In this document: positions 1-64,000 of the stretch, piece by piece | Position numbering within the stretch: the first letter of the stretch is position 1 | Layout of the letters: each line of letters starts with the position of its first letter | DNA from: Armatimonadetes bacterium Uphvl-Ar2 | GTDB taxonomy: Bacteria > Armatimonadota > Fimbriimonadia > Fimbriimonadales > Fimbriimonadaceae | Reading direction: 5' to 3' | NCBI GenBank assembly: GCA_002162095.1 | Contig: CP021424.1 | Span: forward strand, 1,860,001-1,924,000 | DNA length: 64,000 nt | Translations under genes and position numbers: made by a program | The notes under the pieces: model-generated | What the model was told of the DNA's origin: nothing | The model's database searches: none | What the model saw: only the letters and a program-made list of their open reading frames with translations

Positions 1-588
1 AGTTGCTGGCGTTGGTGCAGTCAAGTTGCTTCTTGAACCGTTGATCAAGCCGATTAGGTGTTTTAAGGTCTGTTCTCCAATAAATTTGCCAATTGTACGA
101 AGGTAATTCACGATGTCACTACCGGATTTTAGTGAGCACAGTAACGCTATGCATGCGCCCACGGCTCCGCTAATCGCACAAGGATTGTCTTCTGGCGAGT
201 TACATACTGCAAGTCCGGATGGGTCAGCTTGAATGACTGGCCTGTTGGAAGAATAGCCATACGGTGGTTCAATTGGCCACAAGGGGTCTACTGTCAGCCA
301 CCGAGACGTATCCGCCCGGTAGTGGCGGGCACGGACATACATCCGCGAAACCGCATCCGTAAGGTAGCCCCACACGCCACAGAAGCCCCACGGGCTTGGA
401 TTGGTACCCGTTTGCGTACGCACTTCCCCAAAGGGCCAGTACGTGGTGGTAGAAGTCACCGTCCCCGACTCATTGGTGGTCATGATGACGTTGCCGAGCG
501 TGTCCGGGACGTACTCCGTCACCACGCCGCCTCGGTTTTCTTCCACAAGACGACCATGCACAGTTGCATACGTCACGGACATTGCCAT
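1..588 (-). CDS. RHS core C-terminus with variable tip, partial (runs off left edge)
   Basis: The minus-strand frame starts at ATG 588 and is still open at base 1, so the C-terminus lies outside the window. The first part reads as the end of an RHS/YD-repeat core: YATVHGRL, a DTLGNV strand, YWPFGEVRTQTG and the hallmark RARHYRADTSRWLTVDPL. After DPSGL it changes to an unrelated tip with a CIALLC stretch; its function is not recognisable. In RHS proteins the core forms a shell around a polymorphic, often toxic, C-terminal domain. The ATG overlaps the stop of the upstream repeat fragment (TGATG), so the two pieces together form one RHS core split at 588. Whether this is a real break, translational coupling or a sequence error cannot be decided here. 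Confidence 0.75.
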   Translation of the reverse strand, partial: MAMSVTYATVHGRLVEENRGGVVTEYVPDTLGNVIMTTNESGTVTSTTTYWPFGEVRTQTGTNPSPWGFCGVWGYLTDAVSRMYVRARHYRADTSRWLTVDPLWPIEPPYGYSSNRPVIQADPSGLAVCNSPEDNPCAISGAVGACIALLCSLKSGSDIVNYLRTIGKFIGEQTLKHLIGLINGSRSNLTAPTPAT

Positions 589-1868
589 CAGCTGATTTCT
601 CCTAGATAGTCGCTACCATCCCAGACATAAGTGGTTGTACCCGAAGCCGTCTGTTTGGTTCTTCGCAATCCGTCACCGTCATACGTCATCGTGGTCGAAG
701 TTTCATCCGGTAGGGTTACCTTCGTCATCTCGTTCCGGCGGTTGTAGGCGTACACCGTGCGAATGGCGCTGGACCCTCTCTGTTCAATCGTCGTATTGCC
801 GTTATTGTCGTAAGTGAAGGTCACCCGGGTCGGGCCATCTTGCATGGTGGTCAGGCGCTGGGCTGCGTTGTAAGTCATGGTGGCGGGCAGACTGCCTTGA
901 TGATGCTTCACGGTTTGGTTGCCAACGGAATCATACGTGAAGGTCGAGAAAGCCCCTGACGTTTGTTGTCCCGTCAGGCGACTGGCATTGTCGTAGGTGT
1001 AGGAAGTCGTGACCCCATTCGCCACCTGCTTGGTTTTCCGGCCGGCCGCATCGTAAGTGTCCACAACCGTTGAGATGACCGTACTTGCTTGCAGTCGCGT
1101 CAGGGTAACAGGCCGACTCAATGCATCATAGGTTGTGATCTGAGAACCGGAACCATAGAGCAATGTGGTCAAATTGCCGTCGGTGTCGTACTGAGACGTG
1201 TAGATCTTGCCGCTAGGCAGCATCTGTGCACTCACCCGATTAAGGGCATCGAACGTTGACGTCGTGCGGCCACCATCGGGGTCGATCATCAGCTCGCGGT
1301 TGCCCACGGCATCGTATTGATAGCTGATGACGAGTGCCCCGGGGCTCTCCACCCGCGAGACTTCGTTGCGGGCGGTGTAGGCGTACTTGGTGGTGCCGGT
1401 GGCATCGATCATGGTGGTGCGATTGCCCACGGCATCGTACGCATAGGTCACGGCCGAAGGGGAAGCGCCGTACAGCACCTGGGTGGTGCGGCCGAGGGCA
1501 TCGTGCGTGTGCGTTTGCACCCAGCCATTGGCATCCAGGATGGTGGTGGGCCGCCCCGCCGCGTCGTAGCTGGTGGTGGTGGCCAGGTTGAGCTCGTTAC
1601 GCAGGGCAATCTGTCGCCCGGCAAGGTCATACGAATAGGTGATCCGGTTGCCCCGGGCATTTTGGCGGCTGGTTTGCTGCCCCGCAAGATCGTAGGAGTA
1701 CGTGGTGCGGTTGCCGAGAGGATCCACGCTCGCCGACATACGGTTGGAATTGGCCGAATACACCGAGGTGGCGATGAAGCCCAGCGGATTGGTGACGCTG
1801 GTTTGGTTTCCGGCGTTGTCATAGGCGTAGCTCGTGCGGTTGCCAAGCGGGTCCACCGAGGCCGTCAC
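588..1868 (-). CDS. RHS/YD-repeat fragment lacking its N-terminus
   Basis: 426 codons made almost wholly of YD repeats of the type YAYDNAGNQTS, YSYDLAGQQTS and YDAAGRPTTI, ending at YVWDGSDYLGEIS. This is the repeat shell of RHS/teneurin-like proteins. The frame opens at GTG 1868. An in-frame TGA lies only 15 bases upstream, yet the codons between still read AFGQVTA, which fits RHS text, so this looks like a 5' truncation rather than a natural start. No signal peptide, PAAR or other delivery domain is present. Upstream is the end of a small unrelated gene (1890-2456). It was probably moved here as an internal RHS fragment and may not be expressed alone. Confidence 0.8.
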   Translation of the reverse strand: MTASVDPLGNRTSYAYDNAGNQTSVTNPLGFIATSVYSANSNRMSASVDPLGNRTTYSYDLAGQQTSRQNARGNRITYSYDLAGRQIALRNELNLATTTSYDAAGRPTTILDANGWVQTHTHDALGRTTQVLYGASPSAVTYAYDAVGNRTTMIDATGTTKYAYTARNEVSRVESPGALVISYQYDAVGNRELMIDPDGGRTTSTFDALNRVSAQMLPSGKIYTSQYDTDGNLTTLLYGSGSQITTYDALSRPVTLTRLQASTVISTVVDTYDAAGRKTKQVANGVTTSYTYDNASRLTGQQTSGAFSTFTYDSVGNQTVKHHQGSLPATMTYNAAQRLTTMQDGPTRVTFTYDNNGNTTIEQRGSSAIRTVYAYNRRNEMTKVTLPDETSTTMTYDGDGLRRTKQTASGTTTYVWDGSDYLGEIS

Positions 1869-1889
1869 TTGACCGAAAGCTCATTGAAG

Positions 1890-2456
1890 CTATTCTGAGT
1901 CGCAATATTGGAACAGAAATATTAGTTGCATCATATTTTGCTCAGCACCGAGCAGCGGGCAATAAGATTTAATACCCTCACCCAACGCATAGGATACATA
2001 ATTAACGAATGACAAGCGGATGATTGTAGCGAGAAGCTCACGTTGGTGTGGCGGAAACTCTCTAATCTGACTTGCAATATCCTCCAGGACATCCGGATCA
2101 GCAATTACAATGCTGAAGAAGGAGATATACTCAGGTTGGAAGGCGTCCACTGTCAACATAGCCATTAACATGAAGGGCAATGCAGTAAACAGTTCGGAGG
2201 CATTACTGCCACCGCTTGTAGTCGATACTCCTCCAAATTCAACGCCGTACGCGAGTAGTTCATGGGCGACCTCATTAGTAACCTGACTCAACCGCATGGC
2301 GTTTAGGTGTTCAGCCAAAGGATTTGTAGAAACCAACTCGTACGAGGGACCAAAGACCCTAAGGAGACAGTCTCTGCAGGCGGGACGCACCTGGATCAAT
2401 GCACTCGTCAATGGTCGATCGAGATACAGTTCCTCTGAGCTAAAGTCGACTTCCAT
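1890..2456 (-). CDS. Hypothetical protein, candidate immunity for the preceding RHS tip
   Basis: 188 residues with no recognised family. It has no signal peptide and no clear membrane anchor; the middle and C-terminus are rich in hydrophobic helices (LPFMLMAMLTVDAF, FVNYVSYALGEGI). It starts 24 nt after the stop of the RHS tip at 2481-3566 on the same strand. That is the usual place for an immunity gene in RHS and CDI modules, and this position is the only basis for the proposal. Base composition is visibly lower in GC than the core genes, which suits an accessory cassette. It could equally be an unrelated cytoplasmic protein. Confidence 0.5.
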   Translation of the reverse strand: MEVDFSSEELYLDRPLTSALIQVRPACRDCLLRVFGPSYELVSTNPLAEHLNAMRLSQVTNEVAHELLAYGVEFGGVSTTSGGSNASELFTALPFMLMAMLTVDAFQPEYISFFSIVIADPDVLEDIASQIREFPPHQRELLATIIRLSFVNYVSYALGEGIKSYCPLLGAEQNMMQLIFLFQYCDSE

Positions 2457-2480
2457 GACCGCTAAAACGATAGCTTAAAG

Positions 2481-3566
2481 CTACCACTTGTCCCCTCTTA
2501 CATACTTGGCACAATTATTCCTGAAGACGCCCCAGAATGCGTCAGAAGATTTGAAGCATTTGTGCCTACGTTGACAGTTCGCAAGCTGAGTTAGCCTAAC
2601 GCAAAACTGTTCTAAGTGGCCTTCGAATTTTTCTTCCCACTTTTCTGATCCAGGTCCTCTTGGTGGTCGCAAGTCACACATGATGTAGAGCGACCTTAGT
2701 CGCAACATATCGCCCAGAGCACTGTCGGGAAATCGCCCGGGGTAAGTGGTAAAGCAACAGTCTTGCCTAGTCAAATCACCATTTCGCGGAATCTCTCTTT
2801 CGGCCTTTTTAGCAAGACGATGCCATTCTGTGCATTCGTCGTAAAGGGGGTGGTAAAACTCAAAGCACTTGCCGGGTTCAACTTCGTCGGGCATTGGAAA
2901 TGGCACTTGAACTGGATAACCTGGACCTCGGAAAGGGGGTGCCCATGGCACTGGTGTTGAGTTGCTGCCAAGATCTCCGGGCCAACCAGGGTACGTACCT
3001 CTACCAGGCGATCGTCGAGGTGTCGGGCGAGGAGCTGGGCGCGGGGCATATGGTGAGTCTTTCGGGTCGATCCAAGGATAGGCTGGATTCGGTCGCCAAT
3101 ACCTGCCACGCCCGCCAGGTGCCGGATGCCAAGGACTATTACTCCCAGGGAAACCAGCGCCCCTGTTATTCGATCGCCGACCTCTATCGCCTTCTGGATC
3201 GATCAAGCTCGACGGATTCGAATACACATACGAATACGGGAATTCACTTGGCCACGACTGATCCACGCTCGTCCAACTCGCTTGATTCGTGCCGTAGTGC
3301 CGGGCGCGGTTGTAATGCTCCGCACGGCTCCGTCCAGTCACTCTTGATCCGGTATCTCCCGTCCACTGAAAGTCGGGGTCTGGTCCGCTGCCCGATTTGG
3401 CCAGGCGCTCACCGTACGGCTTGTACCGATATGTATTCGTTACTCGCTTCCCGTTCACGGTTGCAGTGACGGAACCTAGCGCATCGGTGAGGTACTGGGT
3501 AAACGTCGTCCCCGTACTTTGCCCGACCATTTGGCCGTTCACGGTGTGATAGTTGACAACTTGCAT
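2481..3566 (-). CDS. Orphan RHS tip with proline-rich linker and Cys-rich C-terminal domain
   Basis: 361 residues. Residues 1 to about 125 are the conserved RHS core end: YHTVNGQMVGQ, QYLTDALGSVTATVNG, YKPYGERLAK, a RARHYG motif and DPEGD. Next come about 100 residues very rich in Pro, Gly and Arg (a linker). The last ~130 residues form a distinct domain with about ten cysteines (ECTEWHRLAKKAER, RQDCCFTTYPG, NCQRRHKCFKSSD). The domain is not recognised; a secreted toxin is the family-based guess. There are no YD repeats and no export domain upstream of the ATG, so this is a tip-only copy. Its first 296 bp match the start of the tip at 4483-5460 without gaps. Confidence 0.7.
   Translation of the reverse strand: MQVVNYHTVNGQMVGQSTGTTFTQYLTDALGSVTATVNGKRVTNTYRYKPYGERLAKSGSGPDPDFQWTGDTGSRVTGRSRAEHYNRARHYGTNQASWTSVDQSWPSEFPYSYVYSNPSSLIDPEGDRGRRSNNRGAGFPGSNSPWHPAPGGRGRYWRPNPAYPWIDPKDSPYAPRPAPRPTPRRSPGRGTYPGWPGDLGSNSTPVPWAPPFRGPGYPVQVPFPMPDEVEPGKCFEFYHPLYDECTEWHRLAKKAEREIPRNGDLTRQDCCFTTYPGRFPDSALGDMLRLRSLYIMCDLRPPRGPGSEKWEEKFEGHLEQFCVRLTQLANCQRRHKCFKSSDAFWGVFRNNCAKYVRGDKW
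3271..3566 (-). repeat. 296-bp direct repeat, RHS tip conserved half (copy 1)
   Basis: By eye this segment aligns without gaps to 5165-5460 at roughly 85-90% identity. Identity is highest at the 5' end of the reading frame and falls toward the RARHYG codons, after which the genes become unrelated. This is the conserved-then-variable boundary expected where tips are exchanged by recombination. Confidence 0.85.
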
Positions 3567-3693
3567 TACGTACTGGCCCTTGCCGGTTGATCTAGGCTAT
3601 TGAAACTAAGCGTGCTACTCATATGAAAAAAACACCCGCCTAACGAAGGCATGTTTCCATTATCCGTGTGACTCTTGAAGAGATGGATGGGTC

Positions 3694-4467
3694 CTACTGG
3701 GATTTGATTGTGCAAATTACTAATTTGTCACCCACTACGGTTACGACAACGCCTGGGCTTGGAACCGCCATGACTCGATAGAATGCCAGGCCCACTACCT
3801 GATTCACAGGATCATAGAAGCTACCAGGGCGAATCAAAGGTATCACTGTTGAAGAACTTGGATTTCCACCCTGCTCATCAAAAAAGTCTAACTGTTCGCC
3901 CTCTGAATTACTAGATAGCAGTACAAAGTTCTTTCCGGTCCATCCAACAGCTTGGAGAGTCCTTCCGCGCGGAACTATGAGTTCGACGCTGACGACTGTG
4001 CGGGTATGCCTCGTCACCGCCAAAAGCGTATGCTTCGACCCCAAACGCACGAGAAGCACGACTTCGTATAGTGCGCCTTCAAAGGTAGCGCTTGCTAACA
4101 GCAATTTACCTTCCAGCGGCAGTACACTTGGCGCGACCATGTCAACTACATGATCAGGAGCCAATACAAGGTTCCCTAGCATGACGGTTGACTGACGATT
4201 ATATCCCGCAGGAATCCAAACGGCTTCTGCGTGCTCCTCTTTAGGTTCACTAGTTGCCGTCACTAGCTTAAATCGACCATTGCGTGCTTGCAAGACCAAA
4301 GGAGCCGCAACTGGCAAAGCCGAGAAATAGACATCTCCAGTCACATAGTCCGGTGTCATCCGCCACTCTTGATAACCTTCGGGCAATTGAATAACTTGAA
4401 CGTTACTCTGGGGGGCGTGTTGGGCCTGCAACAATACAGCCGCGCAAGAAATTAGGTGTCCAATCAT
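3694..4467 (-). CDS. Hypothetical exported protein between RHS tips
   Basis: 257 residues. The N-terminus (MIGHLISCAAVLLQAQHA) resembles a short signal peptide. The rest is a run of beta strands without a known motif (PEGYQEWRMTPDYVTGDVYF, LVLAPDHVVDMVAPSVLPLE, VPRGRTLQAVGWTGKNFVLL), suggesting a beta-propeller-like or beta-sandwich fold in the envelope. It begins 15 nt after the stop of the zincin-containing RHS tip (4483-5460), in the position of an immunity gene. A periplasmic inhibitor would fit an extracellular protease toxin, but that is inference from position and the predicted signal. Codon use is lower in GC than the chromosomal core. Confidence 0.5.
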   Translation of the reverse strand: MIGHLISCAAVLLQAQHAPQSNVQVIQLPEGYQEWRMTPDYVTGDVYFSALPVAAPLVLQARNGRFKLVTATSEPKEEHAEAVWIPAGYNRQSTVMLGNLVLAPDHVVDMVAPSVLPLEGKLLLASATFEGALYEVVLLVRLGSKHTLLAVTRHTRTVVSVELIVPRGRTLQAVGWTGKNFVLLSSNSEGEQLDFFDEQGGNPSSSTVIPLIRPGSFYDPVNQVVGLAFYRVMAVPSPGVVVTVVGDKLVICTIKSQ

Positions 4468-4482
4468 TGTGTGTTAAGTGCC

Positions 4483-5460
4483 CTATTTGTTCCAAATTTT
4501 GGCGATGCACTCGCCAAAGGCATATATGATGTCGTTGGACCAGGGCTTTTTATGCCCGGATCCGGTACAATGTCCAAATTCATGGAACATTATTTCGCAG
4601 AAGGTTGAAGGACTTTTTTGCCTCCAGATACTTCGTGCGATGTTTTCTTCGCACACTGCGACAATACAATCACAGCTTCGATTACTGACATCAGTATTGA
4701 GACAATCTCGCGTTGAGCGAGGAAAGATCAGGTTTATCGTATCGGCCCGACTGTTCCAGTCGTCGCTTTCGGGATAGCCTCTATTAGGAAAGGGATGTGT
4801 TATGTCTGAGTATAAACACGTTCCATTAGCGCCCGGGCGCTTGCGACAGTCATCTGCACAAGGAGGTAAGTCAGTGCCCGCATCGCCACGATCACATCGT
4901 ACACAGTACCGGCGTCCAGAGGGATTTACAGCGTCGCGCATGCGTAGTAATAGCGCCACTACATCCCAAAAGTGAAAGCCTTTAGATATCAAGCATTGGG
5001 CAATTGCGCTTTCATTGCTCTTGTACCAATCAGCGCATGCTGCGTACTTCGTGCCACATTCATAACCCATGTCTAGAATCAATCCTGTTGGGTCGAGCAC
5101 CCAAGTAGGGCGGAGCCCGCAGTACAGGAACTGGGACTGTATCGGCCATATTGGATCCGCAGTTGTCCAGCTCGCTTGACTCGAACCGTAGTGACGGGCG
5201 CGGTTGTACTGATCAGCCCGGCTTCGTCCGGTCACCCTCGATCCGGTATCGCCAGTCCACTGAAAGTCGGGGTCCGGTCCGGTGCCCGTCTTAGCCAGGC
5301 GCTCACCGTAGGGCTTGTACCGATACGTGTTGGTAACTCGCTTTCCGTTCACGGTGGCCGTGACAGAGCCTAGCGCATCGGTGAGGTACTGAGTAAACGT
5401 CGTCCCCGTACTTTGCCCGACCATTTGGCCGTTCACGGTGTGATAGTTGACAACTGGCAT
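4483..5460 (-). CDS. Orphan RHS tip with zincin-type (HExxHxxGxxH) C-terminal domain
   Basis: 325 residues. Residues 1 to about 115 are the conserved RHS core end (YHTVNGQMVGQ, YKPYGERLAK, RARHYG, DPTGL). The remaining ~210 residues are a cysteine-rich domain (about 17 Cys, including CVRC and CDC). Near its end is HEFGHCTGSGH, a perfect HExxHxxGxxH zinc-binding signature in which the three His would bind zinc and the Glu would be catalytic. The tip is therefore a predicted extracellular metallopeptidase. ATG 5460 is preceded by GGAGG about ten bases upstream. There are no YD repeats and no signal peptide, so it is an orphan tip; export would need fusion to a full RHS protein. Confidence 0.75.
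   Translation of the reverse strand: MPVVNYHTVNGQMVGQSTGTTFTQYLTDALGSVTATVNGKRVTNTYRYKPYGERLAKTGTGPDPDFQWTGDTGSRVTGRSRADQYNRARHYGSSQASWTTADPIWPIQSQFLYCGLRPTWVLDPTGLILDMGYECGTKYAACADWYKSNESAIAQCLISKGFHFWDVVALLLRMRDAVNPSGRRYCVRCDRGDAGTDLPPCADDCRKRPGANGTCLYSDITHPFPNRGYPESDDWNSRADTINLIFPRSTRDCLNTDVSNRSCDCIVAVCEENIARSIWRQKSPSTFCEIMFHEFGHCTGSGHKKPWSNDIIYAFGECIAKIWNK
5165..5460 (-). repeat. 296-bp direct repeat, RHS tip conserved half (copy 2)
   Basis: Ungapped match to 3271-3566, encoding the conserved RHS core end in both genes. Sequences upstream of the two ATGs are unrelated apart from a few bases, so the repeated unit starts at or very near the start codon. Confidence 0.85.
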
Positions 5461-5547
5461 TAGGTGCGCTCCTCCAAGTAGCCCCTGGCACCCCGACTAG
5501 GATGACCGTACCACTTCCGGCGTATTTCTTACAACGTAGCCCGCTAA

Positions 5548-6681
5548 CTAAAGCGTTCCCAGCGTCAGCGCCGCCGCTTCCTCGCCGGCCAGGGTGCCGA
5601 GGGCCACGCCCATGCCCCCCATGCGCACGGCGGCCACGGTCGTCCCGCTCACCGCCTGCACAATAGGCGACTTGGTCGGCCCCAGCCCCATGATCCCGCT
5701 CCAGCGCCGCTGCACCCGGAAATCCACCCCCGGGATGATGATCTCGCGCAGGCATCGCTCCAGCCGATCTTGAATGTGGCCCGTGGTCACCATCTCGGTG
5801 GTCGTTTCGCCCGCAAAATCTAAGTTGCGCGCCCCCCCAAACAGCACCTGGTCGCCCACATTGCGGAAGTAGTAGTACCCCTCATCAAAATGGAACGCCC
5901 CCCGGAAGCGCAACTCCGGGATCGGGTCGGTGACCAGCACCTGGGCTCGGGCGGGGGTCACATCCAGCACGGGCAGCAGCTGCCGGGCAAAGCCATTGGT
6001 GCACACCACGGCGCGGCGGGCGCGCACCGGGCCAAAGGGTTGCGTGTGCAGTTCCACCCCGTCGCCGTCCTCGTCCATCCGCTCCACCCAGGCTCCGTGG
6101 CACAGGCTGACCCCACTGGCCACGGACTGGCGCATCAGGGCGTCCATCATGTGGCCGGTGTGCACCAGGCCTTCGGCGCGGTTGTGGATGAGGTGGCGCG
6201 TCCCCCCGAACCCGAACTCGGCGAGGTGGGCGGTGCCGTCGGCATAGGCTTCGGGCTGGCCGGTGAACTCGGCGGCCCAGGCGTTCAGCGTCGGCAGAAA
6301 AGCGAGGCAGCGGGCCATGGTGGCGTCGTCGGCAATCAGCTCCCAGCCGCCGAGGGGTTCGTAGCCGATGGCGTCGTCGCCCAGGTTCTCGCGCAGGCGG
6401 CGCAGGCCTTGGTAGCGGCGGGCCATGAGGGCGCGAACTTCGGCCTCGGGCATGCGTTCCAGGTCGTCCATCACCTCGGTTACGCTGCCAAAGCACGCAA
6501 AGCCGGCGTTGCGGGTGCTGGCGCCATAGGGCAGGGACCCCCGCTCGAATACCACCACCCGCAGATCGGGGCGGGCGCGGCGGAGCGCCCAGGCCGCATT
6601 GAGCCCCACGATGCCCCCGCCGATGACGGCGACATCGAGATCGCGGAAATAGGTGTCGTACTCCCAGTGGCTCAGCGACAT
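5548..6681 (-). CDS. FAD-dependent oxidoreductase (DAO family)
   Basis: 377 residues, a soluble flavoenzyme of the glycine/D-amino-acid oxidase family. The N-terminus has the dinucleotide-binding fingerprint DVAVIGGGIVGLNAAWALRR followed by VVVFERGSLPYGAST. A late VAAVRMGGMGVALG stretch is the usual C-terminal FAD contact. Closest in type are gamma-glutamylputrescine oxidase-like enzymes; the substrate cannot be read. ATG 6681 is chosen because the longer open frame upstream lies inside the neighbouring thioesterase gene and gives low-complexity Pro/Ser protein. The gene begins 4 nt after the thioesterase stop, so tpiA, thioesterase and this gene form one transcription unit. Confidence 0.85.
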   Translation of the reverse strand: MSLSHWEYDTYFRDLDVAVIGGGIVGLNAAWALRRARPDLRVVVFERGSLPYGASTRNAGFACFGSVTEVMDDLERMPEAEVRALMARRYQGLRRLRENLGDDAIGYEPLGGWELIADDATMARCLAFLPTLNAWAAEFTGQPEAYADGTAHLAEFGFGGTRHLIHNRAEGLVHTGHMMDALMRQSVASGVSLCHGAWVERMDEDGDGVELHTQPFGPVRARRAVVCTNGFARQLLPVLDVTPARAQVLVTDPIPELRFRGAFHFDEGYYYFRNVGDQVLFGGARNLDFAGETTTEMVTTGHIQDRLERCLREIIIPGVDFRVQRRWSGIMGLGPTKSPIVQAVSGTTVAAVRMGGMGVALGTLAGEEAAALTLGTL

Positions 6682-6685
6682 GGCG

Positions 6686-7261
6686 TTAGGCTTGCAGGCG
6701 GTCCAGCAGGCGGCCTTCGCAGGTCTGCAGTTCGGTGAGGGTGGCTTCATCCATGGCCTGGATTTGGGCAACGAGGCCATCGAACTGGGCGATGCGTTCG
6801 GCGCGGAGTTCGCGGCGCAGACGCCCACTGACGAAGGCGATGCGCTCCTCGCGGGTCTCGCAAATGAGGGTGGGCACGGGCACGGGGCGACCGTTTTCCA
6901 CCGCGACCATGATGACGCGGGCGGTATTGGTGTGGGTGTCCCGGCCAGTGGGGAGGTCGGTGGCGGTGACGTCAATGGTGACCTCCACCGAGGTGCGCCC
7001 GGCGTAGCTGACGTGGCCGCGCATGGTCACCAGCGCGCCGACATCAATGGGGGTGTGGAAGTCCACGCGCTCGAAGGAGGCGGTGACGCACACGCGCCCG
7101 GCAAACTTCTGCGCGGTGGCGCTGGCGGTGAGGTCAATCATGCTGAGGATGCTGCCCCCGAAGACCTTGCCGAGCACATTGGCATCGGTGGGGGTCATGA
7201 TCTGCGCGAGCTTGAGGTGGGTGTCTTGAACGCGCACCCCGGGTTTGGTTTCGCTGCTCAT
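6686..7261 (-). CDS. Hotdog-fold acyl-CoA thioesterase
   Basis: 191 residues. The hotdog domain covers about residues 10-135, with the family's DANVLGKVFGGSILSMIDLT (central helix and active-site region) and FERVDFHTPIDVGALV (strand pair), as in YciA/BACH acyl-CoA hydrolases. The last ~50 residues are a charged helix (LRRELRAERIAQFDGLVAQI) that probably aids oligomerisation. The role is hydrolysis of acyl-CoA in the cytoplasm; chain-length preference is unknown. The start codon overlaps the tpiA stop by 4 bp (ATGA), implying translational coupling. Confidence 0.85.
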   Translation of the reverse strand: MSSETKPGVRVQDTHLKLAQIMTPTDANVLGKVFGGSILSMIDLTASATAQKFAGRVCVTASFERVDFHTPIDVGALVTMRGHVSYAGRTSVEVTIDVTATDLPTGRDTHTNTARVIMVAVENGRPVPVPTLICETREERIAFVSGRLRRELRAERIAQFDGLVAQIQAMDEATLTELQTCEGRLLDRLQA

Positions 7262-8031
7262 TGGGCCGCTGCCTCAACAATGCGGCGGAAACCGGCGGCA
7301 TCCAGGCTGGCGCCACCCACCAGGCCACCGTCAATATCGCTTTGGCCAAAGAGTTCGGCGGCGTTCTCGGCCTTCACCGATCCGCCGTAGAGCACGCGCA
7401 CCTGGGCTTGCACCCCGGAGGGGAACCACTGCCGGATGAAGGCGCACACACGGTTGGCTTCGTCGGCGGCGCAGGTTTGGCCCGTGCCGATGGCCCACAC
7501 GGGCTCGTAAGCCACCACAGTCTTGGCCATGTCGCCCTCGGTAAAGCCCTGGAACGCGCCCTCCAGTTGCTCGCGGATGACGGCCTCGGTGCGGCCGGCT
7601 TCGCGCTCGGCCAGGGTCTCGCCCACGCACAGGATGGGCACCAGGCCGACGCTCATCAGGGCTTCCATCTTGCGGCGGACGGTGGTGTTGGTTTCGGCGA
7701 AGTAGCCGACGTCGCCCGCGTCAATATCGAGCTTGCCGAAGCGGCCGCGGGTTTCGCTGTGCCCCACAATGCCGTAGCGGGCGCCCGCATCATCCAGCAT
7801 CTCGGCGCTGATTTGGCCGGTGAAGGCGCCGTTGGGCACCCAGAAGCAGTCTTGGCCCCCGGTGGAGACCCCGGCGGGGCAGTGAGCCACGATTTCGGCC
7901 AGCAGGGTGAAGGGCGGGCACACCACCACCTCGACGGCGGCGGGCAAATTGCCGAGTTCGGCGACAAGAGCCTGGCCCGTGGCCCTCGTCATGTTCATCT
8001 TCCAGTTCCCGGCCACCAGCGGCATTCGCAT
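7258..8031 (-). CDS. tpiA: Triosephosphate isomerase
   Basis: 257 residues, full length. Interconverts dihydroxyacetone phosphate and glyceraldehyde 3-phosphate in glycolysis and gluconeogenesis. Visible catalytic features are Lys11 in GNWKMN, His91 in IVGHSETRGRFG and Glu176 in AYEPVWAIGTG (the loop after it is the mobile lid), with the phosphate-binding YGGSVK near the end. First gene of the tpiA-thioesterase-oxidoreductase unit. A CACAAT box lies 6 nt before the ATG (8038-8043 on the minus strand), fitting a leaderless start. No neighbouring gapA or pgk. Confidence 0.97.
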   Translation of the reverse strand: MRMPLVAGNWKMNMTRATGQALVAELGNLPAAVEVVVCPPFTLLAEIVAHCPAGVSTGGQDCFWVPNGAFTGQISAEMLDDAGARYGIVGHSETRGRFGKLDIDAGDVGYFAETNTTVRRKMEALMSVGLVPILCVGETLAEREAGRTEAVIREQLEGAFQGFTEGDMAKTVVAYEPVWAIGTGQTCAADEANRVCAFIRQWFPSGVQAQVRVLYGGSVKAENAAELFGQSDIDGGLVGGASLDAAGFRRIVEAAAQ

Positions 8032-8037
8032 GCTGTT

Positions 8038-8043
8038 ATTGTG
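8038..8043 (-). promoter_or_regulatory. Putative -10 box of tpiA
   Basis: CACAAT on the minus strand, 6 nt before ATG 8031. It differs from TACAAT at one position. No clear -35 is seen. One of a series of -10 boxes placed directly before start codons in this window. Confidence 0.45.
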
Positions 8044-8064
8044 GCCGGGAAGGAAGCGGGGAAG

Positions 8065-8523
8065 TTAGGCGCGGACGACCGTCGGGTCCACGGCGATCTC
8101 CACCGTGCCGCGCACCGCGTTGGTGACGATGCAGTAGGCGTCCGCCTTGTGCGCCATGTCCTCGGCCATCTTGATGTGGTCTTCGGTGGCTTCGTGGCTG
8201 AGCGTGATAACCGGCCGGAGCGTGATCTTGGTGTACTTGAACGTCGGACCATTCTCTTCCACTTCGCCCTGGGCGTTCGTCTCTACGTTGACCAGCGGGA
8301 GCTTGCGATTGGTGGCGATGATGCCAAAGGTGATGCTATAGCAGGCGGCAATGGCGCTGGTCAGCAGCTCTTCGGGGTTGGTGGACTGGCTTTCGCTGCC
8401 GCCAAACTCGGGCGGAACGCGCAGCTCCATGCCCACTTGGGTGCGTTGCGTGGTGGCCTTGCCTTGGCCGTCGCGGCCTCCGGCCCATTGAACTTGCACC
8501 GGATACTCGTGGATTTTCGCCAT
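8065..8523 (-). CDS. OsmC/Ohr-family peroxiredoxin
   Basis: 152 residues of the OsmC/Ohr fold, cytoplasmic thiol peroxidases that reduce organic hydroperoxides. Both redox cysteines are present: Cys61 in AIAACYSITFGIIA and Cys131 in ADAYCIVTNAVRG. The N-terminal GMELRVPPEFGGSESQSTNP segment and the EATEDHIKMAEDMAHKA helix are typical of the OsmC subgroup rather than Ohr. It stands alone: tpiA starts 33 nt downstream on the same strand and the tRNA genes lie upstream in the other direction. Confidence 0.9.
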   Translation of the reverse strand: MAKIHEYPVQVQWAGGRDGQGKATTQRTQVGMELRVPPEFGGSESQSTNPEELLTSAIAACYSITFGIIATNRKLPLVNVETNAQGEVEENGPTFKYTKITLRPVITLSHEATEDHIKMAEDMAHKADAYCIVTNAVRGTVEIAVDPTVVRA

Positions 8524-8601
8524 GTCTCTGGTCTACCGCGTCAGGCGTCCCGATGTCTCGGGAGCGGGGCGCATGGCTGGGGTATTGTTTGGGTCTCGCT
8601 G

Positions 8602-8677
8602 GGCGTCGTACCCAAGCGGTGAAGGGAACGGTCTGCAAAACCGTGATGCAGCGGTTCGAGTCCGCTCGACGCCTCCA
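8602..8677 (+). tRNA. tRNA-Cys (GCA)
   Basis: Cloverleaf read by eye. Acceptor GGCGTCG pairs with CGACGCC; anticodon stem ACGGT/ACCGT encloses loop CTGCAAA with anticodon GCA at 8635-8637; T arm is AGCGG-TTCGAGT-CCGCT. Discriminator is T with encoded CCA (8675-8677), as expected for tRNA-Cys. Followed 31 nt later by a second, non-identical tRNA-Cys. Confidence 0.93.
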
Positions 8678-8708
8678 ACCTTGTTGCGTTCCCGCGAAAA
8701 AACAGTTA

Positions 8709-8783
8709 GGCGCCGTAGCCAAGTGGTAAGGCAGAGGACTGCAAATCCTTTACGCGGCGGTTCGAATCCGCCCGGCGCCTCCA
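8709..8783 (+). tRNA. tRNA-Cys (GCA), second gene
   Basis: Acceptor GGCGCCG pairs with CGGCGCC; D arm GCC/GGC; anticodon loop CTGCAAA with GCA at 8741-8743; T arm GGCGG-TTCGAAT-CCGCC; discriminator T and encoded CCA at 8781-8783. It differs from the upstream tRNA-Cys in all stems, so it is not a recent duplicate. Confidence 0.93.
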
Positions 8784-8848
8784 ACTCCTTTTCTGCCCCT
8801 TTTGGCGGCAAGTCCCGTCTTTTGCGCCGCCCTTGGGGCTGAATCGTC

Positions 8849-8854
8849 TAAGTT
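8849..8854 (+). promoter_or_regulatory. Putative -10 box of the cyclophilin gene
   Basis: TAAGTT, 6 nt before ATG 8861; transcription would begin at or next to the start codon. No Shine-Dalgarno sequence is seen. Confidence 0.45.
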
Positions 8855-8860
8855 ATTGAC

Positions 8861-9397
8861 ATGGCCTTGCGGCGACTCATCCTCTTTGTTGCGGTGCTGA
8901 TGGCGGCCCTGATGGTGCCGGCCCTCATCCCGCAAAACCGCCCCACGATGACCCTTGAGGTCGAAGGGCGCGGCCGCATTGTCATTGAGATGTATCCGGA
9001 CAAAGCTCCCCAGACGGTGGGTCACATCCAGGGTCTGGTGCGCCGGGGCTTTTATGATGGCCAGCGCTTCTTCCGCGTGATCACCGAGCCGCGTCCCTAT
9101 CTCATCCAGACCGGTGACCCGGCCAGCCGCACCCAGGCGATGGACAGCGCCAACATGGGCAGTGGTGGCAGCGGCGCGCGCGTGCCCTATGAAGATAGCG
9201 GCCTGCCCAATGACACGGGCTACGTCGGCCTCAGCACCCTCCCGCGCGACCGGGACAGCGGTGACAGCCAGTTCTACATCTTGCTTGGCCCCTCGCGGTT
9301 CTTGGATGGTCAGTACACGGTGTTTGGCCGGGTGACGCAGGGCATGGATGTGGTTCGCTCCATCCAACTGGGCGATCGCATCACCTCAATTCGCTAA
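8861..9397 (+). CDS. Cyclophilin-type peptidyl-prolyl isomerase, exported
   Basis: 178 residues. An N-terminal hydrophobic segment (LILFVAVLMAALMVPALI) is a signal peptide or anchor, so the enzyme works outside the membrane. The cyclophilin domain follows from about residue 30: IVIEMYPDKAPQTVGHIQGL, FYDGQRFFRVI (with the catalytic-type FxR), QTGDP, and SQFYILLGPSRFLDGQYTVF. It catalyses cis-trans isomerisation of X-Pro bonds during folding of exported proteins. It follows the two tRNA-Cys genes and is 56 nt ahead of the dppB-like gene. Confidence 0.92.
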   Translation: MALRRLILFVAVLMAALMVPALIPQNRPTMTLEVEGRGRIVIEMYPDKAPQTVGHIQGLVRRGFYDGQRFFRVITEPRPYLIQTGDPASRTQAMDSANMGSGGSGARVPYEDSGLPNDTGYVGLSTLPRDRDSGDSQFYILLGPSRFLDGQYTVFGRVTQGMDVVRSIQLGDRITSIR

Positions 9398-9453
9398 TTC
9401 CGTCATTTTCCCCCTTGGCGGCCCGTTTCCTCGGCTAGAATGAGCGGGCAACT

Positions 9454-10427
9454 ATGGCTTCGGGCGGCACCTCTTCGGCATCGCTGTCGCGTCGGCTTTT
9501 GGGCCGCGTGGCGGCGGGCTTGCTGAGCGTGCTGTTTGTGGCATTCGTCACCTTTATGGCCGACGAACTGGCCCCCGGCGATGCCGCGATGGCCATCCTG
9601 GGCGAGAAAGCCCGCCCCGAGCAGATCACCGCGATGCGCAAGCAGATGGGGCTGGACCGGCCCGTGGCCGTGCGCTTTGTGGAGTACGTGGGCAAGGCGG
9701 CGCGGGGTGATTTTGGGAACTCGTATTTCGGCACCCGCGAGCCAGTGAGCGAGTTGATCAGCCGCTCTCTGCCCATCACGGCGATGCTGGCGATCCTGGC
9801 CATTGGGGTGGCGGCGCTGATTGGGATCACGCTTGGCTCGCTGGCGGCAATCTTTGAAGATCGCTGGCCCGACCGCATCATCCTGGCTCTCAGCACTTTG
9901 GGGGTTACGGTGCCAAACTTTGTTCTTATCCCCATCTTCATGCTCATCTTTGTGTTGAGGATGGACCTCTTCCCGCTCACCTGGGAAACCCCCTGCGCGG
10001 CCCGCTTTTCTTCTATCTGGTGCTGCCGGTGGCGGTGCTGGCGGCCCGGCCGATGGCGGTGCTGACCCGACTAACGCGCGCCAGTTTCGTGGATGTTTTG
10101 CGGCAGGAATATATGCGTTTTGCCCGCGCCAAGGGCGTGCCGTTTGGGCAACGCATGTTCAAGCACGGCCTGCGCAACGCCATGCCGCCGGTGGTGACCG
10201 CCATGGGCAACTCGTTCGGCATCCTGCTCACGGGTTCGTTCATCACCGAGACCGCTTTTGCCATGCCCGGGCTGGGCAAGGCCGCGATTGACGCGATCAA
10301 GAAGCGCGACACCCCGGTGGTGATGGCCACCGCTCTCACGGCGGCGGTGCTCTACATCCTGGTCAACCTCATCGTGGACCTGATGCAGCCCGCGCTCGAC
10401 CCGCGCGTGCGGGAGTCGCAGGTATGA
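9454..10427 (+). pseudogene. DppB-like ABC peptide permease, frameshifted
   Basis: The first ~180 codons from ATG 9454 give a DppB/OppB permease (AFVTFMADELAPGDAAMAIL, RPEQITAMRKQMGLDRPV, LPITAMLAILAIGVAALIG, TVPNFVLIPIFMLI). After FPLTWET the frame turns to Arg/Trp/Cys-rich nonsense and stops at 10065. The proper continuation (PLRGPLFFYLVLPVAVLAAR, then EYMRFARAKG and GSFITETAFAMPGLG) is in the next frame and ends at 10427. Adding one C to the C5 run at 9989-9993 restores a ~324-residue permease of normal length. The dppC-like start overlaps the 10427 end by 4 bp, arguing for a working operon and either a sequencing error or a recent mutation. No canonical slippery heptamer is present. Confidence 0.88.
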
Positions 10428-11233
10428 AGCGGCGCGACCCGCTCTTTTGGGGCGGCGTGGTTTTCTTGGTTTTCTTGGTGCTGTTCGCCATTTTCGGCCC
10501 GAACCTGCGCCACAACCCCATCACCCCGGTGGGCACCAACTTTTTGCCGCCGTCGTCGCAGTATTGGCTAGGCACGGATGAACTGGGGCGCGACATCTTT
10601 GCCCGCCTGGCCGAAGGGGCGCGGATCTCGCTCTTCGTCGGTTTTGCGGTGCAGGCCATCGCCCTCACCGTCGGCATCATTGTCGGCCTGACCGGGGTGT
10701 ACGGGCCGCGCTGGCTGGCCGGGCCGATCATGCGCCTCACGGACGCCATGTTCGCCTTCCCCGATATCCTCCTCGCCATCCTCATCATCGGGGTGTGGGG
10801 GCTGGGCATCACGCCCGTCATCGTGGCGCTCAGCATCACGGCCTGGCCGGGGGTGGCCCGGCTGGTGAAGACGCAAGCCGCCGCCATGAACGAACGCGAA
10901 TTCGTGGTGGCCAGCCGTGCCCTGGGGGCGGGCACCCTGTGGACCGTGACCCGGCACGTGCTGCCGCACCTGGCCCCGCTGCTGACAGCGGTGGCGATGG
11001 TGGAGGTCGCGGGGACGATTCTGGGCGAGAGCGCTTTGTCCTTCCTCGGGATCGGCGTGCAGCCGCCCAACCCGAGCTGGGGGAGCATGATTAACTCGGC
11101 GCGGTCGGAGATGAATAGCCACCCCACCCTGTTGCTGTGGCCGTGTTTGTTGCTGTCGCTGACGGTGTTTGCGCTGAACTTTGTGGGGGACGGCATGCGC
11201 CGCCGCCTCGATCCGCGCGCGAGTCAGCAATAG
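10424..11233 (+). CDS. DppC-like ABC peptide permease
   Basis: 269 residues, integral membrane subunit of a dipeptide/oligopeptide importer. Features: an N-terminal membrane segment (FWGGVVFLVFLVLFAIFGP), HNPITPVGTNFLPPSSQYWL then GTDELGRDIFARL (the DppC signature), four further membrane spans, and the ATPase-coupling EAA-type loop REFVVASRALGAG. It overlaps the dppB-like gene by 4 bp. The substrate-binding protein is not nearby, and the only related ATPase is at 26953-27918. The last ~70 codons are duplicated at 12446-12658, and the gene forms the left border of the Cys-rich/pseudopilin tandem array. Confidence 0.92.
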   Translation: MKRRDPLFWGGVVFLVFLVLFAIFGPNLRHNPITPVGTNFLPPSSQYWLGTDELGRDIFARLAEGARISLFVGFAVQAIALTVGIIVGLTGVYGPRWLAGPIMRLTDAMFAFPDILLAILIIGVWGLGITPVIVALSITAWPGVARLVKTQAAAMNEREFVVASRALGAGTLWTVTRHVLPHLAPLLTAVAMVEVAGTILGESALSFLGIGVQPPNPSWGSMINSARSEMNSHPTLLLWPCLLLSLTVFALNFVGDGMRRRLDPRASQQ

Positions 11234-11448
11234 GTATACAAACTTCTACTTTTTTTTTTTCAGATACTTAAGTTACTATCCTGAGCATGAGGAAGTACTT
11301 GCTCATGTTAGGTGCCAGCATCGCCCTGGCGATCCCCCTTGCCGCGGTGACGGATGCTGCGGCGCGCGACTACCGAATCAACTCATGGAAGAACGACCCT
11401 AGCTGTGCTGAAGCCAAGGAGAAGTTGGCACAAGGCGAGCTGATGTCG
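11023..11448 (+). repeat. Direct repeat copy 1: dppC 3' end plus leader of Cys-rich gene
   Basis: Repeated at 12448-12870. It contains the last ~70 codons of the dppC-like gene, a T11 tract, a -10 box and the first ~54 codons of the Cys-rich gene. The intergenic and Cys-rich portion is nearly identical between copies. The dppC portion carries more substitutions (GESALSFLG versus GEKPLALLG), as if the copies came from different alleles. Confidence 0.92.
11274..11279 (+). promoter_or_regulatory. Putative promoter of first Cys-rich gene (TACTAT -10 with T11 tract)
   Basis: TACTAT lies 7 nt before ATG 11287, so transcription would start close to the start codon. A run of 11 T (11250-11260) ends 13 nt upstream of the box and covers the -35 area. 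The second copy has only 9 T. Confidence 0.5.
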
Positions 11449-11700
11449 GTTGTTAAGTGTGAGGCTCCGGACAAAGATTCCTGCTTCATCAGTTGTTCCA
11501 GAGTTAATGGACTTTGGACATACAAACTCAACAGCGGTATGCGCGGCTGTGCTCAGGCAACGGGCTGCGTAGACGGTACCTGTCGAGTGCGGATTTATGA
11601 AGCGTATCCTTGCAGTGCGAGCAACCTGGTGGAAAGCTACACTGAAAGCAATAAGCACTGCGGTCTTCCTACCTATGGATCTGGCGGTGCCGGAGAGTAG
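11287..11700 (+). CDS. Small secreted nine-cysteine protein (copy 1)
   Basis: 137 residues, no recognised family. The signal peptide MRKYLLMLGASIALAIPLAA with an AxA-type site near AVTDAAA predicts export. The mature chain has nine Cys, spaced C-x7-C-x3-C-x17-C-x5-C-x4-C-x9-C-x15-C after the first, and ends PTYGSGGAGE. The paralogue at 12709-13131 keeps the same Cys framework while most other residues differ after residue 54. An exported disulfide-stabilised mini-protein is likely; a surface, bacteriocin-like or pilus-associated role is speculation. It is 15 nt ahead of a pseudopilin gene, so the two are probably co-expressed. GC is lower than in dppC. Confidence 0.75.
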   Translation: MRKYLLMLGASIALAIPLAAVTDAAARDYRINSWKNDPSCAEAKEKLAQGELMSVVKCEAPDKDSCFISCSRVNGLWTYKLNSGMRGCAQATGCVDGTCRVRIYEAYPCSASNLVESYTESNKHCGLPTYGSGGAGE

Positions 11701-11715
11701 TTAGAGGTCGATACC

Positions 11716-12393
11716 ATGCCCGGAAAACGTCAACAATCGCAAGATTCTGATAGTCTACTTGAGCGTGGGCTAAGTATGGTCGAGATTCTAGTCAGTCTTG
11801 CGATTGTTGCCGTTCTTAGTATTCTCATATCAGCAGTCTTGATTAGAGCCAAGTCAAGCGCCCGTGTCGCGAGTTGTATGCAAAACCTGCGTCAAATTGG
11901 CCTTGCTTCCGAGTTGTACTCTAACGATGTTGATGGCAATTTTATACCATTTGGTACTCACATTCCAAACACCGTTCTCCAAGAGAGCGGTGTAGATATC
12001 CTATCTCAAGGAAAGGCTTGGAAACGTGAACTTGGTCGGTACGGAGTCGCCCGGGGACAGTTCTTCTGCCCGGATGATCCATATACAAACCCTCAAAGTG
12101 CGGACTCGCTAATGCCAATGCGACCTCAGTCTGAACATACACATGGAAGTGCACGTCTCTTAACGAGTTATGCAGTTGTGCATGCGGTGTACTTCCGAAG
12201 TATTGGATATAGTAGATCCAGCGTTGATAGTCCTTCCGAACGGCCATACGCAACTGACGGAGTAGTCGAGGTAAAGGGCGGTCTTGCAACTTACAATCAC
12301 GGCGTGCGATTTAATGTACTGCATATTGATGGTAGTGTGAAGAGCTATTCAAATACTCACACATTCCCAGCACTTCTTCGTCCTCGGCCATAA
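11716..12393 (+). CDS. Type II secretion/type IV pilus pseudopilin-like protein with H-x9-DG motif (copy 1)
   Basis: 225 residues. A prepilin peptidase site precedes the hydrophobic helix: RG^LSMVEILVSLAIVAVL, with the required Glu at +5. The helix continues through about residue 45, followed by SCMQNLRQIGLASELYSNDVDG and CPDDPYTNPQ. The C-terminus has NHGVRFNVLHIDGSVKSY, an H-x9-DG motif of the prepilin-type H-X9-DG family expanded in Planctomycetes, Armatimonadota and relatives. It would be inserted in the membrane and processed by a PilD-like peptidase not seen here. It follows the Cys-rich gene by 15 nt and is paralogous to 13146-13832. Confidence 0.88.
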   Translation: MPGKRQQSQDSDSLLERGLSMVEILVSLAIVAVLSILISAVLIRAKSSARVASCMQNLRQIGLASELYSNDVDGNFIPFGTHIPNTVLQESGVDILSQGKAWKRELGRYGVARGQFFCPDDPYTNPQSADSLMPMRPQSEHTHGSARLLTSYAVVHAVYFRSIGYSRSSVDSPSERPYATDGVVEVKGGLATYNHGVRFNVLHIDGSVKSYSNTHTFPALLRPRP

Positions 12394-12445
12394 ACTCTCA
12401 ATCGTATTTTGTCGGTCGCTGCCTTCCAGCTATAGTATCAGAGAT

Positions 12446-12658
12446 ATGGGTGAAAAGCCCTTGGCTCTCTTGGGGATTGGCGTGCAGCCGCCCAACCCGA
12501 GCTGGGGAAGCATGATCAACTCGGCGCGGTCGGAGATGAATAGCCACCCCACCCTTTTGCTGTGGCCGTGCTTGATCCTCTCGATGACGGTGTTTGCGCT
12601 GAACTTTGTGGGGGACGGCATGCGCCGCCGCCTCGATCCGCGCGCGAGTCAGCAATAG
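12446..12658 (+). pseudogene. Duplicated 3' fragment of the dppC-like gene
   Basis: Seventy in-frame codons matching the end of the dppC-like permease (GIGVQPPNPSWGSMINSARS through RRRLDPRASQQ). No membrane core or coupling loop is present, so it cannot act as a permease. Several substitutions (LILSMT versus LLLSLT) are conservative, as if this fragment came from a functional dppC allele of a related strain rather than from the adjacent gene. It marks the left boundary of the second cassette unit. Confidence 0.9.
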
Positions 12659-12870
12659 GTATACAAACTTCTATTTTTTTTTCAGATACTTAAGTTACTA
12701 TCCTGAGCATGAGGAAGTACTTGCTCATGTTAGGTGCCAGCATCGCCCTGGCGATCCCCCTTGCCGCGGTGACGGATGCTGCGGCGCTCGACTACCGAAT
12801 CAACTCATGGAAGAACGACCCTAGCTGTGCTGAAGCCAAGGAGAAGTTGGCACAAGGCGAGCTGATGTCG
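12448..12870 (+). repeat. Direct repeat copy 2: dppC 3' end plus leader of Cys-rich gene
   Basis: Second copy of 11023-11448, 1425 bp downstream. The T tract is 9 instead of 11. Identity to copy 1 stops abruptly after codon 54 of the Cys-rich gene. Confidence 0.92.
12696..12701 (+). promoter_or_regulatory. Putative promoter of second Cys-rich gene (TACTAT -10 with T9 tract)
   Basis: TACTAT, 7 nt before ATG 12709, preceded at 13 nt by T9 (12674-12682). Same arrangement as at 11274 but with a shorter T run. Confidence 0.5.
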
Positions 12871-13131
12871 AATGTAATCTGCAAGCCTGAGGGTGTTGAC
12901 GCTTGTCACAAGCCGTGTACTCCAACTCCGGGAGGGGGTGCCATTTACAAGCCACCCAGCGGATGGCGGGCATGCGGTGAGATTGATGTGTCCAAGTGCA
13001 CCTCGACCTTTTGCACCGTGAGGGCCTATGACGATACGTCTTGCGGTCCAACCTCGTTCTTGTACGAATACAACGAGAGTGCGCGTCGGTGTAATCAGCC
13101 AACGTATGGGTCTGGAGGAGCTGGAGAGTAG
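12709..13131 (+). CDS. Small secreted nine-cysteine protein (copy 2)
   Basis: 140 residues. The first 54 residues match the copy at 11287 except for one change after the signal peptide (AALDY versus AARDY). Beyond that the sequence differs almost completely (VICKPEGVDACHKPCTPTPG), yet the Cys spacing is kept (C-x7-C-x3-C-x18-C-x7-C-x4-C-x9-C-x15-C), as is the PTYGSGGAGE tail. A constant leader and Cys scaffold around a variable body suggests diversification by recombination or selection on a surface or secreted factor. It is followed after 14 nt by its own pseudopilin gene. Function unknown. Confidence 0.75.
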   Translation: MRKYLLMLGASIALAIPLAAVTDAAALDYRINSWKNDPSCAEAKEKLAQGELMSNVICKPEGVDACHKPCTPTPGGGAIYKPPSGWRACGEIDVSKCTSTFCTVRAYDDTSCGPTSFLYEYNESARRCNQPTYGSGGAGE

Positions 13132-13145
13132 ATTCCCAGATTAGC

Positions 13146-13832
13146 ATGAGCATTAAGCGGCAACATTCGTCTTTGTTGACTGTTCGTCATGAATCTGGCA
13201 TTAGTTTGGTTGAAGTACTTGTCAGCATTGCGATCGTTGCCGTACTTAGTGCTCTTATCTCTTTCGCGATTCTCCGGTCTAAGTCTGCTTCCAAATCGGC
13301 TGCATGCTTGCAGAACATGCGTCAAATTGGACTCGCAATTGAACTCTACGCCAATGACGTTGATAACTGTTTTCCTCCTTATGGTACGCACTGGCCTACG
13401 CCATATCTCACAGAGTATAATGCTTCTGATCTGGATGATCGACTAGAAATTGCTCAACGTTGGAAGAAGGCAGTTGCTGCATACGGAGTTAAAGAGCCGC
13501 AGTTCTTCTCGCCAGACGATCCCTTCACAAACGTACAAGCAGCTGAGGCATTGGTTCCCCTCAGGCCACTTGCCGATGGCTTGGGCGGTAAAGCTCGGTT
13601 GGTGACAAGCTATGCAGTTACCCTCTCTTTACGTTTTCACATAATTGGAGTAAGTCGCTCAGCAATTGAGCGACCTTCGGAAACTCCTTATCTTGCAGAA
13701 GGACTAGTCGAGCTGATCAATCCACCAAAGACTATCCATGGCGCGAGGCAAAACATTCTTCATGTCGATGGTAGCGTGAAGAACTATCCGAACACCCACC
13801 AGTTCCCTCAGGTGGTGAATCCGAAGCCATAA
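13146..13832 (+). CDS. Pseudopilin-like protein with H-x9-DG motif (copy 2)
   Basis: 228 residues, paralogue of 11716-12393. Prepilin site SG^ISLVEVLVSIAIVAVLSAL with Glu at +5, then CLQNMRQIGLAIELYANDVD, SPDDPFTNVQ, and IHGARQNILHVDGSVKNY with the H-x9-DG pattern. The order Cys-rich gene, pseudopilin is the same in both units, which argues for a functional pair. At the protein level the two pseudopilins are moderately similar throughout, unlike the Cys-rich pair, whose identity is concentrated at the N-terminus. The last 105 nt before glmS contain no gene. Confidence 0.88.
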   Translation: MSIKRQHSSLLTVRHESGISLVEVLVSIAIVAVLSALISFAILRSKSASKSAACLQNMRQIGLAIELYANDVDNCFPPYGTHWPTPYLTEYNASDLDDRLEIAQRWKKAVAAYGVKEPQFFSPDDPFTNVQAAEALVPLRPLADGLGGKARLVTSYAVTLSLRFHIIGVSRSAIERPSETPYLAEGLVELINPPKTIHGARQNILHVDGSVKNYPNTHQFPQVVNPKP

Positions 13833-13925
13833 CTGAACGTGGTTTGTCGGCTCGCATTGCGAGCAGGCCCAGGCGAATGTGCGCCCACCCACGCTGCGCC
13901 CGCACCGTCAACCCCCTGTACCGAC

Positions 13926-13931
13926 TAAAAT
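13926..13931 (+). promoter_or_regulatory. Putative -10 box of glmS
   Basis: TAAAAT, 6 nt before ATG 13938. No glmS ribozyme-like or other 5' leader can fit between the box and the start codon; transcription probably begins at the A of the ATG. Confidence 0.55.
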
Positions 13932-13937
13932 ACGGGC

Positions 13938-15767
13938 ATGTGTGGCATTGCGGGGTACGTGGGACCCCAGTCGGCCGTTCCGATTGTCTTCGACCAGCTT
14001 CGACGCCTGGAGTACCGAGGGTACGACAGCGCGGGCATTGCCTTCCCGCAGGGTGACCGCATCGGCATCCTCAAGCGCGCGGGCAAGCTGAGCGGCCTGG
14101 GCGAGATGTTGGCCCAAGAAACCCCCGAGTCCCACGTCGCCATTGCCCACAGCCGCTGGGCCACCCACGGCGCCCCCAACGACCTGAACGCCCACCCGCA
14201 CTACGACCAATTCGGGCAGATTGCGCTCATCCACAACGGGATCATTGAGAACTATCTCGAGCTCAAGACGGAACTCGCCCGGGAAGGGGACACCTTCCAG
14301 AGCGAGACCGACACCGAAGTCGCCGCCCACGTGATTGGCCGCCTGCACGCCCAGGGCCTGAGCCTGGAAGAAGCCGTGCGCCAGTCTCTGGCCAAGTTCC
14401 GGGGTGCGTACGCCTTTGTCGTGCTCAGTGCCCGCGAACCCGGCACCATCGTGTGCGCCCGCAACGCCAGCCCGCTCGTGCTGGGCTTCGGCGAGGGCGA
14501 AAACCTCCTCGCCAGCGACGTGCCCGCCCTCATCCCCTGGACCCGCCGGGTGTGGACCATGCCCGACGACACCGTGGCCGTGCTGACCAAGGACGGCATC
14601 CGGGTGACGGACGTAAACGGCCGCCCGGTGGAAGCCGAGCCCGAAGAAGTGACCTGGGACGTCGCCGCCGCCGAGAAGGGGGGCTACGAGCACTTCATGA
14701 TCAAGGAGATTCATGAACAGCCGCTGGTGGCCCGCCAGTGTCTGGCCGGACGGCTGACCGACGACAACCGGGTAGCCCTGGATGGCGTCTTCAGCGACCA
14801 CGTGTGGCAAGAAATTGACCGGGTGAACATCATTGGCTGCGGCACCGCCTACCACGCCGGGCTGATGGGCAAGCACCTGTTTGAGCGCATGCTGCGCCTG
14901 CCGACCGACGTGTTCTATAGCAGTGAATTCCGCTACGGCGACCCGCTGCTGAGCGACCGCTCCCTGGCCGTGTTTATTAGCCAGAGCGGTGAAACCGCCG
15001 ACTCCCTGGCCGCCCTGCGCCTGTGCCAGCAGCGCCGCATCCGCACGCTCGGCATTGTCAACGTGGTGGGCAGCGCCATCGCCCGGGAATGCGACCGCGT
15101 GATTTACACTCAGGCGGGGCCGGAGATCAGCGTGGCCAGCACCAAGGCGTACACCGCTCAGTGCCTGGTGCTGTTGCAACTAGGGATGACCATTGCCCAG
15201 CATCGAGAGATGCCCGGGGTGCGCGTGGAAGAAGTAGTGCGCGACCTGCGCCAGTGGCCGGAACGGGTGGTAGAAGCCCTGGGGCTGGAAGAGCAAGTGA
15301 AGCGCATTGCTAACGAGTGGGCGGATAGCCGCATGGCCTTTTTCTTGGGCCGCAACGCCGACGCCGCCGTGGCGCTAGAAGGGGCGCTCAAGCTCAAAGA
15401 GATCGCCTACATCCCCACGCAAGAAGGACCGGCGGGCGAACTGAAGCACGGCCCCCTGGCGCTGGTGGAAGAAGGCGTGCTGGCCGTGTTCGGGGCCACC
15501 GACCCGTTTGTGCGCGAGAAACTCGCCAGCAACGTGAAAGAAGTGCAAGCCCGGGGCGGGCGCGCGCTGATTATCACCACCCATGATGACGACACGATGG
15601 ACGGCGTGGGCGATGAGGTGCTGCGCATCCCCGGCGGCAAGACGCCGTACCTGAACGCGCTGATGAGCGTGGTGCCGCTGCAACTGCTGGCCTACTACAT
15701 GGCGCGGGCGAAGAACCTGGAGATCGACATGCCCCGCAACCTCGCCAAGAGCGTCACGGTCGAGTAA
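13938..15767 (+). CDS. glmS: Glutamine-fructose-6-phosphate aminotransferase (isomerizing)
   Basis: 609 residues, full length. Makes glucosamine 6-phosphate from fructose 6-phosphate and glutamine, the entry to peptidoglycan amino sugars. The N-terminal class II amidotransferase domain begins MCGIAGYVG with catalytic Cys2, then RLEYRGYDSAG and HSRWATHGAPN. Two SIS domains follow, with SSEFRYGDPLL and SQSGETADS in the first and EGALKLKEIAYIPTQEGPAG in the second. The C-terminus LPRNLAKSVTVE is the conserved ammonia-channel tail. It is monocistronic, with the -10 directly ahead of the ATG. Confidence 0.97.
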   Translation: MCGIAGYVGPQSAVPIVFDQLRRLEYRGYDSAGIAFPQGDRIGILKRAGKLSGLGEMLAQETPESHVAIAHSRWATHGAPNDLNAHPHYDQFGQIALIHNGIIENYLELKTELAREGDTFQSETDTEVAAHVIGRLHAQGLSLEEAVRQSLAKFRGAYAFVVLSAREPGTIVCARNASPLVLGFGEGENLLASDVPALIPWTRRVWTMPDDTVAVLTKDGIRVTDVNGRPVEAEPEEVTWDVAAAEKGGYEHFMIKEIHEQPLVARQCLAGRLTDDNRVALDGVFSDHVWQEIDRVNIIGCGTAYHAGLMGKHLFERMLRLPTDVFYSSEFRYGDPLLSDRSLAVFISQSGETADSLAALRLCQQRRIRTLGIVNVVGSAIARECDRVIYTQAGPEISVASTKAYTAQCLVLLQLGMTIAQHREMPGVRVEEVVRDLRQWPERVVEALGLEEQVKRIANEWADSRMAFFLGRNADAAVALEGALKLKEIAYIPTQEGPAGELKHGPLALVEEGVLAVFGATDPFVREKLASNVKEVQARGGRALIITTHDDDTMDGVGDEVLRIPGGKTPYLNALMSVVPLQLLAYYMARAKNLEIDMPRNLAKSVTVE

Positions 15768-15825
15768 TTCACCAAGTAAGGAACCTGGCCTAAAGTATCT
15801 ACCCCTTGTCGACTAGGGCTGGGGG

Positions 15826-16497
15826 TCAAGGCTTTTGAGCCTGTTCTTGCACGAGCTTGATTCGTTCACTCAGCATTTCTATTGAAGCGTCACTCACAGC
15901 CAACTTCTTGACTTCGCCTTCGTTGTAATCCAGAATCGTGAGAGACTTCCAACCAATTGATTGGAGGAATGTGTAGTCTGCTTTCATCCCGTCGCGCATT
16001 GATCCGTGGAGCTTCTCCGCCGGCGATGTGTAGTTCGGTCCGTAGGTGAAGTACCAGTACTCTCGAAGGAACCCTGTTAGGTGGATTCTTGGTTCCCCTT
16101 CAATGTCATTGACCAGAACGTACGTACGGTAAAACTTGTTTGGGTCCGCTTTTGAATACCAAGTCTGCTCAACCGAACCTTGGGACTGGCTCAAAACTGC
16201 GTTCTCAACTTTGCCCGGTTCCATACTTGCGAGTGGGGCCTTGACGTGGCGAATTATGCTTTGACATTGCTCAACTGTCGTCGAGTTTGCCTTTCTCTCC
16301 TCCGCAATTTGATATTTTAGCAGCACTCGACAATCGTTCGATTGAAATGCTTTGAAGATCACTGCGGCATGAGCCTGCATGGACTGCGGGCGGGTTAGCC
16401 AACGATAAAGGAGTGCACAACCTAACAAGAGGGCTACGCATACTAGCCAAACGAGTATCGGCCTCGATCTCATCTTTCCAATAATAGCTGTAATCAT
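15826..16497 (-). CDS. Hypothetical single-pass membrane protein
   Basis: 223 residues, not recognised. One N-terminal membrane span (ILVWLVCVALLLGCALLYRW) follows a short basic leader, with the remaining ~180 residues probably outside. That region has two Cys (NDCRVLLKY, VEQCQSIIRH) and aromatic strands (FLREYWYFTYGPNY). An internal ATG eight codons downstream, behind GGAAAG, is an alternative start. It is the last gene of a four-gene minus-strand island (lipoprotein, pseudopilin, Cys-rich protein, this gene), 21 nt after the Cys-rich gene. GC is visibly lower than in glmS and kbl on either side, suggesting acquisition. Confidence 0.6.
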   Translation of the reverse strand: MITAIIGKMRSRPILVWLVCVALLLGCALLYRWLTRPQSMQAHAAVIFKAFQSNDCRVLLKYQIAEERKANSTTVEQCQSIIRHVKAPLASMEPGKVENAVLSQSQGSVEQTWYSKADPNKFYRTYVLVNDIEGEPRIHLTGFLREYWYFTYGPNYTSPAEKLHGSMRDGMKADYTFLQSIGWKSLTILDYNEGEVKKLAVSDASIEMLSERIKLVQEQAQKP

Positions 16498-16518
16498 ATT
16501 GGGTTGTGCACTCCAGTG

Positions 16519-16872
16519 CTAGCCAGGTCCGGGGCCCGGCAGAACGGCATCACAGTGTGGAGTGGGCGACGTGACACATAGTGCCCCCTCAGTGTTGATC
16601 CGGTTCACGGTCATGCCTGTCCCACACCAAGGAAATCCATGGCACGAGTAACTCATGTATTCGCAGAGGCAACAACCGCTACCGTTAGTATAGCATGCCG
16701 TGTAGGTCGCTCCAAGCGCGAGGACGTTGCAAAGGTTGCCGCATCCATACGAAGTGCACCCAACATCGGAATTGACGCCACTAAATCTCTCTTTCCCCCA
16801 ATTGCATGGGGGAGCGTAGGCGAAGGATGCAAGGCCAGCGAGAAGCAAGCCTAGTGCTATGGGTCGTTTCAT
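16519..16872 (-). CDS. Small secreted Cys-rich protein (12 cysteines)
   Basis: 117 residues, no recognised family. ATG 16872 is preferred over the ATG four codons upstream because GGAG sits at a normal distance before it. The signal peptide MKRPIALGLLLAGLASFAYA is followed by a mature chain with 12 Cys, including NGSGCCLCEYMSYSC and SDVGCTSYGCGNLC, and a short Gly/Pro tail. It resembles the two nine-Cys proteins at 11-13 kb in size, export and proximity to a pseudopilin, but not in Cys spacing. The neighbouring CxxxC lipoprotein could assist disulfide formation (inference). Confidence 0.7.
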   Translation of the reverse strand: MKRPIALGLLLAGLASFAYAPPCNWGKERFSGVNSDVGCTSYGCGNLCNVLALGATYTACYTNGSGCCLCEYMSYSCHGFPWCGTGMTVNRINTEGALCVTSPTPHCDAVLPGPGPG

Positions 16873-16897
16873 TTTTTTCTCCATTGGTGTTGTCGGA

Positions 16898-17515
16898 CTA
16901 TTGGGATTCCCAATTTCTAAGCTTATCTGGACGGCCCTTCATTGACCGCCTTTGCACGTGACCATCCCAGAAGGCTCCGATTGCGCTCCTAGTTCTGAAA
17001 GGCGACTGGCTGGCCTCGTTGTAGTCGTCATGAGTCATATCTAGGATGATCAACGGATTGCCGCCTGTATTCGTCACATGTTCCTTCCATTGATGTAGCC
17101 TGGATTCTTGATTGCTGGTCAACGATGTGTAAGTCGGGGGAATCCACATGTAAAGCGCACTATCTTTGAATCCCAGAATGTCATTGCCGCCGGTTCGAGT
17201 CAAAGATTTCGAAATGTGCCCTGAATCAAGCAAAGACTTCATTCCATCTTGTAATGAAATCTCATCGAGGTCAGAGTTGTAGATGTGTTGGGCGGCAACG
17301 ATCTGCTTCATCTGTGCCATCGAGCGGGTTATCTTGGCGCTCTTCTTTGCCTGAGTGTAAGTTGGGAACAGCAGCGCCGCAAGCATCGCGACGATGGCTA
17401 CGACGATCAGAAGTTCGATTATGGTAAATCCTTGCGCAGTGGGTTTAGAGTGTCTTAGCAAAGGTGCCCTCCGAAAGTGGTTCGGTCGTAAAGGACGTGA
17501 GAACTTGCTTTTCAA
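16898..17515 (-). CDS. Pseudopilin-like protein
   Basis: 205 residues from the longest frame; the true start may be later because the first ~24 codons overlap the end of the lipoprotein gene. Prepilin motif QG^FTIIELLIVVAIVAMLAAL with Glu at +5 and a long hydrophobic helix. Then ITRSMAQMKQIVAAQHIYNSDLDE, as in G-type pseudopilins. Near the end, GAFWDGHVQRR keeps the DG element but lacks the His of the H-x9-DG pattern. It is paired with a downstream Cys-rich gene (26 nt away), so the pseudopilin/Cys-rich association recurs here in reverse order. Confidence 0.82.
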   Translation of the reverse strand: MKSKFSRPLRPNHFRRAPLLRHSKPTAQGFTIIELLIVVAIVAMLAALLFPTYTQAKKSAKITRSMAQMKQIVAAQHIYNSDLDEISLQDGMKSLLDSGHISKSLTRTGGNDILGFKDSALYMWIPPTYTSLTSNQESRLHQWKEHVTNTGGNPLIILDMTHDDYNEASQSPFRTRSAIGAFWDGHVQRRSMKGRPDKLRNWESQ

Positions 17516-17873
17516 AAAGCATCATCTTGCCCGACCAGGACGCTCCAATCCGATGAAATGTGCGGCTATCAACGGACTTGTAGTGGATTCTCGAATGGTG
17601 AAAGCGACGCGAGGTGATCGGTTCTGTTTCAGGGAACAGAATATAAACCGCGTCCACGTTAGGCAGCACCGTCATCAAATCGAAGTCAGATTTTCTGCAA
17701 ATGGATTGGCACGGTTCCGCAAATACGAGCACTCGTGGTGATTGGTCATCAATCTTCAAATCCGAAAGAGTCAAGTCTGAATCAGGTTCAATCAGGGAGG
17801 CGGGCATTGCAGGTTCTGCTGAGTTGCAGCTCACTGCGAGTATCGCTAGCCAAAGAAATGGAAACAGTCTCAC
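17445..17873 (-). CDS. Putative thioredoxin-like lipoprotein with CxxxC motif
   Basis: 142 residues from GTG 17873, with AAGGAG about 7 nt upstream and a TATACT -10 further up (17893-17898). The N-terminus MRLFPFLWLAILAVSC is a lipoprotein signal with Cys16 as the lipidation residue. After a short linker comes a beta strand followed by two cysteines, RVLVFAEPCQSICRKSDF, resembling the active-site region of thioredoxin/SCO-type folds but with CxxxC rather than CxxC. The fold assignment is tentative. It heads the Cys-rich/pseudopilin island, so an envelope thiol-redox role toward those products is plausible. Unlike many core genes here, it has a normal leader with a Shine-Dalgarno sequence. Confidence 0.5.
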   Translation of the reverse strand: MRLFPFLWLAILAVSCNSAEPAMPASLIEPDSDLTLSDLKIDDQSPRVLVFAEPCQSICRKSDFDLMTVLPNVDAVYILFPETEPITSRRFHHSRIHYKSVDSRTFHRIGASWSGKMMLFEKQVLTSFTTEPLSEGTFAKTL

Positions 17874-17931
17874 AACTCATCTCCTTTGCTGAAGTATAAG
17901 GCAAGAATTTGGATGAATAGCATTTTTTTTG

Positions 17932-17953
17932 GAGTAGGCCTAAAGGCCTACTC
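17932..17953. repeat. Perfect 9-bp inverted repeat upstream of kbl
   Basis: GAGTAGGCC-TAAA-GGCCTACTC in the intergenic space between the divergent lipoprotein and kbl genes. The T8 run lies on the 5' side on the plus strand, so it is not a standard terminator in either direction. It lies upstream of the kbl promoter and may be an operator or a hairpin remnant of island insertion. Confidence 0.7.
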
Positions 17954-17990
17954 AATGGATTAGAATTGAACTTGGTAAGATTCAGGTGAG

Positions 17991-19190
17991 ATGAACGACA
18001 CCCTCCAGTCTTGGCTCAAAGGTGAGCTCCAGTCGCTGCGTGACCAGAACCTGTACAAGGTTCCGCGCATCCTCAATTCTCCGGCGGGGGGCCGGGTGCA
18101 GATGGATGGCCGGGAGGTCATCAACCTAAGCAGCAATAACTATTTGGGCCTGGCCAACGACCCGCGCGTGCGGCAGGCCGCCGAAGAAGCCATCGAACGT
18201 TGGGGCGTGGGCGCGGGGGCCGTGCGCTGGATTGGCGGCACCATGGAAGTCCACGACGAGCTCGAGCGCAAGCTGGCCGAGTTCAAACATGTGGATTCGG
18301 TGTTGGTGTTCACCGGGGGCTTCACGGCCAATAGCGGCTGCATCCCGGCGGTGGTGACGAAGGACGACGTCATCATCAGCGACGAACTCAACCACGCCAG
18401 CATCATTGACGGAGTACGCCTGAGCGCGGCCAGCTACAAGAAGAGCGAGGGCTGGGTGTACGCGCACAAGGACATGGACGCGCTGGAAGACTGCCTCAAG
18501 CGCGCGCAGGGCTTTAAGAAGCGGATGATCATCACCGATGGGGTCTTCAGCATGGATGGCGACATTGCGCCCCTGCCGGAGATCGTGGCGCTGGCCGAGC
18601 AGTACGACGCCTTTGTAATGGTGGACGACGCCCACGCCAGCGGGGTGCTGGGCAAGAACGGGGCCGGCACCGCCAGCCACTTTGGCCTCTACGGCCGGGT
18701 GGATATCCAGCTCGGCACGCTCAGCAAAGCGCTGGGGGTCATTGGCGGCTACATCGCGGGTTCGCACGAACTGAAGGATTGGCTCATCAACCGGGGCCGT
18801 CCGTACCTCTTCAGCACTGCGCACCCGCCGATGGTGGCGGCGGCGCTGATCAAGGCACTGGAAATCATGCAAACCGACCCGACGCCGATGGAGCGACTGT
18901 GGGCCAACGCCCGCCGCTGGAAGGTGATGCTGAACGAAGCCGGATTTGACACCATGGGCAGCGAGACGCCCATCACTCCGGTCTACGTGGGTGACGAAGG
19001 GGCCGCGCAGCGGATGGAGCGCATGCTGTGGGACGAAGGCGTTTACGCGCTGGCCATCGTCTACCCGACGGTAGGCTTGGGCAAGGCCCGCATCCGCACG
19101 ATGCCGAACGCGACGCACACCGAGGAAGACCTGGACCAGGCGCTGCGGGCCTTTGTGAAGGTGCGCGACCAACTGGGCGCTGTGCACTAA
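17991..19190 (+). CDS. kbl: Glycine C-acetyltransferase (2-amino-3-ketobutyrate CoA ligase)
   Basis: 399 residues, a PLP enzyme of the alpha-oxoamine synthase family. It interconverts 2-amino-3-oxobutyrate plus CoA with glycine plus acetyl-CoA in threonine degradation. Visible features: EVINLSSNNYLGLANDPRV, the GGTMEVHDELE segment, DELNHASIIDG, VMVDDAHASGVLG (PLP Asp/His) and Lys246 in GTLSKALG, which forms the Schiff base. Family members include BioF; the N-terminal and NYLGLA details favour Kbl, though a BioF-like specificity cannot be excluded. No tdh neighbour is present. AGGTGAG precedes the ATG and TAAGAT lies at 17976-17981. Confidence 0.85.
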   Translation: MNDTLQSWLKGELQSLRDQNLYKVPRILNSPAGGRVQMDGREVINLSSNNYLGLANDPRVRQAAEEAIERWGVGAGAVRWIGGTMEVHDELERKLAEFKHVDSVLVFTGGFTANSGCIPAVVTKDDVIISDELNHASIIDGVRLSAASYKKSEGWVYAHKDMDALEDCLKRAQGFKKRMIITDGVFSMDGDIAPLPEIVALAEQYDAFVMVDDAHASGVLGKNGAGTASHFGLYGRVDIQLGTLSKALGVIGGYIAGSHELKDWLINRGRPYLFSTAHPPMVAAALIKALEIMQTDPTPMERLWANARRWKVMLNEAGFDTMGSETPITPVYVGDEGAAQRMERMLWDEGVYALAIVYPTVGLGKARIRTMPNATHTEEDLDQALRAFVKVRDQLGAVH

Positions 19191-19209
19191 ATTTCTGCGG
19201 TGAAATCGT

Positions 19210-19240
19210 CCCGCCGACCTTCCGTGGTCGGCGGGTTCCT
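19210..19240 (+). terminator. Rho-independent terminator after kbl
   Basis: CCCGCCGACC (19210-19219) pairs with GGTCGGCGGG (19226-19235) across a 6-nt loop and is followed by TTCCTCT. It begins 19 nt after the kbl stop. Confidence 0.85.
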
Positions 19241-19381
19241 CTCCAGAGAGCGAGGGTTCGACGGGAGGAGGAAACCCGTCTGTATTGCAGGATAACCAGA
19301 AATCCTGCTCTTTGCCGCGAGTTATCCACAATTGCTCGATTTCGTCTTGTAAATTCTTCGTTAAAGTGGACGAATGTCTGC

Positions 19382-19387
19382 TATATT
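19382..19387 (+). promoter_or_regulatory. Putative -10 box of the tandem DinB gene
   Basis: TATATT, 7 nt before ATG 19395. It supports 19395 over the in-frame ATG at 19374, which would place the box inside the gene. Confidence 0.5.
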
Positions 19388-19394
19388 GTTGGTT

Positions 19395-20360
19395 ATGGAT
19401 CGAAGTCAGACCCTGGTTATGCTCATCAAGGCCGCCATGGAATCCACCATCGCCGCCGCCCGCGCCACCGCGCCCGACAAACTCACGTGGTCGCCGGATG
19501 GCAAGTCGCGCTCGGCCTTGGCCCAACTTTGCGAATGCGGTCAGGCCTGCGAGTGGTTTACGCACATCCTGAACGCGCGCGGCGAAGGAGTGGGCTTTGA
19601 TCCGGAGTCCTTCAAGGAAGCGCAGATCGCCCAACGCCGGGCCTCGGATATTGATGTCGTGGAGGCGGATGTCCGCGCCCACACGGCGGCTTTCTGCGAC
19701 GCGCTACTGAACCTGCCCGCCGAGGATGGCAGCAAGCAAGTGGAACTGTTCCCCGAGTTCCACCTCTCGCTCAACCACCTAATGCTGTTGCCGCTGGAGA
19801 ACTTTGCCTACCACCAGGGGCAGATCAACTACATCCAGACCCTCTACGGCGACAAGGACATGCACGAAGCTGGTTCGGCGCAGATTGACTTCCCGGACCG
19901 CGAGACCATTATTGAGGCGTGCGAGTTCGTACTGCCGATGCTGATCCGCACGGTGCGGGCCACGCCCGCTGACAAGTGCCAGTGGAGCCCGGCCGAGGGG
20001 GCGCGAACGATCCTGGATATGGCCGAAGAAGTGCGGCAATCCGGTGGCTGGGGAGCGGACAGCCTGGAAGCCGCCGACAAGTTCTCGTTTGCCGATTTCG
20101 ACTTCGGCGCGATGATGGCCGACCGCATGCAGGAGCCCGATTACGACACCTGGGAAACGCGGCTGCGGGCCAACCACGAGGCGTTCTATGCCAAGCTCCG
20201 CGCCTTCCCGGCCGAGAAGGAAGGGCTGTCCGCCGAGCCGATGCCGGGCTGGGTGCTGACCATGGGCGACCTGGCGTACTACCCGTTCTGGAACATCGCC
20301 TACCACCTCGGGCAAATCAACTACGTGCAATGCCTGTACGGCGATACCGAAATGCACTAG
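19395..20360 (+). CDS. Protein with two tandem DinB-like four-helix domains
   Basis: 321 residues. Two similar halves each start with a helix and a T-P-x-K-WSP element (APDKLTWSPDG; TPADKCQWSPAEG) and end with near-identical AYHxGQINYxQxLYGDxxMH, at about residues 145 and 310. That His-containing end is part of the usual three-His metal site of the DinB/YfiT superfamily, to which thiol S-transferases such as bacillithiol transferases belong. The enzymatic role cannot be read. The second-half motif AGxxGQxNYxQ-type ends suggest an internal gene duplication. Start 19395 is preferred over 19374 because of the -10 box position. Monocistronic, between two hairpins. Confidence 0.75.
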   Translation: MDRSQTLVMLIKAAMESTIAAARATAPDKLTWSPDGKSRSALAQLCECGQACEWFTHILNARGEGVGFDPESFKEAQIAQRRASDIDVVEADVRAHTAAFCDALLNLPAEDGSKQVELFPEFHLSLNHLMLLPLENFAYHQGQINYIQTLYGDKDMHEAGSAQIDFPDRETIIEACEFVLPMLIRTVRATPADKCQWSPAEGARTILDMAEEVRQSGGWGADSLEAADKFSFADFDFGAMMADRMQEPDYDTWETRLRANHEAFYAKLRAFPAEKEGLSAEPMPGWVLTMGDLAYYPFWNIAYHLGQINYVQCLYGDTEMH

Positions 20361-20406
20361 TTTCAGAGGAAACTATCTCGGGTCCTACCCGGTAAAGTCA
20401 TTCAGT

Positions 20407-20426
20407 GCCCCCGCATTTGTGGGGGC
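20407..20426. repeat. GC-rich hairpin upstream of the metalloprotease gene
   Basis: GCCCCC (20407-20412) and GGGGGC (20421-20426) form an inverted repeat between the DinB stop and ATG 20438. There is no T tract, so termination is uncertain; it could sit in the 5' leader of the metalloprotease mRNA, as TAAAGT at 20392 could serve as a -10. Confidence 0.5.
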
Positions 20427-20437
20427 GCGGTGAAATT

Positions 20438-22945
20438 ATGCGTGGAACTATGTGCTCGCTCGCGGTGCTCGCGATGCTGGCGATTGCGCCCCTTGGGTTT
20501 GCCCAAGACGAAGGGCCGCGACCGGGCGGGGGGCGCCCCGGGGGTGGCGGTGCCGCCCAAAACTCGGATGACAATCTTTTGCCGTGGGATCGAGCCACGG
20601 AGGGCTACACCAAGTCGGCCGGGAGCGTTTCGGTCTGGCGAAAAGATGATTCTCTTTACTTCGAAATCCCGTCGGCCTTGCTGGGACGCGATTTCCTTTG
20701 GCAAATTGAAGCCAAGGAGACCCCTTCCGGTGGCTACAACGGCACGGCGGCGGGCGATTCGGTGGTGCGCTGGGATCGCCGCGAGAACCGCATCTTGCTC
20801 CGCAAGATGTTCTTCAACAACCGGGCAATAAGCGACGGCGCGATCTCCCGAGCGGTGGCCCAAAGCAACGTCAACCCGATTGTGCGGGCCTTCCCGATTC
20901 GATCGGTGAGCCCCGAGGGCAACGTGCTGATTGATGTCAGCAGTATTTTCCTTTCGGATGTGCCTGAGCTTTCGGCGCGGCAACTGTTCGGCGGCGGCAA
21001 CATGGATCGCTCGCGCACGTTTGTGGAGCGCGTCAACGCCTTCCCCGAGAACGTGAATATCGACATCCTGGCTACCTTCACGGGTGGGGCCGCCCCGGCC
21101 AACCCGTTTGGGGGCGGTGGTGGCCTCGGTCGGGGCGCGGGCAGCCAGCCCAGCAACACCGGCGTGGTGAACCACAGCATCGTTCTGTTGCCGGAAACGC
21201 CGATGATGGGTCGCCTGTTCGATAGCCGGGTGGGTTACTTCTCCAACCGCTACACGGCGTACACCAACGACTTCCCGGGCACCAAGGCCGAGGCGTTCAT
21301 CAACCGCTATCGCCTAGAGAAGAAGGACCCGAGCGCGGCCATTAGTGAGCCCGTCAAGCCGATTGTCTACTACATCTCTCCGGAAGTGCCGGAGAAGTGG
21401 CGCCCGTTCGTCAAGGCTGGCGTGGAGGATTGGAACGAAGCTTTCGAGGCCGCCGGTTTCCGCAACGCGATCATGTGCAAGGAAGCCCCCGAGAACGACC
21501 CGACCTGGAGCAGTGAGGACGTCCGCTACAGCATGATCCGCTGGGCGCCGCTCCCGATTGCCAACGCCATGGGCCCGAGCGTGACTGACCCGCGCAGCGG
21601 CGAAATCATCAGCGCCCACATCATCATGTGGCACGACGTGCTCAAGCTGGGCGACCAGTGGTACTTCGCGCAGTCCAGTGCCAACGACCGCCGCGCCCAA
21701 TCGCACCCGTTCCCGGATGAACTCACCGGCGAACTCCTTCGCTTTGTGGTGGCGCACGAAGTCGGCCACACGCTCGGTTTGCCGCATAACGGCAAGGGCA
21801 GTGCGATGGTGCCGACCGAGTGGCTCCGCGACCCCAAGTGGACCAATGAGAATGGCACCGCGACGACCATCATGGACTACGCGCGCTTCAACTACGTGGC
21901 GCAGCCGGGTGACGGCGCTCGCCTGATCCCAAAGATCGGCCCGTACGACAAGTTCTCGATTGAATGGGGCTACAAGCCGATTGCCGGCGCCAGCAACCCC
22001 TACGCCGAAGTGATGACCCTGGACAAGTGGGCGGCGCAGATGGTGGACAACCCGATGCTGCGGTTCTACGATAACTTCAACTCGGCCGACCCCACGGCGC
22101 AAAGTGAAGCCCTGGGTGACGATGCCGTGAAGGCCAGCACCTACGGGGTGATGAACCTGAAGCGCAGCATGGGCTACCTGCTGCCGGGCATGGTGAAGCT
22201 AGGCGAAGACTACAGCGAAATGAACCGCTTCTGGGGTTCGTTGACCTCGCAGATGCGCACCTACATCGGTCACGTGGTGACCGTGGTGGGCGGCGTCGAG
22301 CAGATTGACTACCGCGGCGGACGCGGCGGCGATGTCTATCACCCGGTGAGCCCGCAACGACAAAAGGAAGCCGTGAAGTGGATCGTGGACAACGTGTTGA
22401 CCACCCCGACGTGGATGGTGCCGAAGGACATTACGAACAAGCTGGGCAGCGATGGCGGTACCAGCCAAGTGCTGGCGATGCAGCTGAGCGCCCTCGGTGG
22501 CCTGACGCAGGACGCCCGCCTGACGCGGATGGTCCAGAACCAGGTGCACCAAGGTAGCGCGGCCTACACCGTGCCGATGATGATGCGCGACATTCGCCAA
22601 GGCGTGTTCGGTTCGGTCGAAGGCCGCAACTTCACGCTGGATGTCTATCAGCGCAATCTGCAGCGTGCCTACGTTCAGGCTCTGATGCCGCGCATGGCCC
22701 CGGACGCCACTGTGGCTCGTCCTTACGCCGTGGCCGAAATGGAAGCCCTGCGAGCGCTGCTGAGCTCGGCCGCTGGCCGCGCCGGAGATGAGGAAAGCCG
22801 CATCCACCTGCGCGACCTCGCCCGCATGGCCGAGTGGGCGCTGGCGAACCCTGACAAGGTGGCTCCGCCGGCCGCTGCCGCAACGGCCGCGCCGCAGGGT
22901 CGAGGTGGCATGAGCTGCTGGATCTGCGACCACCACCTCCTGTAA
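20438..22945 (+). CDS. Large zinc-dependent metalloprotease (HExxHxxGxxH), secreted
   Basis: 835 residues from ATG 20438; a GTG 11 codons upstream lacks a signal sequence in front. The signal peptide (CSLAVLAMLAIAPLGFAQ) is followed by a Gly/Pro-rich linker. A long N-terminal region is typical of the DUF5117/DUF4953 metalloprotease family (VSVWRKDDSLYFEIPSALLG, DFLWQIEA, ENRILLRKMFF). The catalytic centre at about residue 440 reads VAHEVGHTLGLPHN, a complete metzincin-type motif, with MDYARFNYVAQPGD some 30 residues later as the likely Met-turn region. The C-terminus ends with CWICDHHLL, an unusual Cys/His cluster. It is exported and probably degrades extracellular protein. Followed by a strong terminator. 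Confidence 0.9.
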   Translation: MRGTMCSLAVLAMLAIAPLGFAQDEGPRPGGGRPGGGGAAQNSDDNLLPWDRATEGYTKSAGSVSVWRKDDSLYFEIPSALLGRDFLWQIEAKETPSGGYNGTAAGDSVVRWDRRENRILLRKMFFNNRAISDGAISRAVAQSNVNPIVRAFPIRSVSPEGNVLIDVSSIFLSDVPELSARQLFGGGNMDRSRTFVERVNAFPENVNIDILATFTGGAAPANPFGGGGGLGRGAGSQPSNTGVVNHSIVLLPETPMMGRLFDSRVGYFSNRYTAYTNDFPGTKAEAFINRYRLEKKDPSAAISEPVKPIVYYISPEVPEKWRPFVKAGVEDWNEAFEAAGFRNAIMCKEAPENDPTWSSEDVRYSMIRWAPLPIANAMGPSVTDPRSGEIISAHIIMWHDVLKLGDQWYFAQSSANDRRAQSHPFPDELTGELLRFVVAHEVGHTLGLPHNGKGSAMVPTEWLRDPKWTNENGTATTIMDYARFNYVAQPGDGARLIPKIGPYDKFSIEWGYKPIAGASNPYAEVMTLDKWAAQMVDNPMLRFYDNFNSADPTAQSEALGDDAVKASTYGVMNLKRSMGYLLPGMVKLGEDYSEMNRFWGSLTSQMRTYIGHVVTVVGGVEQIDYRGGRGGDVYHPVSPQRQKEAVKWIVDNVLTTPTWMVPKDITNKLGSDGGTSQVLAMQLSALGGLTQDARLTRMVQNQVHQGSAAYTVPMMMRDIRQGVFGSVEGRNFTLDVYQRNLQRAYVQALMPRMAPDATVARPYAVAEMEALRALLSSAAGRAGDEESRIHLRDLARMAEWALANPDKVAPPAAAATAAPQGRGGMSCWICDHHLL

Positions 22946-22967
22946 GGGCAACCTGACAACCGACCGA

Positions 22968-23003
22968 CCCCGGAGACACGCCTGTCTCTGGGGTTCTTCT
23001 TTG
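22968..23003 (+). terminator. Rho-independent terminator after the metalloprotease gene
   Basis: CCCCGGAGACA pairs with TGTCTCTGGGG (one G-T pair) across CGCC and is followed by TTCTTCTTT. It starts 22 nt after the stop codon. Confidence 0.9.
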
Positions 23004-23047
23004 GTCCAGGCCCTGCGGCGATGGGTGCCGCTTGGTAAGGTGAAGTC

Positions 23048-25207
23048 ATGAACCCGAGGCTCGCCTCTTCGCCGTCCCTGTACCTGCGCCAGCACGCGGG
23101 GGACCCGGTGGATTGGTACCCCTGGGGAGAGGAAGCGCTAGCACGGGCAAAGGCTGAGGATAAGCCGATCTTCCTCAGCGTGGGTTACAGCAGTTGCCAC
23201 TGGTGCCACGTAATGGCGCACGAGTCGTTCCAAGACCCCGAAGTGGCGCGCGTGCTGAACCACTCCTTTGTGAGCATCAAGTTGGACCGGGAGGAGCGCC
23301 CCGACCTGGATGACCTCTACATGACAGCCCTGCAACTGGCCATGGGGCACGGGGGCTGGCCGATGACGATCTTCCTCACGCCCGACCTGAAACCGTGGTT
23401 TGTGGGGACCTACTTCCCGCGCAATGCCCGGGGCGAGGTGCCGGGGTTTGTCACGGTGGCTTCCAGCTTGGCGCAGGCTTGGCAAGACCAGCGCGCGGAC
23501 ATCCAGGAACGCGCGGACGAGTTTGCAGCGGCGATTGACCAAGTGCGGGAGCGCACCCTGCCTGCCGAGCGGGCACGGCTGGACATTGCCCTGGTGGACG
23601 GGGCCATTCGGACGCTGCACGGCGATTTTGATCACGAGCGGGGCGGCTACGGCGACAAGCCGAAGTTCCCGCCCTTTTCGGCATTGGAGTACTTGCTTAA
23701 GTACGCCTCAGCCCGCAACATGCTGGCCGGTGATGCCGCCACTACGGATAGCCTGGTGCAAGAGGCGGCCTACCAGGCGCTTTTCACCCTAGAGTGCATG
23801 GCGAATGGGGGCATCCACGACCGGGTGGGGGGTGGCTTCCACCGCTACAGCACGGACGGCGAATGGCGCCTGCCGCACTTTGAGAAGATGCTGAGCGACA
23901 ACGCCCAGATGCTGGCGGTCTATGCCACCGCCGGGCGGATCGTGGAGGATGATTCGATCCAGAGCGTCTTTAAGCAAGTCGAGGAGGGGATTCTACGATG
24001 GTTGCGAGAAGAAATGTGGTTACCAGATGGTTCGTATGCCAATGCACTGGATGCGGATGTGGACGGGGAAGAGGGAACCACCTACACCTGGTCTTGGAGG
24101 GAATTGGAAGCCGTGCTGGGGGACCAGATGGGGGCCTTCGCGGAAGCCCATGGTGTGCGCCCCGAAGGCAATTTCCACGATGAGGCCACGGGGCAACTCA
24201 TGGGGCAAAACCTCTTGCTCGGTCCCCTCGATCCGGACTGGGCCGGGGCTTACGCCAAGCTGCGCGAGGTGCGACGAGGGCGTCCGCAACCGCAGCGGGA
24301 TGAGAAGGCGATTGCGGCCGTGCAAGGGCTGCTCATCGGTGCGCTGGCCTTTGCCGATGCGCTGGACGAAGCCCAGGCGCTGGCCGCCAAGTGGGCTGCA
24401 TTTGAACCGGAGTCACTGCCGCACATGCTTGTGGATGGCGAGCCTCACGGGGAAGCCTTCCTCGACGATTTTGCGTTCCTCATTCAGGGATTCTTAAGGT
24501 TAGCTGATAGTTCAGATAACGAACAATGGCGAGAGGCGGCCCACCGATTTGCCGAGGTAATGATGGCCCGATTCCGCGATGACGAGGTGGGCGATTTCTT
24601 CTACCAGCCGTCGCACATGGGGATCGGATTTGCCCGGGCGAAACCCATTCTCGACCAAGCCGTGCCGAGCGCCAATGGCTCAGCGATTCTGGTGCTGCAG
24701 CGTTTGGGATTCGCTGAAGACGCCGCTCGCGCCCTCCGCGCGAACCTCGGCTGGATTGAGCGGATGCCCCAATCTTGCGAGAGTCTGCTCTCGGCGGCCC
24801 TGGCCCATATCATCGCGAATGGCCCCGACGAAGCCTCGGCCACTCCCGTCACCCCCACCAAACTCAACGTGCGTCTCGAAACCCAAGAAGTCACTCCCAG
24901 CGACGATGGTTGGGTGCACACGGCCCTTCTGATCGAGATCCCTGAGGGCTACCGCATCAACTCCACCGACCCTCCGGCCAAGTGGCTGATCCCCACCACG
25001 CTCCATATTGACCACTTGCTGGGCGAGGCGGGATTCCCAAGCGCTACCGACGATCATTACGAAGGCCAGCTTCGGGTGCCCATCCGCCTGCAGCCGCGCG
25101 GCAAGACCACGGCGTTCACCCTGCGCCTGCGTTACCAGCTCTGCACCGATCGCGAGTGCCTCGCCCCGGCCGAAGCCGAAGTCGAAGGTGTCGTCATCCA
25201 GAACTAG
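23048..25207 (+). CDS. Thioredoxin-domain DUF255 protein fused to a DsbD-like N-terminal domain
   Basis: 719 residues. The first ~170 residues are the DUF255/YyaL thioredoxin-like domain: [38 protein letters not shown] with a CHWC redox pair, and [17 protein letters not shown] six-hairpin-type helical region follows ([46 protein letters not shown]). The last ~110 residues ([40 protein letters not shown]) look like the beta-sandwich of the DsbD/DsbC-like periplasmic domain, including its Cys pair. This extra domain is unusual for the family. There is no signal peptide. The 3' end overlaps the convergent alr gene by 4 bp. Confidence 0.85.
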
Positions 25208-26310
25208 CCGAGGTGCAGGTAGCGGCGCGGCACCCGCGTCATCAGGCGGCACACCACTTCGTGGGTGTTGGTTTGGCTTAGCTCGGCCAGGCGGCTAGCC
25301 GGAACCCCGGGGCCAAGTAGGGTCACCACATCCCCCACGGCCACCTCGGGGATGTCGGTGACGTCCACCATCAGTTGGTCCATACACACCATCCCGATCA
25401 CGGGCGCCAAATGCTCGCCAATCCGGACCATCCCCTTGTTGCTCAATGAGCGCGCATAGCCATCGCCATAGCCCGCGCCAATGGTGGCCACGCGCGTAGG
25501 GCGAATTGCGGTCCAGGCCCGCAGGTAGCCGACGTACTCGCCGGGGGCCACATCGCGCAGGGCGATGATGCGGGCCTTCCAATGGAGCAGGGGCCGGGCT
25601 TGCCCGCCTAACCAATGCGCCGGGTCGAGGCCGTAGGCCACCAAGCCAATCCGAACCAGGTCAAATCGAATGTCAGGGAAGCGCAAAGCGCCCCCGCTGG
25701 CCGCTGCGTGCACCTTTCCCGTGGGCAAACCCGCCGCCCGCACCGCCGCGATGGCCTGCGCAAACCGCGCGGACTGTTCATGAACGGCCACATCATTACT
25801 GGCGTCCGCCAAGTGGTGGGCAATCCCCACCATCTGGATAAACTCACACCCCAAAGCGGCTTGAACTAAGTTCACCAGGGCACCCGGATCGCATCCAAAT
25901 CGGTGCATCCCTGAATCCACCTTCAGGTGGACACCCACCTTCCGCCCCAGTTGGCGGCCGGCTTCATCAAAGGCGCGCAACGTCTCCGCATCCTCAATAA
26001 ACACTTCAATTCCGTAAAACGCCGCCTGTTCCGCCTCAATCGTCAGGCACGGCGACATCGCCATCACCGTCCCGTCAATCCCGGCATCGCGCAGAGCAAT
26101 GGCTTCCTGGATGGTGGCCACGGCCACCCGGTCCGCTCCGTGGCGCAAGGCATGCCGCGCAATGGGCACCAATCCATGCCCGTATCCGTCCGCCTTCGCC
26201 ACAATCGCAATCTCCGGATGCGGACCCAAAGCCCCCCGTATTGCCGCGAGGTTATGGGTGAGGGCATCCAGGTTGATTTCAGCCCATGTGCGCGGATACG
26301 GTTGCACCAT
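25204..26310 (-). CDS. alr: Alanine racemase
   Basis: 368 residues, PLP-dependent, full length. Supplies D-alanine for peptidoglycan. The N-terminal barrel has Lys39 in [12 protein letters not shown] (Schiff base) and [13 protein letters not shown]; the C-terminal beta domain carries [10 protein letters not shown] with the catalytic Tyr and [14 protein letters not shown]. Convergent with the DUF255 gene, sharing 4 bp. Seventy-two bases separate its ATG from the divergent TetR gene. Confidence 0.96.
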
Positions 26311-26345
26311 GTAAGGATGACACGTTGCCTGTGGAGATTACGGAC

Positions 26346-26375
26346 TTGACAGGACTCCACCGAAAGGTGGACACT
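26346..26375 (+). promoter_or_regulatory. Putative TetR-gene promoter with inverted repeat
   Basis: TTGACA (26346-26351), 18 bp, then GACACT (26370-26375) 7 nt before ATG 26383. Between the boxes is the perfect inverted repeat TCCACC-GAAA-GGTGGA (26355-26370), a possible operator for autoregulation by the TetR protein. Confidence 0.45.
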
Positions 26376-26382
26376 GGGAGGC

Positions 26383-26946
26383 ATGACTGGTCGCCGCGAG
26401 ATGATTGCCGCCAAAGCCTACGAAATGATGGGTGATTTTGGGCTTGAATCTGTCCATGCCCGCACGGTGGCGTCCGAACTTGAGATCAACCACGCTACGG
26501 TGCACTATTACTTTCCCAAGCGGGTGGACCTCCTGCTAGGCGTGGCGGAACAAGCTCTCTACCGCCTCAACTTGGACCGCACCGCCTTCTACGAAGATGC
26601 CGCCACGGCCCACGACCGGCTGATGGCCGACGTGGAACTGGCCGAGGCCTACGGCAGCAAGGGCAGCCGGTTCTTCCGCGTGGTGCAGGGCCTCTTTGTG
26701 GCCAGCCTGGGCGAACCCAAGCTCCGCCCCGCCGCCCAAAAGATCTACAAAGCCTATCGAGACGGCTTGGCCGCTCAGCTAGAGGGCGCCAAGGTCAAAA
26801 AGCGCTCGCCGTACAGCGACGCTGACCTCCTCGCCGCGACCCTCATCGGGGCCGGGCTGGTGTCACAGCTTCACGATGGCAAGGGCGGTAGCAAGCTGAT
26901 TCAGCAAGTGACCGAGAGCATCGAAGGCACCGGCACGATCTCGTAA
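26383..26946 (+). CDS. TetR/AcrR-family transcriptional regulator
   Basis: 187 residues. The N-terminal helix-turn-helix is clear: AAKAYEMMGDFGLESVHART, VASELEINHATVHYYFPKRV, where the YYFPKR element is the TetR signature end of the recognition helix. The remaining ~130 residues are the helical ligand-binding and dimerisation domain; the inducer is unknown. It lies between the divergent alr and the convergent dppD-like ATPase (6 bp apart at the 3' ends), so its target is not obvious from context. The inverted repeat in its own promoter suggests self-repression. Confidence 0.9.
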   Translation: MTGRREMIAAKAYEMMGDFGLESVHARTVASELEINHATVHYYFPKRVDLLLGVAEQALYRLNLDRTAFYEDAATAHDRLMADVELAEAYGSKGSRFFRVVQGLFVASLGEPKLRPAAQKIYKAYRDGLAAQLEGAKVKKRSPYSDADLLAATLIGAGLVSQLHDGKGGSKLIQQVTESIEGTGTIS

Positions 26947-26952
26947 GGAACT

Positions 26953-27918
26953 CTAAACCGAGGGCGTAACTGGCTGGGCCGCCTTCCAGCAGGCCACCCG
27001 TTGGCCGCCGTGGCATTCCACCATCGGTGGCTCCTGCTGGCATGCCTCAAAGGCGTGGGGGCACCGGGGCGCAAACGAACAACCCGCCGGCAACTGGCCA
27101 AAGAAGGGCGGTGACCCCGGAATCGTGGTCAGGCGTGTCAGGCCCGGCTGAGGTACGGCCGCCAGCAAAGCCTGAGTGTAGGGGTGCTGCGGATGATGCA
27201 ACACCGCCGAGGGGTTGCCATTTTCAATCACTTGACCGGCATAGAACACCGCCACTTCATCGGCCACCGCCGCCACCACACCGATATCGTGAGTAATCAG
27301 CATCACCGCCGTGCCGTGCTCGGCCTGCAGTTCGCGAAGCAAGCGCAGGGTCTGGGCCTGCAGGGTCACGTCCAGGGCGGTGGTCGGCTCGTCCGCAACG
27401 ATCACCTGCGGCTGGGTGGCAAAGGCGGCCGCAATCACCACGCGCTGGCGCTGGCCGCCACTCATTTGGTGCGGAAACTTCCGCGCGCTCTGTTCGGGGC
27501 TCGGCACGCCCACCTTGCGAAGCCATTCCACGGCCTCGCTCCAGGCCGAAGCCTTGCCCAGCCCCCGGTGCAGCCGCATCACCTCGGCGATCTGGTCGCC
27601 CACCCGCATCATGGGGTTGAGGCTTGTGAACGGGTCTTGCATGATCATGCTCACCGTCGCCCCGCGCAGGCCGCGCCATTGCGCTTCCGAAAATCGAGTC
27701 ACATCATTCGCGCCGATGCGCAAAGAGCCGCCGTCAATGCTGGCCCCTGCGGGCAGCATGCCCATCAGGGTCAGACCCGTCATGGTCTTGCCGCAGCCGC
27801 TTTCGCCCACCACGCCCAGCGTCTTTCCGGCATGTAAGGACAGGTTCACGCCCCGCAGAATCTGGGTTCCCCGCACCGAGACGTTCAGGTCCCGTACTTC
27901 TACGATAGGCTCTTGCAT
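26953..27918 (-). CDS. Peptide ABC transporter ATP-binding protein (DppD/OppD-like)
   Basis: 321 residues. Walker A GVVGESGCGKTMTGL, a Q-loop at IMQDPFTSLNPMMR, the signature MSGGQRQRVVIA, Walker B VIVADEPTTALDVTLQ and the H-loop MLITHDIGVVA are all present. The C-terminal oligopeptide/dipeptide extension includes YTQALLAAVPQPG and CSFAPRCPHAFEAC. It energises peptide or nickel uptake. Normally a second ATPase (DppF) and permeases follow, but here the gene is alone; the dppBC-like permeases at 9.4-11.2 kb could be its partners. TATCAT lies 8 nt before the ATG on the minus strand. Confidence 0.92.
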   Translation of the reverse strand: MQEPIVEVRDLNVSVRGTQILRGVNLSLHAGKTLGVVGESGCGKTMTGLTLMGMLPAGASIDGGSLRIGANDVTRFSEAQWRGLRGATVSMIMQDPFTSLNPMMRVGDQIAEVMRLHRGLGKASAWSEAVEWLRKVGVPSPEQSARKFPHQMSGGQRQRVVIAAAFATQPQVIVADEPTTALDVTLQAQTLRLLRELQAEHGTAVMLITHDIGVVAAVADEVAVFYAGQVIENGNPSAVLHHPQHPYTQALLAAVPQPGLTRLTTIPGSPPFFGQLPAGCSFAPRCPHAFEACQQEPPMVECHGGQRVACWKAAQPVTPSV

Positions 27919-27926
27919 TCATTTCC

Positions 27927-27956
27927 ATGATAGCCGACGTGGCAAGCAGGTATCCT
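27927..27956. promoter_or_regulatory. Divergent -10 boxes for the dppD-like and response-regulator genes
   Basis: Minus strand TATCAT (27927-27932) is 8 nt before ATG 27918; plus strand TATCCT (27951-27956) is 7 nt before ATG 27964. The start codons are only 45 bp apart, so each promoter's -35 area overlaps the other gene's -10 area or coding start. Confidence 0.55.
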
Positions 27957-27963
27957 AAAACCT

Positions 27964-28626
27964 ATGTCGGCAACCATCCGCGTCGCCATTTCCGACGACG
28001 AGATGCCCTATCGGAATGCGATCCAGCGCACTCTCGGCCTGATGCCCGAGTGCCAGATCACCGGTGTTTACAAAGACGGTCAGGAGGCCCTCGACGGTTG
28101 TCTCGCGGATCCGCCCGATGTTCTGCTCACGGACATCAACATGCCGCGCATGAACGGCATCGAATTGGTCCAGCGCCTGCTCAAGAAGGAGAAGGACGTC
28201 CGCGTAGTGGTGCTCACCATCAACGAGGAAGACGATGTGGTGTTCGAAGCCTTCCGCGCCGGAGCCCTGGGCTATTTGCTCAAGACCTCCACCCCGCAAG
28301 AAGTCATTGACGCCATCCGCCTGGCCCACCGAGGCGAAGCCAAGATCACCCCGCGCATCGCCACCAAGGTGGTGGAAGACTTCCGCCGCGTGAAGGAAGA
28401 TGACGAGACGGACGACAGCGAACTGTACGTGCTCTCCGACCGCGAGACCGAAATCCTCGAGCTCATTGCCAAGGGCATGCGCAACAAGGAGATCGCTCTC
28501 CATCTCTCCATCGCCGAGAAGACCGTGAAGAATCACGTGTCGAACATCCTGAAAGCCCTGCAAGTGAACAGCCGCACCGAAGCCGCCATGAAGGCCGTGC
28601 GCGCCAAGCTTGTGCAAGGCAACTGA
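27964..28626 (+). CDS. NarL/LuxR-type response regulator (orphan)
   Basis: 220 residues. The receiver domain (1-125) has the acidic pair in AISDDEMPYRN, the phospho-acceptor Asp in DVLLTDINMPRMNG, the Thr switch in VVVLTIN and Lys in YLLKTSTPQEV. The C-terminal GerE/LuxR helix-turn-helix reads LSDRETEILELIAKGMRNKE, IALHLSIAEKTVKNHVSNIL. No histidine kinase is encoded nearby, so its signal is unknown. It is probably transcribed as a leaderless mRNA. The downstream secreted protein gene (28700) is 73 nt away and could share its transcript. Confidence 0.93.
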   Translation: MSATIRVAISDDEMPYRNAIQRTLGLMPECQITGVYKDGQEALDGCLADPPDVLLTDINMPRMNGIELVQRLLKKEKDVRVVVLTINEEDDVVFEAFRAGALGYLLKTSTPQEVIDAIRLAHRGEAKITPRIATKVVEDFRRVKEDDETDDSELYVLSDRETEILELIAKGMRNKEIALHLSIAEKTVKNHVSNILKALQVNSRTEAAMKAVRAKLVQGN

Positions 28627-28699
28627 ACAAACGCCAAAGGGTCATCGTCTGCGCCTGATGTGCCACCTCCAGCCGGAGATGGCCACGAGAGGACAGACG

Positions 28700-29188
28700 A
28701 TGATTCGTTTCCAAACTTTGCTTGTCGCCAGCAGCCTGCTGGCCGTTAGCGTCGCTCAATCGCCCGTCGTGGGCTTTTCCGAAGGCCGGGGAGTGGCCCT
28801 TAATGCCAACGGCGGCCAGGTGGCTTTCCAATACAACGGAGTCAAACTTCAGGACGGTACCGTACGCGGTGGCGGCACGTTCACTTTCACGAATGCTCAG
28901 AACAAGGAGCGCGTTTCCATTCACGTGCGAGAGTGGCGCGAATTTGCCGCGCAAGTTCCCGTGGCCGAAATGGGTGGTCCGGTCCGCATGGTCATCGAGG
29001 GTCCGCAAGGTCTCCACGTGGTCGAAGGCAAGTTAGCCATGCGCGTCGCCGATCTACGCACTCGAACGAGCGATCCGCAGGATCTGCGCGACCAAATTCG
29101 CCTCGTGGTTACTAATCCGCAGAACACGGTCGCATTCCGCTATGAAGGTGCGGTGCGCGAGGGCGACCTCGTCGTCCGCAGCAACTAG
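28700..29188 (+). CDS. Hypothetical secreted protein
   Basis: 162 residues from ATG 28700, chosen because it opens directly on a signal peptide (FQTLLVASSLLAVSVAQ) and follows GAGAGGAC. The mature part is predicted beta-rich (EGRGVALNANGGQVAFQYNG, TVRGGGTFTFTNAQN) without cysteines or known motifs. It may be co-transcribed with the response regulator ahead of it. The 3' end overlaps the convergent pseudouridine synthase gene by 4 bp. Function not recognised. Confidence 0.65.
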   Translation: MIRFQTLLVASSLLAVSVAQSPVVGFSEGRGVALNANGGQVAFQYNGVKLQDGTVRGGGTFTFTNAQNKERVSIHVREWREFAAQVPVAEMGGPVRMVIEGPQGLHVVEGKLAMRVADLRTRTSDPQDLRDQIRLVVTNPQNTVAFRYEGAVREGDLVVRSN

Positions 29189-29958
29189 CTGGACTTCTTG
29201 GGAGCGCGTCCGGTTTCACGCACCGGGACGCGATCACTCGGCTGGAGGCCCACCAAAGCCTTCAGCCGATCCACATCCTTCATGGGCAGTCGGCGGCACT
29301 CGCCCGGTTGCATGCCCTTAATCGTGAGGTGCGCGATCCGCACGCGCGAGAGATCCTTCACCGGGTGCCCGATGGCCTCCATCATCAAGCGCACTTGCCG
29401 CTTCCGGCCCTCGTGAATCACGATTCGCAACGTGGCCTGGTGGCCCTCCGGGCTGGCGTACACCATGTTCACCTGCGCCGGGTGGGTGCGCTTGCCTTCA
29501 ATGGTGATGCCGCGCTCTAAACGGGCCAAATCTCGGTCATCCGGAACGCCAAAGCAGTTGACTTGGTACTCCTTATCCACGTGGTAGCGCGGGTGCGCCA
29601 TGCGCAACGCAAACTCGCCGTCATTGGTGAGCAAGATCAGCCCGCTGGTGTCCTTATCCAGGCGACCAATGGGAACCAGCCCTTGCACGCTGGGCGGGAA
29701 AAACTGCACCACGGTCGGGCGCCGTCGCTCGTCGCTGAGGGTGGTGAGGTAGCCCTTAGGCTTGTTCAGGATGAAGTAGGCCGATTCTGGCTGCTCGATC
29801 AGGTCGCCATCCGCTCGGACTACGTCCGTGCTGGCCACCCGATAAGCCGGGTTGTCCTGCACTTGCCCGTTCACGGTCACACGGCCTTCGCGGATCAGTT
29901 CCGCCGCCTTGCGCCGGCTGGTGAGCCCCGCGCGCGCCAAAAAGTGGTTCAGCGTCAC
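29185..29958 (-). CDS. rRNA/tRNA pseudouridine synthase, RsuA/RluB family
   Basis: 257 residues from GTG 29958; the longer upstream frame only covers Pro/Ala-rich text inside dacF. An S4-type RNA-binding domain comes first (LNHFLARAGLTSRRKAAELI, GRVTVNGQVQ). The catalytic domain has YFILNKPKGYLTT and the active-site Asp in GLVPIGRLDKDTSGLILLTND, then HEGRKRQVRLMMEAIGHPV. It isomerises a uridine in ribosomal RNA; RluB is the best guess. The GTG start overlaps the dacF stop (GTGA), and scpA-scpB-dacF-this gene form one unit, matching the common scpB-rluB neighbourhood. Confidence 0.92.
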   Translation of the reverse strand: MTLNHFLARAGLTSRRKAAELIREGRVTVNGQVQDNPAYRVASTDVVRADGDLIEQPESAYFILNKPKGYLTTLSDERRRPTVVQFFPPSVQGLVPIGRLDKDTSGLILLTNDGEFALRMAHPRYHVDKEYQVNCFGVPDDRDLARLERGITIEGKRTHPAQVNMVYASPEGHQATLRIVIHEGRKRQVRLMMEAIGHPVKDLSRVRIAHLTIKGMQPGECRRLPMKDVDRLKALVGLQPSDRVPVRETGRAPKKSS

Positions 29959-31316
29959 GAACGGTACCGCGAGGAGGGAGTGGTCCGGGTCGGGCGCGCG
30001 TCGCGCGGAACTTGGGCTCGGTTCGGGCTGGGCCGCCGCTGAGGGGCCGGAGAAGCCGGACGCGGCGTGGGCGCCGGTCGGCGCAGAGGGGCCGTGGCCA
30101 TCGGGCGTCGCCGACGCATTTGCTTGCGGGCGCGGTTGCGGCGCAGGGTCGTGCCGCCAATGCCCGCCAGGCCAACAAGGTAAGTCCACGGCGAGGTGGC
30201 GATAGCCGCAATGAGCGACTTGCGCGGGGCATCCTCCGCCGCCAACAGGTTCACCTCGATCTTGTGGCCGGGAGTGGGTTCCAGCGTAGCAACGGCCACG
30301 ATGTCACCCTTCTTGATGCCGGCTTCCACCGGGGTTTCGGTATTCCACTTCAGAGTCGGCTTGGGGCCCTGCGGCACAAAAACGTCCACGTCCTCGGCCA
30401 CGGTCAGCGGCAGGTCTCCCGCCCAACCGCCGGTCATGGGCATACGGCCCACCACTTGGTTGGCCTGGGCCATGGTCACGGTTTGCCACTCGGTGTCAAC
30501 CCATTTGGTGACCTCACGGATATCGTTGATCCATTTATCACTCTTGAGAATGACCGTGAGGATGGTGGTGCCTTGCTGTTCCACCGCGCTGACATAGCAC
30601 TCACCGGCGGCATTGGTGAAGCCCGTTTTGATGCCGATGGCGCGGGGCTCCTCCGCCAAATACTTATTGCGCGATTCCATGACCGAGAAGCCCGTGTTGA
30701 GGCTTCGAGAGATCGGCTCGCGTTGCTTCTTCACCATCTCCCGGAAGGGCGGGTACTTCATCGCGGCGATCGAAATTTTCGCCAGGTCGCGGGCTGTGGT
30801 GTAGTGGTCGGGCTCGGGCATCCCGTGGGGCGTGACAAAGGTGGTGTTGGTGGCGCCTAAGGTGCGGGCACGCTCGGTGGCAATCCGGGCGAACCCCGGC
30901 AAACTCCCCCCGATGCGGTTGGCAATCACCACGCAGGCGTCATTGGCGCTGCGCAGCATCATGGCGTGGCAAAGGTCGCGCACACTCACCCGCTCACCGG
31001 GCTGCAAAAACATGGACGAGCCTTCGACCTTCTTGATGTCGGCCGGGGCCGAGAGAACATCCTCGGGCTGAAGATAGTCCAGCGCCAACATCGTCGTCAT
31101 GATCTTGGTGGTGCTGGCCGGAAAACGGCGGGTGTCGGCCTTGTATTCATAAAGCACTTGCCCCGTCTTCATATCCATGATCAGGAGGCTTTGCGCGGTG
31201 TGTTTGGGTCCGAATTCAGGCGTGATGAGGGGGTATTCGTTGGCTTGAGCAATGGCTGCGGCGCCCCCACCCCATATGGCCGTAGCGATCATCCATGATT
31301 TCAAGGCTCGCACCAT
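29955..31316 (-). CDS. D-alanyl-D-alanine carboxypeptidase (DacF/PBP5 type)
   Basis: 453 residues from ATG 31316, 4 nt after the scpB stop. The signal peptide is SWMIATAIWGGGAAAIAQA. The S11 catalytic motifs are all present: Ser68-Thr-Thr-Lys71 in RRFPASTTKIM, Ser123-Ala-Asn125 in LRSANDAC and Lys229-Thr-Gly231 in GIKTGFTNAAGEC. A PBP5-like C-terminal beta domain follows (AGIKKGDIVAVATLEP). Then comes a membrane anchor (SPWTYLVGLAGIGGTTL) and an unusual ~65-residue tail of Arg and Pro, predicted cytoplasmic. It trims the terminal D-Ala from peptidoglycan stem peptides. The basic tail is not a usual part of the family. Confidence 0.93.
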   Translation of the reverse strand: MVRALKSWMIATAIWGGGAAAIAQANEYPLITPEFGPKHTAQSLLIMDMKTGQVLYEYKADTRRFPASTTKIMTTMLALDYLQPEDVLSAPADIKKVEGSSMFLQPGERVSVRDLCHAMMLRSANDACVVIANRIGGSLPGFARIATERARTLGATNTTFVTPHGMPEPDHYTTARDLAKISIAAMKYPPFREMVKKQREPISRSLNTGFSVMESRNKYLAEEPRAIGIKTGFTNAAGECYVSAVEQQGTTILTVILKSDKWINDIREVTKWVDTEWQTVTMAQANQVVGRMPMTGGWAGDLPLTVAEDVDVFVPQGPKPTLKWNTETPVEAGIKKGDIVAVATLEPTPGHKIEVNLLAAEDAPRKSLIAAIATSPWTYLVGLAGIGGTTLRRNRARKQMRRRRPMATAPLRRPAPTPRPASPAPQRRPSPNRAQVPRDARPTRTTPSSRYRS

Positions 31317-31320
31317 ACCG

Positions 31321-31914
31321 TCAGGATACACCCTCAGGCTCGGCATTGCTCGCCTCTTCGGGGTGGTTTTCCAGCGGAAGATGCTCGCCATCACCTCGAA
31401 TGGGGTGATCAAGCCCCTCAATGGTCGGCAAATCGTCCAGATCATTGAGTTGGAAAACGTGCAAAAAGTGCTGCGTGGTGCCGTAAAGAATGGGGCGGCC
31501 AGGGGCAGATTTTCGCCCGACCTCGCCAATCAATCGCCGGTCTACCAGTTGCCGGATGGCGTAAGCGCTATCCACCCCGCGAATCTGGTCGATCTCGTGC
31601 GAGGTCATGGGCTGCTGGTACGCCACCACCGCCAAGACTTCAAGCAAAGACCGGCTCATCCGTTGCGGTTGGGGCTGTAAAAACTGCGCGACGAGGGTGG
31701 CAAAGATGGGCTTGGTGGCCATCTGGTAGCCCCCCGCCAGGCGCACGAGTTGCACCGGGCCACTGACGGCAAAATGCCGGCTCAGGCGCGCCAGACTCTC
31801 TTCGACGGCGTGTTGCGGCGTGCCCAGCAGGGCGGCCATGTCCTCAGGCGTTACCGGGCTCTCGGCCACAAACAGCAAGGCGTGAATCTGGTCGTCCAGG
31901 CTCAGGTTATCCAA
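31321..31914 (-). CDS. scpB: Segregation and condensation protein B
   Basis: About 197 residues. Two winged-helix domains: IHALLFVAESPVTPEDMAAL and SRSLLEVLAVVAYQQPMTSH followed by EIDQIRGVDSAYAIRQLVDR and GRPILYGTTQHFLHVF, the ScpB signatures. It binds ScpA and the Smc ATPase to organise the chromosome. No ATG lies near the expected start; TTG 31914 (8-bp overlap with scpA) is preferred over ATG 31962, whose extra residues lie inside scpA and are not family-like. The tail is acidic and variable. The start is uncertain. Confidence 0.88.
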   Translation of the reverse strand: MDNLSLDDQIHALLFVAESPVTPEDMAALLGTPQHAVEESLARLSRHFAVSGPVQLVRLAGGYQMATKPIFATLVAQFLQPQPQRMSRSLLEVLAVVAYQQPMTSHEIDQIRGVDSAYAIRQLVDRRLIGEVGRKSAPGRPILYGTTQHFLHVFQLNDLDDLPTIEGLDHPIRGDGEHLPLENHPEEASNAEPEGVS

Positions 31915-32680
31915 GGTGGGGCACCCCTTCGGGCATGCTGCCCGCCTGCCCGAACCGCACATCTTCGCCGTCCATCACCACGCTGGCCTGGCCCAGCCGG
32001 ATGAGTTCCAGCAGGGCCAAGAACCACCACACCGCCTCACTGCGCGTAAAGGGCGGGGGAACGATGTCCACCAGCGATTGGGGCACCAAAGGCAGCGCCT
32101 TCCATACAATCTGAATCTGCTCGGCCATGCTGCGGCGCGGGCGGCCAAGGATTGGCAGCGGATCGGGTTCGGCCTTGGCCATCAGGGTGGCAAAGGCACG
32201 GGCCAAGGCGTCGGGGCCAACCCCGGTGGGGGCCACCACATTCTCGTAGCCGCCGGGGTCGCCGTGCCGGAAGAACCACCGCCCGCGTTCCTCACGCCGC
32301 TCGATCAAAGCCGCCAGCGCCGGCTGGAACTTCTCCACGGTAGGCAGCACGAAAGACGAGATCACCTCGTCGTCTTCTTCCTCTTCGTCCTCCACCCGGG
32401 GCAGGATGTGGGCGGCCTTGCGCTCCACCAGATAGGCCAGCGCGGATAACGCCAAAGCGGCACTCTCCACGTCCGTGTCGCCGATGGCCATCAGATAGTC
32501 CATGTAGGCGCGGCTGAGCGCCACCAGGGGCACGCCCTTGAGTTCCACCTTGTTTTCGCGCACCGCCAAGATCAGCACGCCCAGCGTGCCACTGAACGCC
32601 GGCGATTCGATATGGAGAACCGGAAGCGAGTGCCAACCTAGCCAGGCCAGCCGCTCCGTTTGGGCGAGAGAGTTTGCCAT
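31907..32680 (-). CDS. scpA: Segregation and condensation protein A
   Basis: 257 residues from ATG 32680. ScpA-type kleisin: the N-terminal Smc-binding region WHSLPVLHIESPAFSGTLGV, then VALSRAYMDYLMAIGDTDVE and an acidic hinge with EDEEEEDDE. The C-terminal winged helix includes RSEAVWWFLALLELIRLGQA, as in the family. The first strand differs from the usual LEGFEGPLDLLL, so it is a divergent member. It is the first gene of scpA-scpB-dacF-rluB and is divergent from rmlB, with 73 bp between start codons. Confidence 0.85.
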   Translation of the reverse strand: MANSLAQTERLAWLGWHSLPVLHIESPAFSGTLGVLILAVRENKVELKGVPLVALSRAYMDYLMAIGDTDVESAALALSALAYLVERKAAHILPRVEDEEEEDDEVISSFVLPTVEKFQPALAALIERREERGRWFFRHGDPGGYENVVAPTGVGPDALARAFATLMAKAEPDPLPILGRPRRSMAEQIQIVWKALPLVPQSLVDIVPPPFTRSEAVWWFLALLELIRLGQASVVMDGEDVRFGQAGSMPEGVPHLG

Positions 32681-32753
32681 AAGGCAAAGTTCGGGACGAT
32701 GGAGGCCAAGCAAACGCCGCGCCACGGGTACATTCCCGGGCGTAGGAACGCGC

Positions 32754-33773
32754 ATGGTGGTGTGGATAACTGGGGGGTGCGGGTTTATCGCCTCCAATTT
32801 CTTGGTTCGATATGTGCCCGAGCATCCGGAGATCCGGTTTATCAATGTGGACGCCCTGACGTACGCGGCCAACCCCGAGAGCCTCGAGCCCATCCAAGGA
32901 GCCGCCAACTACGAGTTTCTTCAACTGGACTTGACCGATAAGGAGGCCACCGCCGCCGCCCTGGCGCGCACCCGCCCCGACGTGGTGATTAATTTCGCTG
33001 CCGAAACCCACGTGGACCGCAGCATCCGCCGCCCCGAAGAAGTGGTGAACACCAACGTGGGCAGCGTGCTGAGCTTGCTGGAAGGCATCCGCGGACTGGG
33101 CGAGAACGCTCCGCGCCTCATTCACGTGAGTACCGATGAAGTTTACGGCGGTCTGGGCAATGACGAATCCACCACCGAGGCCAGCCCGTACAAGCCCGGC
33201 AACCCCTACAGCGCCAGTAAGGCGGCTGGCGACCACCTGGTGCGCGCCTACGCCCGCACATTTGGGCTCCGCGCGTGCATCACCCACTGCAGCAACAACT
33301 ACGGCCCGCGCCAAGCCCCGGAGAAGCTCATCCCGCGCATGATCGCGCGCATCCAGGCCGGGGAATCCCTTCCGGTCTACGGAGAAGGCAAGCAGCGCCG
33401 CGACTGGCTCCATGTCAATGACCACAACGGTGCCATTTGGGCGGTGATGGAGCGGGGCCAGGACGGCGAAACCTACGATATTGGCGGCGGAGAAGAGATG
33501 GAGAACATCGGCATCGTGCACGAGCTTTGCGCCGTGATGGCCTCGCTCACTGGCCAACCGGAATCTCAGTACCGCGAGTTGATTACCTTCGTCCCGGATC
33601 GCCCAGGGCACGACTGGCGCTACGCCATTGACTCCACCAAAATCCGCCGCGAGTTGGGCTGGCAGCCCGCCGTGAGCTTCGCCGAGGGGCTGCGCAGCAC
33701 GGTGGAGTGGTATCTGGCCAACCCCGAATGGGTGGCCGCCGCCCGCAGCCGATTGGAGGTCGCCCACGCGTGA
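32754..33773 (+). CDS. rmlB: dTDP-glucose 4,6-dehydratase
   Basis: 339 residues from ATG 32754, where the protein opens on [14 protein letters not shown] (NAD-binding Gly motif; the family usually has GGAGFIGS). Further features: [41 protein letters not shown], the YxxxK catalytic pair in [15 protein letters not shown], and [14 protein letters not shown]. It converts dTDP-glucose to dTDP-4-keto-6-deoxyglucose for surface polysaccharide sugars. First gene of rmlBAC; its stop overlaps the rmlA GTG start. Confidence 0.95.
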
Positions 33774-34648
33774 CGGACCAGGGCATTATCCTGGCCGGGG
33801 GTAGCGGTACCCGGCTCTATCCGGTGACCAAAGGCGTGAGCAAACAACTCGCCCCGCTCTACAACAAGCCGATGATCTATTACCCCCTGGGGGTGCTGAT
33901 GCTGGCGGGGATCCGGCGGGTGCTTATCATCACCACGCCCGAAGACAAACCCGCCTTCCAGCGCTTGCTGGGCAACGGAAGCGACTGGGAGATGGAGATC
34001 GAGTACGCCGTGCAACCCTCGCCCGACGGCCTTGCGCAGGCGTTCATCATCGGTGAGTCCTTCATCGGAGGGCGACCGACGGCGCTGGTGCTGGGCGACA
34101 ACATCTTTTATGGCGGCGGGTTTACCGGGCTTCTGCGCTCGGCGGCCTCGCGCACCGAGGGGGCGACGGTTTTTGCTTACTCCGTGCGCAATCCGCAGGA
34201 TTACGGCGTGGTGGAGTTCAACGCGGCGGGCCAGGCCATCGGGCTGGAAGAGAAGCCCGCTAACCCCCGGAGTAGCTTTGCCGTCACCGGTCTCTACTTC
34301 TATGACAGCACGGTGGTGGAGCGGGCCAAGGCCCTGAAGCCCTCGCCGCGTGGCGAACTCGAAATCACCGACCTCAACCAGACTTATCTGGACGACGGCC
34401 TGCTACACGTGGAGACCATGGGGCGCGGCTACGCCTGGCTGGACACGGGCACCCACGAGAGCATGCTAGAAGCCGCCAACTTTGTCCGAGCGATTGAGCA
34501 GCGCCAGGGGCTCTACATCTCGTGCCCCGAAGAGATCGCCTTCCGGAACGGCTGGATTGACGGCAAACGCCTGCTGGCCATTGCCGGGCCTATGCGCAAG
34601 AACGAATACGGCCAGTATCTGCTGGCCCTGGCCGAGGATCGTCCGTGA
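33770..34648 (+). CDS. rmlA: Glucose-1-phosphate thymidylyltransferase
   Basis: 292 residues from GTG 33770, overlapping the rmlB TGA (GTGA). Nucleotidyltransferase motif [20 protein letters not shown], then [64 protein letters not shown] and [14 protein letters not shown]. Makes dTDP-glucose, the substrate of RmlB. Normal length. Confidence 0.97.
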
Positions 34649-35202
34649 AAGTCGAGGCCCTCGCGATCCCGGAAGTGCTGGTCATTACGCCGCCGCGTTT
34701 CGGGGATGACCGCGGCTACTTTCAGGTGCTTTACGAAGCCCGCGCCTACGCCGAGATTGGCCTGACCGACCCGTTTGTGCAAGACAACGCGTCGTTTTCG
34801 GCCCGGGGGGTGCTGCGGGGCCTGCACTGGCAGATCCCGAACCCGCAAGGCAAGTTAGTGCAGGCACTCACCGGCGAGGTGTGGGATGTGGCGGTGGATA
34901 TCCGCCAGGGGTCGCCCACCTTCGGGCACTGGGTGGCGGTAACGCTTACCTCGCAGGTAGGCAACCAAATCTGGGTGCCGCCCGGCTTTGCCCACGGCTT
35001 TTTGGTGCTCAGCGAGACGGCCCTGGTGGCCTACAAGAACACCACCGCCTACGAGCCCCAGGGCCAGTGCAGCCTGCGGTGGGATGACCCGCGGTTTGGC
35101 ATTGAGTGGCCCGACCTGGGCATGGCACCCACGCTGAGCCCCAAAGATGAGGCCGGGTGGACGACGGACACCGTGCCGCCCGCCATGTGGCCGCAGTTCT
35201 AA
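34645..35202 (+). CDS. rmlC: dTDP-4-dehydrorhamnose 3,5-epimerase
   Basis: 185 residues from GTG 34645, overlapping rmlA by 4 bp. Cupin fold with [39 protein letters not shown] (catalytic His in LRGLHWQ), [20 protein letters not shown] and [20 protein letters not shown]. The rmlD reductase gene is not next to it, as the following gene is a convergent antiporter sharing 4 bp. The end product is dTDP-L-rhamnose only if rmlD lies elsewhere. Confidence 0.95.
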
Positions 35203-36878
35203 CTGGCGGCTTCGGTCTTCGGTTCGGGTTTGACTTCGGGCAGCTGTGCGGCCAGCCGGTGCGCCAATGCCGCGCCGACGAGGATCTCTTCGTCCGCCAC
35301 AATGTCCGCCCCGGCGACATCCAATTCGGCGGCGAACTGGTGGTACCGCGCCCGCGCGATTACCGGTACGTGGGGGGCCAGGCGTTTGCATTGCCCCACC
35401 ACCACGCGACTCGCCCCGAAATCGGGGATGCTGACGATGACCCCGAGGGCCTCGCTGAGGTGAACGTGCTCCAAGATGTCTGCCGACCGGGCGTCGCCGA
35501 TAAAGCTCGGGTGGCCGCACTGCTCGGCCTTGGTCACTTCGCGCGGCCCCATATCCAGCACTACCGGCCGGTGCCCTAGCTCTCGCAACACCTTCACCGC
35601 CGCCTCCCCGCTTTCGCCGTAGCCAATGACCAAAATGTGCCCGCTCAGGCCCATGGTGGCCTGCTGTTCGCGTTCGCGTTTGGCGAGGGCGCGGAGCGGC
35701 ATCAGCCGCTTGGCCACACTTCGCGCTATTTTCGGCGCGCGGGGCACCATGAAGGGGGTAATCAGCAAAGTGACTAGGGACACCGCCACGACGCCCTGGA
35801 ACACCGGCTCCGAGATCGAGCCCCCCGTGCGGGCAATCCCCGCCAAGACGAAGGAGAACTCCCCGACCTGCGCCAGGGTAATGGCGGTGGCCAGCGAGTC
35901 CACAATCCCGGGCAGGAACGCGCGCAGCGAGATGTGGGTGATGAGGATCTTGCCTACGATGACGGCGACGCTGGCCAGCAGCACCCAGCCGAGGTGAGCG
36001 CCGATCCATTGTAGGTCGGCCAGCAAGCCCACCGAGACGAAAAACAGGGTGACGAAGAGCGTGCGCAGGGGCATCACGTCCGCGCGGAGCTGGTCGGCAA
36101 ACCGGTTATCGGCCAGCAACATCCCGGCCACAAAGGCCCCCAGCGCGGGAGAGAGCTTGAGGTCATGCGCGGCCCAGGTGGCCCCCACACAGGTGGTGAT
36201 GCCGAGCAAAATGACCAATTCGCGGTTGCGGGCCACCGCCTTCTCATCCAGGATGCGCGGGACCACAAAGGAGACAAACCCCACCAATCCCAGCGTGAGG
36301 ACGCCCGTGTTGATCACGGCTTTGCCGACCTCATTGGCCACGCTGCCCGTGTTCTGGGAGAGGAATGTGACGAGAAGCACCAACGGCACCAGCGCGGCAT
36401 CTTGCAACAGCAAGACGCCCAGCGCCCGGCGGCCATGAACGTGGTCGAGTTCGGCGCGGTCACGCAGGATGCGGAGCACCACGGCCGTGCTGCCGAGGGA
36501 AAGCACCGCCCCCACCGAGATGGCCCCCGCGAAGGTGAGCCCAAACCCCAGGGCCACGCCGGCCGTGACCAGAGTGATGAGGACGATACTGAGCAGGCCC
36601 GCAAACAGAGTGCGGCTGCCCAAGGCCCGCATCTGCCGCCAGCTGAACTCAAGGCCAATCGTGAAGAGCAGCAGGGCCACTCCGATTTCGGCGAGCAGCG
36701 AGATTTCGGCGCCGCCTTCAATGAGCTTGAGGGCGCCCGGGCCAACCATGAGCCCCGCCAGCAGGTAACCCGCGATGCTCGAGATTCCGATTCGTTCGCA
36801 CAGTAAGCCGGCCGCAAGGGCGGCGGCCAGAGCGGTCACGATATCGAGAACCAGCATCCAGGTCATGAATGGCCCCAT
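35199..36878 (-). CDS. KefB-type monovalent cation:proton antiporter with TrkA-N domain
   Basis: 559 residues. The CPA2 antiporter core has about 12 membrane spans, starting LVLDIVTALAAALAAGLLCE and including RIGISSIAGYLLAGLMVGPG, EIGVALLLFTIGLEFS and LGSTAVVLRILRDR. After about residue 410 comes a cytoplasmic RCK/TrkA-N domain with the nucleotide-binding GHILVIGYGESGEAAVKVL and ADEEILVGAALAHRLA. Likely exports K+ or Na+ in exchange for protons. ATG 36878 or 36866 may be the start; the first lies inside a palindrome that is part of a 42-bp sequence repeated at 38091. Confidence 0.92.
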   Translation of the reverse strand: MGPFMTWMLVLDIVTALAAALAAGLLCERIGISSIAGYLLAGLMVGPGALKLIEGGAEISLLAEIGVALLLFTIGLEFSWRQMRALGSRTLFAGLLSIVLITLVTAGVALGFGLTFAGAISVGAVLSLGSTAVVLRILRDRAELDHVHGRRALGVLLLQDAALVPLVLLVTFLSQNTGSVANEVGKAVINTGVLTLGLVGFVSFVVPRILDEKAVARNRELVILLGITTCVGATWAAHDLKLSPALGAFVAGMLLADNRFADQLRADVMPLRTLFVTLFFVSVGLLADLQWIGAHLGWVLLASVAVIVGKILITHISLRAFLPGIVDSLATAITLAQVGEFSFVLAGIARTGGSISEPVFQGVVAVSLVTLLITPFMVPRAPKIARSVAKRLMPLRALAKREREQQATMGLSGHILVIGYGESGEAAVKVLRELGHRPVVLDMGPREVTKAEQCGHPSFIGDARSADILEHVHLSEALGVIVSIPDFGASRVVVGQCKRLAPHVPVIARARYHQFAAELDVAGADIVADEEILVGAALAHRLAAQLPEVKPEPKTEAAS

Positions 36879-36889
36879 TATGGGGAATC
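36848..36889. repeat. 42-bp direct repeat, left copy, with palindrome CCCCATTATGGGG
   Basis: Matches 38091-38132 at 39 of 42 positions. It includes the first codons of the antiporter gene and a 13-bp palindrome (36873-36885). Two of the three differences are compensatory changes in the palindrome arms (CCCC/GGGG here, CCTC/GAGG there). The two copies bracket the pseudopilin cassette. Confidence 0.9.
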
Positions 36890-36955
36890 ATGATGAGACG
36901 CTGGTTGCGCAGGACTCACTCTGCGAGCACTATGGGAAGAGGCAACTGATCACGT

Positions 36956-37615
36956 TCACTTCCGCGTTTCTGCGCACAAAGTGTTTGGATCAACGTCGCT
37001 AAACAGCGCCGCATAGCAGAGCTGAACTTCGCCGCTCGCACTACGGTCGCTTAGAGTATCGGTCGAAACCGACCCGTCCAGTCGTGCTCTTACAATGCGC
37101 CCCTGGTATCCGGTAAGCGAGCCGAAGCACTCAGGTGTATTGCCATGCAACCAATCACCAAGACCACGGTAGGCGACCAGCGCATAGTTCTGGTCGTGCT
37201 TCTCCAGGGTGGTGATGTGAACGTTTCGAGTGGAAGTCTCTGCAAAGACATCCTCAAACGAATTGCGAATTCCTGGCTTGAGCGGCGTGGTCCATCCCTG
37301 GCAGCCTTCAATCCAATGGGCCAAGCCTTCAGGCTTCGGATCCCCTTTGACATGAAGGACAACCGGATCAAGGTGTCCTGAGATAACCGCTTCACCCAGG
37401 TGATTCTCGGGCCACTGCCCGTATTCGGTGTGGTACAGCTGGAGACCGATCCCAACTTGCTTAGCCTTGGCAATCGCATCGGCCTTGAAGGCCTCGCGCT
37501 TGGCAGCGCGATAGATGGGGAAGGTAAGCCCCGCTAGTAAAAGGATGATAGCGAGAGTGACCAACACCTCCACCAGGGTAATTCCTAATCTTGATCGAGC
37601 CGATTTGCAATCCAT
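36956..37615 (-). CDS. Pseudopilin-like protein
   Basis: 219 residues. Prepilin site LG^ITLVEVLVTLAIILLLAGL with Glu at +5, then FPIYRAAKREAFKADAIAKA, KQVGIGLQLYHTEYGQWPEN, a pattern typical of G-type pseudopilins. The C-terminal part has RARLDGSVSTD, a DG element without the His of H-x9-DG. Cysteines are few. The first 31 nt overlap the end of the small membrane-protein gene, so the two are coupled. It sits in a lower-GC cassette bounded by 42-bp repeats between the antiporter and the DsbD-like gene. Confidence 0.85.
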   Translation of the reverse strand: MDCKSARSRLGITLVEVLVTLAIILLLAGLTFPIYRAAKREAFKADAIAKAKQVGIGLQLYHTEYGQWPENHLGEAVISGHLDPVVLHVKGDPKPEGLAHWIEGCQGWTTPLKPGIRNSFEDVFAETSTRNVHITTLEKHDQNYALVAYRGLGDWLHGNTPECFGSLTGYQGRIVRARLDGSVSTDTLSDRSASGEVQLCYAALFSDVDPNTLCAETRK

Positions 37616-37977
37616 ACGGCAACGACGCCTCCTATCGTCATGGGGCCAACAATCATGTATCCGAAGTCTCCGAGTCCTTTGGCCAGTTGGGGCGATGGCA
37701 CGGGAAGATGGATCAAACCTAGCGTAATGATGCCGAGAATCAAGACGGCAAGCAGTTTCTTGTCCTTGATCAAGAACGTAGAAATCGTCGCCAAGGCCAC
37801 CGCGAGAACGTAATCAACCCACAGCGTTCCTGCGTTCCACTGCAAGAAGTCGCGTGATTGGGCCACGCGAATCCCCACGTAGACGCCGGTCCAAACCAAG
37901 CCACCCAGACAGGCTCCGGTCAACCTCACCAAGAAGGGAGGCTTCTTCATAGGTTGAATGGAAGAATCACCGGCCAT
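37585..37977 (-). CDS. Small membrane protein of the pseudopilin cassette
   Basis: 130 residues, not recognised. Four hydrophobic segments: LTGACLGGLVWTGVYVGI, LWVDYVLAVALATISTFL, LLAVLILGIITLGLIHLP and YMIVGPMTIGGVVAVWIA. There is a basic N-terminus and no conserved functional motif. It overlaps the pseudopilin by 31 nt and is the upstream gene of the pair. A role in membrane handling of the pseudopilin is possible but unsupported. Confidence 0.6.
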   Translation of the reverse strand: MAGDSSIQPMKKPPFLVRLTGACLGGLVWTGVYVGIRVAQSRDFLQWNAGTLWVDYVLAVALATISTFLIKDKKLLAVLILGIITLGLIHLPVPSPQLAKGLGDFGYMIVGPMTIGGVVAVWIANRLDQD

Positions 37978-38090
37978 ATGGGCCTCTTCTTGCTTTACGC
38001 GGACTATCCCTCTCGGGATTCAAGGACTTTGATTCAATCAGTTGCACTGAATCGAAACATGGGCCGGGAAACGGGGATCAGATGGTCCGT

Positions 38091-38132
38091 GAACCAGCAC
38101 CCAGGTCATGAATGGCCTCATTATGAGGAATC
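38091..38132. repeat. 42-bp direct repeat, right copy, with palindrome CCTCATTATGAGG
   Basis: Right-hand copy of 36848-36889, in front of the DsbD-like gene. The palindrome occupies 38116-38128. The 1243-bp offset equals the cassette plus one repeat, as expected after insertion by duplication or homologous recombination. Confidence 0.9.
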
Positions 38133-38150
38133 CCAAGCGGGTGTCAGCCG

Positions 38151-38156
38151 TACAAT
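38151..38156 (+). promoter_or_regulatory. Putative -10 box of the DsbD-like gene
   Basis: TACAAT, 6 nt before ATG 38163. It supports the ATG that opens on a signal peptide, rather than the more upstream in-frame start of the second frame. Confidence 0.55.
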
Positions 38157-38162
38157 ACTTAG

Positions 38163-38947
38163 ATGCCGATTGCCGCCCTCTTGATGACGCAATGGATGGC
38201 CCCGCAAGCCAGCCCCACCACCATGACGGTCTACACCCCGAGCACTACCAAGCCAACACGCCGTTCTCGGCGATGGTGGTGATTGAGCTCGAGCGCGGCT
38301 GGCACGTCTATTGGCAGAACGCCGGCGACACCGGTGCCCCCACCAGCATCAAGTGGAACCTGCCCGAAGGTTGGGCCGTGAGCGAACCCACCTGGCCCAC
38401 CCCGCACAAGTTTGAAGAGCCCGGCATGGTCTCCTTTGGCTACGAGGATCGGCTGGTGCTGGCCTATCAAATCACCCCATCCACGGGGAGCGGCAACGTG
38501 ACCCTGCAGGCCAAGGGCGAGTGGCTGCAGTGCAAAGAGATGTGCACCCCGGGCGACGGGGAAGCCTCGGTGACCATGAAGGAGGGCACGGGCGAACCCA
38601 GCTGGCCGTCCTTTTTGCAACCAGAGACGCTGAAGGCACAATTCCCGATGGGGCCGGTGAAGACCACGGCCACTTGGGGCGAAACCGGCCCGGTGGTGAA
38701 GGTGCCCGCCCACGAGCGACTGAAAGACGCGGTGTTGTTTGAGGTGTATCCCGAGCAGGAATCCACCCTTGACCACCTACGAATGGTGAAATCCATGCGA
38801 CAAAGTGCAGATTCGTGGACGATGACCCTCGTGGCCAGTTCGTATTTTGCAGAGAAGCCCGCAGAACTTCGACTCGTTCTCGTTCCTCTCAACCGAGAGG
38901 GCAAGCGTCTGAACGCCGGAATCCGGCTGATCGCCAGCGTGGAATAG
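38163..38947 (+). pseudogene. DsbD/DsbC-like periplasmic domain protein, frameshifted near the signal peptide
   Basis: ATG 38163 opens on a short signal peptide (MPIAALLMTQWMAP), but that frame loses sense after about 20 codons. The family sequence continues in another frame: EHYQANTPFSAMVVIELERG, WHVYWQNAGDTGAPTSIKW, and GEWLQCKEMCTPGDGEA with a conserved Cys pair. This resembles the N-terminal periplasmic domain of DsbD, which accepts electrons for disulfide reduction. Adding one C to a C4 run (38200-38203 or 38213-38216) gives a continuous ~261-residue protein beginning with a signal peptide, such as APASQPHHHDG. Probably a homopolymer sequencing error. No transmembrane DsbD core follows, so it is a stand-alone domain next to a redoxin. 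Confidence 0.75.
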
Positions 38948-38975
38948 TCGAAACCCTGCGGTAAGGGAACAGAAC

Positions 38976-39554
38976 ATGCTGACTTCTATGCTGGCCATGG
39001 CCGCCATGGCTCAAACCGCTGAGGCCCCCAAGATCGGGGCTACCGCTCCGAGCTGGACGCTGACCGACACGAAGGGCAAGACCCATCGGCTGGAAGACTT
39101 CCGGGGCAAGTACGTGGTGATGGAATGGACCAACCACCAGTGCCCCGTGGTTGTCCGCCACTACCGCGATGGCGACATGCAAGCCACCCAAAAGTGGGCG
39201 ACCGAAAAGGGCGTGGTGTGGGTGAACATCGTGAGCAGCGCCGCCGGCAAGCAGGGCCATATCGACGCCGACCAAGGCAATCAGATCATGAAGAGCCAGG
39301 GCTGGGGCGCCACCGCGCTGCTGCTGGATCCGAGTGGGGAAGTCGGTCGCCGCTACGGCGCGCGCACGACGCCGCACATGTTTGTGGTGAACCCGGAAGG
39401 GAAGGTCATCTACATGGGGGCCATTGACGACAAGCCGAACGGACCGGCCCGCGAAGCCAAGAACCTGGTGAAGGCCGCCCTGGAAGACGCCTGGGCCGGA
39501 CGAGCCGTGGCCGTGAGTGCCAGCCAACCCTACGGCTGCTCGGTCAAGTACTAA
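38976..39554 (+). CDS. Exported thioredoxin-family (redoxin) protein
   Basis: 192 residues. The N-terminal hydrophobic stretch (MLTSMLAMAAMAQTAEA) is a short signal peptide. AhpC/redoxin fold: IGATAPSWTLTDTKGKTHRL, EDFRGKYVVMEWTNHQCPVV with a single peroxidatic-type Cys, and GARTTPHMFVVNPEGKVIYM. A second Cys is close to the C-terminus (YGCSVKY). Likely a periplasmic thiol peroxidase or reductase-like protein; the exact reaction is unclear. It starts 28 nt after the DsbD-like gene behind AAGGGA, so the two are probably co-expressed. A strong bidirectional terminator separates it from the ATP synthase operon. Confidence 0.88.
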   Translation: MLTSMLAMAAMAQTAEAPKIGATAPSWTLTDTKGKTHRLEDFRGKYVVMEWTNHQCPVVVRHYRDGDMQATQKWATEKGVVWVNIVSSAAGKQGHIDADQGNQIMKSQGWGATALLLDPSGEVGRRYGARTTPHMFVVNPEGKVIYMGAIDDKPNGPAREAKNLVKAALEDAWAGRAVAVSASQPYGCSVKY

Positions 39555-39579
39555 GCCGCTCGCTTCGGCACAAAATAGA

Positions 39580-39612
39580 ATCCCCCGCGTCCCAATTTGG
39601 GAAACGGGGGAT
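39580..39612. terminator. Bidirectional terminator between the redoxin gene and atpG
   Basis: ATCCCCCG (39580-39587) pairs with CGGGGGAT (39605-39612), with an inner TCCCA/TGGGA stem. The plus side is followed by CTTCTTGTT and the minus side by TCTATTTTG. It lies between two convergent 3' ends and closes the ATP synthase operon after gamma. Confidence 0.88.
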
Positions 39613-39632
39613 CTTCTTGTTGAAGGCCTGTT

Positions 39633-40502
39633 TTAGCCGTTGAGGGCTTCGGCGCCGCCCACGATTTCCAGGATTTCCTTGGTAATCGCGGCTTGGCGGG
39701 CGCGGTTCGCGGTCAGGGTCAGGTCGGCAATCATCTTGCCGGCGTTGTCCGTGGCGCTCGTCATGGCCGTCATGCGGGCTCCGTGCTCGCTCGCGCTGCT
39801 TTCCAGCATCGCTTGGTAAACCAAGGTGAGCAAGTACTTGGGCAGGAGCAAGCTCAGCAGCTGATCCGGTTGCGGCTCGAACTTGTAGTCGCCCGCGGAT
39901 TGAGCGGATTCATCCGATTCTTCGCGCTGCGGCGGCTCGATGGGCAACACTTGCACGATCTCCGGCGTCTGGCGGATCGGCGAGTAGAACCGGCTGTAGC
40001 ACACGAACACAGCGTCGGTTTCGCCGTTTTCGTACATCTCGCGGATGCGGCGCGTGACTTCCACGGCATCATCCAGGCCCGCCCCGGCGGTCGGCACCGT
40101 GTGGGTGTCCACCACGTCGTAGCCACGCTTGCCAAAGAAGACGTTGCCCTTCTTCCCGACCGTAAACAGGTTCACGGTGAACTCTTGCGCCTTCAGCCAG
40201 TCGCCCGCCTTACGGAGCAGGTTGGTGTTATACGAACCCGCCAGGCCGCGCTCGGCCGTGATGAGCAGCAGAGTCGCCTTCTTGACGGGGCGTCGCTCCA
40301 GCAGCGGATGCGGCGGCAAATCACCGGCGCCCCCCACACTCTCCATGAACTCCCGCATCTTTTGGCTATACGGGCGCGCTTCTTCCACGCGCATCTTGGC
40401 GCGGTTGAGGCGTGCCGCCGCCACCAGCTTCATCGCGCGCGTAATTTGCTGGATGTTTTTGCTGGTGCGGATGCGTTGTCGGATTTGCTTAAGCGACGCC
40501 AT
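39633..40502 (-). CDS. atpG: ATP synthase F1 gamma subunit
   Basis: 289 residues. The N-terminal helix MASLKQIRQRIRTSKNIQQI then TRAMKLVAAARLNRAKM and the C-terminal AITKEILEIVGGAEALNG are the coiled-coil shaft segments that turn inside the alpha3beta3 ring. The central Rossmann-like domain has TLLLITAERGLAGSYN. It is the last gene of this atp operon: atpD (beta) and atpC (epsilon), which normally follow atpG, are not here. It starts 12 nt after atpA. Confidence 0.97.
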   Translation of the reverse strand: MASLKQIRQRIRTSKNIQQITRAMKLVAAARLNRAKMRVEEARPYSQKMREFMESVGGAGDLPPHPLLERRPVKKATLLLITAERGLAGSYNTNLLRKAGDWLKAQEFTVNLFTVGKKGNVFFGKRGYDVVDTHTVPTAGAGLDDAVEVTRRIREMYENGETDAVFVCYSRFYSPIRQTPEIVQVLPIEPPQREESDESAQSAGDYKFEPQPDQLLSLLLPKYLLTLVYQAMLESSASEHGARMTAMTSATDNAGKMIADLTLTANRARQAAITKEILEIVGGAEALNG

Positions 40503-40514
40503 AGTTCTTGAGCT

Positions 40515-42047
40515 TTAGTTGGCCTTGAAGATTTCGACGTACTCTTCGCACGCCTTGCGGATCTTGCCTTCCAGGTCGTCCGTCATCTTCTTCTCGGTGG
40601 CAAGGAACTCGATCACGTCCGGGTAGCGGCTGTTGATGTGAGCCAGCAGGCCCTTTTCAAACGCGCCGACCTTGTCGTTCGGGATGTCGTCCAGGAAGCC
40701 GTTGGTACCGGCGAACACCGCGATGATCTGGTTCTCGACCGAGTACGGGCTGGCCAGACCTTGCTTCAGCAGCTCGGTGAGGCGCTGGCCTCGAAGCAGC
40801 TGCAACTGGGTGGCGCGGTCCAGGTCGCTCGCGAACTGGGCAAACGCCTGCACTTCGCGGAACTGGGCCATTTCCAGCTTCAGTCGGCCGGCAACGGCCT
40901 TCATCGCCTTGATCTGGGCGTTCCCACCCACTCTGCTTACCGAAACCCCGACGTTAATGGCGGGGCGCACACCGGCAAAGAAGAGGTCCGGCTCGAGGTA
41001 GATCTGACCGTCGGTGATGGAAATCACGTTGGTGGGGATGTACGCGGACACGTCGCCGGACTGGGTTTCAATCACGGGCAGAGCGGTCAGCGAACCACCG
41101 CCGCGCTCATTCGAGAGCTTGGCCGCGCGTTCCAGCAAGCGGGAGTGCAGGTAGAAAACGTCACCCGGATAGGCTTCGCGTCCCGGCGGGCGGCGAAGGA
41201 GCAGCGACATGGCGCGGTAGGCCACGGCGTGCTTGGAGAGGTCATCGTAGATCACTAGCGCGTGGCGGCTGCTGTCGCGGAAGTATTCACCCATCGCGGC
41301 CCCGGCGAACGGAGCGAGGTACTGGAGAGCGTTGGAGTCCGACGCGCTGGCCACGACGATGATCGTGTACTTGAGGGCGTCGTTTTCGCGCAGGGTTTCC
41401 ACCACGCGGGCCACGTTGGCCATCTTTTGGCCGATGGCGACATAGATGCAGTAGACCGGGTCCGCATCGCCGCGCTCGTGGGTGGACTTCTGGTTCAGGA
41501 TGGCGTCAATGCAGATCGCCGTCTTACCGGTTTGGCGGTCGCCAATGATGAGTTCGCGCTGGCCGCGACCAATCGGAATCATCGCGTCCACGGCCTTGAT
41601 CCCCGTTTGCAGGGGTTCGGTGACCGGTTGGCGGTCCACAACGCCCGGGGCATTCACTTCGATGAGCGACTTGCCTTCGGCGGCGATGGGGCCGAGTCCG
41701 TCCAGCGGTTGACCCAGGGGGTTCACCACGCGGCCGAGCATGGCTTCGCCCACGGGCACTTCCATGATGCGGCCGGTGCCGCGCACTTCTTGGCCTTCCT
41801 TGATTTCGGAGGCGTCACCCAGAAGCACGACCCCGATGGAGTCTTCTTCCAGGTTGAGAGCCAAGCCCGTCACGCCGCCCGGGAAGTCGAGCATTTCGCC
41901 CACTTGGCAGCCGGGGAGGCCGTAAACGCGGGCAATCCCGTCGCCCACTTGGATAACGGTGCCGACTTTGTCGGTGGCGTACTTGTTCTCGTAGCCTTGC
42001 AGTTCTTGCTGCAAGATGGAGGTGATTTCTTCGGGTCGGATGGCCAT
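40515..42047 (-). CDS. atpA: ATP synthase F1 alpha subunit
   Basis: 510 residues. P-loop in [20 protein letters not shown], the alpha-specific [38 protein letters not shown], and [20 protein letters not shown] followed by [20 protein letters not shown]. The N-terminus [20 protein letters not shown] is typical. Forms the non-catalytic sites of F1. The gene lies 16 nt after atpH and 12 nt before atpG. Confidence 0.98.
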
Positions 42048-42063
42048 AGTCGTCGGTCTAGGT

Positions 42064-42618
42064 TTAGGCTTGGTTCAAAAGGTCTTTGACAATTCGTTCA
42101 CGGAGGCGATCAAGCCCGCCGCGAAGACTGCCGTCAATGACAAGGTTGTCGTAAGTCACACGCACGCCGCCGATAATCTCGGGGCGAACAACAAAGGTAG
42201 GTTCGGGAGTGCGGCCCGTCGCTTGGGCCACCTTATCCATCAGGGATTGGCGTTGCGCCGCATCCAGCTCTTGGGCCGATTCCACCGTAACGGGAACGAC
42301 CTGGCCGGTCTCTTGGCGCAGACGGATGAAGACATCGCGGATCGCATCGATTTCGGACTCCCGGTTCTTGCTCACGAGCAGGCGCAGGAGCGACATGGTG
42401 AGGCCGGTCACGCGATCGCTGAACAGCTTGTCGTACATCTTCAGCCGGTCTTCGCGGCCAATGCGGGGGTTGCCGAGGAAGGATTGAAGATCCGGGTTGC
42501 CCTCAATCACCGCGCAGACGCCATTCAGATCGTCCTCAATGCTGGGGATGATATTTTGCTTCTTCGCCGAGCCAAAGATGGCACGGGCGTAGCGGGCGGC
42601 AACGCGGGATTCGCTCAT
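42064..42618 (-). CDS. atpH: ATP synthase delta subunit
   Basis: 184 residues. N-terminal [20 protein letters not shown] six-helix domain, then [20 protein letters not shown] and [20 protein letters not shown]. The C-terminal [20 protein letters not shown] is the conserved end that binds subunit b. It overlaps the atpF stop by 4 bp. Part of the peripheral stalk. Confidence 0.95.
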
Positions 42619-43247
42619 CGTCCGGGAACCTCAGCGGTGGCGATGAATTCGTCGATCAGGCGGCGATTGCGCTCGTTGTCCACGTTCTCGTTCAGCAACT
42701 TTTCGGTCGCTTGGAGCGAGAGGTCGGCCACGTGCAGTCGAACTTCGGCCAGCACCTTGTTGCGCTCGGCTTCCATTTCTTCGCGGGCCTTGCGCTGCAT
42801 TTCTTCCACGCGGGCGTTGGCCTCGTTCACCATTTGGGTGCGCAGATCTTGGGCTTCCTTGATCTGGCTCTGAATCTGGTTGCGGGCGTCTTCTTCCGTC
42901 TGGATGATGCGCTTTTCGTAGTCGCTCTTCATCTGGGCCATCTCAGCGCGCAGGTTCTCTGCGTCAGCGAAGGTGCTTTCCAGCGAGTGCGTGCGCTGAT
43001 CAATGGCTTCTTGCAGAGGCTTCAGGAAGAAGCTCTTGATGACCGGGAAAAGGATGAGGAAAACGCCAATGGCGGCCACGGTCTTCCCGAGGTCCAGCGG
43101 AATGCCTTGCGCCTCTAGATCTTTTTGGAAAGCGAGGAAGGCCGGCGGATTTGCACTAATATTGGCACCGCCGAGCATTGCAGCCACACCAAACACGACC
43201 AGAGCGATCGTGGGGGCTCCACCAGACTTTTGCGTTTCTTGACTCAT
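42615..43247 (-). CDS. atpF: ATP synthase F0 b subunit with an additional N-terminal hydrophobic segment
   Basis: 210 residues, longer than the usual ~160. The membrane anchor LGKTVAAIGVFLILFPVIKS is followed by the long charged helix of the peripheral stalk (DAENLRAEMAQMKSDYEKRI, AREEMEAERNKVLAEVRLHV). Ahead of it is an extra N-terminal part with a second hydrophobic stretch (TIALVVFGVAAMLGGANI), so the protein may span the membrane twice or carry a cleaved leader. It is 63 nt after atpE and overlaps atpH. Confidence 0.92.
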   Translation of the reverse strand: MSQETQKSGGAPTIALVVFGVAAMLGGANISANPPAFLAFQKDLEAQGIPLDLGKTVAAIGVFLILFPVIKSFFLKPLQEAIDQRTHSLESTFADAENLRAEMAQMKSDYEKRIIQTEEDARNQIQSQIKEAQDLRTQMVNEANARVEEMQRKAREEMEAERNKVLAEVRLHVADLSLQATEKLLNENVDNERNRRLIDEFIATAEVPGR

Positions 43248-43309
43248 TGAAAACTTGAGAAATCAGGGGTGGAGGCGTTGCCGCCTCCACCAAAGGGATC
43301 TGAGGGGTC

Positions 43310-43546
43310 TTAGCCCTTGAACGACGCGCCGCCCACGAAGACGGTGAGCAGGAACACGAGTTCGACGAACGCCAGGGCGATGATCATCGGAGTCTGCATC
43401 TTGCCGATGGCTTCCGGCTGGCGAGCCATACCGTTCATGGCAGCGTAGCCGATGAGACCGAGGCCGATGGCAACACCGAGAGCAGCGATGCCGAGAGCGA
43501 AGGGCAGGTTAGATGCCGCAGCGACTTGAGCGAGAGTAGGGTTCAT
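43310..43546 (-). CDS. atpE: ATP synthase F0 c subunit
   Basis: 78 residues in two membrane helices joined by the polar loop ARQPEA. Helix 1 is LPFALGIAALGVAIGLGLIG; helix 2 carries the ion-binding Glu in IIALAFVELVFLL. No Ser/Thr directly follows this Glu, as would be expected in sodium-binding rings, so proton coupling is more likely (inference). A standard leader separates it from atpB. Confidence 0.96.
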   Translation of the reverse strand: MNPTLAQVAAASNLPFALGIAALGVAIGLGLIGYAAMNGMARQPEAIGKMQTPMIIALAFVELVFLLTVFVGGASFKG

Positions 43547-43589
43547 GGTTTTGGTTTCCGTTTTCTAGTTGAACAGATGTAAATCGTGT

Positions 43590-44498
43590 TTAGGCGTGGG
43601 CCGGTTCTCCGTGCCCGTGATCGTTGCCGTGGTCATGGCCGTGATCGTGACCATGTTCATCCCCGTGGTGCTCATCGTGCGTGACCATGGAGACGTACAC
43701 GCAGAAGAGGAGGGTGAAGATCATGGCCTGCACGATGCAGGTCAGGAGCTTGATCGGCATGAGGAACATCCCGATGGGGATATTCACGTCGAAGCCACCG
43801 ATGTTGGCAATGTGCTTGCCGAGGTCGTTCATGGCGACCACCGCCTTGTGGCCCCCGTCGATGTTCCCGTAAAGTCGCAGGCTGAGCGAAACGTTCTTCA
43901 TCGTTTCGGAAAGCAGCTCGACGATGAAGATCATCGGGGTGATGAGGACGGCCAGCGCGAGCGGCAACTTCGGTCCCGCAAAGTGCGCGATGTGACCGAA
44001 CAAGCCGTTCTGCTTGATGCCTTCCCACTGCACGTAGCCCACCACGATGAGCGCCATCGCGAGGTTGAAGCTCAGGTCACCGGTGACGGAGGACGGGAAG
44101 AACAGCGAAACAATGTTGCCGATGAAGATGATCAGCCACAGCGTGACGAGGAACGGCATGTAACGGCGACCGCGCGCCCCGATGATGCCCACCGCCATGT
44201 TCTCGACGAACACGTACATGTGTTCCGTCCACTGGGTGGTCCACTTCGTGAAAAAGCGTCCGTTGAGGCCCTTGCGCATGGAAACCGTCCAGGCAAAGAG
44301 GATCGCCAAGACGATGGCCAGGTAGACACCGAGGCCGGTAAAGCTCAGTCCGTGGTCGCCCTTATGGTCTCCCTTGTGGTCGCCTTCGGCCGCGTGGGTC
44401 GTGGACGTGGAATGGCCGGACGTATGTTCGTCCGTTGCGTGCCCCGCTTCTTCACCTGCCGCGAGCAAACGTGAGCCGACTTGCAAAAATTCCAACAT
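43590..44498 (-). CDS. atpB: ATP synthase F0 a subunit with His-rich tails
   Basis: 302 residues. The conserved membrane core has the essential Arg in NVSLSLRLYGNI, plus YMPFLVTLWLIIFIGNIVSL and PLALAVLITPMIFIVELLSE. Both ends are unusual: an N-terminal segment rich in His, Asp and Lys (SGHSTSTTHAAEGDHKGDHK) precedes the first span, and the C-terminus is a long His/Asp/Gly tail (HDEHHGDEHGHDHGHDHG). These tails might bind metal ions, but their role is unknown. It lies 6 nt after the ATP synthase I-like gene. Confidence 0.95.
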   Translation of the reverse strand: MLEFLQVGSRLLAAGEEAGHATDEHTSGHSTSTTHAAEGDHKGDHKGDHGLSFTGLGVYLAIVLAILFAWTVSMRKGLNGRFFTKWTTQWTEHMYVFVENMAVGIIGARGRRYMPFLVTLWLIIFIGNIVSLFFPSSVTGDLSFNLAMALIVVGYVQWEGIKQNGLFGHIAHFAGPKLPLALAVLITPMIFIVELLSETMKNVSLSLRLYGNIDGGHKAVVAMNDLGKHIANIGGFDVNIPIGMFLMPIKLLTCIVQAMIFTLLFCVYVSMVTHDEHHGDEHGHDHGHDHGNDHGHGEPAHA

Positions 44499-44504
44499 GA
44501 GACG

Positions 44505-44867
44505 CTATTCAGGCGGTCGACGTTGCACCGACCACCCGATCAGCAGGCAGTATACCAACGCCATTCCGGCCAAGAAGGCTCCCGGTCCCGGGGCGTTTTG
44601 ACGCTGAATCCATATGGCTCCCACCCCAAACAGGATGAGCCCTACCACGACCCCGTTTACGCTCAAAAGCGCCCCCAGGGGAGACACTTTTTTGCCCTCG
44701 CCGGCCCGGGCCATTAGTCGCACCGGCCCCACCAGGGAACCCACCGCCGCCCCGGTGCCCAGCACCCCCCACGCCCAGCCCACGGCGGCAATGGGAGAGA
44801 TGAGCGCGGCCGCCACCAGGCCACCCAGAAATGTGGCCAATGCGAGAAGAATGCGATCGCGCGTCAA
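44505..44867 (-). CDS. Small membrane protein, AtpI-like (operon position)
   Basis: 120 residues with four predicted spans (ILLALATFLGGLVAAALISP, VGWAWGVLGTGAAVGSLVG, VNGVVVGLILFGVGAIWI, FLAGMALVYCLLIGWSV). No conserved motif is readable. The arrangement and location directly before atpB match ATP synthase subunit I, a c-ring assembly factor. It overlaps the preceding gene by 4 bp (ATGA). Confidence 0.7.
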   Translation of the reverse strand: MTRDRILLALATFLGGLVAAALISPIAAVGWAWGVLGTGAAVGSLVGPVRLMARAGEGKKVSPLGALLSVNGVVVGLILFGVGAIWIQRQNAPGPGAFLAGMALVYCLLIGWSVQRRPPE

Positions 44868-45247
44868 CGCTTCGCTTGGGTTTGCACCCGGTAAATCGCA
44901 AAGGCGACGCCCAGCAGGGCCCCCACCAGGCCAAGGATGCCGCCGATCGGGCCATTGAGCCGCCCATCAATGAAGTAGCCGATCAAGAAGCCGAGGAGGG
45001 GCAGGCCGATGACGGCGTAGGCGATGACCAACCCGAGCCCTGCTCCCCGGGCAATCTCGGGGTCCGCCACCGTCACGCTGGCTTGCTGCTGGGTTTGATT
45101 GGTTTCGTGGCGCTCGCGGGCCTGCCGGGCCGAAGCCTCCAGTTCCTTGATCCGCGTTTCCATCTCGGCGTCGGCCGACTCTAAGCGACGACGGGCCAGG
45201 TCCGCGGCCTCTTTCACGGCATCTTCAGGGGAGCGCGGGTCGTCCAT
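44864..45247 (-). CDS. AtpZ/AtpI-family membrane protein, first gene of the atp operon
   Basis: 127 residues. The N-terminal half is a charged, Ala/Glu/Arg-rich helix, probably a coiled coil (ADLARRRLESADAEMETRIK). Two membrane spans follow (GAGLGLVIAYAVIGLPLLGF, GPIGGILGLVGALLGVAFAI) separated by a loop with YFIDGRL, the AtpZ-type arrangement. ATG 45247 is only 15 bp from the divergent recG start. TACAAT (minus strand 45255-45260) is 7 nt before the ATG, giving a leaderless operon start. Confidence 0.8.
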   Translation of the reverse strand: MDDPRSPEDAVKEAADLARRRLESADAEMETRIKELEASARQARERHETNQTQQQASVTVADPEIARGAGLGLVIAYAVIGLPLLGFLIGYFIDGRLNGPIGGILGLVGALLGVAFAIYRVQTQAKR

Positions 45248-45254
45248 ACTGTGT

Positions 45255-45260
45255 ATTGTA
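45255..45260 (-). promoter_or_regulatory. Putative -10 box of the atp operon
   Basis: TACAAT on the minus strand, 7 nt before ATG 45247. The box lies within the 15 bp between the divergent atp and recG start codons, so the -35 area is inside recG. Confidence 0.6.
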
Positions 45261-45262
45261 CG

Positions 45263-47419
45263 ATGTCGTCGGCGCGTCCCTCTGATCCGCTTGCCACCGA
45301 CGTGCAGTTCCTCAAAGGCGTCGGCCCCAAGGGGGCCATGCTCTTGCACAAACTCGGCCTCAAAACGGTGGAGGACGTGCTGTGGCACTTCCCGCGTCGG
45401 TACCAAGATCGGCGCAACCTCCCGCCGCTCTCCATGCTCCGGCCGGGGATGGAAGCCACCGTGCGCGGCGAACTGGTAGAGGTGAAAACCCGTCCCATTC
45501 GCGGCGGACGCGTGCTGATCTCGGCCACTTTGGCTGACCGCACCGGAGAAGTCACCCTCACGTGGTTTAACCAACCGTGGGTGGCGCGAGAGCTGAACCG
45601 TCAGCGCGGAGAGATCATCGCGTTCGGCATGGTGAAAGAAGGTCACCGCCATCAACTGGAGATGTCCGGCCCCGAATGGGAATGGATTGACCCGGAAGAC
45701 GAAGCGGATGACTTTGCCCGGCTGGTGCCGGTGTATCCCCTCAGCGAAGGCGTGCCGCAGTCCGTGGTGCGCCGGGCCGCCCACAGTGCGGTCACGTTCT
45801 TTGCCGAGAGCATGCCGGATGCCCTGCCCGTGTGGCTGCGCAAGGCGGAGCGGTTGCGCGGCATCGCCTGGTGCCTGCAACAGATGCACCTGCCCGACAC
45901 CCTGAAGGAGCAAGAAGAAGGGCGTCGGCGGCTGGTATTCGAAGAGTTCTATCTCCTGCAACTGGTGCTCCAGCTCAAACGGCAGGAAGCCCACAAGGAG
46001 GTTGGGATTTCGTTCCCTATCTCTCAGCTGGGGGGCAACCGAGCGGCCTCGCCTCACCTCTTCGATGCGCCCAGCGTGCTGGATGAGGGCGGCACCTTGG
46101 CCGATGAAGTGGCGCACATGCTGCCGTTCGAACTCACTGGCGCCCAAAAGCGCGTGGTGCAAGAGATTTGGGAAGACATGGAGCGCCCCATGCCCATGAA
46201 CCGCCTGGTGCAAGGGGATGTGGGCAGTGGCAAAACGGCGGTGGCGGCCTGTGCAATGTTGGCGGCGGTGCGGTGCGGTTACCAGGCCGCGCTGATGGCC
46301 CCCACCGAAATCCTGGCCGAGCAACACGCCATCAACCTCAAGCGGCTCTTTGAACCCTTCGGCATTCGCGTCGGGCTCATCGTCGGCAAGCAGACGGCCG
46401 CCATCAAGCGTCGCCAGGCCCAGCTCATCCAGACCGGCGATATCCAGATTGCCGTGGGCACCCACGCGCTCATTCAAGAGGGCGTGAAGTTCCACCGGCT
46501 GGGGCTGGCGGTGGTGGACGAACAACACCGGTTTGGGGTGCGCCAACGACTGGCCTTGCGCAATAAGGCCGTGGGCAACCCGGATGTGCTGGTGATGACG
46601 GCCACCCCCATCCCCCGCACCCTCACTATGACTCTCTACGGGGACTTGGATTTGAGCGTGATTGACGAGCTTCCCCCGGGGCGCAAGCCGATCAAAACCC
46701 ACTGGAAGCGCCCTTCTGACCGCCCCGCCGTATACCAGGCCGTGCGCAAGCTCATTGACGAAGGCCGCCAGGCGTACTTTGTCTGCCCGATGATCAGCGA
46801 GAACGAGAAGGTGCAGGCGCAGGCCGCGCAAGACCTGCATTACCGCCTCTCGCAAGAGGTGTATCCCGATCTCCGGCTCGGGCTCTTGCACGGGCAGATG
46901 AAGGGTGTAGAAAAAGAAGAGATGATGGCCCGTTTCCGGGCGCACGAGATTGATATCCTCGTCAGTACGGTGGTCATCGAAGTGGGGGTGGACGTCCCCA
47001 ACGCCAGCGTGATGGTGATTGAGGACGCTAACCGATTCGGCCTGAGCCAGCTCCATCAGCTGCGCGGGCGAGTGGGGCGCGGCGGGCACCAGAGCTATTG
47101 CATCCTGGTGGCCGACGCCACCAGCGACGACGCACGGGAACGCATGGAGATCATGGTGGAGACAACGGACGGGTTCCGCATTGCAGAGAAGGACTTGCAG
47201 ATCCGAGGGCCGGGCGACATCGCCGGCACCCGCCAGAGCGGGGCTCTGGACCTTCGCGTCGCCAACCTCGTCACCGACGGAAGACTGCTAGAAGAAGCTC
47301 GTCAGGCGGCCCTGCGAACTTTAGAGCGTGATCCTGCACTCAGCCTCGACGAGCATGTATATATTCTCAATAAAATTGCGCAACAGAGGGACGAAACCGC
47401 GCTAATTACAGTAACGTGA
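45263..47419 (+). CDS. recG: ATP-dependent DNA helicase RecG
   Basis: 718 residues from ATG 45263; a GTG four codons earlier would put the start inside the promoter of the divergent atp operon. The wedge/OB domain comes first (DVQFLKGVGPKGAMLLHKLG, VEDVLWHFPRRYQDR). Helicase motifs: Walker A NRLVQGDVGSGKTAVAACAM, the DExx-type box AVVDEQHRFGVRQR, MTATPIPRTLTMTLYGDLDL, then VSTVVIEVGVDVPNASVMVI and QLHQLRGRVGRGGHQSYCIL. It remodels stalled replication forks and Holliday junctions. Confidence 0.97.
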   Translation: MSSARPSDPLATDVQFLKGVGPKGAMLLHKLGLKTVEDVLWHFPRRYQDRRNLPPLSMLRPGMEATVRGELVEVKTRPIRGGRVLISATLADRTGEVTLTWFNQPWVARELNRQRGEIIAFGMVKEGHRHQLEMSGPEWEWIDPEDEADDFARLVPVYPLSEGVPQSVVRRAAHSAVTFFAESMPDALPVWLRKAERLRGIAWCLQQMHLPDTLKEQEEGRRRLVFEEFYLLQLVLQLKRQEAHKEVGISFPISQLGGNRAASPHLFDAPSVLDEGGTLADEVAHMLPFELTGAQKRVVQEIWEDMERPMPMNRLVQGDVGSGKTAVAACAMLAAVRCGYQAALMAPTEILAEQHAINLKRLFEPFGIRVGLIVGKQTAAIKRRQAQLIQTGDIQIAVGTHALIQEGVKFHRLGLAVVDEQHRFGVRQRLALRNKAVGNPDVLVMTATPIPRTLTMTLYGDLDLSVIDELPPGRKPIKTHWKRPSDRPAVYQAVRKLIDEGRQAYFVCPMISENEKVQAQAAQDLHYRLSQEVYPDLRLGLLHGQMKGVEKEEMMARFRAHEIDILVSTVVIEVGVDVPNASVMVIEDANRFGLSQLHQLRGRVGRGGHQSYCILVADATSDDARERMEIMVETTDGFRIAEKDLQIRGPGDIAGTRQSGALDLRVANLVTDGRLLEEARQAALRTLERDPALSLDEHVYILNKIAQQRDETALITVT

Positions 47420-47434
47420 GGTTGGGGAAACAAA

Positions 47435-47758
47435 ATGAACATTCCGGAAATTGATGTCAATACGCTCAAAGCGTGGCTCGATGCAGGGCGCGACCTCGTT
47501 CTGCTTGATGTTCGTGAGCCCAATGAGCTCGAAGTCAGCGTACTTCCGGGCGTCATCAATATCCCCCTCAAGTCGGTGGAAGATCGACTGGACGAACTCG
47601 ACCCGAGCAAGGAAACGGTCGTCATCTGTCGGTCGGGCATGCGCAGCGGCACTGTCACGGAGCTCTTGCGGGCCAAGGGGTTCAAGGGAGCATACAACCT
47701 CGTGGGCGGCATGAACGCCTACGCCACCCAAGTGGACCCCACACTCAAAACCTACTAA
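47435..47758 (+). CDS. Rhodanese-like protein
   Basis: 107 residues, a single rhodanese domain: LVLLDVREPNELEVSVLPGV, INIPLKSVEDRLDEL, and the active-site loop VVICRSGMRSGTVTELLRAK with the sulfur-carrying Cys in CRSGMRS, then GFKGAYNLVGGMNAY. A cytoplasmic sulfur transferase or acceptor. It starts 15 nt after recG, behind GGGGA, and is probably co-transcribed with it. Convergent with topA. Confidence 0.92.
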   Translation: MNIPEIDVNTLKAWLDAGRDLVLLDVREPNELEVSVLPGVINIPLKSVEDRLDELDPSKETVVICRSGMRSGTVTELLRAKGFKGAYNLVGGMNAYATQVDPTLKTY

Positions 47759-47773
47759 GAGCGGGGCGTCCCT

Positions 47774-50448
47774 TTACTTCTTGGTCCGCGTGGACTTGCG
47801 GGCGGTGGTCTTCTTGGCCGTGGTTCCGCCGCGCCGGGCGGGGGCTCGCTTCGCGCCGCGCTTAGATGGCCCCGCTGCCGCCTTGGCAATCAGCAATTCA
47901 GCGGCTTGCTCCAACGTCACTGCCTCAGGCGTGATCGTCTTCGGCAAGGTCGCATTGGTCTGGCCATCGGTGACGTAGGGGCCGTAGCGACCGCTCATCA
48001 CCCTCACTTCGCCCGCCAAGCCCTCAGCCGTGCCGAGGGTGCGCAGGGGTTCCGGCCCCGCACTGCGGGCGCCTCGTCCCCCCGGTTGTTCTGGGGATTG
48101 GCTAGGGCATCCAGGGCCTCTTGAAGGGTCATGGTGGCGGCGGTACGCCAGTCGCCCACGTTGGCCTTGCGGTCGCCGGCCGTGAGGTAGGCACCGTAGC
48201 GGCCAATGGCCAGGGTCACCGCAAACTGGGTGCCGGGTTCATCGCCCAGCAGACGCGGGAAGGACATGAGCATGCTCAGGTCGTCTTCGCTCAGTTCGCT
48301 GGCATTGGCGCCCGGCGGAAGGGTCACCCGCTTTACCTCGCCATCCTCGCCCGCTTCGCGTTCCAGATAAGCGCCGTAGCGGCCACTCTTCAGGTACACG
48401 TTGCGGCCGGTCTTGTGGTCCACTCCCAGCGATTCTGGTCCGGCGGCGCGCTCAGTCAGCAGGGTTTCGGCCTTTTCCAGGGTTAGGTCGGCCGGGGGAA
48501 GATCCTCCGGCACGCTGCAGGTGTGGCCGGGGCCGCCTTCGCCGCGCTGGATAAACGGGCCGTTGCGGCCAATGCGCACGCGAATCTCCTCGCTAAGCGG
48601 GATGAGTGGGAAGGGAATGTCGGCGCCCTTTTCTTTCACAGCGGCGTCGATGCCGGGGCGCTGCTGGGTGCCGAAGTAGAAAGCTTTCAGTTGCTTCACG
48701 GCATCACGGTCGCCTTCAGCTATCTCGTCGAGTTCATCCTCCATCGAGGCCGTGAACCCGAGGTCCACAAGTTCGGAGAACCACTCTTCCAGTAGCTGGA
48801 TGACGGCAAAGGCCGTCCACGTGGGGACGAGTTCGTTGCCCTTCTTGAAGACGTAGCCCCGGTTCTGGATGGTCGAGATAATGCTGGCGTAGGTGCTGGG
48901 CCGGCCGATGCCTTGCTCCTCCAGGGCGCGGACCAGGGTGGCTTCAGTGTAGCGGGCGGTCGGGCGCGTGATGTGCTCGGTCATCTCCACCGACTTCACC
49001 GCCACCTTGTCGCCCACTTTCAGATTGGGCAAGATGGTCTCGCGGTCACCGAGGTCGGCATCCGGGTCGTCGGTGCCTTCCACGTAAGCGCGGAGGAAGC
49101 CGGGGAACTGAATCCGCTTGCCGCTGGTGCCGAAGGTGAATGTGCGGCCCCCTTCTTCCACTTCCAGTTCAATGCGGGTGCGCATCACTTCGGCCGGGCG
49201 CATTTGGCAAGCCAGGGTGCGCTTCCAGATCAGGTCGTAAATCTTCAGTTGGTCGGCGTCCAGGTAAGCCTTCACGTCCTGCGGGCGGCGCTGGAGGTCA
49301 GTGGGGCGGATCGCTTCGTGGGCTTCCTGCGCGTTCTTGGCCTTCGACTTGTACCGCTTGGGAGTGGCCAGGGCGTACTCCTTGCCGTAGAGGTCGGTGA
49401 TGACGGCCTTGGCTTGCTCCAGCGCGCGGTCGGCCAGGGTGAGGCTGTCCGTACGCATGTAGGTGATCAAACCGACGCGCTCGCCTCCCATTGCCACACC
49501 TTCGTAAAGCTGCTGCGCGATGCGCATCGTGCGGTCGCCCGAGAAGCCGAACTTGCGGTTGGCTTCTTGCTGCAGGGTGGACGTCATGAAGGGCGGCGGC
49601 GGAGTTTCCGTCCCCGGCTTCTCGTCGCGCTTGGTGACGGTGAAGGGCGCAGCGGCCTGCAGGCGCGGGGCCAGCGGGCCGGCTTCGTCGGCGTTGAGCC
49701 GGTACACCTTCTTGTTGGTGAGCTGACCGTGGTGGTCAAAGTCTTGGCCATCGGCCAGGGTTTGGCCAGCGACGGCACTGAGCTTGCTGCCAAACGTGGT
49801 GCCCTCCACTTCGTGGGTGGCCTTAATGCCGCTGTAGCTGGCGGGCACAAAACCCATGCGCTCGCGCTCGCGCATCACCACCAGGCGCACGGCCACGCTC
49901 TGCACGCGGCCCGCGCTCAATCCGGGAGCAACTTTTTTCCAAAGAAGTGGGCTTAAAGTGTAACCATACAGCCGGTCTAGGATGCGGCGCGTCTCCTGGG
50001 CGCGCACCAGGGCCTCGTCCACCGCCCGGGGCTCGGCCAGGGCCTGCTTGATGGCTTCCGGCGTAATTTCGTGAAAGACTATGCGCTGAACTTCTACAGA
50101 TTTCTTTGGCTTAAGCAACTGCAGGATGTGCCAACTGATGGATTCGCCTTCGCGGTCTTCGTCTGTTGCGAGCAGGATGCGCTGGGCATCCTTGGCCGTA
50201 GCCTTCAGTTCGGTCACTCGCCGTTTCTTGTCGTCGGGGACGATGTAGATCGGCTGAAAATCTTCATCCGTATTCACGCCCAGGCGCGCCCACGGCTTGC
50301 CTTTGAACTCGGCGGGGATCTCCTTGGCACTCTCCGGCAGGTCACGGACGTGACCAAAACTGGCGATGACGTCGTAGTCCTTGCCCAAAAAGCGCTGGAT
50401 GGTCTGCGCTTTTGCAGGAGATTCGACAATGACTACGGTCTTGGGCAT
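47774..50448 (-). pseudogene. topA: DNA topoisomerase I, frameshifted near the C-terminus
   Basis: ATG 50448 opens on MPKTVVIVESPAKAQTIQRF, the TOPRIM domain (LATDEDREGESISWHIL follows). The active-site Tyr region is VGLITYMRTDSLTLADRA, and several C-terminal repeats follow (RIGRNGPFIQRGEGG; YLKSGRYGAYLEREA). The frame then ends at 48004 after about 815 codons. The natural end (LRTLGTAEGLAGEVRV, SGRYGPYVTDGQTN, then a Lys/Arg/Thr tail) is in another frame and stops at 47774. One extra base in the C6 run at 48078-48083 (G6 on the coding strand) reads NNRGGRGARSAGPEPLRTLG and joins both parts. topA is usually essential, so an error or a tolerated C-terminal truncation is likely. Confidence 0.92.
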
Positions 50449-50574
50449 ACGCGCGTATTGGTTTACCGGGCCGGCAACCGGTTTCTCCGCATTCTTGTCT
50501 AAACGGCCCACCCAAAACAAGAGCGGGGCGGGCGCATGACACCGGCAAGCCACCGAGACGTGTATTGAATAATA

Positions 50575-51975
50575 ATGCTAACCATGGCGCGCTTGATCAA
50601 GTTCTGGCTGGTGGCGGTCACCCTAAGCGTGGCGGCCATGGGAGCCGCCGCCGATCGAGCGTGGCTAACCGTCCATCTGGGTTCGGAGCGCATTGGCTAC
50701 GCGTGGTACGAAACGGTGCTGCCGCGATCAGCGGGCACCATTGAAGAGGCCGAAGTCGTGCTGGACACCAAAGCTCTGGGCGACCCCATCAAGCTCCGGG
50801 CGTTTTCTCGGGTTCGGTACGGCGGCGACCGCGAACTGATGACAGGTGAATACCGCACGGAGAGCGGGGGACGGACTTCGACTGTGCAGATCGAACGAGA
50901 GGGTTCGACCTTGGTGGTGAAGGCCAACTCAGCTGGGCGTCCGCAGCAAATGCGCCTGGAACTGGCCCCGGATTTGCCCTTTACTAGCGACGCCGTGAAC
51001 TACCTCATCGCCCTGAAGGAGCGGCCAGAGCGACTGAAGGTACAGACCTTCGATTCCACTACGCTCACGATGGTGCAGGTGGAGGTCATTGACCGCGGAC
51101 CGGTGACCCTCGAGGATGGCGGGCGCACCATGCCCGCGCACCGCTACGACGTGGAGGACCCGCGCAGCCCCACCCAAGTCTTTGTGAGCCCAGAAGGGAA
51201 GTTCCTCCTCTCGCGCGGCCCCCTGGGAATGACGATGCGCCCGGCGACGGAAGAAGAAGCCAAGCGCCCAGTGACGGGCGGGCCGAGCGACATTGCCGAC
51301 CTCTCCACGATCGTTCCGAACAAGCCCCTGCAAGGCCGGCCGGACCAGCCGCTGACCCTGCGCTTTGTAGGCTTAGACCGCGATCTGCCCTCGGACAAGC
51401 ACCAGACCGCTACCCGCGAGGGACGTGATGTGGTGCTGACCATTCATCCCTTGCGCCTAGCCGGTCGGCTGCCGCTGGCCGAGGTGAAAGGGCAGGATGA
51501 GTGGCGGGGGCCGGCCCCGTTCTTGCCGTCTCAGAATGAGGTCATCAAGCAGCGAGCCCGCATAGCCATGGGGAGCCTTACGGACGTGCACGAGATCGCC
51601 CAGGCGCTGCGGATGGATGTCTATCGCCGAATGCGCGTGAATGCGGGCATCGGGGTGTTGCGCCCGGCCGATGAGATTTTGGATGCGCCCGAAGGGGTAT
51701 GCCGCGACCATGCCATCTTGCTTGCCACTATGCTCCGGGCGGTAGGCTATGCCAGTCGTCTCGTCAGCGGCATGGTGGAGTATCAAGGACGCTTCTACTA
51801 CCATGCCTGGGTGGAGTATTGGGACGGCAAGGATTGGATCGCTATGGATAGCACACGCCCCGAGTCGCAACTCACATCGCGGCACATCAAGATCGCCCAC
51901 GGAAGCGTGGCAGATGCTTACCAGTCGTTCCTGCTGGCTCCGGAACGGTTGGAGGTCGTCAAGGAAGGCGCATGA
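50575..51975 (+). CDS. Transglutaminase-like exported protein
   Basis: 466 residues (ATG 50575; ATG 50584 is an equally good start and has AATAAT 7 nt before it). The signal peptide is KFWLVAVTLSVAAMGAAA. A long beta-rich region comes first (WYETVLPRSAGTIEEAEVVL). The C-terminal transglutaminase-core domain has Cys in LDAPEGVCRDHAILLATMLR and the His/Asp of the triad in FYYHAWVEYWDGKDWIAMDS. It probably cleaves or cross-links peptide bonds in the envelope; the substrate is unknown. Its stop overlaps the PIN-TRAM gene by 4 bp, and it is the first gene of a unit running to the HPF-like gene. Confidence 0.88.
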   Translation: MLTMARLIKFWLVAVTLSVAAMGAAADRAWLTVHLGSERIGYAWYETVLPRSAGTIEEAEVVLDTKALGDPIKLRAFSRVRYGGDRELMTGEYRTESGGRTSTVQIEREGSTLVVKANSAGRPQQMRLELAPDLPFTSDAVNYLIALKERPERLKVQTFDSTTLTMVQVEVIDRGPVTLEDGGRTMPAHRYDVEDPRSPTQVFVSPEGKFLLSRGPLGMTMRPATEEEAKRPVTGGPSDIADLSTIVPNKPLQGRPDQPLTLRFVGLDRDLPSDKHQTATREGRDVVLTIHPLRLAGRLPLAEVKGQDEWRGPAPFLPSQNEVIKQRARIAMGSLTDVHEIAQALRMDVYRRMRVNAGIGVLRPADEILDAPEGVCRDHAILLATMLRAVGYASRLVSGMVEYQGRFYYHAWVEYWDGKDWIAMDSTRPESQLTSRHIKIAHGSVADAYQSFLLAPERLEVVKEGA

Positions 51976-53474
51976 TCGGTCAGCAACGACGCGCACTTGT
52001 TATCGCGATCTTTGCCATTCTCGGCGCGATCCTCAGCATGTCCTTCATGCCGATGGCGATTGATTCCATCTATTCTTCCATCCAAAATCAGGTGCGATCC
52101 TCGCGCACTGAAACCAATCCGAACGCCACCGAAAAGGTTTACGAATTCGACCGCATTGTGAGCGAAAATCGGAACCTTAGCGTCTCGGCTCAGCAGAAAG
52201 CATTAGAAGATTTTCGAGCCGAATGGCTGGCGACTCGTGAGTCGGGCAATCTCATGGATACAGTTGACAAGTTTGGTCTCGAACTTGAACCCAAGATTGA
52301 GATTACCGAGACCCGTTTTGGCGGACGTAGCGAGATTGCTTCGCTCAAGGGTCTTGAGAAAGGGGGGGTGAGCCGGGTTGTCCGGGAAGGGACTCGATAT
52401 TCGATTTACATCCTGCGCCAAACGCGCATTCTCCCGGTTTCGGGCAACGTCGTGCCGGACGTGATGGAAGAGCCGGTGAAGGGCTATCCGGGCTCTCGCC
52501 AGCCCGCAACGATCATCGCACTGGGCTTGCTTGGGGCGATCTTGGGCGGCGTTTTCGGTGATGTCGGATCGAGACTTCTTGCCAAGGCCAATGAGCGCTG
52601 GCGACTGATGGCGAGCGGGGACCGCGTGACGGTCTTCATGGGTTCATTTGCGGGCATCTTGGCCAGCATTCCGTTCCTGTTTGTCTTCCAAGGTCTAGGG
52701 ATCCTCGGTCCGCTCTTGGTGTTTGCCATGATGGTCGGATTCTCGTTCCTTGGCATTTACGCTCTCCGCTCGATGGATGACATTCTTCCTTGGGCGAACA
52801 TGACCACGTCTCGTCGCCGCACGGGCATACGCATCTTGGATACGAATGTTCTCATTGACGGGCGAATTTACGACGTTGCGAAAACGGGTTTTTTGACCGG
52901 CGAACTCTACGTTCCTTCCTTCGTCATTCAAGAACTTCAGATCATTGCGGACAGCAAGGATGATATGAAGCGGGCGCGGGGCAAGCGCGGCCTGCAAATG
53001 CTCAAGCTGATGCAATCCGAATTCCAGATTGAGGTTGGCACCAAGGACAAGAACGTCGGCAACCCCAAGGATCCGGTGGATACGCGCTTGGTGCGCCTGG
53101 CCAAGGCACTGGGGGCGGACCTGGTGACCAACGATCATAACCTCAACTCGGTCGCCACCCTGCAAGACGTGCGGGTGCTCAACCTCAATGACCTTGTACT
53201 GGCCGTGCGGACGAACGTGCTCCCGGGCGAAATAATGTTCGTGGCGCTCAACCGCGAAGGTCAACAGCCCGGCCAAGGCGTTGGTTACCTGGACGACGGC
53301 ACCATGGTGGTGGTCGAGCGATCTCGCGAAAAGATTGGGCAGTCGGTGGAGATCATGGTCACGCAAATCATCCAGACCGAACGAGGGAAACTCGTGTTTG
53401 CCGAACTGGCCGATGATCCAAACGGCACCGACCCCAGCGAACTCGGGGCCGCCCCCCGTCGTCCCCGGCCGTGA
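51972..53474 (+). CDS. Membrane-anchored PIN-TRAM domain protein (YacL-like)
   Basis: 500 residues. N-terminal span (RALVIAIFAILGAILSMSFM), then an unusual ~130-residue charged segment, probably outside. Three spans follow (IALGLLGAILGGVFGDVG; VTVFMGSFAGILASIPFLFV; LLVFAMMVGFSFLGIYAL). The PIN domain, from about residue 280, has the acidic nuclease residues in GIRILDTNVLIDGRIYDVAK, DPVDTRLVRLAKALGADLVT and NDHNLNSVA. A C-terminal TRAM domain (PGQGVGYLDDGTMVVVERSR) would bind RNA. Predicted RNase-like protein at the membrane. Located directly before ispDF, as yacL-type genes often are (for example in Firmicutes). Overlaps both neighbours by 4 bp. Confidence 0.9.
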   Translation: MIGQQRRALVIAIFAILGAILSMSFMPMAIDSIYSSIQNQVRSSRTETNPNATEKVYEFDRIVSENRNLSVSAQQKALEDFRAEWLATRESGNLMDTVDKFGLELEPKIEITETRFGGRSEIASLKGLEKGGVSRVVREGTRYSIYILRQTRILPVSGNVVPDVMEEPVKGYPGSRQPATIIALGLLGAILGGVFGDVGSRLLAKANERWRLMASGDRVTVFMGSFAGILASIPFLFVFQGLGILGPLLVFAMMVGFSFLGIYALRSMDDILPWANMTTSRRRTGIRILDTNVLIDGRIYDVAKTGFLTGELYVPSFVIQELQIIADSKDDMKRARGKRGLQMLKLMQSEFQIEVGTKDKNVGNPKDPVDTRLVRLAKALGADLVTNDHNLNSVATLQDVRVLNLNDLVLAVRTNVLPGEIMFVALNREGQQPGQGVGYLDDGTMVVVERSREKIGQSVEIMVTQIIQTERGKLVFAELADDPNGTDPSELGAAPRRPRP

Positions 53475-54631
53475 AGGGCGCTTTGATCCTCCTCGCGGCG
53501 GGCAAAAGCCGCCGCTTTGGCACCGAGAAACTCACGGCCACGCTGCCGGATGGCCGCGAAGTCTGGCGAGCCAGCCTGGATGCCTTCAGCGAGTTCGACT
53601 TCCTCGTTCAGCGCGTCCTTGTGGTCAGCGAAGATCAGCTTCACAATTCCTGGCCCGAAAACCTTACGGTGGTGGCAGGAGGCCAGGAGCGCACCGACTC
53701 GGTTCGCGCGGGGCTCCAAGCCCTCGGACCCGAAATCACAAACGTCCTCATCCACGATGCGGCTCGTCCCTTCGTTACGCGCGATGTCATCCAGCGGGTT
53801 TGGGAGTCCACCACTCAGAGCGGTTCCGGCTGTCCCGTGGTGCCGGTCACAGACACCATCCGCCAACGTGAAGGGGAGGGAAGCCGCACGCTGCCTCGCG
53901 CCGATCTCGGTGCCGTGCAAACACCGCAGGGCGCCCGCCGTGACTGGATCGAGCAAGCCTACGCCCAGCTCACCCAGCCCGCCACCGACGACATGGGCGT
54001 GCTGGAGGCGGCTGGGTTCCCCGTCCACCTCACCCAAGGTGACCCCGCCAACCGCAAGATCACGTATGCTGACGACATGCCCGCCCAACCCCAAGGCATG
54101 AACTTCGAGATCCGCACCGGTATGGGCTACGACATCCACGCTTTCAGCACCGACCCTAACCGCCCGATGTGGCTGGGGGGCGTAGAATTCGATGATCGCC
54201 CAGGCTTAGAAGGCCACAGCGACGCCGATGCCCTCCTGCATGCTCTCGTGGATGCCCTGCTGGGTGCCGCCGGCATGGGTGACATCGGCGAGCACTATCC
54301 GCCCAGCGACGAACAATGGCGTAATTGCCCCAGTTTGCGATTCCTCGTAGAAACAGCCGCACGCGTCCGTGCCGAAGGATGGAATATCCAAAACGTGGAT
54401 GTCAGTGTCTTGGCCGAACGGCCGCGCCTAGGCCCGCGTAGAATGGAGATGACAGACGTCATTGCTTCTGCCTTGGGACTTAGGCCGGATCAGGTCGGAA
54501 TCAAGGCCACGACCAATGAGCGGCTGGGTGCTATCGGGCGCGGCGAGGGAATTGCCGCCTTCGCCATCGCCACTCTCACCCGGTCGGTCCACAGAACGAA
54601 CGACCATGGAACTGCTATTCCGAAATGCTGA
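53471..54631 (+). CDS. ispDF: Bifunctional IspD-IspF (MEP pathway)
   Basis: 386 residues. The N-terminal ~220 residues are IspD (CTP:methylerythritol 4-phosphate cytidylyltransferase): GALILLAAGKSRRFGTEKL, VVAGGQERTDSVRAGLQAL and VLIHDAARPFVTRD. The C-terminal ~155 residues are IspF (MECDP synthase): TGMGYDIHAFS with the metal-binding Asp and His, GLEGHSDADALLHALVDALL and IKATTNERLGAIGRGEGIAA. Both steps belong to isoprenoid synthesis by the MEP route; the two enzymes flank IspE, which is not here. Fusions of this type are known in several phyla. Its last ~26 nt overlap the HPF-like gene. Confidence 0.96.
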   Translation: MKGALILLAAGKSRRFGTEKLTATLPDGREVWRASLDAFSEFDFLVQRVLVVSEDQLHNSWPENLTVVAGGQERTDSVRAGLQALGPEITNVLIHDAARPFVTRDVIQRVWESTTQSGSGCPVVPVTDTIRQREGEGSRTLPRADLGAVQTPQGARRDWIEQAYAQLTQPATDDMGVLEAAGFPVHLTQGDPANRKITYADDMPAQPQGMNFEIRTGMGYDIHAFSTDPNRPMWLGGVEFDDRPGLEGHSDADALLHALVDALLGAAGMGDIGEHYPPSDEQWRNCPSLRFLVETAARVRAEGWNIQNVDVSVLAERPRLGPRRMEMTDVIASALGLRPDQVGIKATTNERLGAIGRGEGIAAFAIATLTRSVHRTNDHGTAIPKC

Positions 54632-54890
54632 CGGTAATTTATCGCAGCGTCAACGCGACTACGCCATTCGCAAACTAAGCCGACTCACTCGCTACAATGC
54701 CCGCGCCTCGCGCGCCGAGGTGGCCCACAGCGAAGTGCGTCACGAGCACCTGCTGCAGGTGACGGTGAACGCCGATGGGGAGTGGATTCGCGGCAAGGCG
54801 CAGAGTCGAAACTTCCGTGAGGCCGTCGATCACTTGGCGGATCTCTTGGAGAGCCGGCTCAAACGACGCAAGGAAAAGCACGCCTCCTAG
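54606..54890 (+). CDS. HPF/RaiA-like ribosome hibernation factor (short form)
   Basis: 94 residues from ATG 54606, inside the last codons of ispDF. The sequence LLFRNADGNLSQRQRDYAIR, KLSRLTRYNARASRAEVAHS, then HLLQVTVNADGEWIRGKAQS and NFREAVDHLADLLESRLKRR has the beta-alpha pattern of the sigma-54 modulation/S30AE family. It would bind the 30S subunit and support hibernation in stationary phase. It is short (no long-HPF C-terminal domain). Expression is tied to the upstream operon by a 26-nt overlap. Confidence 0.85.
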   Translation: MELLFRNADGNLSQRQRDYAIRKLSRLTRYNARASRAEVAHSEVRHEHLLQVTVNADGEWIRGKAQSRNFREAVDHLADLLESRLKRRKEKHAS

Positions 54891-54950
54891 ACCTGTCTCA
54901 TCCGGTTCGCCGGATCTCAACCTTTTGCATGCCTGGGTGCCCTTGCGGCC

Positions 54951-55568
54951 TCAGGCATTGCTTTTGCCGGCTAGCTGATCCGAGCAGAAGGCGATCGCCC
55001 GCACTTCGGCGGCCCCGGCTTGGCGCAGGGCTTCGCGGCAGGCCAGCACTGTGCTGCCGCTCGTAATCACGTCGTCTACTAGCACCACCCGGCGGCCTTT
55101 CACAAGCGGTGAGGCGGCAAACGCCCCAACTATGTTGCGCTGGCGGGCGGCGCGGTTCAGACCCACTTGGGGGCGGGTGGCGCGAATACGTCGCAAGGCC
55201 CGTGCCGCCTGGGGCATCTGCGAGGCTAGCCACTCGCTTTGGTTAAAGCCTCTTTCAAAACGCCGGGTCCAGTGGATCGGCACCGGCACCACCATCTCGT
55301 CATCGGTGATGAAGTGTCGGGCGGCCATCAACTGGGCCATCGGGTCGCGGAGTGGAGAAGCCCGCTCGTATTTCAACCGCTTCACGGCCTGCGCGGCGCG
55401 CCCGTCGTAAAGAAAGCACGCGTCCACACTCATGGGGTCTTCAGGCAGGATCACCCAGGGTCCAGCCGCCCGAAAGGTCTCCTCACAGGTCGGACAGATG
55501 GCCGGCGGACCCAGCCGGCCGCAAAGGGCGCACGCCGGGGGATACAGCCATGCCCACATTTGCCCCAC
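54951..55568 (-). CDS. ComF-family phosphoribosyltransferase
   Basis: 205 residues. The N-terminus has a Cys cluster for zinc (PPACALCGRLGPPAICPTCE). The phosphoribosyltransferase domain has MVVPVPIHWTRRFERGFNQS, RAARQRNIVGAFAAS and the PRPP loop RVVLVDDVITSGSTVLACRE. ComF proteins act in DNA uptake in competent species; the role here is uncertain. A TATACT box lies 15 nt before the ATG. Confidence 0.9.
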   Translation of the reverse strand: MGQMWAWLYPPACALCGRLGPPAICPTCEETFRAAGPWVILPEDPMSVDACFLYDGRAAQAVKRLKYERASPLRDPMAQLMAARHFITDDEMVVPVPIHWTRRFERGFNQSEWLASQMPQAARALRRIRATRPQVGLNRAARQRNIVGAFAASPLVKGRRVVLVDDVITSGSTVLACREALRQAGAAEVRAIAFCSDQLAGKSNA

Positions 55569-55615
55569 TCTTGCAGTATATCAAGCGGCCAGCCCGGGGG
55601 CGAAAAGTCAGAACG

Positions 55616-55640
55616 CCCGCCGAGTCAAAGACTCAGCGGG
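55616..55640 (-). terminator. Probable terminator of the small LuxR-type gene
   Basis: CCCGC-C-GAGTC and GACTC-A-GCGGG form a near-perfect stem around a three-base loop. On the minus strand it is followed by CGTTCTGACTTTT, a weak T-rich tail. It lies 32 nt after the stop at 55672. Confidence 0.6.
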
Positions 55641-55671
55641 TGCTACTCCCCTTCCTACGATGTGGTTGTGC

Positions 55672-55947
55672 TCAGGCCTCGCCGTGCGTATGGCCGAAGA
55701 ACGGCTCAAACGGGATGAGACCCAGGCGCGTCGCGGCGCGGAGCGCTTGGACGCGATTGTTCACCTGAAGCTTCTGGTAGATGTTGGCGAGGTGGAAATC
55801 CACCGTGCGCTTACTGACCACCATTTTGTCGGCTGCTTCCTGACTCGTGTGACCCTGAGCGATGAGACTCAGTACTTTCACTTCCGTCGGCGTAAGCCGG
55901 ATGCCTCGCGGCGATTCACTAGTTCGATTTGTGTTAGGCAATGCCAT
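55672..55947 (-). CDS. Small LuxR/GerE-type DNA-binding protein
   Basis: 91 residues from ATG 55947, preceded by GAGGGAAGGGTC; a longer frame upstream is not conserved-looking. It consists almost only of a GerE helix-turn-helix: LTPTEVKVLSLIAQGHTSQE, AADKMVVSKRTVDFHLANIY, QKLQVNNRVQALRAA. There is no receiver or sensor domain, so regulation would rely on partner proteins or concentration. Followed on the minus strand by a hairpin and then comF. Target genes are not known. Confidence 0.88.
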   Translation of the reverse strand: MALPNTNRTSESPRGIRLTPTEVKVLSLIAQGHTSQEAADKMVVSKRTVDFHLANIYQKLQVNNRVQALRAATRLGLIPFEPFFGHTHGEA

Positions 55948-56030
55948 GACCCTTCCCTCGTTGCAATTCGTTTGCCGCCCACAATTCTCCTTCCATATCC
56001 TTGCGCGGATATACAATGGTCCGTCGAAAA

Positions 56031-57182
56031 TTATCGAAAATCGTGTCCAACGCATGTACCACGAGATGCACGGGCCGCGAGGAATACGCTCTCGCGATCA
56101 GGAAATCGTTCACCATATGCCTCACTAACTCTTTCGACGTAATTGGGCACATCTTGTTCCGTCACGAGGGCAACACAGGCTCCACCGAACCCAGCACCCG
56201 TCATACGAGCCCCTACACAGCCGGGGGCGGCTCGGGCAATTTCGGCCATTGCGTCCAGTTCTTCGCAGCTCACTTCAAAGAGGTCCCGGAGACTTTCGTG
56301 GCTCGCTTGCATCAGGGCGCCCATTTGGTCCCGGTCGTCCGCCCTGAGCGCCGCCGCCATCTGGTGGACCCGCGCATTCTCGGCCACCACGTGCTGGGCG
56401 CGCCGCAGATCTTCTTCATTGAGCGAGGCGGCTTGCGCTTCGAGTTGCTCTGCGGTCACATCGCGCAGGTGCGAAACCCCCAAGGTGGCGGCGGCTCGCT
56501 CCACCGAATCCCTCCGGTCGTTATAGGCACTTCCCGCCAGGCCTCGGCGTCGCCCGGTGTCGCACAGCATCAGCACCAGGTCGTCAGGCACTGGCACCGG
56601 CTGAACCTCCATCGTGCGGATATCCATGAGGAGGGCATGACCATCCACGCCCAGGGCACTGGCGGCCATGTCCATCAGTCCGCAGTTCACGCCAACGTAT
56701 TGGTTCTCACACATTTGCGCAATGCGAGCCACTTGCAAGGGGTCAATGGGAAGACAGGCCAGGTTCAGCCACAGCCACCCGAAGGCCACCTCCATCGCCG
56801 CGCTGCTACTGACCCCGGCGCCGATGGGCAGGTCATTGGCCACCACCACTTCGGCATTGGTGTCCACGGGCATCCCCGCTTGTCGCAGCGCCCAGGCCAT
56901 TCCGGCCGCGTAGTTGGCCCACCCGCGCGTGCTGCCGGGTTGGACTTCGGCAACCTGGAATGGCTTGGCCCAGCCCCGGGCTACACTATAGAGGCGACTG
57001 GGGCCATCTGTTGCTCGCGCGGCGAGACTCACTCCGTAGGGTAGGGCCGCCGGCATCACAAACCCATCCGAGTAGTCCGTGTGCTCCCCGATGAGGTTCA
57101 CGCGGCCGGGGGCTTCAATGACCAACTCGGCGGGTTTGCCGAAGGTGTCCTCAAAGACGGCGCACGCCCATTCCGATTGCAT
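56031..57182 (-). CDS. galK: Galactokinase
   Basis: 383 residues. GHMP kinase family: the galactokinase signature EAPGRVNLIGEHTDYSDGFV, the ATP-binding DLPIGAGVSSSAAMEVAFGW and the C-terminal GCVGARMTGAGFGGACVALV are all present, with catalytic Asp likely in NCGLMDMAASALG. It phosphorylates galactose at C1, the first step of the Leloir pathway; galT/galE neighbours are absent. TATGGT is 8 nt before the ATG. Confidence 0.96.
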   Translation of the reverse strand: MQSEWACAVFEDTFGKPAELVIEAPGRVNLIGEHTDYSDGFVMPAALPYGVSLAARATDGPSRLYSVARGWAKPFQVAEVQPGSTRGWANYAAGMAWALRQAGMPVDTNAEVVVANDLPIGAGVSSSAAMEVAFGWLWLNLACLPIDPLQVARIAQMCENQYVGVNCGLMDMAASALGVDGHALLMDIRTMEVQPVPVPDDLVLMLCDTGRRRGLAGSAYNDRRDSVERAAATLGVSHLRDVTAEQLEAQAASLNEEDLRRAQHVVAENARVHQMAAALRADDRDQMGALMQASHESLRDLFEVSCEELDAMAEIARAAPGCVGARMTGAGFGGACVALVTEQDVPNYVERVSEAYGERFPDRESVFLAARASRGTCVGHDFR

Positions 57183-57190
57183 ATTCCCTC

Positions 57191-57196
57191 ACCATA
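57191..57196 (-). promoter_or_regulatory. Putative -10 box of galK
   Basis: TATGGT on the minus strand, 8 nt before ATG 57182. The intervening GAGGGAAT could also act as a weak Shine-Dalgarno sequence. Confidence 0.45.
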
Positions 57197-57338
57197 TCAC
57201 GGATAGCCATCGGCGAACCTGGTAATTGTTCCATGGGAGCATTGCTGGCTGGTATGGAACCCCCTTGAATGTAGCGGGCCGGTCACTGTTTGTTGCCCTA
57301 TTCGTGGCTGGTTCCGCACACTTTTTTCTGACTCTTGG

Positions 57339-57344
57339 TAACCT
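57339..57344 (+). promoter_or_regulatory. Putative -10 box of the M20 dipeptidase gene
   Basis: TAACCT, 6 nt before ATG 57351. No leader sequence or Shine-Dalgarno site fits between the predicted start of transcription and the ATG. Confidence 0.5.
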
Positions 57345-57350
57345 CAGGGC

Positions 57351-58769
57351 ATGGGTCACCAAGGTCGCCTGGAAACGGCGCAACATTGGCTTGCCGAGCA
57401 CGAATCCGACATGCTGGCGGATCTCCAGGCACTCCTCCGCATTCCGAGTCTGGAATCTGACGCTGAACCAAACGCACCCTTCGGGGCCGAGAATCGCCGC
57501 GCGCTGGACTTCATGCTCGACCTCGCGCAGAAAGCGGGGCACACCACCAAGGACCTGGACGGCTACTGCGGGTACGCCGAAATCGGCAGCGGCGACAAGG
57601 AAGTTCTGACCCTGGGTCACCTGGACGTGGTGCCAGTGGGTCCGGGCTGGACCTACGATCCCTTTGCCGCGACCTTGGCCGACGACGGCTACATCTATGC
57701 GCGCGGGGCCACCGATGACAAGGGCCCGACGATGATGATGTGGTACGCCGCCCGTGCCGTGCAGCACGCCTGGCCCGACCTCCCGGTGCGCCTGCGTTCG
57801 TTCTTTGGCTGCAATGAAGAGAGCGGTTTCCTCTGCGTCCACCACTACACTCAGCACGAAGCGCCCCCCACCCTTGGGGTGGCCCCGGATGCCGGGTGGC
57901 CGCTGATCAATGCCGAAAAGGGCATCTCAGACCTCATCGTCATGGTCAGTCCCGAAGCTTGGGCCGGTCTCGGCGTGCAGTTGTTGGCTTTCCGGGGCGG
58001 ACAGCGTCCGAACATCGTGGTTGACCACGCCACCGCCACCGTGCGGGTGACCGCCGAAGCTCGCGCGGAGGTGGAAACCAACCTGCGTGACGGGTGGGAT
58101 CGCAACGTGACGGCGACATGGGACGGTGACCTGCTTCACATCGAAGCGGTGGGCAAGGCCGCTCACGGCAGCACCCCGTGGGTGGGCGACAACGCCGCCG
58201 CCCGCGTACTGCGGTTCATCAAAGACATCAGCCCGCGCATCGAAGCAAGCCGCTGGCAAAGCGTGCTGGACCTCTTTCAGATTGGCGGGGCGGGCGTGGG
58301 CCTGCAACTCAGCGATGCGCCCAGCGGGCCGCTTACGCTTAACCCTGGCATCGTGGACCTGACCGACGCGGGGCTGCGCTGCACGCTCAACATCCGCTAC
58401 CCGGTGACCTGCGACTTTAGTGATCTGCGGGCTCGGGTTGAGGCCGCCCTAGCCGCCGGCAAGATCCCAACGACAGTGGAATCCATGAGCAATAGTAAGC
58501 CGCTTTACTTCCCTACGGAGCACCCGCTCGTGGAGGCCATCATCAGCGCCTATGAGGCTGAGGAAGGGGAGCGGCTCACGCCGCGCAGTATGGGTGGGGG
58601 CACCTACGCCCGCGCCGTGCCCAACTGCGTGGCCATTGGGACGGCTTGGCGCGGGGATGGGGATGCGCACGAAACCGACGAGCGCATTCACCGCTCCTCG
58701 CTCATGCGTACCGCCCGCATCTATGTGCGGCTTCTGTTCAATCTGATTGAAGCCGCACAAAAGGCGTAA
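57351..58769 (+). CDS. M20-family metallo-dipeptidase (PepV-like)
   Basis: 472 residues. Zinc-binding and catalytic motifs of clan MH: LTLGHLDVVPVGPGWTYDPF (His and Asp), YARGATDDKGPTMMMWYAAR (bridging Asp), and FGCNEESGFLC (catalytic Glu and metal Glu). The lid/dimer domain lies between about residues 190 and 370, and a final His ligand may be in RSMGGGTYARAVPNC or nearby. Hydrolyses dipeptides in the cytoplasm, a suitable outlet for peptides brought in by Dpp-type importers. Convergent with ppa (3 bp between stops). Confidence 0.92.
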   Translation: MGHQGRLETAQHWLAEHESDMLADLQALLRIPSLESDAEPNAPFGAENRRALDFMLDLAQKAGHTTKDLDGYCGYAEIGSGDKEVLTLGHLDVVPVGPGWTYDPFAATLADDGYIYARGATDDKGPTMMMWYAARAVQHAWPDLPVRLRSFFGCNEESGFLCVHHYTQHEAPPTLGVAPDAGWPLINAEKGISDLIVMVSPEAWAGLGVQLLAFRGGQRPNIVVDHATATVRVTAEARAEVETNLRDGWDRNVTATWDGDLLHIEAVGKAAHGSTPWVGDNAAARVLRFIKDISPRIEASRWQSVLDLFQIGGAGVGLQLSDAPSGPLTLNPGIVDLTDAGLRCTLNIRYPVTCDFSDLRARVEAALAAGKIPTTVESMSNSKPLYFPTEHPLVEAIISAYEAEEGERLTPRSMGGGTYARAVPNCVAIGTAWRGDGDAHETDERIHRSSLMRTARIYVRLLFNLIEAAQKA

Positions 58770-58772
58770 CCG

Positions 58773-59285
58773 TCAGCCTCGGTCAGTACGGAAGCGTTCG
58801 ATAATCGCGAGCGCTTCCTCTTTGCCCTTCCAGCCCAGCACGTCCACGTTCTTGTTTTCGAGTGTCTTATAGACCTCGAAGAAGTGGTGGATTTCGTCAA
58901 GTGTGTGCTGGTGTACCTTGGACATATCTTCGCGGTCGCCAAAGCGCGGGTCGTTGCTAGCCACGCACAGAATCTTCTCGTCCGGGTCCCCCTCGTCGCG
59001 CATTTCCAGCACGCCGATCGGCTTGGCGTCCACCACGGTGCCCGGGGGGCAGGGGTGCGAAACCAGCAGCAGGGCGTCCACCGGGTCGCCATCTAGGTAA
59101 TGCGTTTGCGGGATGTAGCCGTAATCCCAGGGATAGAAAAGCGGGGAGTGGAGGACGCGGTTGAGGCGCATCACCCCGAAGTCCTTGTCCAGTTCGTACT
59201 TGTTGGTGCTGAACCGGGGGATCTCCACGATGACGTTCACTTCGTGAGGGGCGTTGGGGCCGATGGTGACGTCAAGCAACGACAT
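58773..59285 (-). CDS. ppa: Inorganic pyrophosphatase
   Basis: 170 residues, family I. The metal-binding signature YLDGDPVDALLLVSHP, NVIVEIPRFSTNKYELDKDF, PWDYGYIPQTHY and HHFFEVYKTLENKNV are all present. It hydrolyses pyrophosphate from biosynthetic reactions. TAGCAT (minus 59292-59297) is 6 nt before the ATG. The terminator of the upstream PEP-CTERM gene sits just behind this promoter. Confidence 0.96.
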   Translation of the reverse strand: MSLLDVTIGPNAPHEVNVIVEIPRFSTNKYELDKDFGVMRLNRVLHSPLFYPWDYGYIPQTHYLDGDPVDALLLVSHPCPPGTVVDAKPIGVLEMRDEGDPDEKILCVASNDPRFGDREDMSKVHQHTLDEIHHFFEVYKTLENKNVDVLGWKGKEEALAIIERFRTDRG

Positions 59286-59291
59286 AGCGAA

Positions 59292-59297
59292 ATGCTA
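59292..59297 (-). promoter_or_regulatory. Putative -10 box of ppa
   Basis: TAGCAT on the minus strand, 6 nt before ATG 59285; a leaderless start is implied. It lies directly after the terminator at 59317-59343. Confidence 0.5.
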
Positions 59298-59316
59298 CCG
59301 CTCCGCACACAAACAA

Positions 59317-59343
59317 CCCCTCGGTCCTAAGTGAACCGAGGGG
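59317..59343 (-). terminator. Rho-independent terminator of the PEP-CTERM protease gene
   Basis: CCCCTCGGT (59317-59325) pairs perfectly with ACCGAGGGG (59335-59343). On the minus strand it is followed by TTGTTTGTG. It lies 27 nt after the stop of the PEP-CTERM gene. Confidence 0.85.
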
Positions 59344-59370
59344 CATTTGACTTGGGCTGAAATGCCAGCT

Positions 59371-60261
59371 TTAGGCTTGGCGGCGGCGTCGGCGGGCCAA
59401 AGCGGCCAGGCCAGCGCCCAGGACGAGCATCGTCCCCGGTTCCGGCACGCCGGCGATTCCCGTGTTGTTTTGGATCCAGTTGGCACCCGTCGGCGCCGTG
59501 CCGCCGATGCGGGCGTAGCCGCTCAGGTCGCCGTAGTCGGCGTTGCCCGTGCCGTCCACCCAGGCCAGCGTGCTGGTCACGCCGATGAGGCGCCACACCG
59601 GCGAAGACGTCGTGCCAAAGTTGCCGAACAGACCGCCGCCGGAGTCACCACCGGCGACGTTACCTTCCAGGTTGCGCGGGATGGCGGAGCCGATGACGTT
59701 GTCAGCGGCGTTGATCGGGTTGTCGAAGTCCGTGAAGATCACGTTCTCGCTCGCGTTCGTGTTCACGAAGTCGGCCACGTTCTCAAAGGCACGGCGCGTG
59801 CCCGCACCGGCGTTGATGCCGGTAAGACCCGTACCCGTCGCACCGTAGCCCACGCTGACCGTTTCGCGTCCCAGTTCCAATGCGCCGTTGTAGAACGGTA
59901 CGGCCGCTACGCCCGGGTCGGTCGCCAAGCGAAGCAGGCTGAAGTCGTTGTTATTGAGGGCCCAGCCCGAGAAGGCAATGACTTGCGTCACGCTGATGTT
60001 CGTACCGGTGACGTTGAAGGTCGGGTTCTGCGAGATGTTGCTGGCCACGTGCGCGGCCGTCAGCACCCAGTGCGAACCACCGCCGAAACCAATGTAAGTG
60101 CCCGAGCCCAAGCCACCGGTGACGTTGACGCGGCCCACCGAAGAGAACGGGGCTTGGTCGTCAAGCGTGGTGTAGAGGGAATCCGCACGGTCGTGGCGGA
60201 TGGTCGAACCAAACGAGACAGCAGTGGCCACACAGGCCAAGGCAAACACGGGCAAACGCAT
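59371..60261 (-). CDS. Trypsin-like serine protease with PEP-CTERM anchor
   Basis: 296 residues from ATG 60261, behind GAGG, opening on a signal peptide (LPVFALACVATAVSFGS). The chymotrypsin-fold triad is visible: His in WVLTAAHVAS, Asp in LNNNDFSLLRLATD, Ser in VAGGDSGGGLFGNFG. The C-terminus GVPEPGTMLVLGAGLAALAR plus a five-Arg/basic end is a complete PEP-CTERM sorting signal: PEP motif, hydrophobic span, basic tail. This implies an exosortase elsewhere in the genome and processing at the cell surface. Substrate unknown. Confidence 0.93.
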   Translation of the reverse strand: MRLPVFALACVATAVSFGSTIRHDRADSLYTTLDDQAPFSSVGRVNVTGGLGSGTYIGFGGGSHWVLTAAHVASNISQNPTFNVTGTNISVTQVIAFSGWALNNNDFSLLRLATDPGVAAVPFYNGALELGRETVSVGYGATGTGLTGINAGAGTRRAFENVADFVNTNASENVIFTDFDNPINAADNVIGSAIPRNLEGNVAGGDSGGGLFGNFGTTSSPVWRLIGVTSTLAWVDGTGNADYGDLSGYARIGGTAPTGANWIQNNTGIAGVPEPGTMLVLGAGLAALARRRRRQA

Positions 60262-60377
60262 AGTTTTGTCCTCAAGCGACCGAGGTCGCGCGAATACTCC
60301 AAAGAATACAGCAAGGGGAGTGGTGGTTAACCCCCTATTAATACGGTGTTCACCGAAATTCCTAGGGAAAACTCGTA

Positions 60378-61763
60378 CTATTCCCACTCGCCCATGAGGC
60401 CCCACTTGTGGGCGGCGGTGGCGCGGATGGCGACGAGCGTGCCGGGTTCAACCTCCCGGGCGGGAAAGTGGACCATGCGGAAATCGCGGCTGTAGCCCTG
60501 CAGCAGGGCCTTGTTCTTGGGCGATGGCCCTTCCACCATCACTTCCATCGTGCGGCCGACTTGCGCTTCATTGCGGGCAATTTGAATCTCGGTTTGCACG
60601 CGGATGAGCTCCTCCAGTCGGGCGCCGGCCACCTTGTCATCCACTTGCTCCATCAGCGCCCCGGGGGTGTTCGGGCGAGGCGAATACTTAAACATGAAGG
60701 CCCCATCGAACTGGAACCGCCGCACGGCCGCCAGCGTGCCTTCAAATTCCTCGTCGGTCTCGCCGGGGAAGCCGACGATGATGTCCGTGGTTAGGCCAAT
60801 CTCCGGCACCGCCGCCCGCAGGTTATCCAGGATGGTGGCGTAGCTCTCGACGGTGTAAACCCGGCGCATCCGGCGGAGCAGATCATCGTGCCCGGCCTGG
60901 AGCGGCATGTGGCAATGCTCCATCACCGGTTCCACATCGCGGATCGCCTCGATGAGGTCGGACTTGAAGTCACGCGGGTACGGCGAGGTGTAGCGAATGC
61001 GTTGCAAGCCGGGAATCCCGCTTAGGATGCGCAAGAGTTGCGCGAAGGTGACCCGGCCTTCTTCCAGACCCTTGCCGTAGCTGTTCACGGTCTGGCCAAG
61101 GAGCGTGATCTCCCGGGTCCCCTGCGCCACCAGCCCGCGCACTTCGCGGACGATGTCTTCAGTGGGTCGGCTGCGTTCGCGGCCGCGGGTGGCGGGGACG
61201 ATGCAGTAAGTGCAGAACTTGTCGCATCCGTACTGAATCGGCACGAACGACTTGAGCTTCGCTTGCCGCCCCACGGCGCGTTGGGGCACATCGGTGACAA
61301 TGGCGCCCTTGCGTTCGGGCAAGTCCAATCGCTTTTGGAAGCGCCGGGTTTGCAGGGCTTCTTCGACGAGGGCCGGAATCCGGATGACCTGCGCCGTCCC
61401 CACCACAAAGTCCACGTGCGGGGCGCGTTTTCGAATCTCGTCGGCCCGGACCTGCGCCATGCACCCGGCCACCCCGATGACGAGGTCCGGGCGGGCGTCT
61501 TTGATCATCTTGAGTTCGCCGAGGAAGGAGAACGCCTTGTCCTCCGGCTTCTTGCGCACGCTACAAGTGTTGAGAATGACAAGGTGCGCTTCGCGCGGCG
61601 AAGCGGCCGGCGTAAAGCCGATGGATTCCAAGCCTAGTGCAATCTGCTCGCTGTCCTCTTCGTTCATCTGGCAACCCCACGTCTGCACGTAGTAGGTGCC
61701 GCGTTGGAGCGGCCCCCTGGTGCGGGTGGGCAAAGACGTGGGAGATAGCGAAATCAGGCTCAT
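60378..61763 (-). CDS. miaB: tRNA-2-methylthio-N6-dimethylallyladenosine synthase
   Basis: 461 residues. The UPF0004 domain has YYVQTWGCQMNEEDSEQIAL, VILNTCSVRKKPEDKAFSFL and VIGVAGCMAQVRADEIRKRA (three Cys for the auxiliary cluster). The radical-SAM domain has YGCDKFCTYCIVPATRGRER with CxxxCxxC. A C-terminal TRAM domain includes MVEGPSPKNKALLQGYSRD. It methylthiolates i6A37 in tRNAs reading UNN codons. The QTxGCQMN motif favours MiaB over RimO. Confidence 0.96.
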   Translation of the reverse strand: MSLISLSPTSLPTRTRGPLQRGTYYVQTWGCQMNEEDSEQIALGLESIGFTPAASPREAHLVILNTCSVRKKPEDKAFSFLGELKMIKDARPDLVIGVAGCMAQVRADEIRKRAPHVDFVVGTAQVIRIPALVEEALQTRRFQKRLDLPERKGAIVTDVPQRAVGRQAKLKSFVPIQYGCDKFCTYCIVPATRGRERSRPTEDIVREVRGLVAQGTREITLLGQTVNSYGKGLEEGRVTFAQLLRILSGIPGLQRIRYTSPYPRDFKSDLIEAIRDVEPVMEHCHMPLQAGHDDLLRRMRRVYTVESYATILDNLRAAVPEIGLTTDIIVGFPGETDEEFEGTLAAVRRFQFDGAFMFKYSPRPNTPGALMEQVDDKVAGARLEELIRVQTEIQIARNEAQVGRTMEVMVEGPSPKNKALLQGYSRDFRMVHFPAREVEPGTLVAIRATAAHKWGLMGEWE

Positions 61764-61836
61764 GGCAAGAGGCGTGGCGGGCCGTCAAGATACCCGTTTC
61801 TTAGGTTCAATGAGAGGACGATCAGGGTCTAGAACG

Positions 61837-61842
61837 TATACT
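61837..61842 (+). promoter_or_regulatory. Putative -10 box of the VKOR-DsbA gene
   Basis: TATACT, 8 nt before GTG 61851. The start codon GTG would be at the 5' end of the transcript. Confidence 0.5.
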
Positions 61843-61850
61843 CAACTGTT

Positions 61851-62972
61851 GTGACGGTCTCGACCCTGAACCGCCTGTCTATAATCTTTGCCGCTCTGGG
61901 CCTGTTCGTGGCCGGATACTTAACCTTAAGCCACTACCAGGCGAAAGATGTTTTTTGCGGCACGTCTACCAGTTGTGCAGATGTGTTGAAGAGCCCCCTG
62001 GCCAACGTAGGTGGGATTCCAACGGCGGCCTTTGGCTTGGCGGCGTACGTCATTTTGCTACTCTTGAGCTTCAAGCGAACGACCAGCATTCAAGAGCAGT
62101 TCACCAAGCTGGCCCGGGTGGGATTCGGAATCTCGGCGGCCGGGTTTCTGATCAGCGTCTTTCTCATCTATTACGCCCTGGCGGCCATTGGTGCGCAGTG
62201 CTACTGGTGCATGGCTTCGGCGGCCATCATGACGGTTCTCTTCGCCTTGCACGGGGCGATGGTGAAGGCCGTCGCCCCCGAAGAGCCGGACAAGGCCGGG
62301 ATGCCCCTGGCTGTGGGTGGCGCGATGCTGGCCATTGCCGCTGCATTTATCATGCTGAACGTCGAAGCGGGCAAGGCCCCGGCGGGCGGCACCCGCATTA
62401 CCGGCGTGACCGATGCCCAAAAGCGCCTTTATCTGCCGGCCGCATCCCGAATGAAGGGGGACGAAAACGCCAAGGTCACGGTGGTGGAGTATATGGACGT
62501 GAACTGCCCGCCCTGCCGGCTGGCCGCGCCCATGGTCGAAGAACTCATCTCCAGCTACGGCGGCAAGGTGCGATTGGGCATCAAGCACGCGCCGCAGCCC
62601 ATCCCGGGGCACGAAACCAGCCCCAACGCCGCCTCGTTGCTGACGGTGGCCGAATCGAAGGGCAAGTTCTGGGAACTCTACGATCTGATGATGGACCCCA
62701 AGAACGAGGCCACGTTGAAGAGCAAGGATGGCCTGAAGGCGCTGGGCAAAGAAGTTGGCCTGACCGATGCCGAAGTGAACAAGGGCGTAGACACGCCGGA
62801 TAACCTGATTCTGGATACCCTGAGCAAGGACTTGGACCAGTTCATGAGCCTGAACCCGCCGGGGACGCCGCTCTTCCTGATCGTGGCGGATGGCAAGGAC
62901 CTGCGCCACGTGGGGCCGGGGCAACTGACGAAGGTTCTGGAGTCGGCAGAGTATGCCGACCTCCTCAAGTAA
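61851..62972 (+). CDS. Vitamin K epoxide reductase-like protein fused to a DsbA-type thioredoxin domain
   Basis: 373 residues. The VKOR membrane domain (1-140) has the loop cysteines Cys36 and Cys42 in KDVFCGTSTSCADV, the conserved GGIPTAAFGLAAY segment, and the redox-active Cys117-Tyr-Trp-Cys120. A further span (LAVGGAMLAIAAAFIMLNVE) leads to an extracytoplasmic DsbA/DsbG-like domain with Cys218-Pro-Pro-Cys221 in VEYMDVNCPPCRLAAPMVEE and a cis-Pro loop at PPGTPLFLIV. It forms disulfides in exported proteins, passing electrons to quinone. It is the best candidate for folding the Cys-rich secreted proteins encoded elsewhere in the window. Confidence 0.95.
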   Translation: MTVSTLNRLSIIFAALGLFVAGYLTLSHYQAKDVFCGTSTSCADVLKSPLANVGGIPTAAFGLAAYVILLLLSFKRTTSIQEQFTKLARVGFGISAAGFLISVFLIYYALAAIGAQCYWCMASAAIMTVLFALHGAMVKAVAPEEPDKAGMPLAVGGAMLAIAAAFIMLNVEAGKAPAGGTRITGVTDAQKRLYLPAASRMKGDENAKVTVVEYMDVNCPPCRLAAPMVEELISSYGGKVRLGIKHAPQPIPGHETSPNAASLLTVAESKGKFWELYDLMMDPKNEATLKSKDGLKALGKEVGLTDAEVNKGVDTPDNLILDTLSKDLDQFMSLNPPGTPLFLIVADGKDLRHVGPGQLTKVLESAEYADLLK

Positions 62973-62981
62973 GTCCGAACG

Positions 62982-64000
62982 ATGACACCGAAGCGCGGGG
63001 CTCCCGTTTGTGTGGCCATGTCTGGCGGTGTGGATAGCGCCGTCGTCGCGTACCTGCTCAAGAAGCGCGGGTACGACGTGGTGGGCATCACCATGCAAAT
63101 CTGGCAAGAGAGCCAGCGGGACCCTCGCCACGCCGGCTGTTGCAGCCTGGGCGCGGTGGAAGACGCCCGGCGCTCAGCCCGGATGCTGGACATCCCGCAC
63201 TACGTCATCAACTTCAAGGATCAGTTCAAGCAGACCGTTATTGACGAGTTTGTGCGCGAATACGCGGCGGGCCGCACGCCCAACCCGTGTGTGACCTGCA
63301 ACAAGAAGGTGAAGTTCGAAGCGATGCTCCAGAAGAGTCAGGAACTCGGCTGTGAAGCCCTCGCCACCGGCCACTATGCTCGGCTCCGCCGCGACCCCAA
63401 AACCGGCCTGATGCGCCTGATGCGCGCCCGGGGGATTGCCAAGGACCAGAGCTACGTGCTCTACGGGTTCACCCAGGCCCAGATGGAAGGTTGTTACTTC
63501 CCGCTCGGCGAGATGCCGGACAAGGCCGAGACCCGGCGACTGGCCCGCGAAGCTGGCCTGCCCGTGGCCGACAAGCCCGATAGCCAAGAGATCTGCTTTG
63601 TGAGCGAAGCGGGCGGCTACCGCGAGTTCCTGCGGAAGTCGCGGCCGGATATGTTTGAAGAAGGCGAACTCGTCACCGTGGGTGGCGAACGACTGGGCAC
63701 CCACCAGGGCGTGGCGGATTTCACCGTGGGTCAGCGCCGGGGCTTGGGTGTGGCCAAGGGCAAGCCGCTCTACGTCATTGAGATTCAGCCCGACCAGAAC
63801 CGCGTGGTGGTGGGCACGGATGAAGACCTCAAGCTTGCGCATGTGCGGGTGCCCGCGTGGCACTGGACCTCCGTGGCGCCGACAAACGAACCCCTGCGCG
63901 TGCAAGCGAAAATCCGGTACAACATGGCTCCTCAACCGGCGACCCTCCGGGTCGAAGACGGCACCGCGACCCTGACCTTTGATCAGCCGGTCCGGGCGGT
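62982..64000 (+). CDS. mnmA: tRNA-specific 2-thiouridylase, partial (cut by right edge)
   Basis: 339 codons from ATG 62982, 9 nt after the VKOR-DsbA stop; still open at the right edge, with perhaps 20-30 codons missing. The ATP pyrophosphatase motif VAMSGGVDSAVVAYLLKKRG, catalytic Cys in RTPNPCVTCNKKVKFEAML and the second Cys in KPDSQEICFVSEAGGYREFL are all visible, with TVGQRRGLGVAKGKPLYVIE following. It makes 2-thiouridine at position 34 of tRNA for Lys, Glu and Gln. It may be co-transcribed with VKOR-DsbA. Confidence 0.96.
   Translation, partial: MTPKRGAPVCVAMSGGVDSAVVAYLLKKRGYDVVGITMQIWQESQRDPRHAGCCSLGAVEDARRSARMLDIPHYVINFKDQFKQTVIDEFVREYAAGRTPNPCVTCNKKVKFEAMLQKSQELGCEALATGHYARLRRDPKTGLMRLMRARGIAKDQSYVLYGFTQAQMEGCYFPLGEMPDKAETRRLAREAGLPVADKPDSQEICFVSEAGGYREFLRKSRPDMFEEGELVTVGGERLGTHQGVADFTVGQRRGLGVAKGKPLYVIEIQPDQNRVVVGTDEDLKLAHVRVPAWHWTSVAPTNEPLRVQAKIRYNMAPQPATLRVEDGTATLTFDQPVRA

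Follow-up and report, generated by a model that had tools for sequence, protein, structure and literature searches.

In Vibrio cholerae, the minor pilin TcpB docks and exports TcpF, a secreted protein encoded alongside it, and in ETEC the minor pilin CofB and the co-encoded secreted protein CofJ take part in export by a type IVb pilus (PMC9565799). The Kil (Tad) pilus of Myxococcus carries interchangeable tips, each of three minor pilins with extra domains (PMC12075869). Phase-variable contingency loci with homopolymer tracts are known from Neisseria (PMC5084427, PMC5320596). A literature search, with most subscription journals outside it, returned no description of pilin/Cys-rich cassettes or of phase variation for Armatimonadota.

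The cassettes that we describe here, from an armatimonadote genome, are best seen as a variation on two such systems, the pilus-cargo module and the contingency locus. As in TcpB-TcpF and CofB-CofJ, the gene for a soluble, Sec-exported protein lies next to that of a pilin-type protein, which could hold cargo at the tip of a filament, and the cargoes are unrelated from one system to another; in TcpB/TcpF, it is the C-terminal domain of the minor pilin that binds the N terminus of the cargo. Unlike those systems, the cassettes come without a whole pilus operon, their cargo is small and Cys rich, their pilins resemble DUF1559 proteins, many cassettes occur per genome, tracts lie at their promoters, and secretion of the cargo is predicted. 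As with Kil, several separate clusters per genome could give one filament different tips, but a cassette consists of a single pilin and a separate Cys-rich protein. The likeness to the Neisseria contingency loci lies in tracts of a single nucleotide, 8 to 16 nt long, at the promoter or the 5' coding end of a surface gene, with the difference that switching here is predicted. Finally, the pilins share a prepilin N terminus and an H-x9-DG-like C-terminal motif with the DUF1559/H-X9-DG proteins of Planctomycetes, Verrucomicrobia, and Armatimonadota, but they are divergent, fall below the family cutoffs, and have dedicated Cys-rich partners, which the canonical DUF1559/H-X9-DG pilins of the same genome do not.

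The source genome (class Fimbriimonadia, Armatimonadota) is complete at 2.63 Mb, and the window is the whole stretch of 64,000 nucleotides that was analyzed. Named relatives, identified via the permease gene, are Fimbriimonadaceae/Fimbriimonadia metagenome-assembled genomes, the closest being 'Chthonomonas sp. UBA2785' (G001). The first two cassettes lie between dppC and glmS, as follows.

10424..11233, plus strand: intact DppC-like ABC permease gene, 5' of cassette 1; orthologues 98% (G001) and 79% (G002) identical
11022..11466, plus strand: DNA repeat copy 1, comprising the permease 3' end, the intergenic region, and the first 54 Cys-rich codons
11250..11260, plus strand: T11 tract, 27 nt 5' of the ATG of Cys-rich protein 1
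11287..11700, plus strand: nine-Cys secreted protein 1, 137 aa
11716..12393, plus strand: noncanonical type IV pilin-like protein 1, 225 aa
12446..12658, plus strand: second, truncated copy of the permease 3' end
12447..12888, plus strand: DNA repeat copy 2, with a sharp end at codon 54 of the second Cys-rich gene
12674..12682, plus strand: T9 tract, 5' of Cys-rich protein 2
12709..13131, plus strand: nine-Cys secreted protein 2, 140 aa
13146..13832, plus strand: noncanonical type IV pilin-like protein 2, of 228 aa, sharing 52% identity with the first
13938..15767, plus strand: glmS, the conserved flank on the downstream side

Farther upstream, the DppB-like permease (9454 to 10427) is split into two overlapping open reading frames (9454 to 10065 and 10020 to 10427) where G001 has one intact frame of 324 aa; this is a frameshift, either real or a sequencing error. 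Two tRNA-Cys genes with anticodon GCA lie side by side at 8602 to 8783, about 2.5 kb 5' of the Cys-rich cassettes.

A sequence-only reading of this region had described two units, each a nine-Cys secreted frame followed by a pilin-type frame, and the frame coordinates bear this out, with gaps between the partners of 15 nt in unit 1 and 14 nt in unit 2. The first 54 residues of the Cys-rich pair differ only by R27L, the eight Cys spacings are exactly those that had been written for the pair, and the PTYGSGGAGE tail is the same in both. The proposed period of 1,425 nt is correct for the 5' part of the units, becomes 1,422 nt after the T tract, and is longer beyond. Both pilins have a class III signal before the hydrophobic helix, with G at -1 and E at position 5 (G-LSMVE and G-ISLVE), and both reach the TIGR02532 cutoff, while N_methyl is passed by the pilin of copy 2 only. 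Their description as H-x9-DG pseudopilins thus stands for the prepilin site and for a C-terminal motif read by eye, the label being such a reading because the TIGR04294 (H-X9-DG) profile reports neither protein; the DUF1559 (SBP_bac_10) scores, 19.2 and 19.7 bits, stay under the cutoff of 23.3. For the Cys-rich proteins, searches of Pfam, NCBIfam, PADLOC, PHROGs, and PDB sequences gave no family, and a weak match of one copy to DUF7591 (E value of 0.028) was dropped, as no other member shares it. AlphaFold2 models from two-sequence alignments had pLDDT values of 46 for the nine-Cys protein and 37 for the pilin, too low for a fold search. Rfam gave no RNA over 11000 to 18100, PADLOC matched the cassettes to no antiphage defense system, PHROGs recognized only the generic pilin N terminus, viral and phage collections held no contig matching the cassettes, and a scan of genome contigs with pilin 2, own genome excluded, gave no match.

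The near identity of the two leaders had been taken as a fixed export leader in front of a changing body. This interpretation does not hold, as leader identity is most simply a matter of DNA: the repeat of ~440 nt covers the final ~210 nt of the gene for the ABC permease, and since it starts within that gene, unit 2 opens with a truncated permease fragment. By Nei-Gojobori counts between the units, the leader has 0 changes over 36.7 synonymous sites, whereas the Cys-rich bodies (pS of 0.79, pN of 0.50) and the pilins (pS of 0.76, pN of 0.35) are synonymously saturated. The tail differs from the leader in that it has 6 synonymous and 0 nonsynonymous changes, identical at the protein level only, and has therefore been kept by selection on the protein. 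Within the permease fragment, dS is 0.21 over the first 39 codons and the last 18 codons are unchanged between copies; at seven of the sites where copy 2 departs from copy 1 it agrees with G001, with several such sites in mid-fragment, while at the 3' end the two copies agree with each other against G001. This mosaic is consistent with recombination that brought in a divergent allele from a related lineage, the 5' part having been exchanged recently. Judged from these patterns, the leader was spread by recombination not long ago and now fronts two alleles whose divergence is old. Contrasting body with leader, as the sequence-only reading had advised, gives a body pN/pS of 0.50/0.79 against no synonymous change in the leader; with synonymous sites saturated, these values do not establish positive selection on the body.

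Taken further, this reading would give a diversity-generating locus in which a constant export leader precedes a programmed variable body. The border at codon 54 is indeed sharp, and a like border occurs within a pilin gene of G004, where tandem genes (L150) are alike over 66 codons (dS of 0.12) and diverged to saturation over the remainder (pS of 0.87). We nevertheless find a programmed body very improbable, as the identity continues inside the permease gene, saturation at synonymous sites is the same for the bodies as for their partner pilins, and the genome holds neither silent copies nor additional nine-Cys matches.

To follow the pairing beyond the window, we built a nine-Cys profile from five proteins and ran it on 113 genomes of the class. 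It found 12 intact matches outside the source genome, spread over ten genomes, and every one of the 12 is directly followed by a same-strand pilin-type gene, so that the predicted co-occurrence is upheld; the genus is otherwise represented by G001 and G002, and the profile matches neither. The neighboring pilin body has no recognizable class III signal in G032 and G028 and has Q at position 5 in G104. Pilin bodies of this signal-less sort, next to nine-Cys relatives (L175, 908 to 1483, minus strand; L182, 1647 to 2474), suggest that the body can function without filament assembly, and cassette pilins may enter no filament at all. For the second, 12-Cys family, a pilin lies directly 5' in 7/7 relatives whose upstream DNA could be examined, with a thioredoxin-like CxxC gene upstream in 6 of these. 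Within the source genome, where the survey took in the stretches around the 46 N_methyl matches, a small Cys-rich secreted frame adjoins 6 of 23 noncanonical pilins versus 0 of 22 canonical 'AFTLIELLVVIAIIAILAA' pilins. Ten matches to T2SSE-family ATPases are present in the genome, and filament machinery is therefore available. Two pilin loci of other makeup may be recorded here. A noncanonical pilin with Cys residues of its own (36956 to 37615, minus strand), conserved in G001 (L118), has no Cys-rich neighbor. At L110 of the source genome (1258 to 3981), a multipass membrane protein of ~200 aa and a noncanonical pilin form a tandem pair, the pilin copies being alike in DNA at 81% and then 70%; this is possibly another class of paired pilin cassette.

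Constant order, tight spacing, and the redox gene held by many cassettes would also be expected if the Cys-rich and thioredoxin-like proteins were folding or maturation helpers of the pilin, neither cargo nor tip. For a helper, however, conservation would be expected, and the Cys-rich partners form several unrelated families (9-, 12-, 8-Cys, and others) that vary more than their pilins, making this role improbable.

A third cassette, of the 12-Cys family, occupies the other side of glmS.

15767..17991, no strand assigned: the whole third islet, from glmS to a glycine C-acetyltransferase-like gene; G001 has 39 bp here instead
15826..16497, minus strand: third-cassette protein, either membrane anchored or lipoprotein-like; distant relatives occupy the equivalent position at L088, L108, and L115 of G001
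16519..16884, minus strand: 12-Cys secreted protein, 121 aa, of the second Cys-rich family
16898..17515, minus strand: noncanonical pilin of the third cassette
17445..17873, minus strand: small secreted CxxxC protein, located where relatives have a thioredoxin-like CxxC protein; no Pfam match
17923..17930, no strand assigned: T8 tract, read as A8 on the coding strand, 5' of cassette 3

The operon order thioredoxin-like, pilin, Cys-rich, lipoprotein recurs at L088 and L108, and the window version has CxxxC in its first gene. Comparison with G001, a sister species whose flanking DNA is ~95% identical to that of the source genome, reveals presence and absence of whole islets: in place of the glmS, L107, and L108 islets, G001 has 39, 16, and 99 bp, respectively. 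At the sdaA site, the source genome has thioredoxin-like, pilin, Cys-rich, and lipoprotein genes, and G001 has pilin, pilin, and lipoprotein. Because G001 retains this islet with no Cys-rich gene, the pairing is not obligatory. Islet G+C content is ~50%, whereas the window has 61% and one flank has 65%. Insertion by a mobile element was considered for the islets and rejected; there is no integrase or other mobile-element gene, and the empty sites have neither target duplication nor inverted repeats. The L107 islet (1533 to 3539 in the source genome), absent from G001, adjoins a tRNA-Gln gene. We do not accept that G001 lacks the dppC-glmS cassette, as a 2-N assembly gap sits exactly at the site. 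G002 has the gene for an unrelated PEP-CTERM-type secreted protein there (L046, 3213 to 4103).

Patchy, low-G+C islets encoding small, secreted, disulfide-rich proteins raise the question of antagonism, by contact or by diffusion, in which the Cys-rich protein would act as a bacteriocin-like toxin, its delivery or release coupled to the pilin, and the lipoprotein of some cassettes would confer immunity. Kil pili do kill using interchangeable minor-pilin tips (PMC12075869), and the lipoprotein, which follows in three cassettes of the source genome, persists in G001 where the Cys-rich gene is absent, as an orphan immunity gene might. Yet both nine-Cys cassettes of the window are without a lipoprotein, the lipoproteins are 20 to 38% alike with no visible covariation with the Cys-rich protein, and no match to toxin, bacteriocin, or defense families was found. 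We consider such a toxin unlikely, although a more serious candidate than a helper function.

The two dppC-glmS cassettes differ in tract length, T11 against T9 being the sole indel between otherwise near-identical repeat copies. Across 217.5 kb of the source genome (the window and 31 pilin loci), only seven homopolymer runs reach 8 nt or more, and six of them (T11, T9, T8, T15, T14, and C8) are just 5' of the six Cys-rich/pilin cassettes, the first gene behind the tract at L108 being the thioredoxin-like frame. Every run of at least 9 nt in the surveyed DNA is a cassette tract, and none of 39 other pilin genes has a run of at least 8 nt within 150 nt. The chance of such placement is ~3e-15 with 100-nt windows, a figure that is indicative, the threshold having been picked post hoc. 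In other genera the tracts are of G or C, with G16 and G8 ahead of two cassettes of G008 and runs of 8 to 10 at or near the 5' ends of further cassettes in G008, G004, G023, and G104, for a total of about 15/27 cassettes across genera with a tract near the 5' end (longest, G16). L257 has an additional G9 within its thioredoxin-like frame. Several cassettes have no tract, among them almost all 12-Cys operons of other genera.

An unstable simple repeat placed to alter expression is one mark of a contingency locus, and the cassette tracts are so placed. In G023, a TTGACT box, TTCTTC followed by G9, and TAAAAC could be read by eye as a promoter with the tract in its spacer; a promoter scan did no better than with shuffled sequences, and -35/-10 placement is by eye only. 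The suggestion of a variable surface or secreted factor, putatively an adhesin, bacteriocin, or recognition protein, is supported by the tracts, compared in one genome per species, and by presence and absence between sister species. That neighbors and homopolymers are both by-products of ordinary pilin gene expansion, brought together by chance, might be entertained for a lineage so rich in pilins, with 46 N_methyl matches here and, in F. ginsengisoli, a reported 79 PulG-type genes together with pili to which a role in attachment has been ascribed (PMC4072686). The linkage counts across genera, 12/12 and 7/7, refute this in practice, and the tract positions are well past chance expectation, so that we give it hardly any credence.

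The explanation that we favor, at roughly even chances, is that these are phase-variable, laterally exchanged cassettes of Fimbriimonadales, each with a dedicated minor pilin that serves to display a disulfide-rich partner or to export it, a role drawn by analogy from TcpB-TcpF and the Kil pili. Each cassette would supply a Sec-exported disulfide-rich protein and its own noncanonical type IV pilin, a minor pseudopilin, with many cassettes adding a thioredoxin-like CxxC protein that would handle disulfides and some a lipoprotein. Once expressed, the Cys-rich protein would fold in the periplasm and then physically bind its partner pilin; type IV pilus or type II secretion machinery would build a filament with that pilin near the tip, and the filament would carry the Cys-rich protein to or through the surface, presumably toward some biological target. 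Slippage of the mononucleotide tract at the cassette promoter, or sometimes in the 5' coding region, would change expression from cell to cell, and new alleles would enter by homologous recombination in flanking core genes, with occasional tandem stacking, as in the window. An extension of this explanation to the whole clade, which we hold tentatively and at somewhat under even chances, is a contingency system of several independently switched cassettes that share a pilus or secretion filament, each with a different disulfide-rich tip or cargo that would be used for recognition or antagonism, and with alleles recombined between strains.

That several cassettes are missing from the sister species suggests a set of surface or secretion components open to exchange. 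Most known cases of phase variation by homopolymer slippage come from host-associated pathogens. If our explanation is true, the surfaces of free-living, mostly uncultured Armatimonadota would probably be under strong frequency-dependent pressure, exerted by phage, by predators or rivals, or by attachment partners that change, and part of the large and unexplained expansion of pilin-like genes in this class would gain its first concrete role.

Follow-up and report, generated by a model that had tools for sequence, protein, structure and literature searches.

The window analyzed in this study (the whole stretch of 64,000 nucleotides) harbors a low-GC stretch at 15826-17873 with four genes on the minus strand, which follow each other in the order TRX, PIL, CYS, and MEM and are flanked by glmS and kbl (Table 1). 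The GC content of this cassette ranges between 46% and 54%, compared to about 62-67% on both sides. A preliminary description of this DNA had proposed a low-GC island with four genes; all four minus-strand ORFs were indeed present, and the GC drop was seen. Likewise, 57 out of 62 related cassettes were below their own flanks in GC content (mean difference, -4.9 points), a reduced GC content thus characterizing the module. TRX and PIL overlap by ~17 nt, and the gaps between PIL and CYS and between CYS and MEM amount to 13 and 21 nt, respectively. This tight arrangement suggests that the four genes are likely to form one operon, giving rise to one transcript.

Table 1. Features of the four-gene cassette and its surroundings (positions refer to the window).
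Feature	Position	Strand	Basis
Whole inserted or lost stretch	15767..17991		blastn of window 13900-19300, ORFs of sister genome
TRX, lipoprotein, putative divergent DsbE/TlpA/ResA-class thioredoxin-like protein, CQSIC	17445..17873	-	ORF, relatives, family profile
PIL, predicted pseudopilin with class III signal peptide (G^FTIIE)	16898..~17461	-	PF07963, TIGR02532, conserved in cassettes
CYS, predicted exported 12-Cys protein, hypervariable family, 8-Cys framework	16519..16884	-	Family alignments, AF2 model
MEM, one N-terminal TM, predicted NTF2-like extracytoplasmic domain, C-terminal helix-hairpin-helix	15826..16497	-	Alignments, AF2 model
Perfect inverted repeat GAGTAGGCCT/AGGCCTACTC between cassette and kbl	17932..17953		
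T8 run (reading A8 in cassette orientation), ~50 bp ahead of the TRX start	17923..17930	+	

TRX comprises 142 aa, starts with GTG, and features the lipobox LAVSC in addition to its CxxxC motif. As a single query, it retrieved no relative outside its own genome, so that profiles were needed, and it had no match in Pfam or NCBIfam. The family profile, built from 38 relatives, matched DsbE/CcmG (E=4.5e-5), the thioredoxin family (1.3e-4), and StoA (1.3e-3) in the PDB, with TlpA-like proteins and ResA also being among the matches; the best family member matched Redoxin with E=8.7e-5. When the window's own subfamily was left out of the profile, the window TRX ranked first of all window ORFs (E=0.003). 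The family is therefore best classified, by homology, as DsbE/TlpA/ResA-type thioredoxin-like proteins, and the window protein appears to join it, so the thioredoxin-like context previously assumed for the lipoprotein is borne out by the family profile. In the family alignment (38 rows), both Cys residues are invariant, and their spacing is CxxC in 36 of the 38 rows; the window's CQSIC and CGDGC of locus L014 contain an extra residue between them. Most rows feature P-R or a similar pair at the cis-Pro place, followed by a strand typical of thioredoxins, whereas the window protein has S-G-K there. Activity of the window copy is uncertain, because it has CxxxC and misses the cis-Pro of most family members.

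For PIL, the listed start codon (TTG 17515) is the first possible one, and TTG 17461 leads to the short leader LLRHSKPTAQG^FTIIE. The protein matched PF07963 with 28.3 bits (cut-off 21.2) and TIGR02532 with 25.1 bits (cut-off 16.3), and its class III signal peptide comprises both G^F and E5. As deduced from these features, PIL is a predicted member of the type IV prepilin superfamily. Its assignment as a GspG major pseudopilin was rejected, since the corresponding equivalog model TIGR01710 reached 39.9 bits, below the cut-off of 88.85. Membership in the Verru_Chthon families was dismissed as well (22.8 of 70 bits for TIGR02596 and 15.1 of 256.5 bits for TIGR02599). A further pseudopilin-like ORF is located at 36959-37813 (minus strand) of the window (pilin profile, E=3.7e-18). 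Among the relatives, pilins with seven Cys residues were found in two cassettes without CYS (L127, 3619-4362, and L128, 3657-4406).

CYS is a protein of 121 aa with 12 Cys residues and a signal peptide. The alignment of 50 members revealed seven or eight common Cys columns and almost nothing else conserved, which defines a single hypervariable family built on an 8-Cys framework, the spacing of which looks like a disulfide scaffold; apart from the CC core, no metal motif recurred in this alignment. Using the family alignment, AF2 confidently predicted an all-beta structure with a mean pLDDT of 82.5 (about 92 for the mature part/core). Searches of Pfam, NCBIfam, and PDB sequences gave no match for CYS, and neither Foldseek nor VIA-align returned a convincing structural match for the model. 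The best structural matches, Lockin and affimers, were judged uninformative (Z of 3.5 or less). For a predicted structure, the absence of a fold match does not prove a new fold. A relationship to MauA was also rejected, as the MauA Pfam family was not among the matches of the 50 CYS members up to E 0.05.

MEM (223 aa) was modeled with a pLDDT of 93.7. A TM segment at residues 9-34, corresponding to the single-span protein noted earlier, precedes a domain at 37-155. Sequence searches of Pfam, NCBIfam, and the PDB yielded no match for MEM and weak NTF2-like hints only. For residues 37-155, VIA-align provided a list filled with NTF2-like entries at Z 5-6, the best being 3k7c (Z 5.8, rmsd 3.9 over 101) and 4r1k (Z 5.8, rmsd 4.5 over 117), values under 8 being a sign of a common arrangement and not of function or descent. 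Foldseek returned mixed top matches with E above 0.001 only, and a nucleotidyltransferase match was discarded (TM 0.17). Judged from the model, the domain is predicted to adopt an NTF2-like fold. Since the TM anchor is replaced by a lipobox in the MEM proteins of L113, L118, L119, and L120, the domain most probably resides outside the cytoplasm.

The CYS search retrieved relatives in three other genera, with all four genes being together at those loci, an association exceeding chance. Profile searches then detected the four-gene set in 8 out of 85 Fimbriimonadaceae genomes, including the window's own; one of the seven others has a contig end inside CYS, and CP075364 is one of the relatives (Fimbriimonadaceae, Armatimonadota). 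Gene order is constant among the eight family genomes except for G008 (L019), where TRX comes last; rearranged full copies are represented by L019 and L137. The MEM profile matched 47 of the 85 genomes, with up to eight matches per genome. In about 60 MEM loci fetched from this family, a pseudopilin almost always directly precedes MEM, and most of these loci feature a Cys-rich exported ORF between the two and a CxxC ORF just upstream. A deeper MEM profile reached other families and more distant Armatimonadota lineages, namely 84 of 291 Armatimonadota genomes and 50 of 156 genera (E 1e-6 or better), often in several copies. Most of the 20 loci fetched beyond the family showed the same module arrangement, CYS and TRX being recognized there by profiles built solely from Fimbriimonadaceae. 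ORF calls in the relatives were scripted, without curated annotation. Two further cassettes, L118 and L119, reside in the window's own genome. MEM had no match in plasmids or phages, and no paper on such cassettes was found in the literature searched. Based on these comparisons, the four small genes appear to represent a real conserved operon with many copies across the Armatimonadota; the system is real and larger than the preliminary description had suspected.

The distribution of the genes among cassettes differed. Within the Fimbriimonadaceae set, TRX was present in 44 of the 50 cassettes bearing CYS versus one of nine without it (p=1.1e-5); for the family and the second set together, the values were 57 of 65 versus 2 of 14 (Fisher p=1.8e-7), and without tandem copies the co-occurrence gave p=1.8e-5, all of these being hand-curated counts and statistics that ignore shared ancestry. 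The HMMs missed TRX of L118 and L119, which was found by eye, and in the other cassettes, a lack of TRX was therefore verified by inspection of the upstream ORFs. Exceptions comprise six to eight CYS-bearing cassettes without TRX and L107, which has TRX (CxxC) and no CYS. At the sdaA locus, genome G000 carries TRX-PIL-CYS-MEM and its sister G001 carries PIL-PIL-MEM, with flanks being 95-97% identical. In L127, which is devoid of CYS, TRX keeps the first Cys and has lost the second. The near confinement of TRX to CYS-bearing cassettes gives good support, by association, to its suggested function as a dedicated disulfide enzyme for CYS. This part of the earlier proposal gains from the co-occurrence, but the window copy itself, with CxxxC and no cis-Pro, is of uncertain activity.

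Co-divergence was highest for PIL and MEM (distance correlation rho 0.33; 0 of 1000 permutations), followed by TRX-MEM (0.21) and CYS-MEM (0.13). PIL and CYS distances were not correlated (rho 0.04; 322 of 1000 permutations) and thus do not support a specific recognition between these two. PIL and MEM are frequently paired in the absence of CYS (L065, L069, L082, L092, L102, L110, and L111). Pairs of this kind, lacking CYS and TRX, and the top co-divergence value argue for PIL-MEM as the core of the module, with CYS and TRX as an optional pair. Both by co-divergence and by constancy, PIL and MEM are thus the closest pair, and not PIL and CYS, whose functional pairing had been put forward before. 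Regarding MEM copy number, a single PIL-CYS pair is followed by four tandem MEM genes in L086 (4356-7076).

The same pairing had been assumed to recur in another island of the window, at 11287-13832. This first island consists of two tandem units, each composed of a Cys-rich protein and a pseudopilin, with near-identical signal peptides and diverged mature parts; the ABC permease gene located upstream has its 3' end duplicated (12446-12658). Its Cys-rich proteins gave no match to the CYS family, and the island has neither MEM nor TRX. Hence, it was rejected as a second copy of the system and represents a different one, and the presumed recurrence is not supported.

Comparison with the sister genome G001 revealed that glmS and kbl are adjacent there, 37 bp apart, and that precisely the stretch 15767-17991 is lacking. 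G001 is also devoid of the L119 cassette, the site being clean and its flanks sharing 93-98.5% identity, and the third cassette site of the window's own genome differs in content from that of G001. Thus, cassettes are gained and lost as units. The MEM tree shows deep branching and, for the most part, poor resolution, and members with the window's CYS type do not form one clade. Mobility as a transposon or phage was rejected, because the cassette contains no transposase and no clear terminal repeats; the 9-mer ggcctaaag occurs near both cassette ends, which may be chance. In L020 (G017:C3:337500-346000), the cassette is likewise found near kbl, some 1.9 kb upstream of this gene and on the opposite strand, reflecting either common site ancestry or a hotspot.

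Only three A/T runs of at least 8 nt occur in the 64-kb window (11250, 12674, and 17923), and these lie directly upstream of the two first-island units and the four-gene cassette. The two tandem copies of the first island carry tracts of unequal length, T11 and T9. Uninterrupted runs of at least ten T occur at five sites of the genome, comprising the first island, L119 (T14), L118 (T15; between TTGCTT and TACAAT), and two others (L149, 1501-1510, and L148, 1501-1510), located just upstream of exported-looking genes of 450 aa and 311 aa, respectively, whose signal peptides were judged by eye. Among the relatives, A/T runs of at least 8 nt were found near 3 of 42 TRX starts versus about 0.2 expected. 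By analogy, slippage at poly-T tracts may switch some cassettes on and off (phase variation), for which SabA of Helicobacter pylori is a precedent (PMC2715451).

Taken together, the cassettes probably, though by no means certainly, serve to export or display a disulfide-stabilized protein via a common type IV filament (T2SS/T4P-like) machine. CYS, for which the signal peptide is seen in the sequence, would reach the extracytoplasmic space via Sec; there, TRX, attached through a lipoprotein or TM anchor, would oxidize or isomerize its disulfides, as suggested by fold class and co-occurrence. PIL, carrying the N-terminal motif, would be cleaved by prepilin peptidase and enter the pseudopilus. 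MEM, anchored at the membrane with its NTF2-like domain outside, may act together with PIL as an adaptor or assembly factor, consistent with constant linkage and co-divergence, and the pseudopilus would finally carry the hypervariable CYS out or display it at the cell surface. Whole cassettes would be gained, lost, and diversified, and some possibly switched by the upstream poly-T. The window's own genome encodes 46 N_methyl prepilins versus four platform proteins; as the cassettes contain no machinery genes, one common machine serving them is the simplest assumption.

NTF2-like folds occur among immunity proteins, and CYS might be a disulfide-stabilized antibacterial toxin delivered via the pseudopilus and folded by TRX, with MEM being the anchored immunity protein. 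The small size, export, and hypervariability of CYS, the patchy cassettes with their fast turnover, and the existence of MEM arrays such as that of L086 would fit; however, given the many PIL-MEM pairs devoid of CYS, MEM is not bound to CYS, its co-divergence with PIL exceeds that with CYS, and no toxin-like match was obtained in Pfam or the PDB. The PIL-MEM core with its optional CYS and TRX speaks against MEM as immunity protein for CYS, and we regard this explanation as rather improbable.

Slightly more credit, albeit at an unlikely level, is given to CYS as a tip protein of the pseudopilus, either an adhesin or a structural cap, the cassettes then being alternative, phase-variable surface-attachment modules. 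No adhesin fold match was obtained for the CYS model, and just 3 of the 42 relatives have the A/T runs near TRX, but a hypervariable exported beta protein is encoded beside a pilin, poly-T tracts lie upstream of cassettes, and Fimbriimonas is described as non-motile, with pili suggested for attachment (PMC4072686). Finally, a Cys-rich protein with a thioredoxin partner and no machinery genes nearby could also make up a periplasmic redox or metal-handling system, in which the pilin-like protein is a membrane-anchored scaffold without a filament. This is very improbable, given that PIL has retained both the class III signal and the E5 residue that characterize assembled pilins, and that the Cys spacing of CYS resembles a disulfide scaffold in which, apart from the CC core, no metal motif recurs.

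Dozens of pseudopilins and few filament machines are present in the individual genomes of the phylum, and the cassette provides part of these pseudopilins with partners and a testable job. For part of the orphan pilins of Armatimonadota, this is the first family-level context. Moreover, the cassettes offer a naturally occurring collection of small disulfide proteins that are hypervariable and come with oxidoreductases of their own. MEM is unusual in being an NTF2-like protein that is anchored to the membrane and linked to a pilin. Extending the export and display reading, we tentatively consider it possible that the cassettes constitute an undescribed, multicopy, phase-variable repertoire of the Armatimonadota, in which a common filament machine would be combined with interchangeable PIL-MEM adaptors and hypervariable, disulfide-rich cargo that adopts a new fold and is in each case served by a separate oxidoreductase.

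Regarding known systems, TRX resembles the TlpA/DsbE/ResA oxidoreductases in its family profile, extracytoplasmic anchor, and the CxxC of most family members, and the window copy differs from them by CxxxC, the missing cis-Pro, and the absence of a Pfam or NCBIfam match. MauD is a dedicated thioredoxin-like maturation factor, and MauA is the 12-Cys small subunit of methylamine dehydrogenase. As with TRX and CYS, the gene for a thioredoxin-like protein adjoins that for a small, exported, disulfide-rich protein; unlike in the cassette, no pilin is involved, and CYS has no MauA Pfam match up to E 0.05. The Verru_Chthon cassettes (TIGR02596 and TIGR02599; NCBIfam) likewise comprise pilin-type proteins in cassettes of another environmental phylum, and PIL matches both models via its N-terminus, but the partner genes are others and the scores of PIL are far below the curated cut-offs. 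The 79 PulG genes of Fimbriimonas ginsengisoli represent orphan pseudopilins of the same class and abundance as here, the available part of that report describing neither the cassette nor the partners (PMC4072686). The T4b pilus of Vibrio cholerae exports a co-encoded secreted protein by means of its minor pilin (TcpB-TcpF; PMC9565799). Although that operon has the full machinery and the cassette has none, and although CYS is unrelated and TRX and MEM are additional, both systems, as judged here from gene adjacency, encode a pilin-type protein together with a partner that is secreted there and predicted to be exported here.
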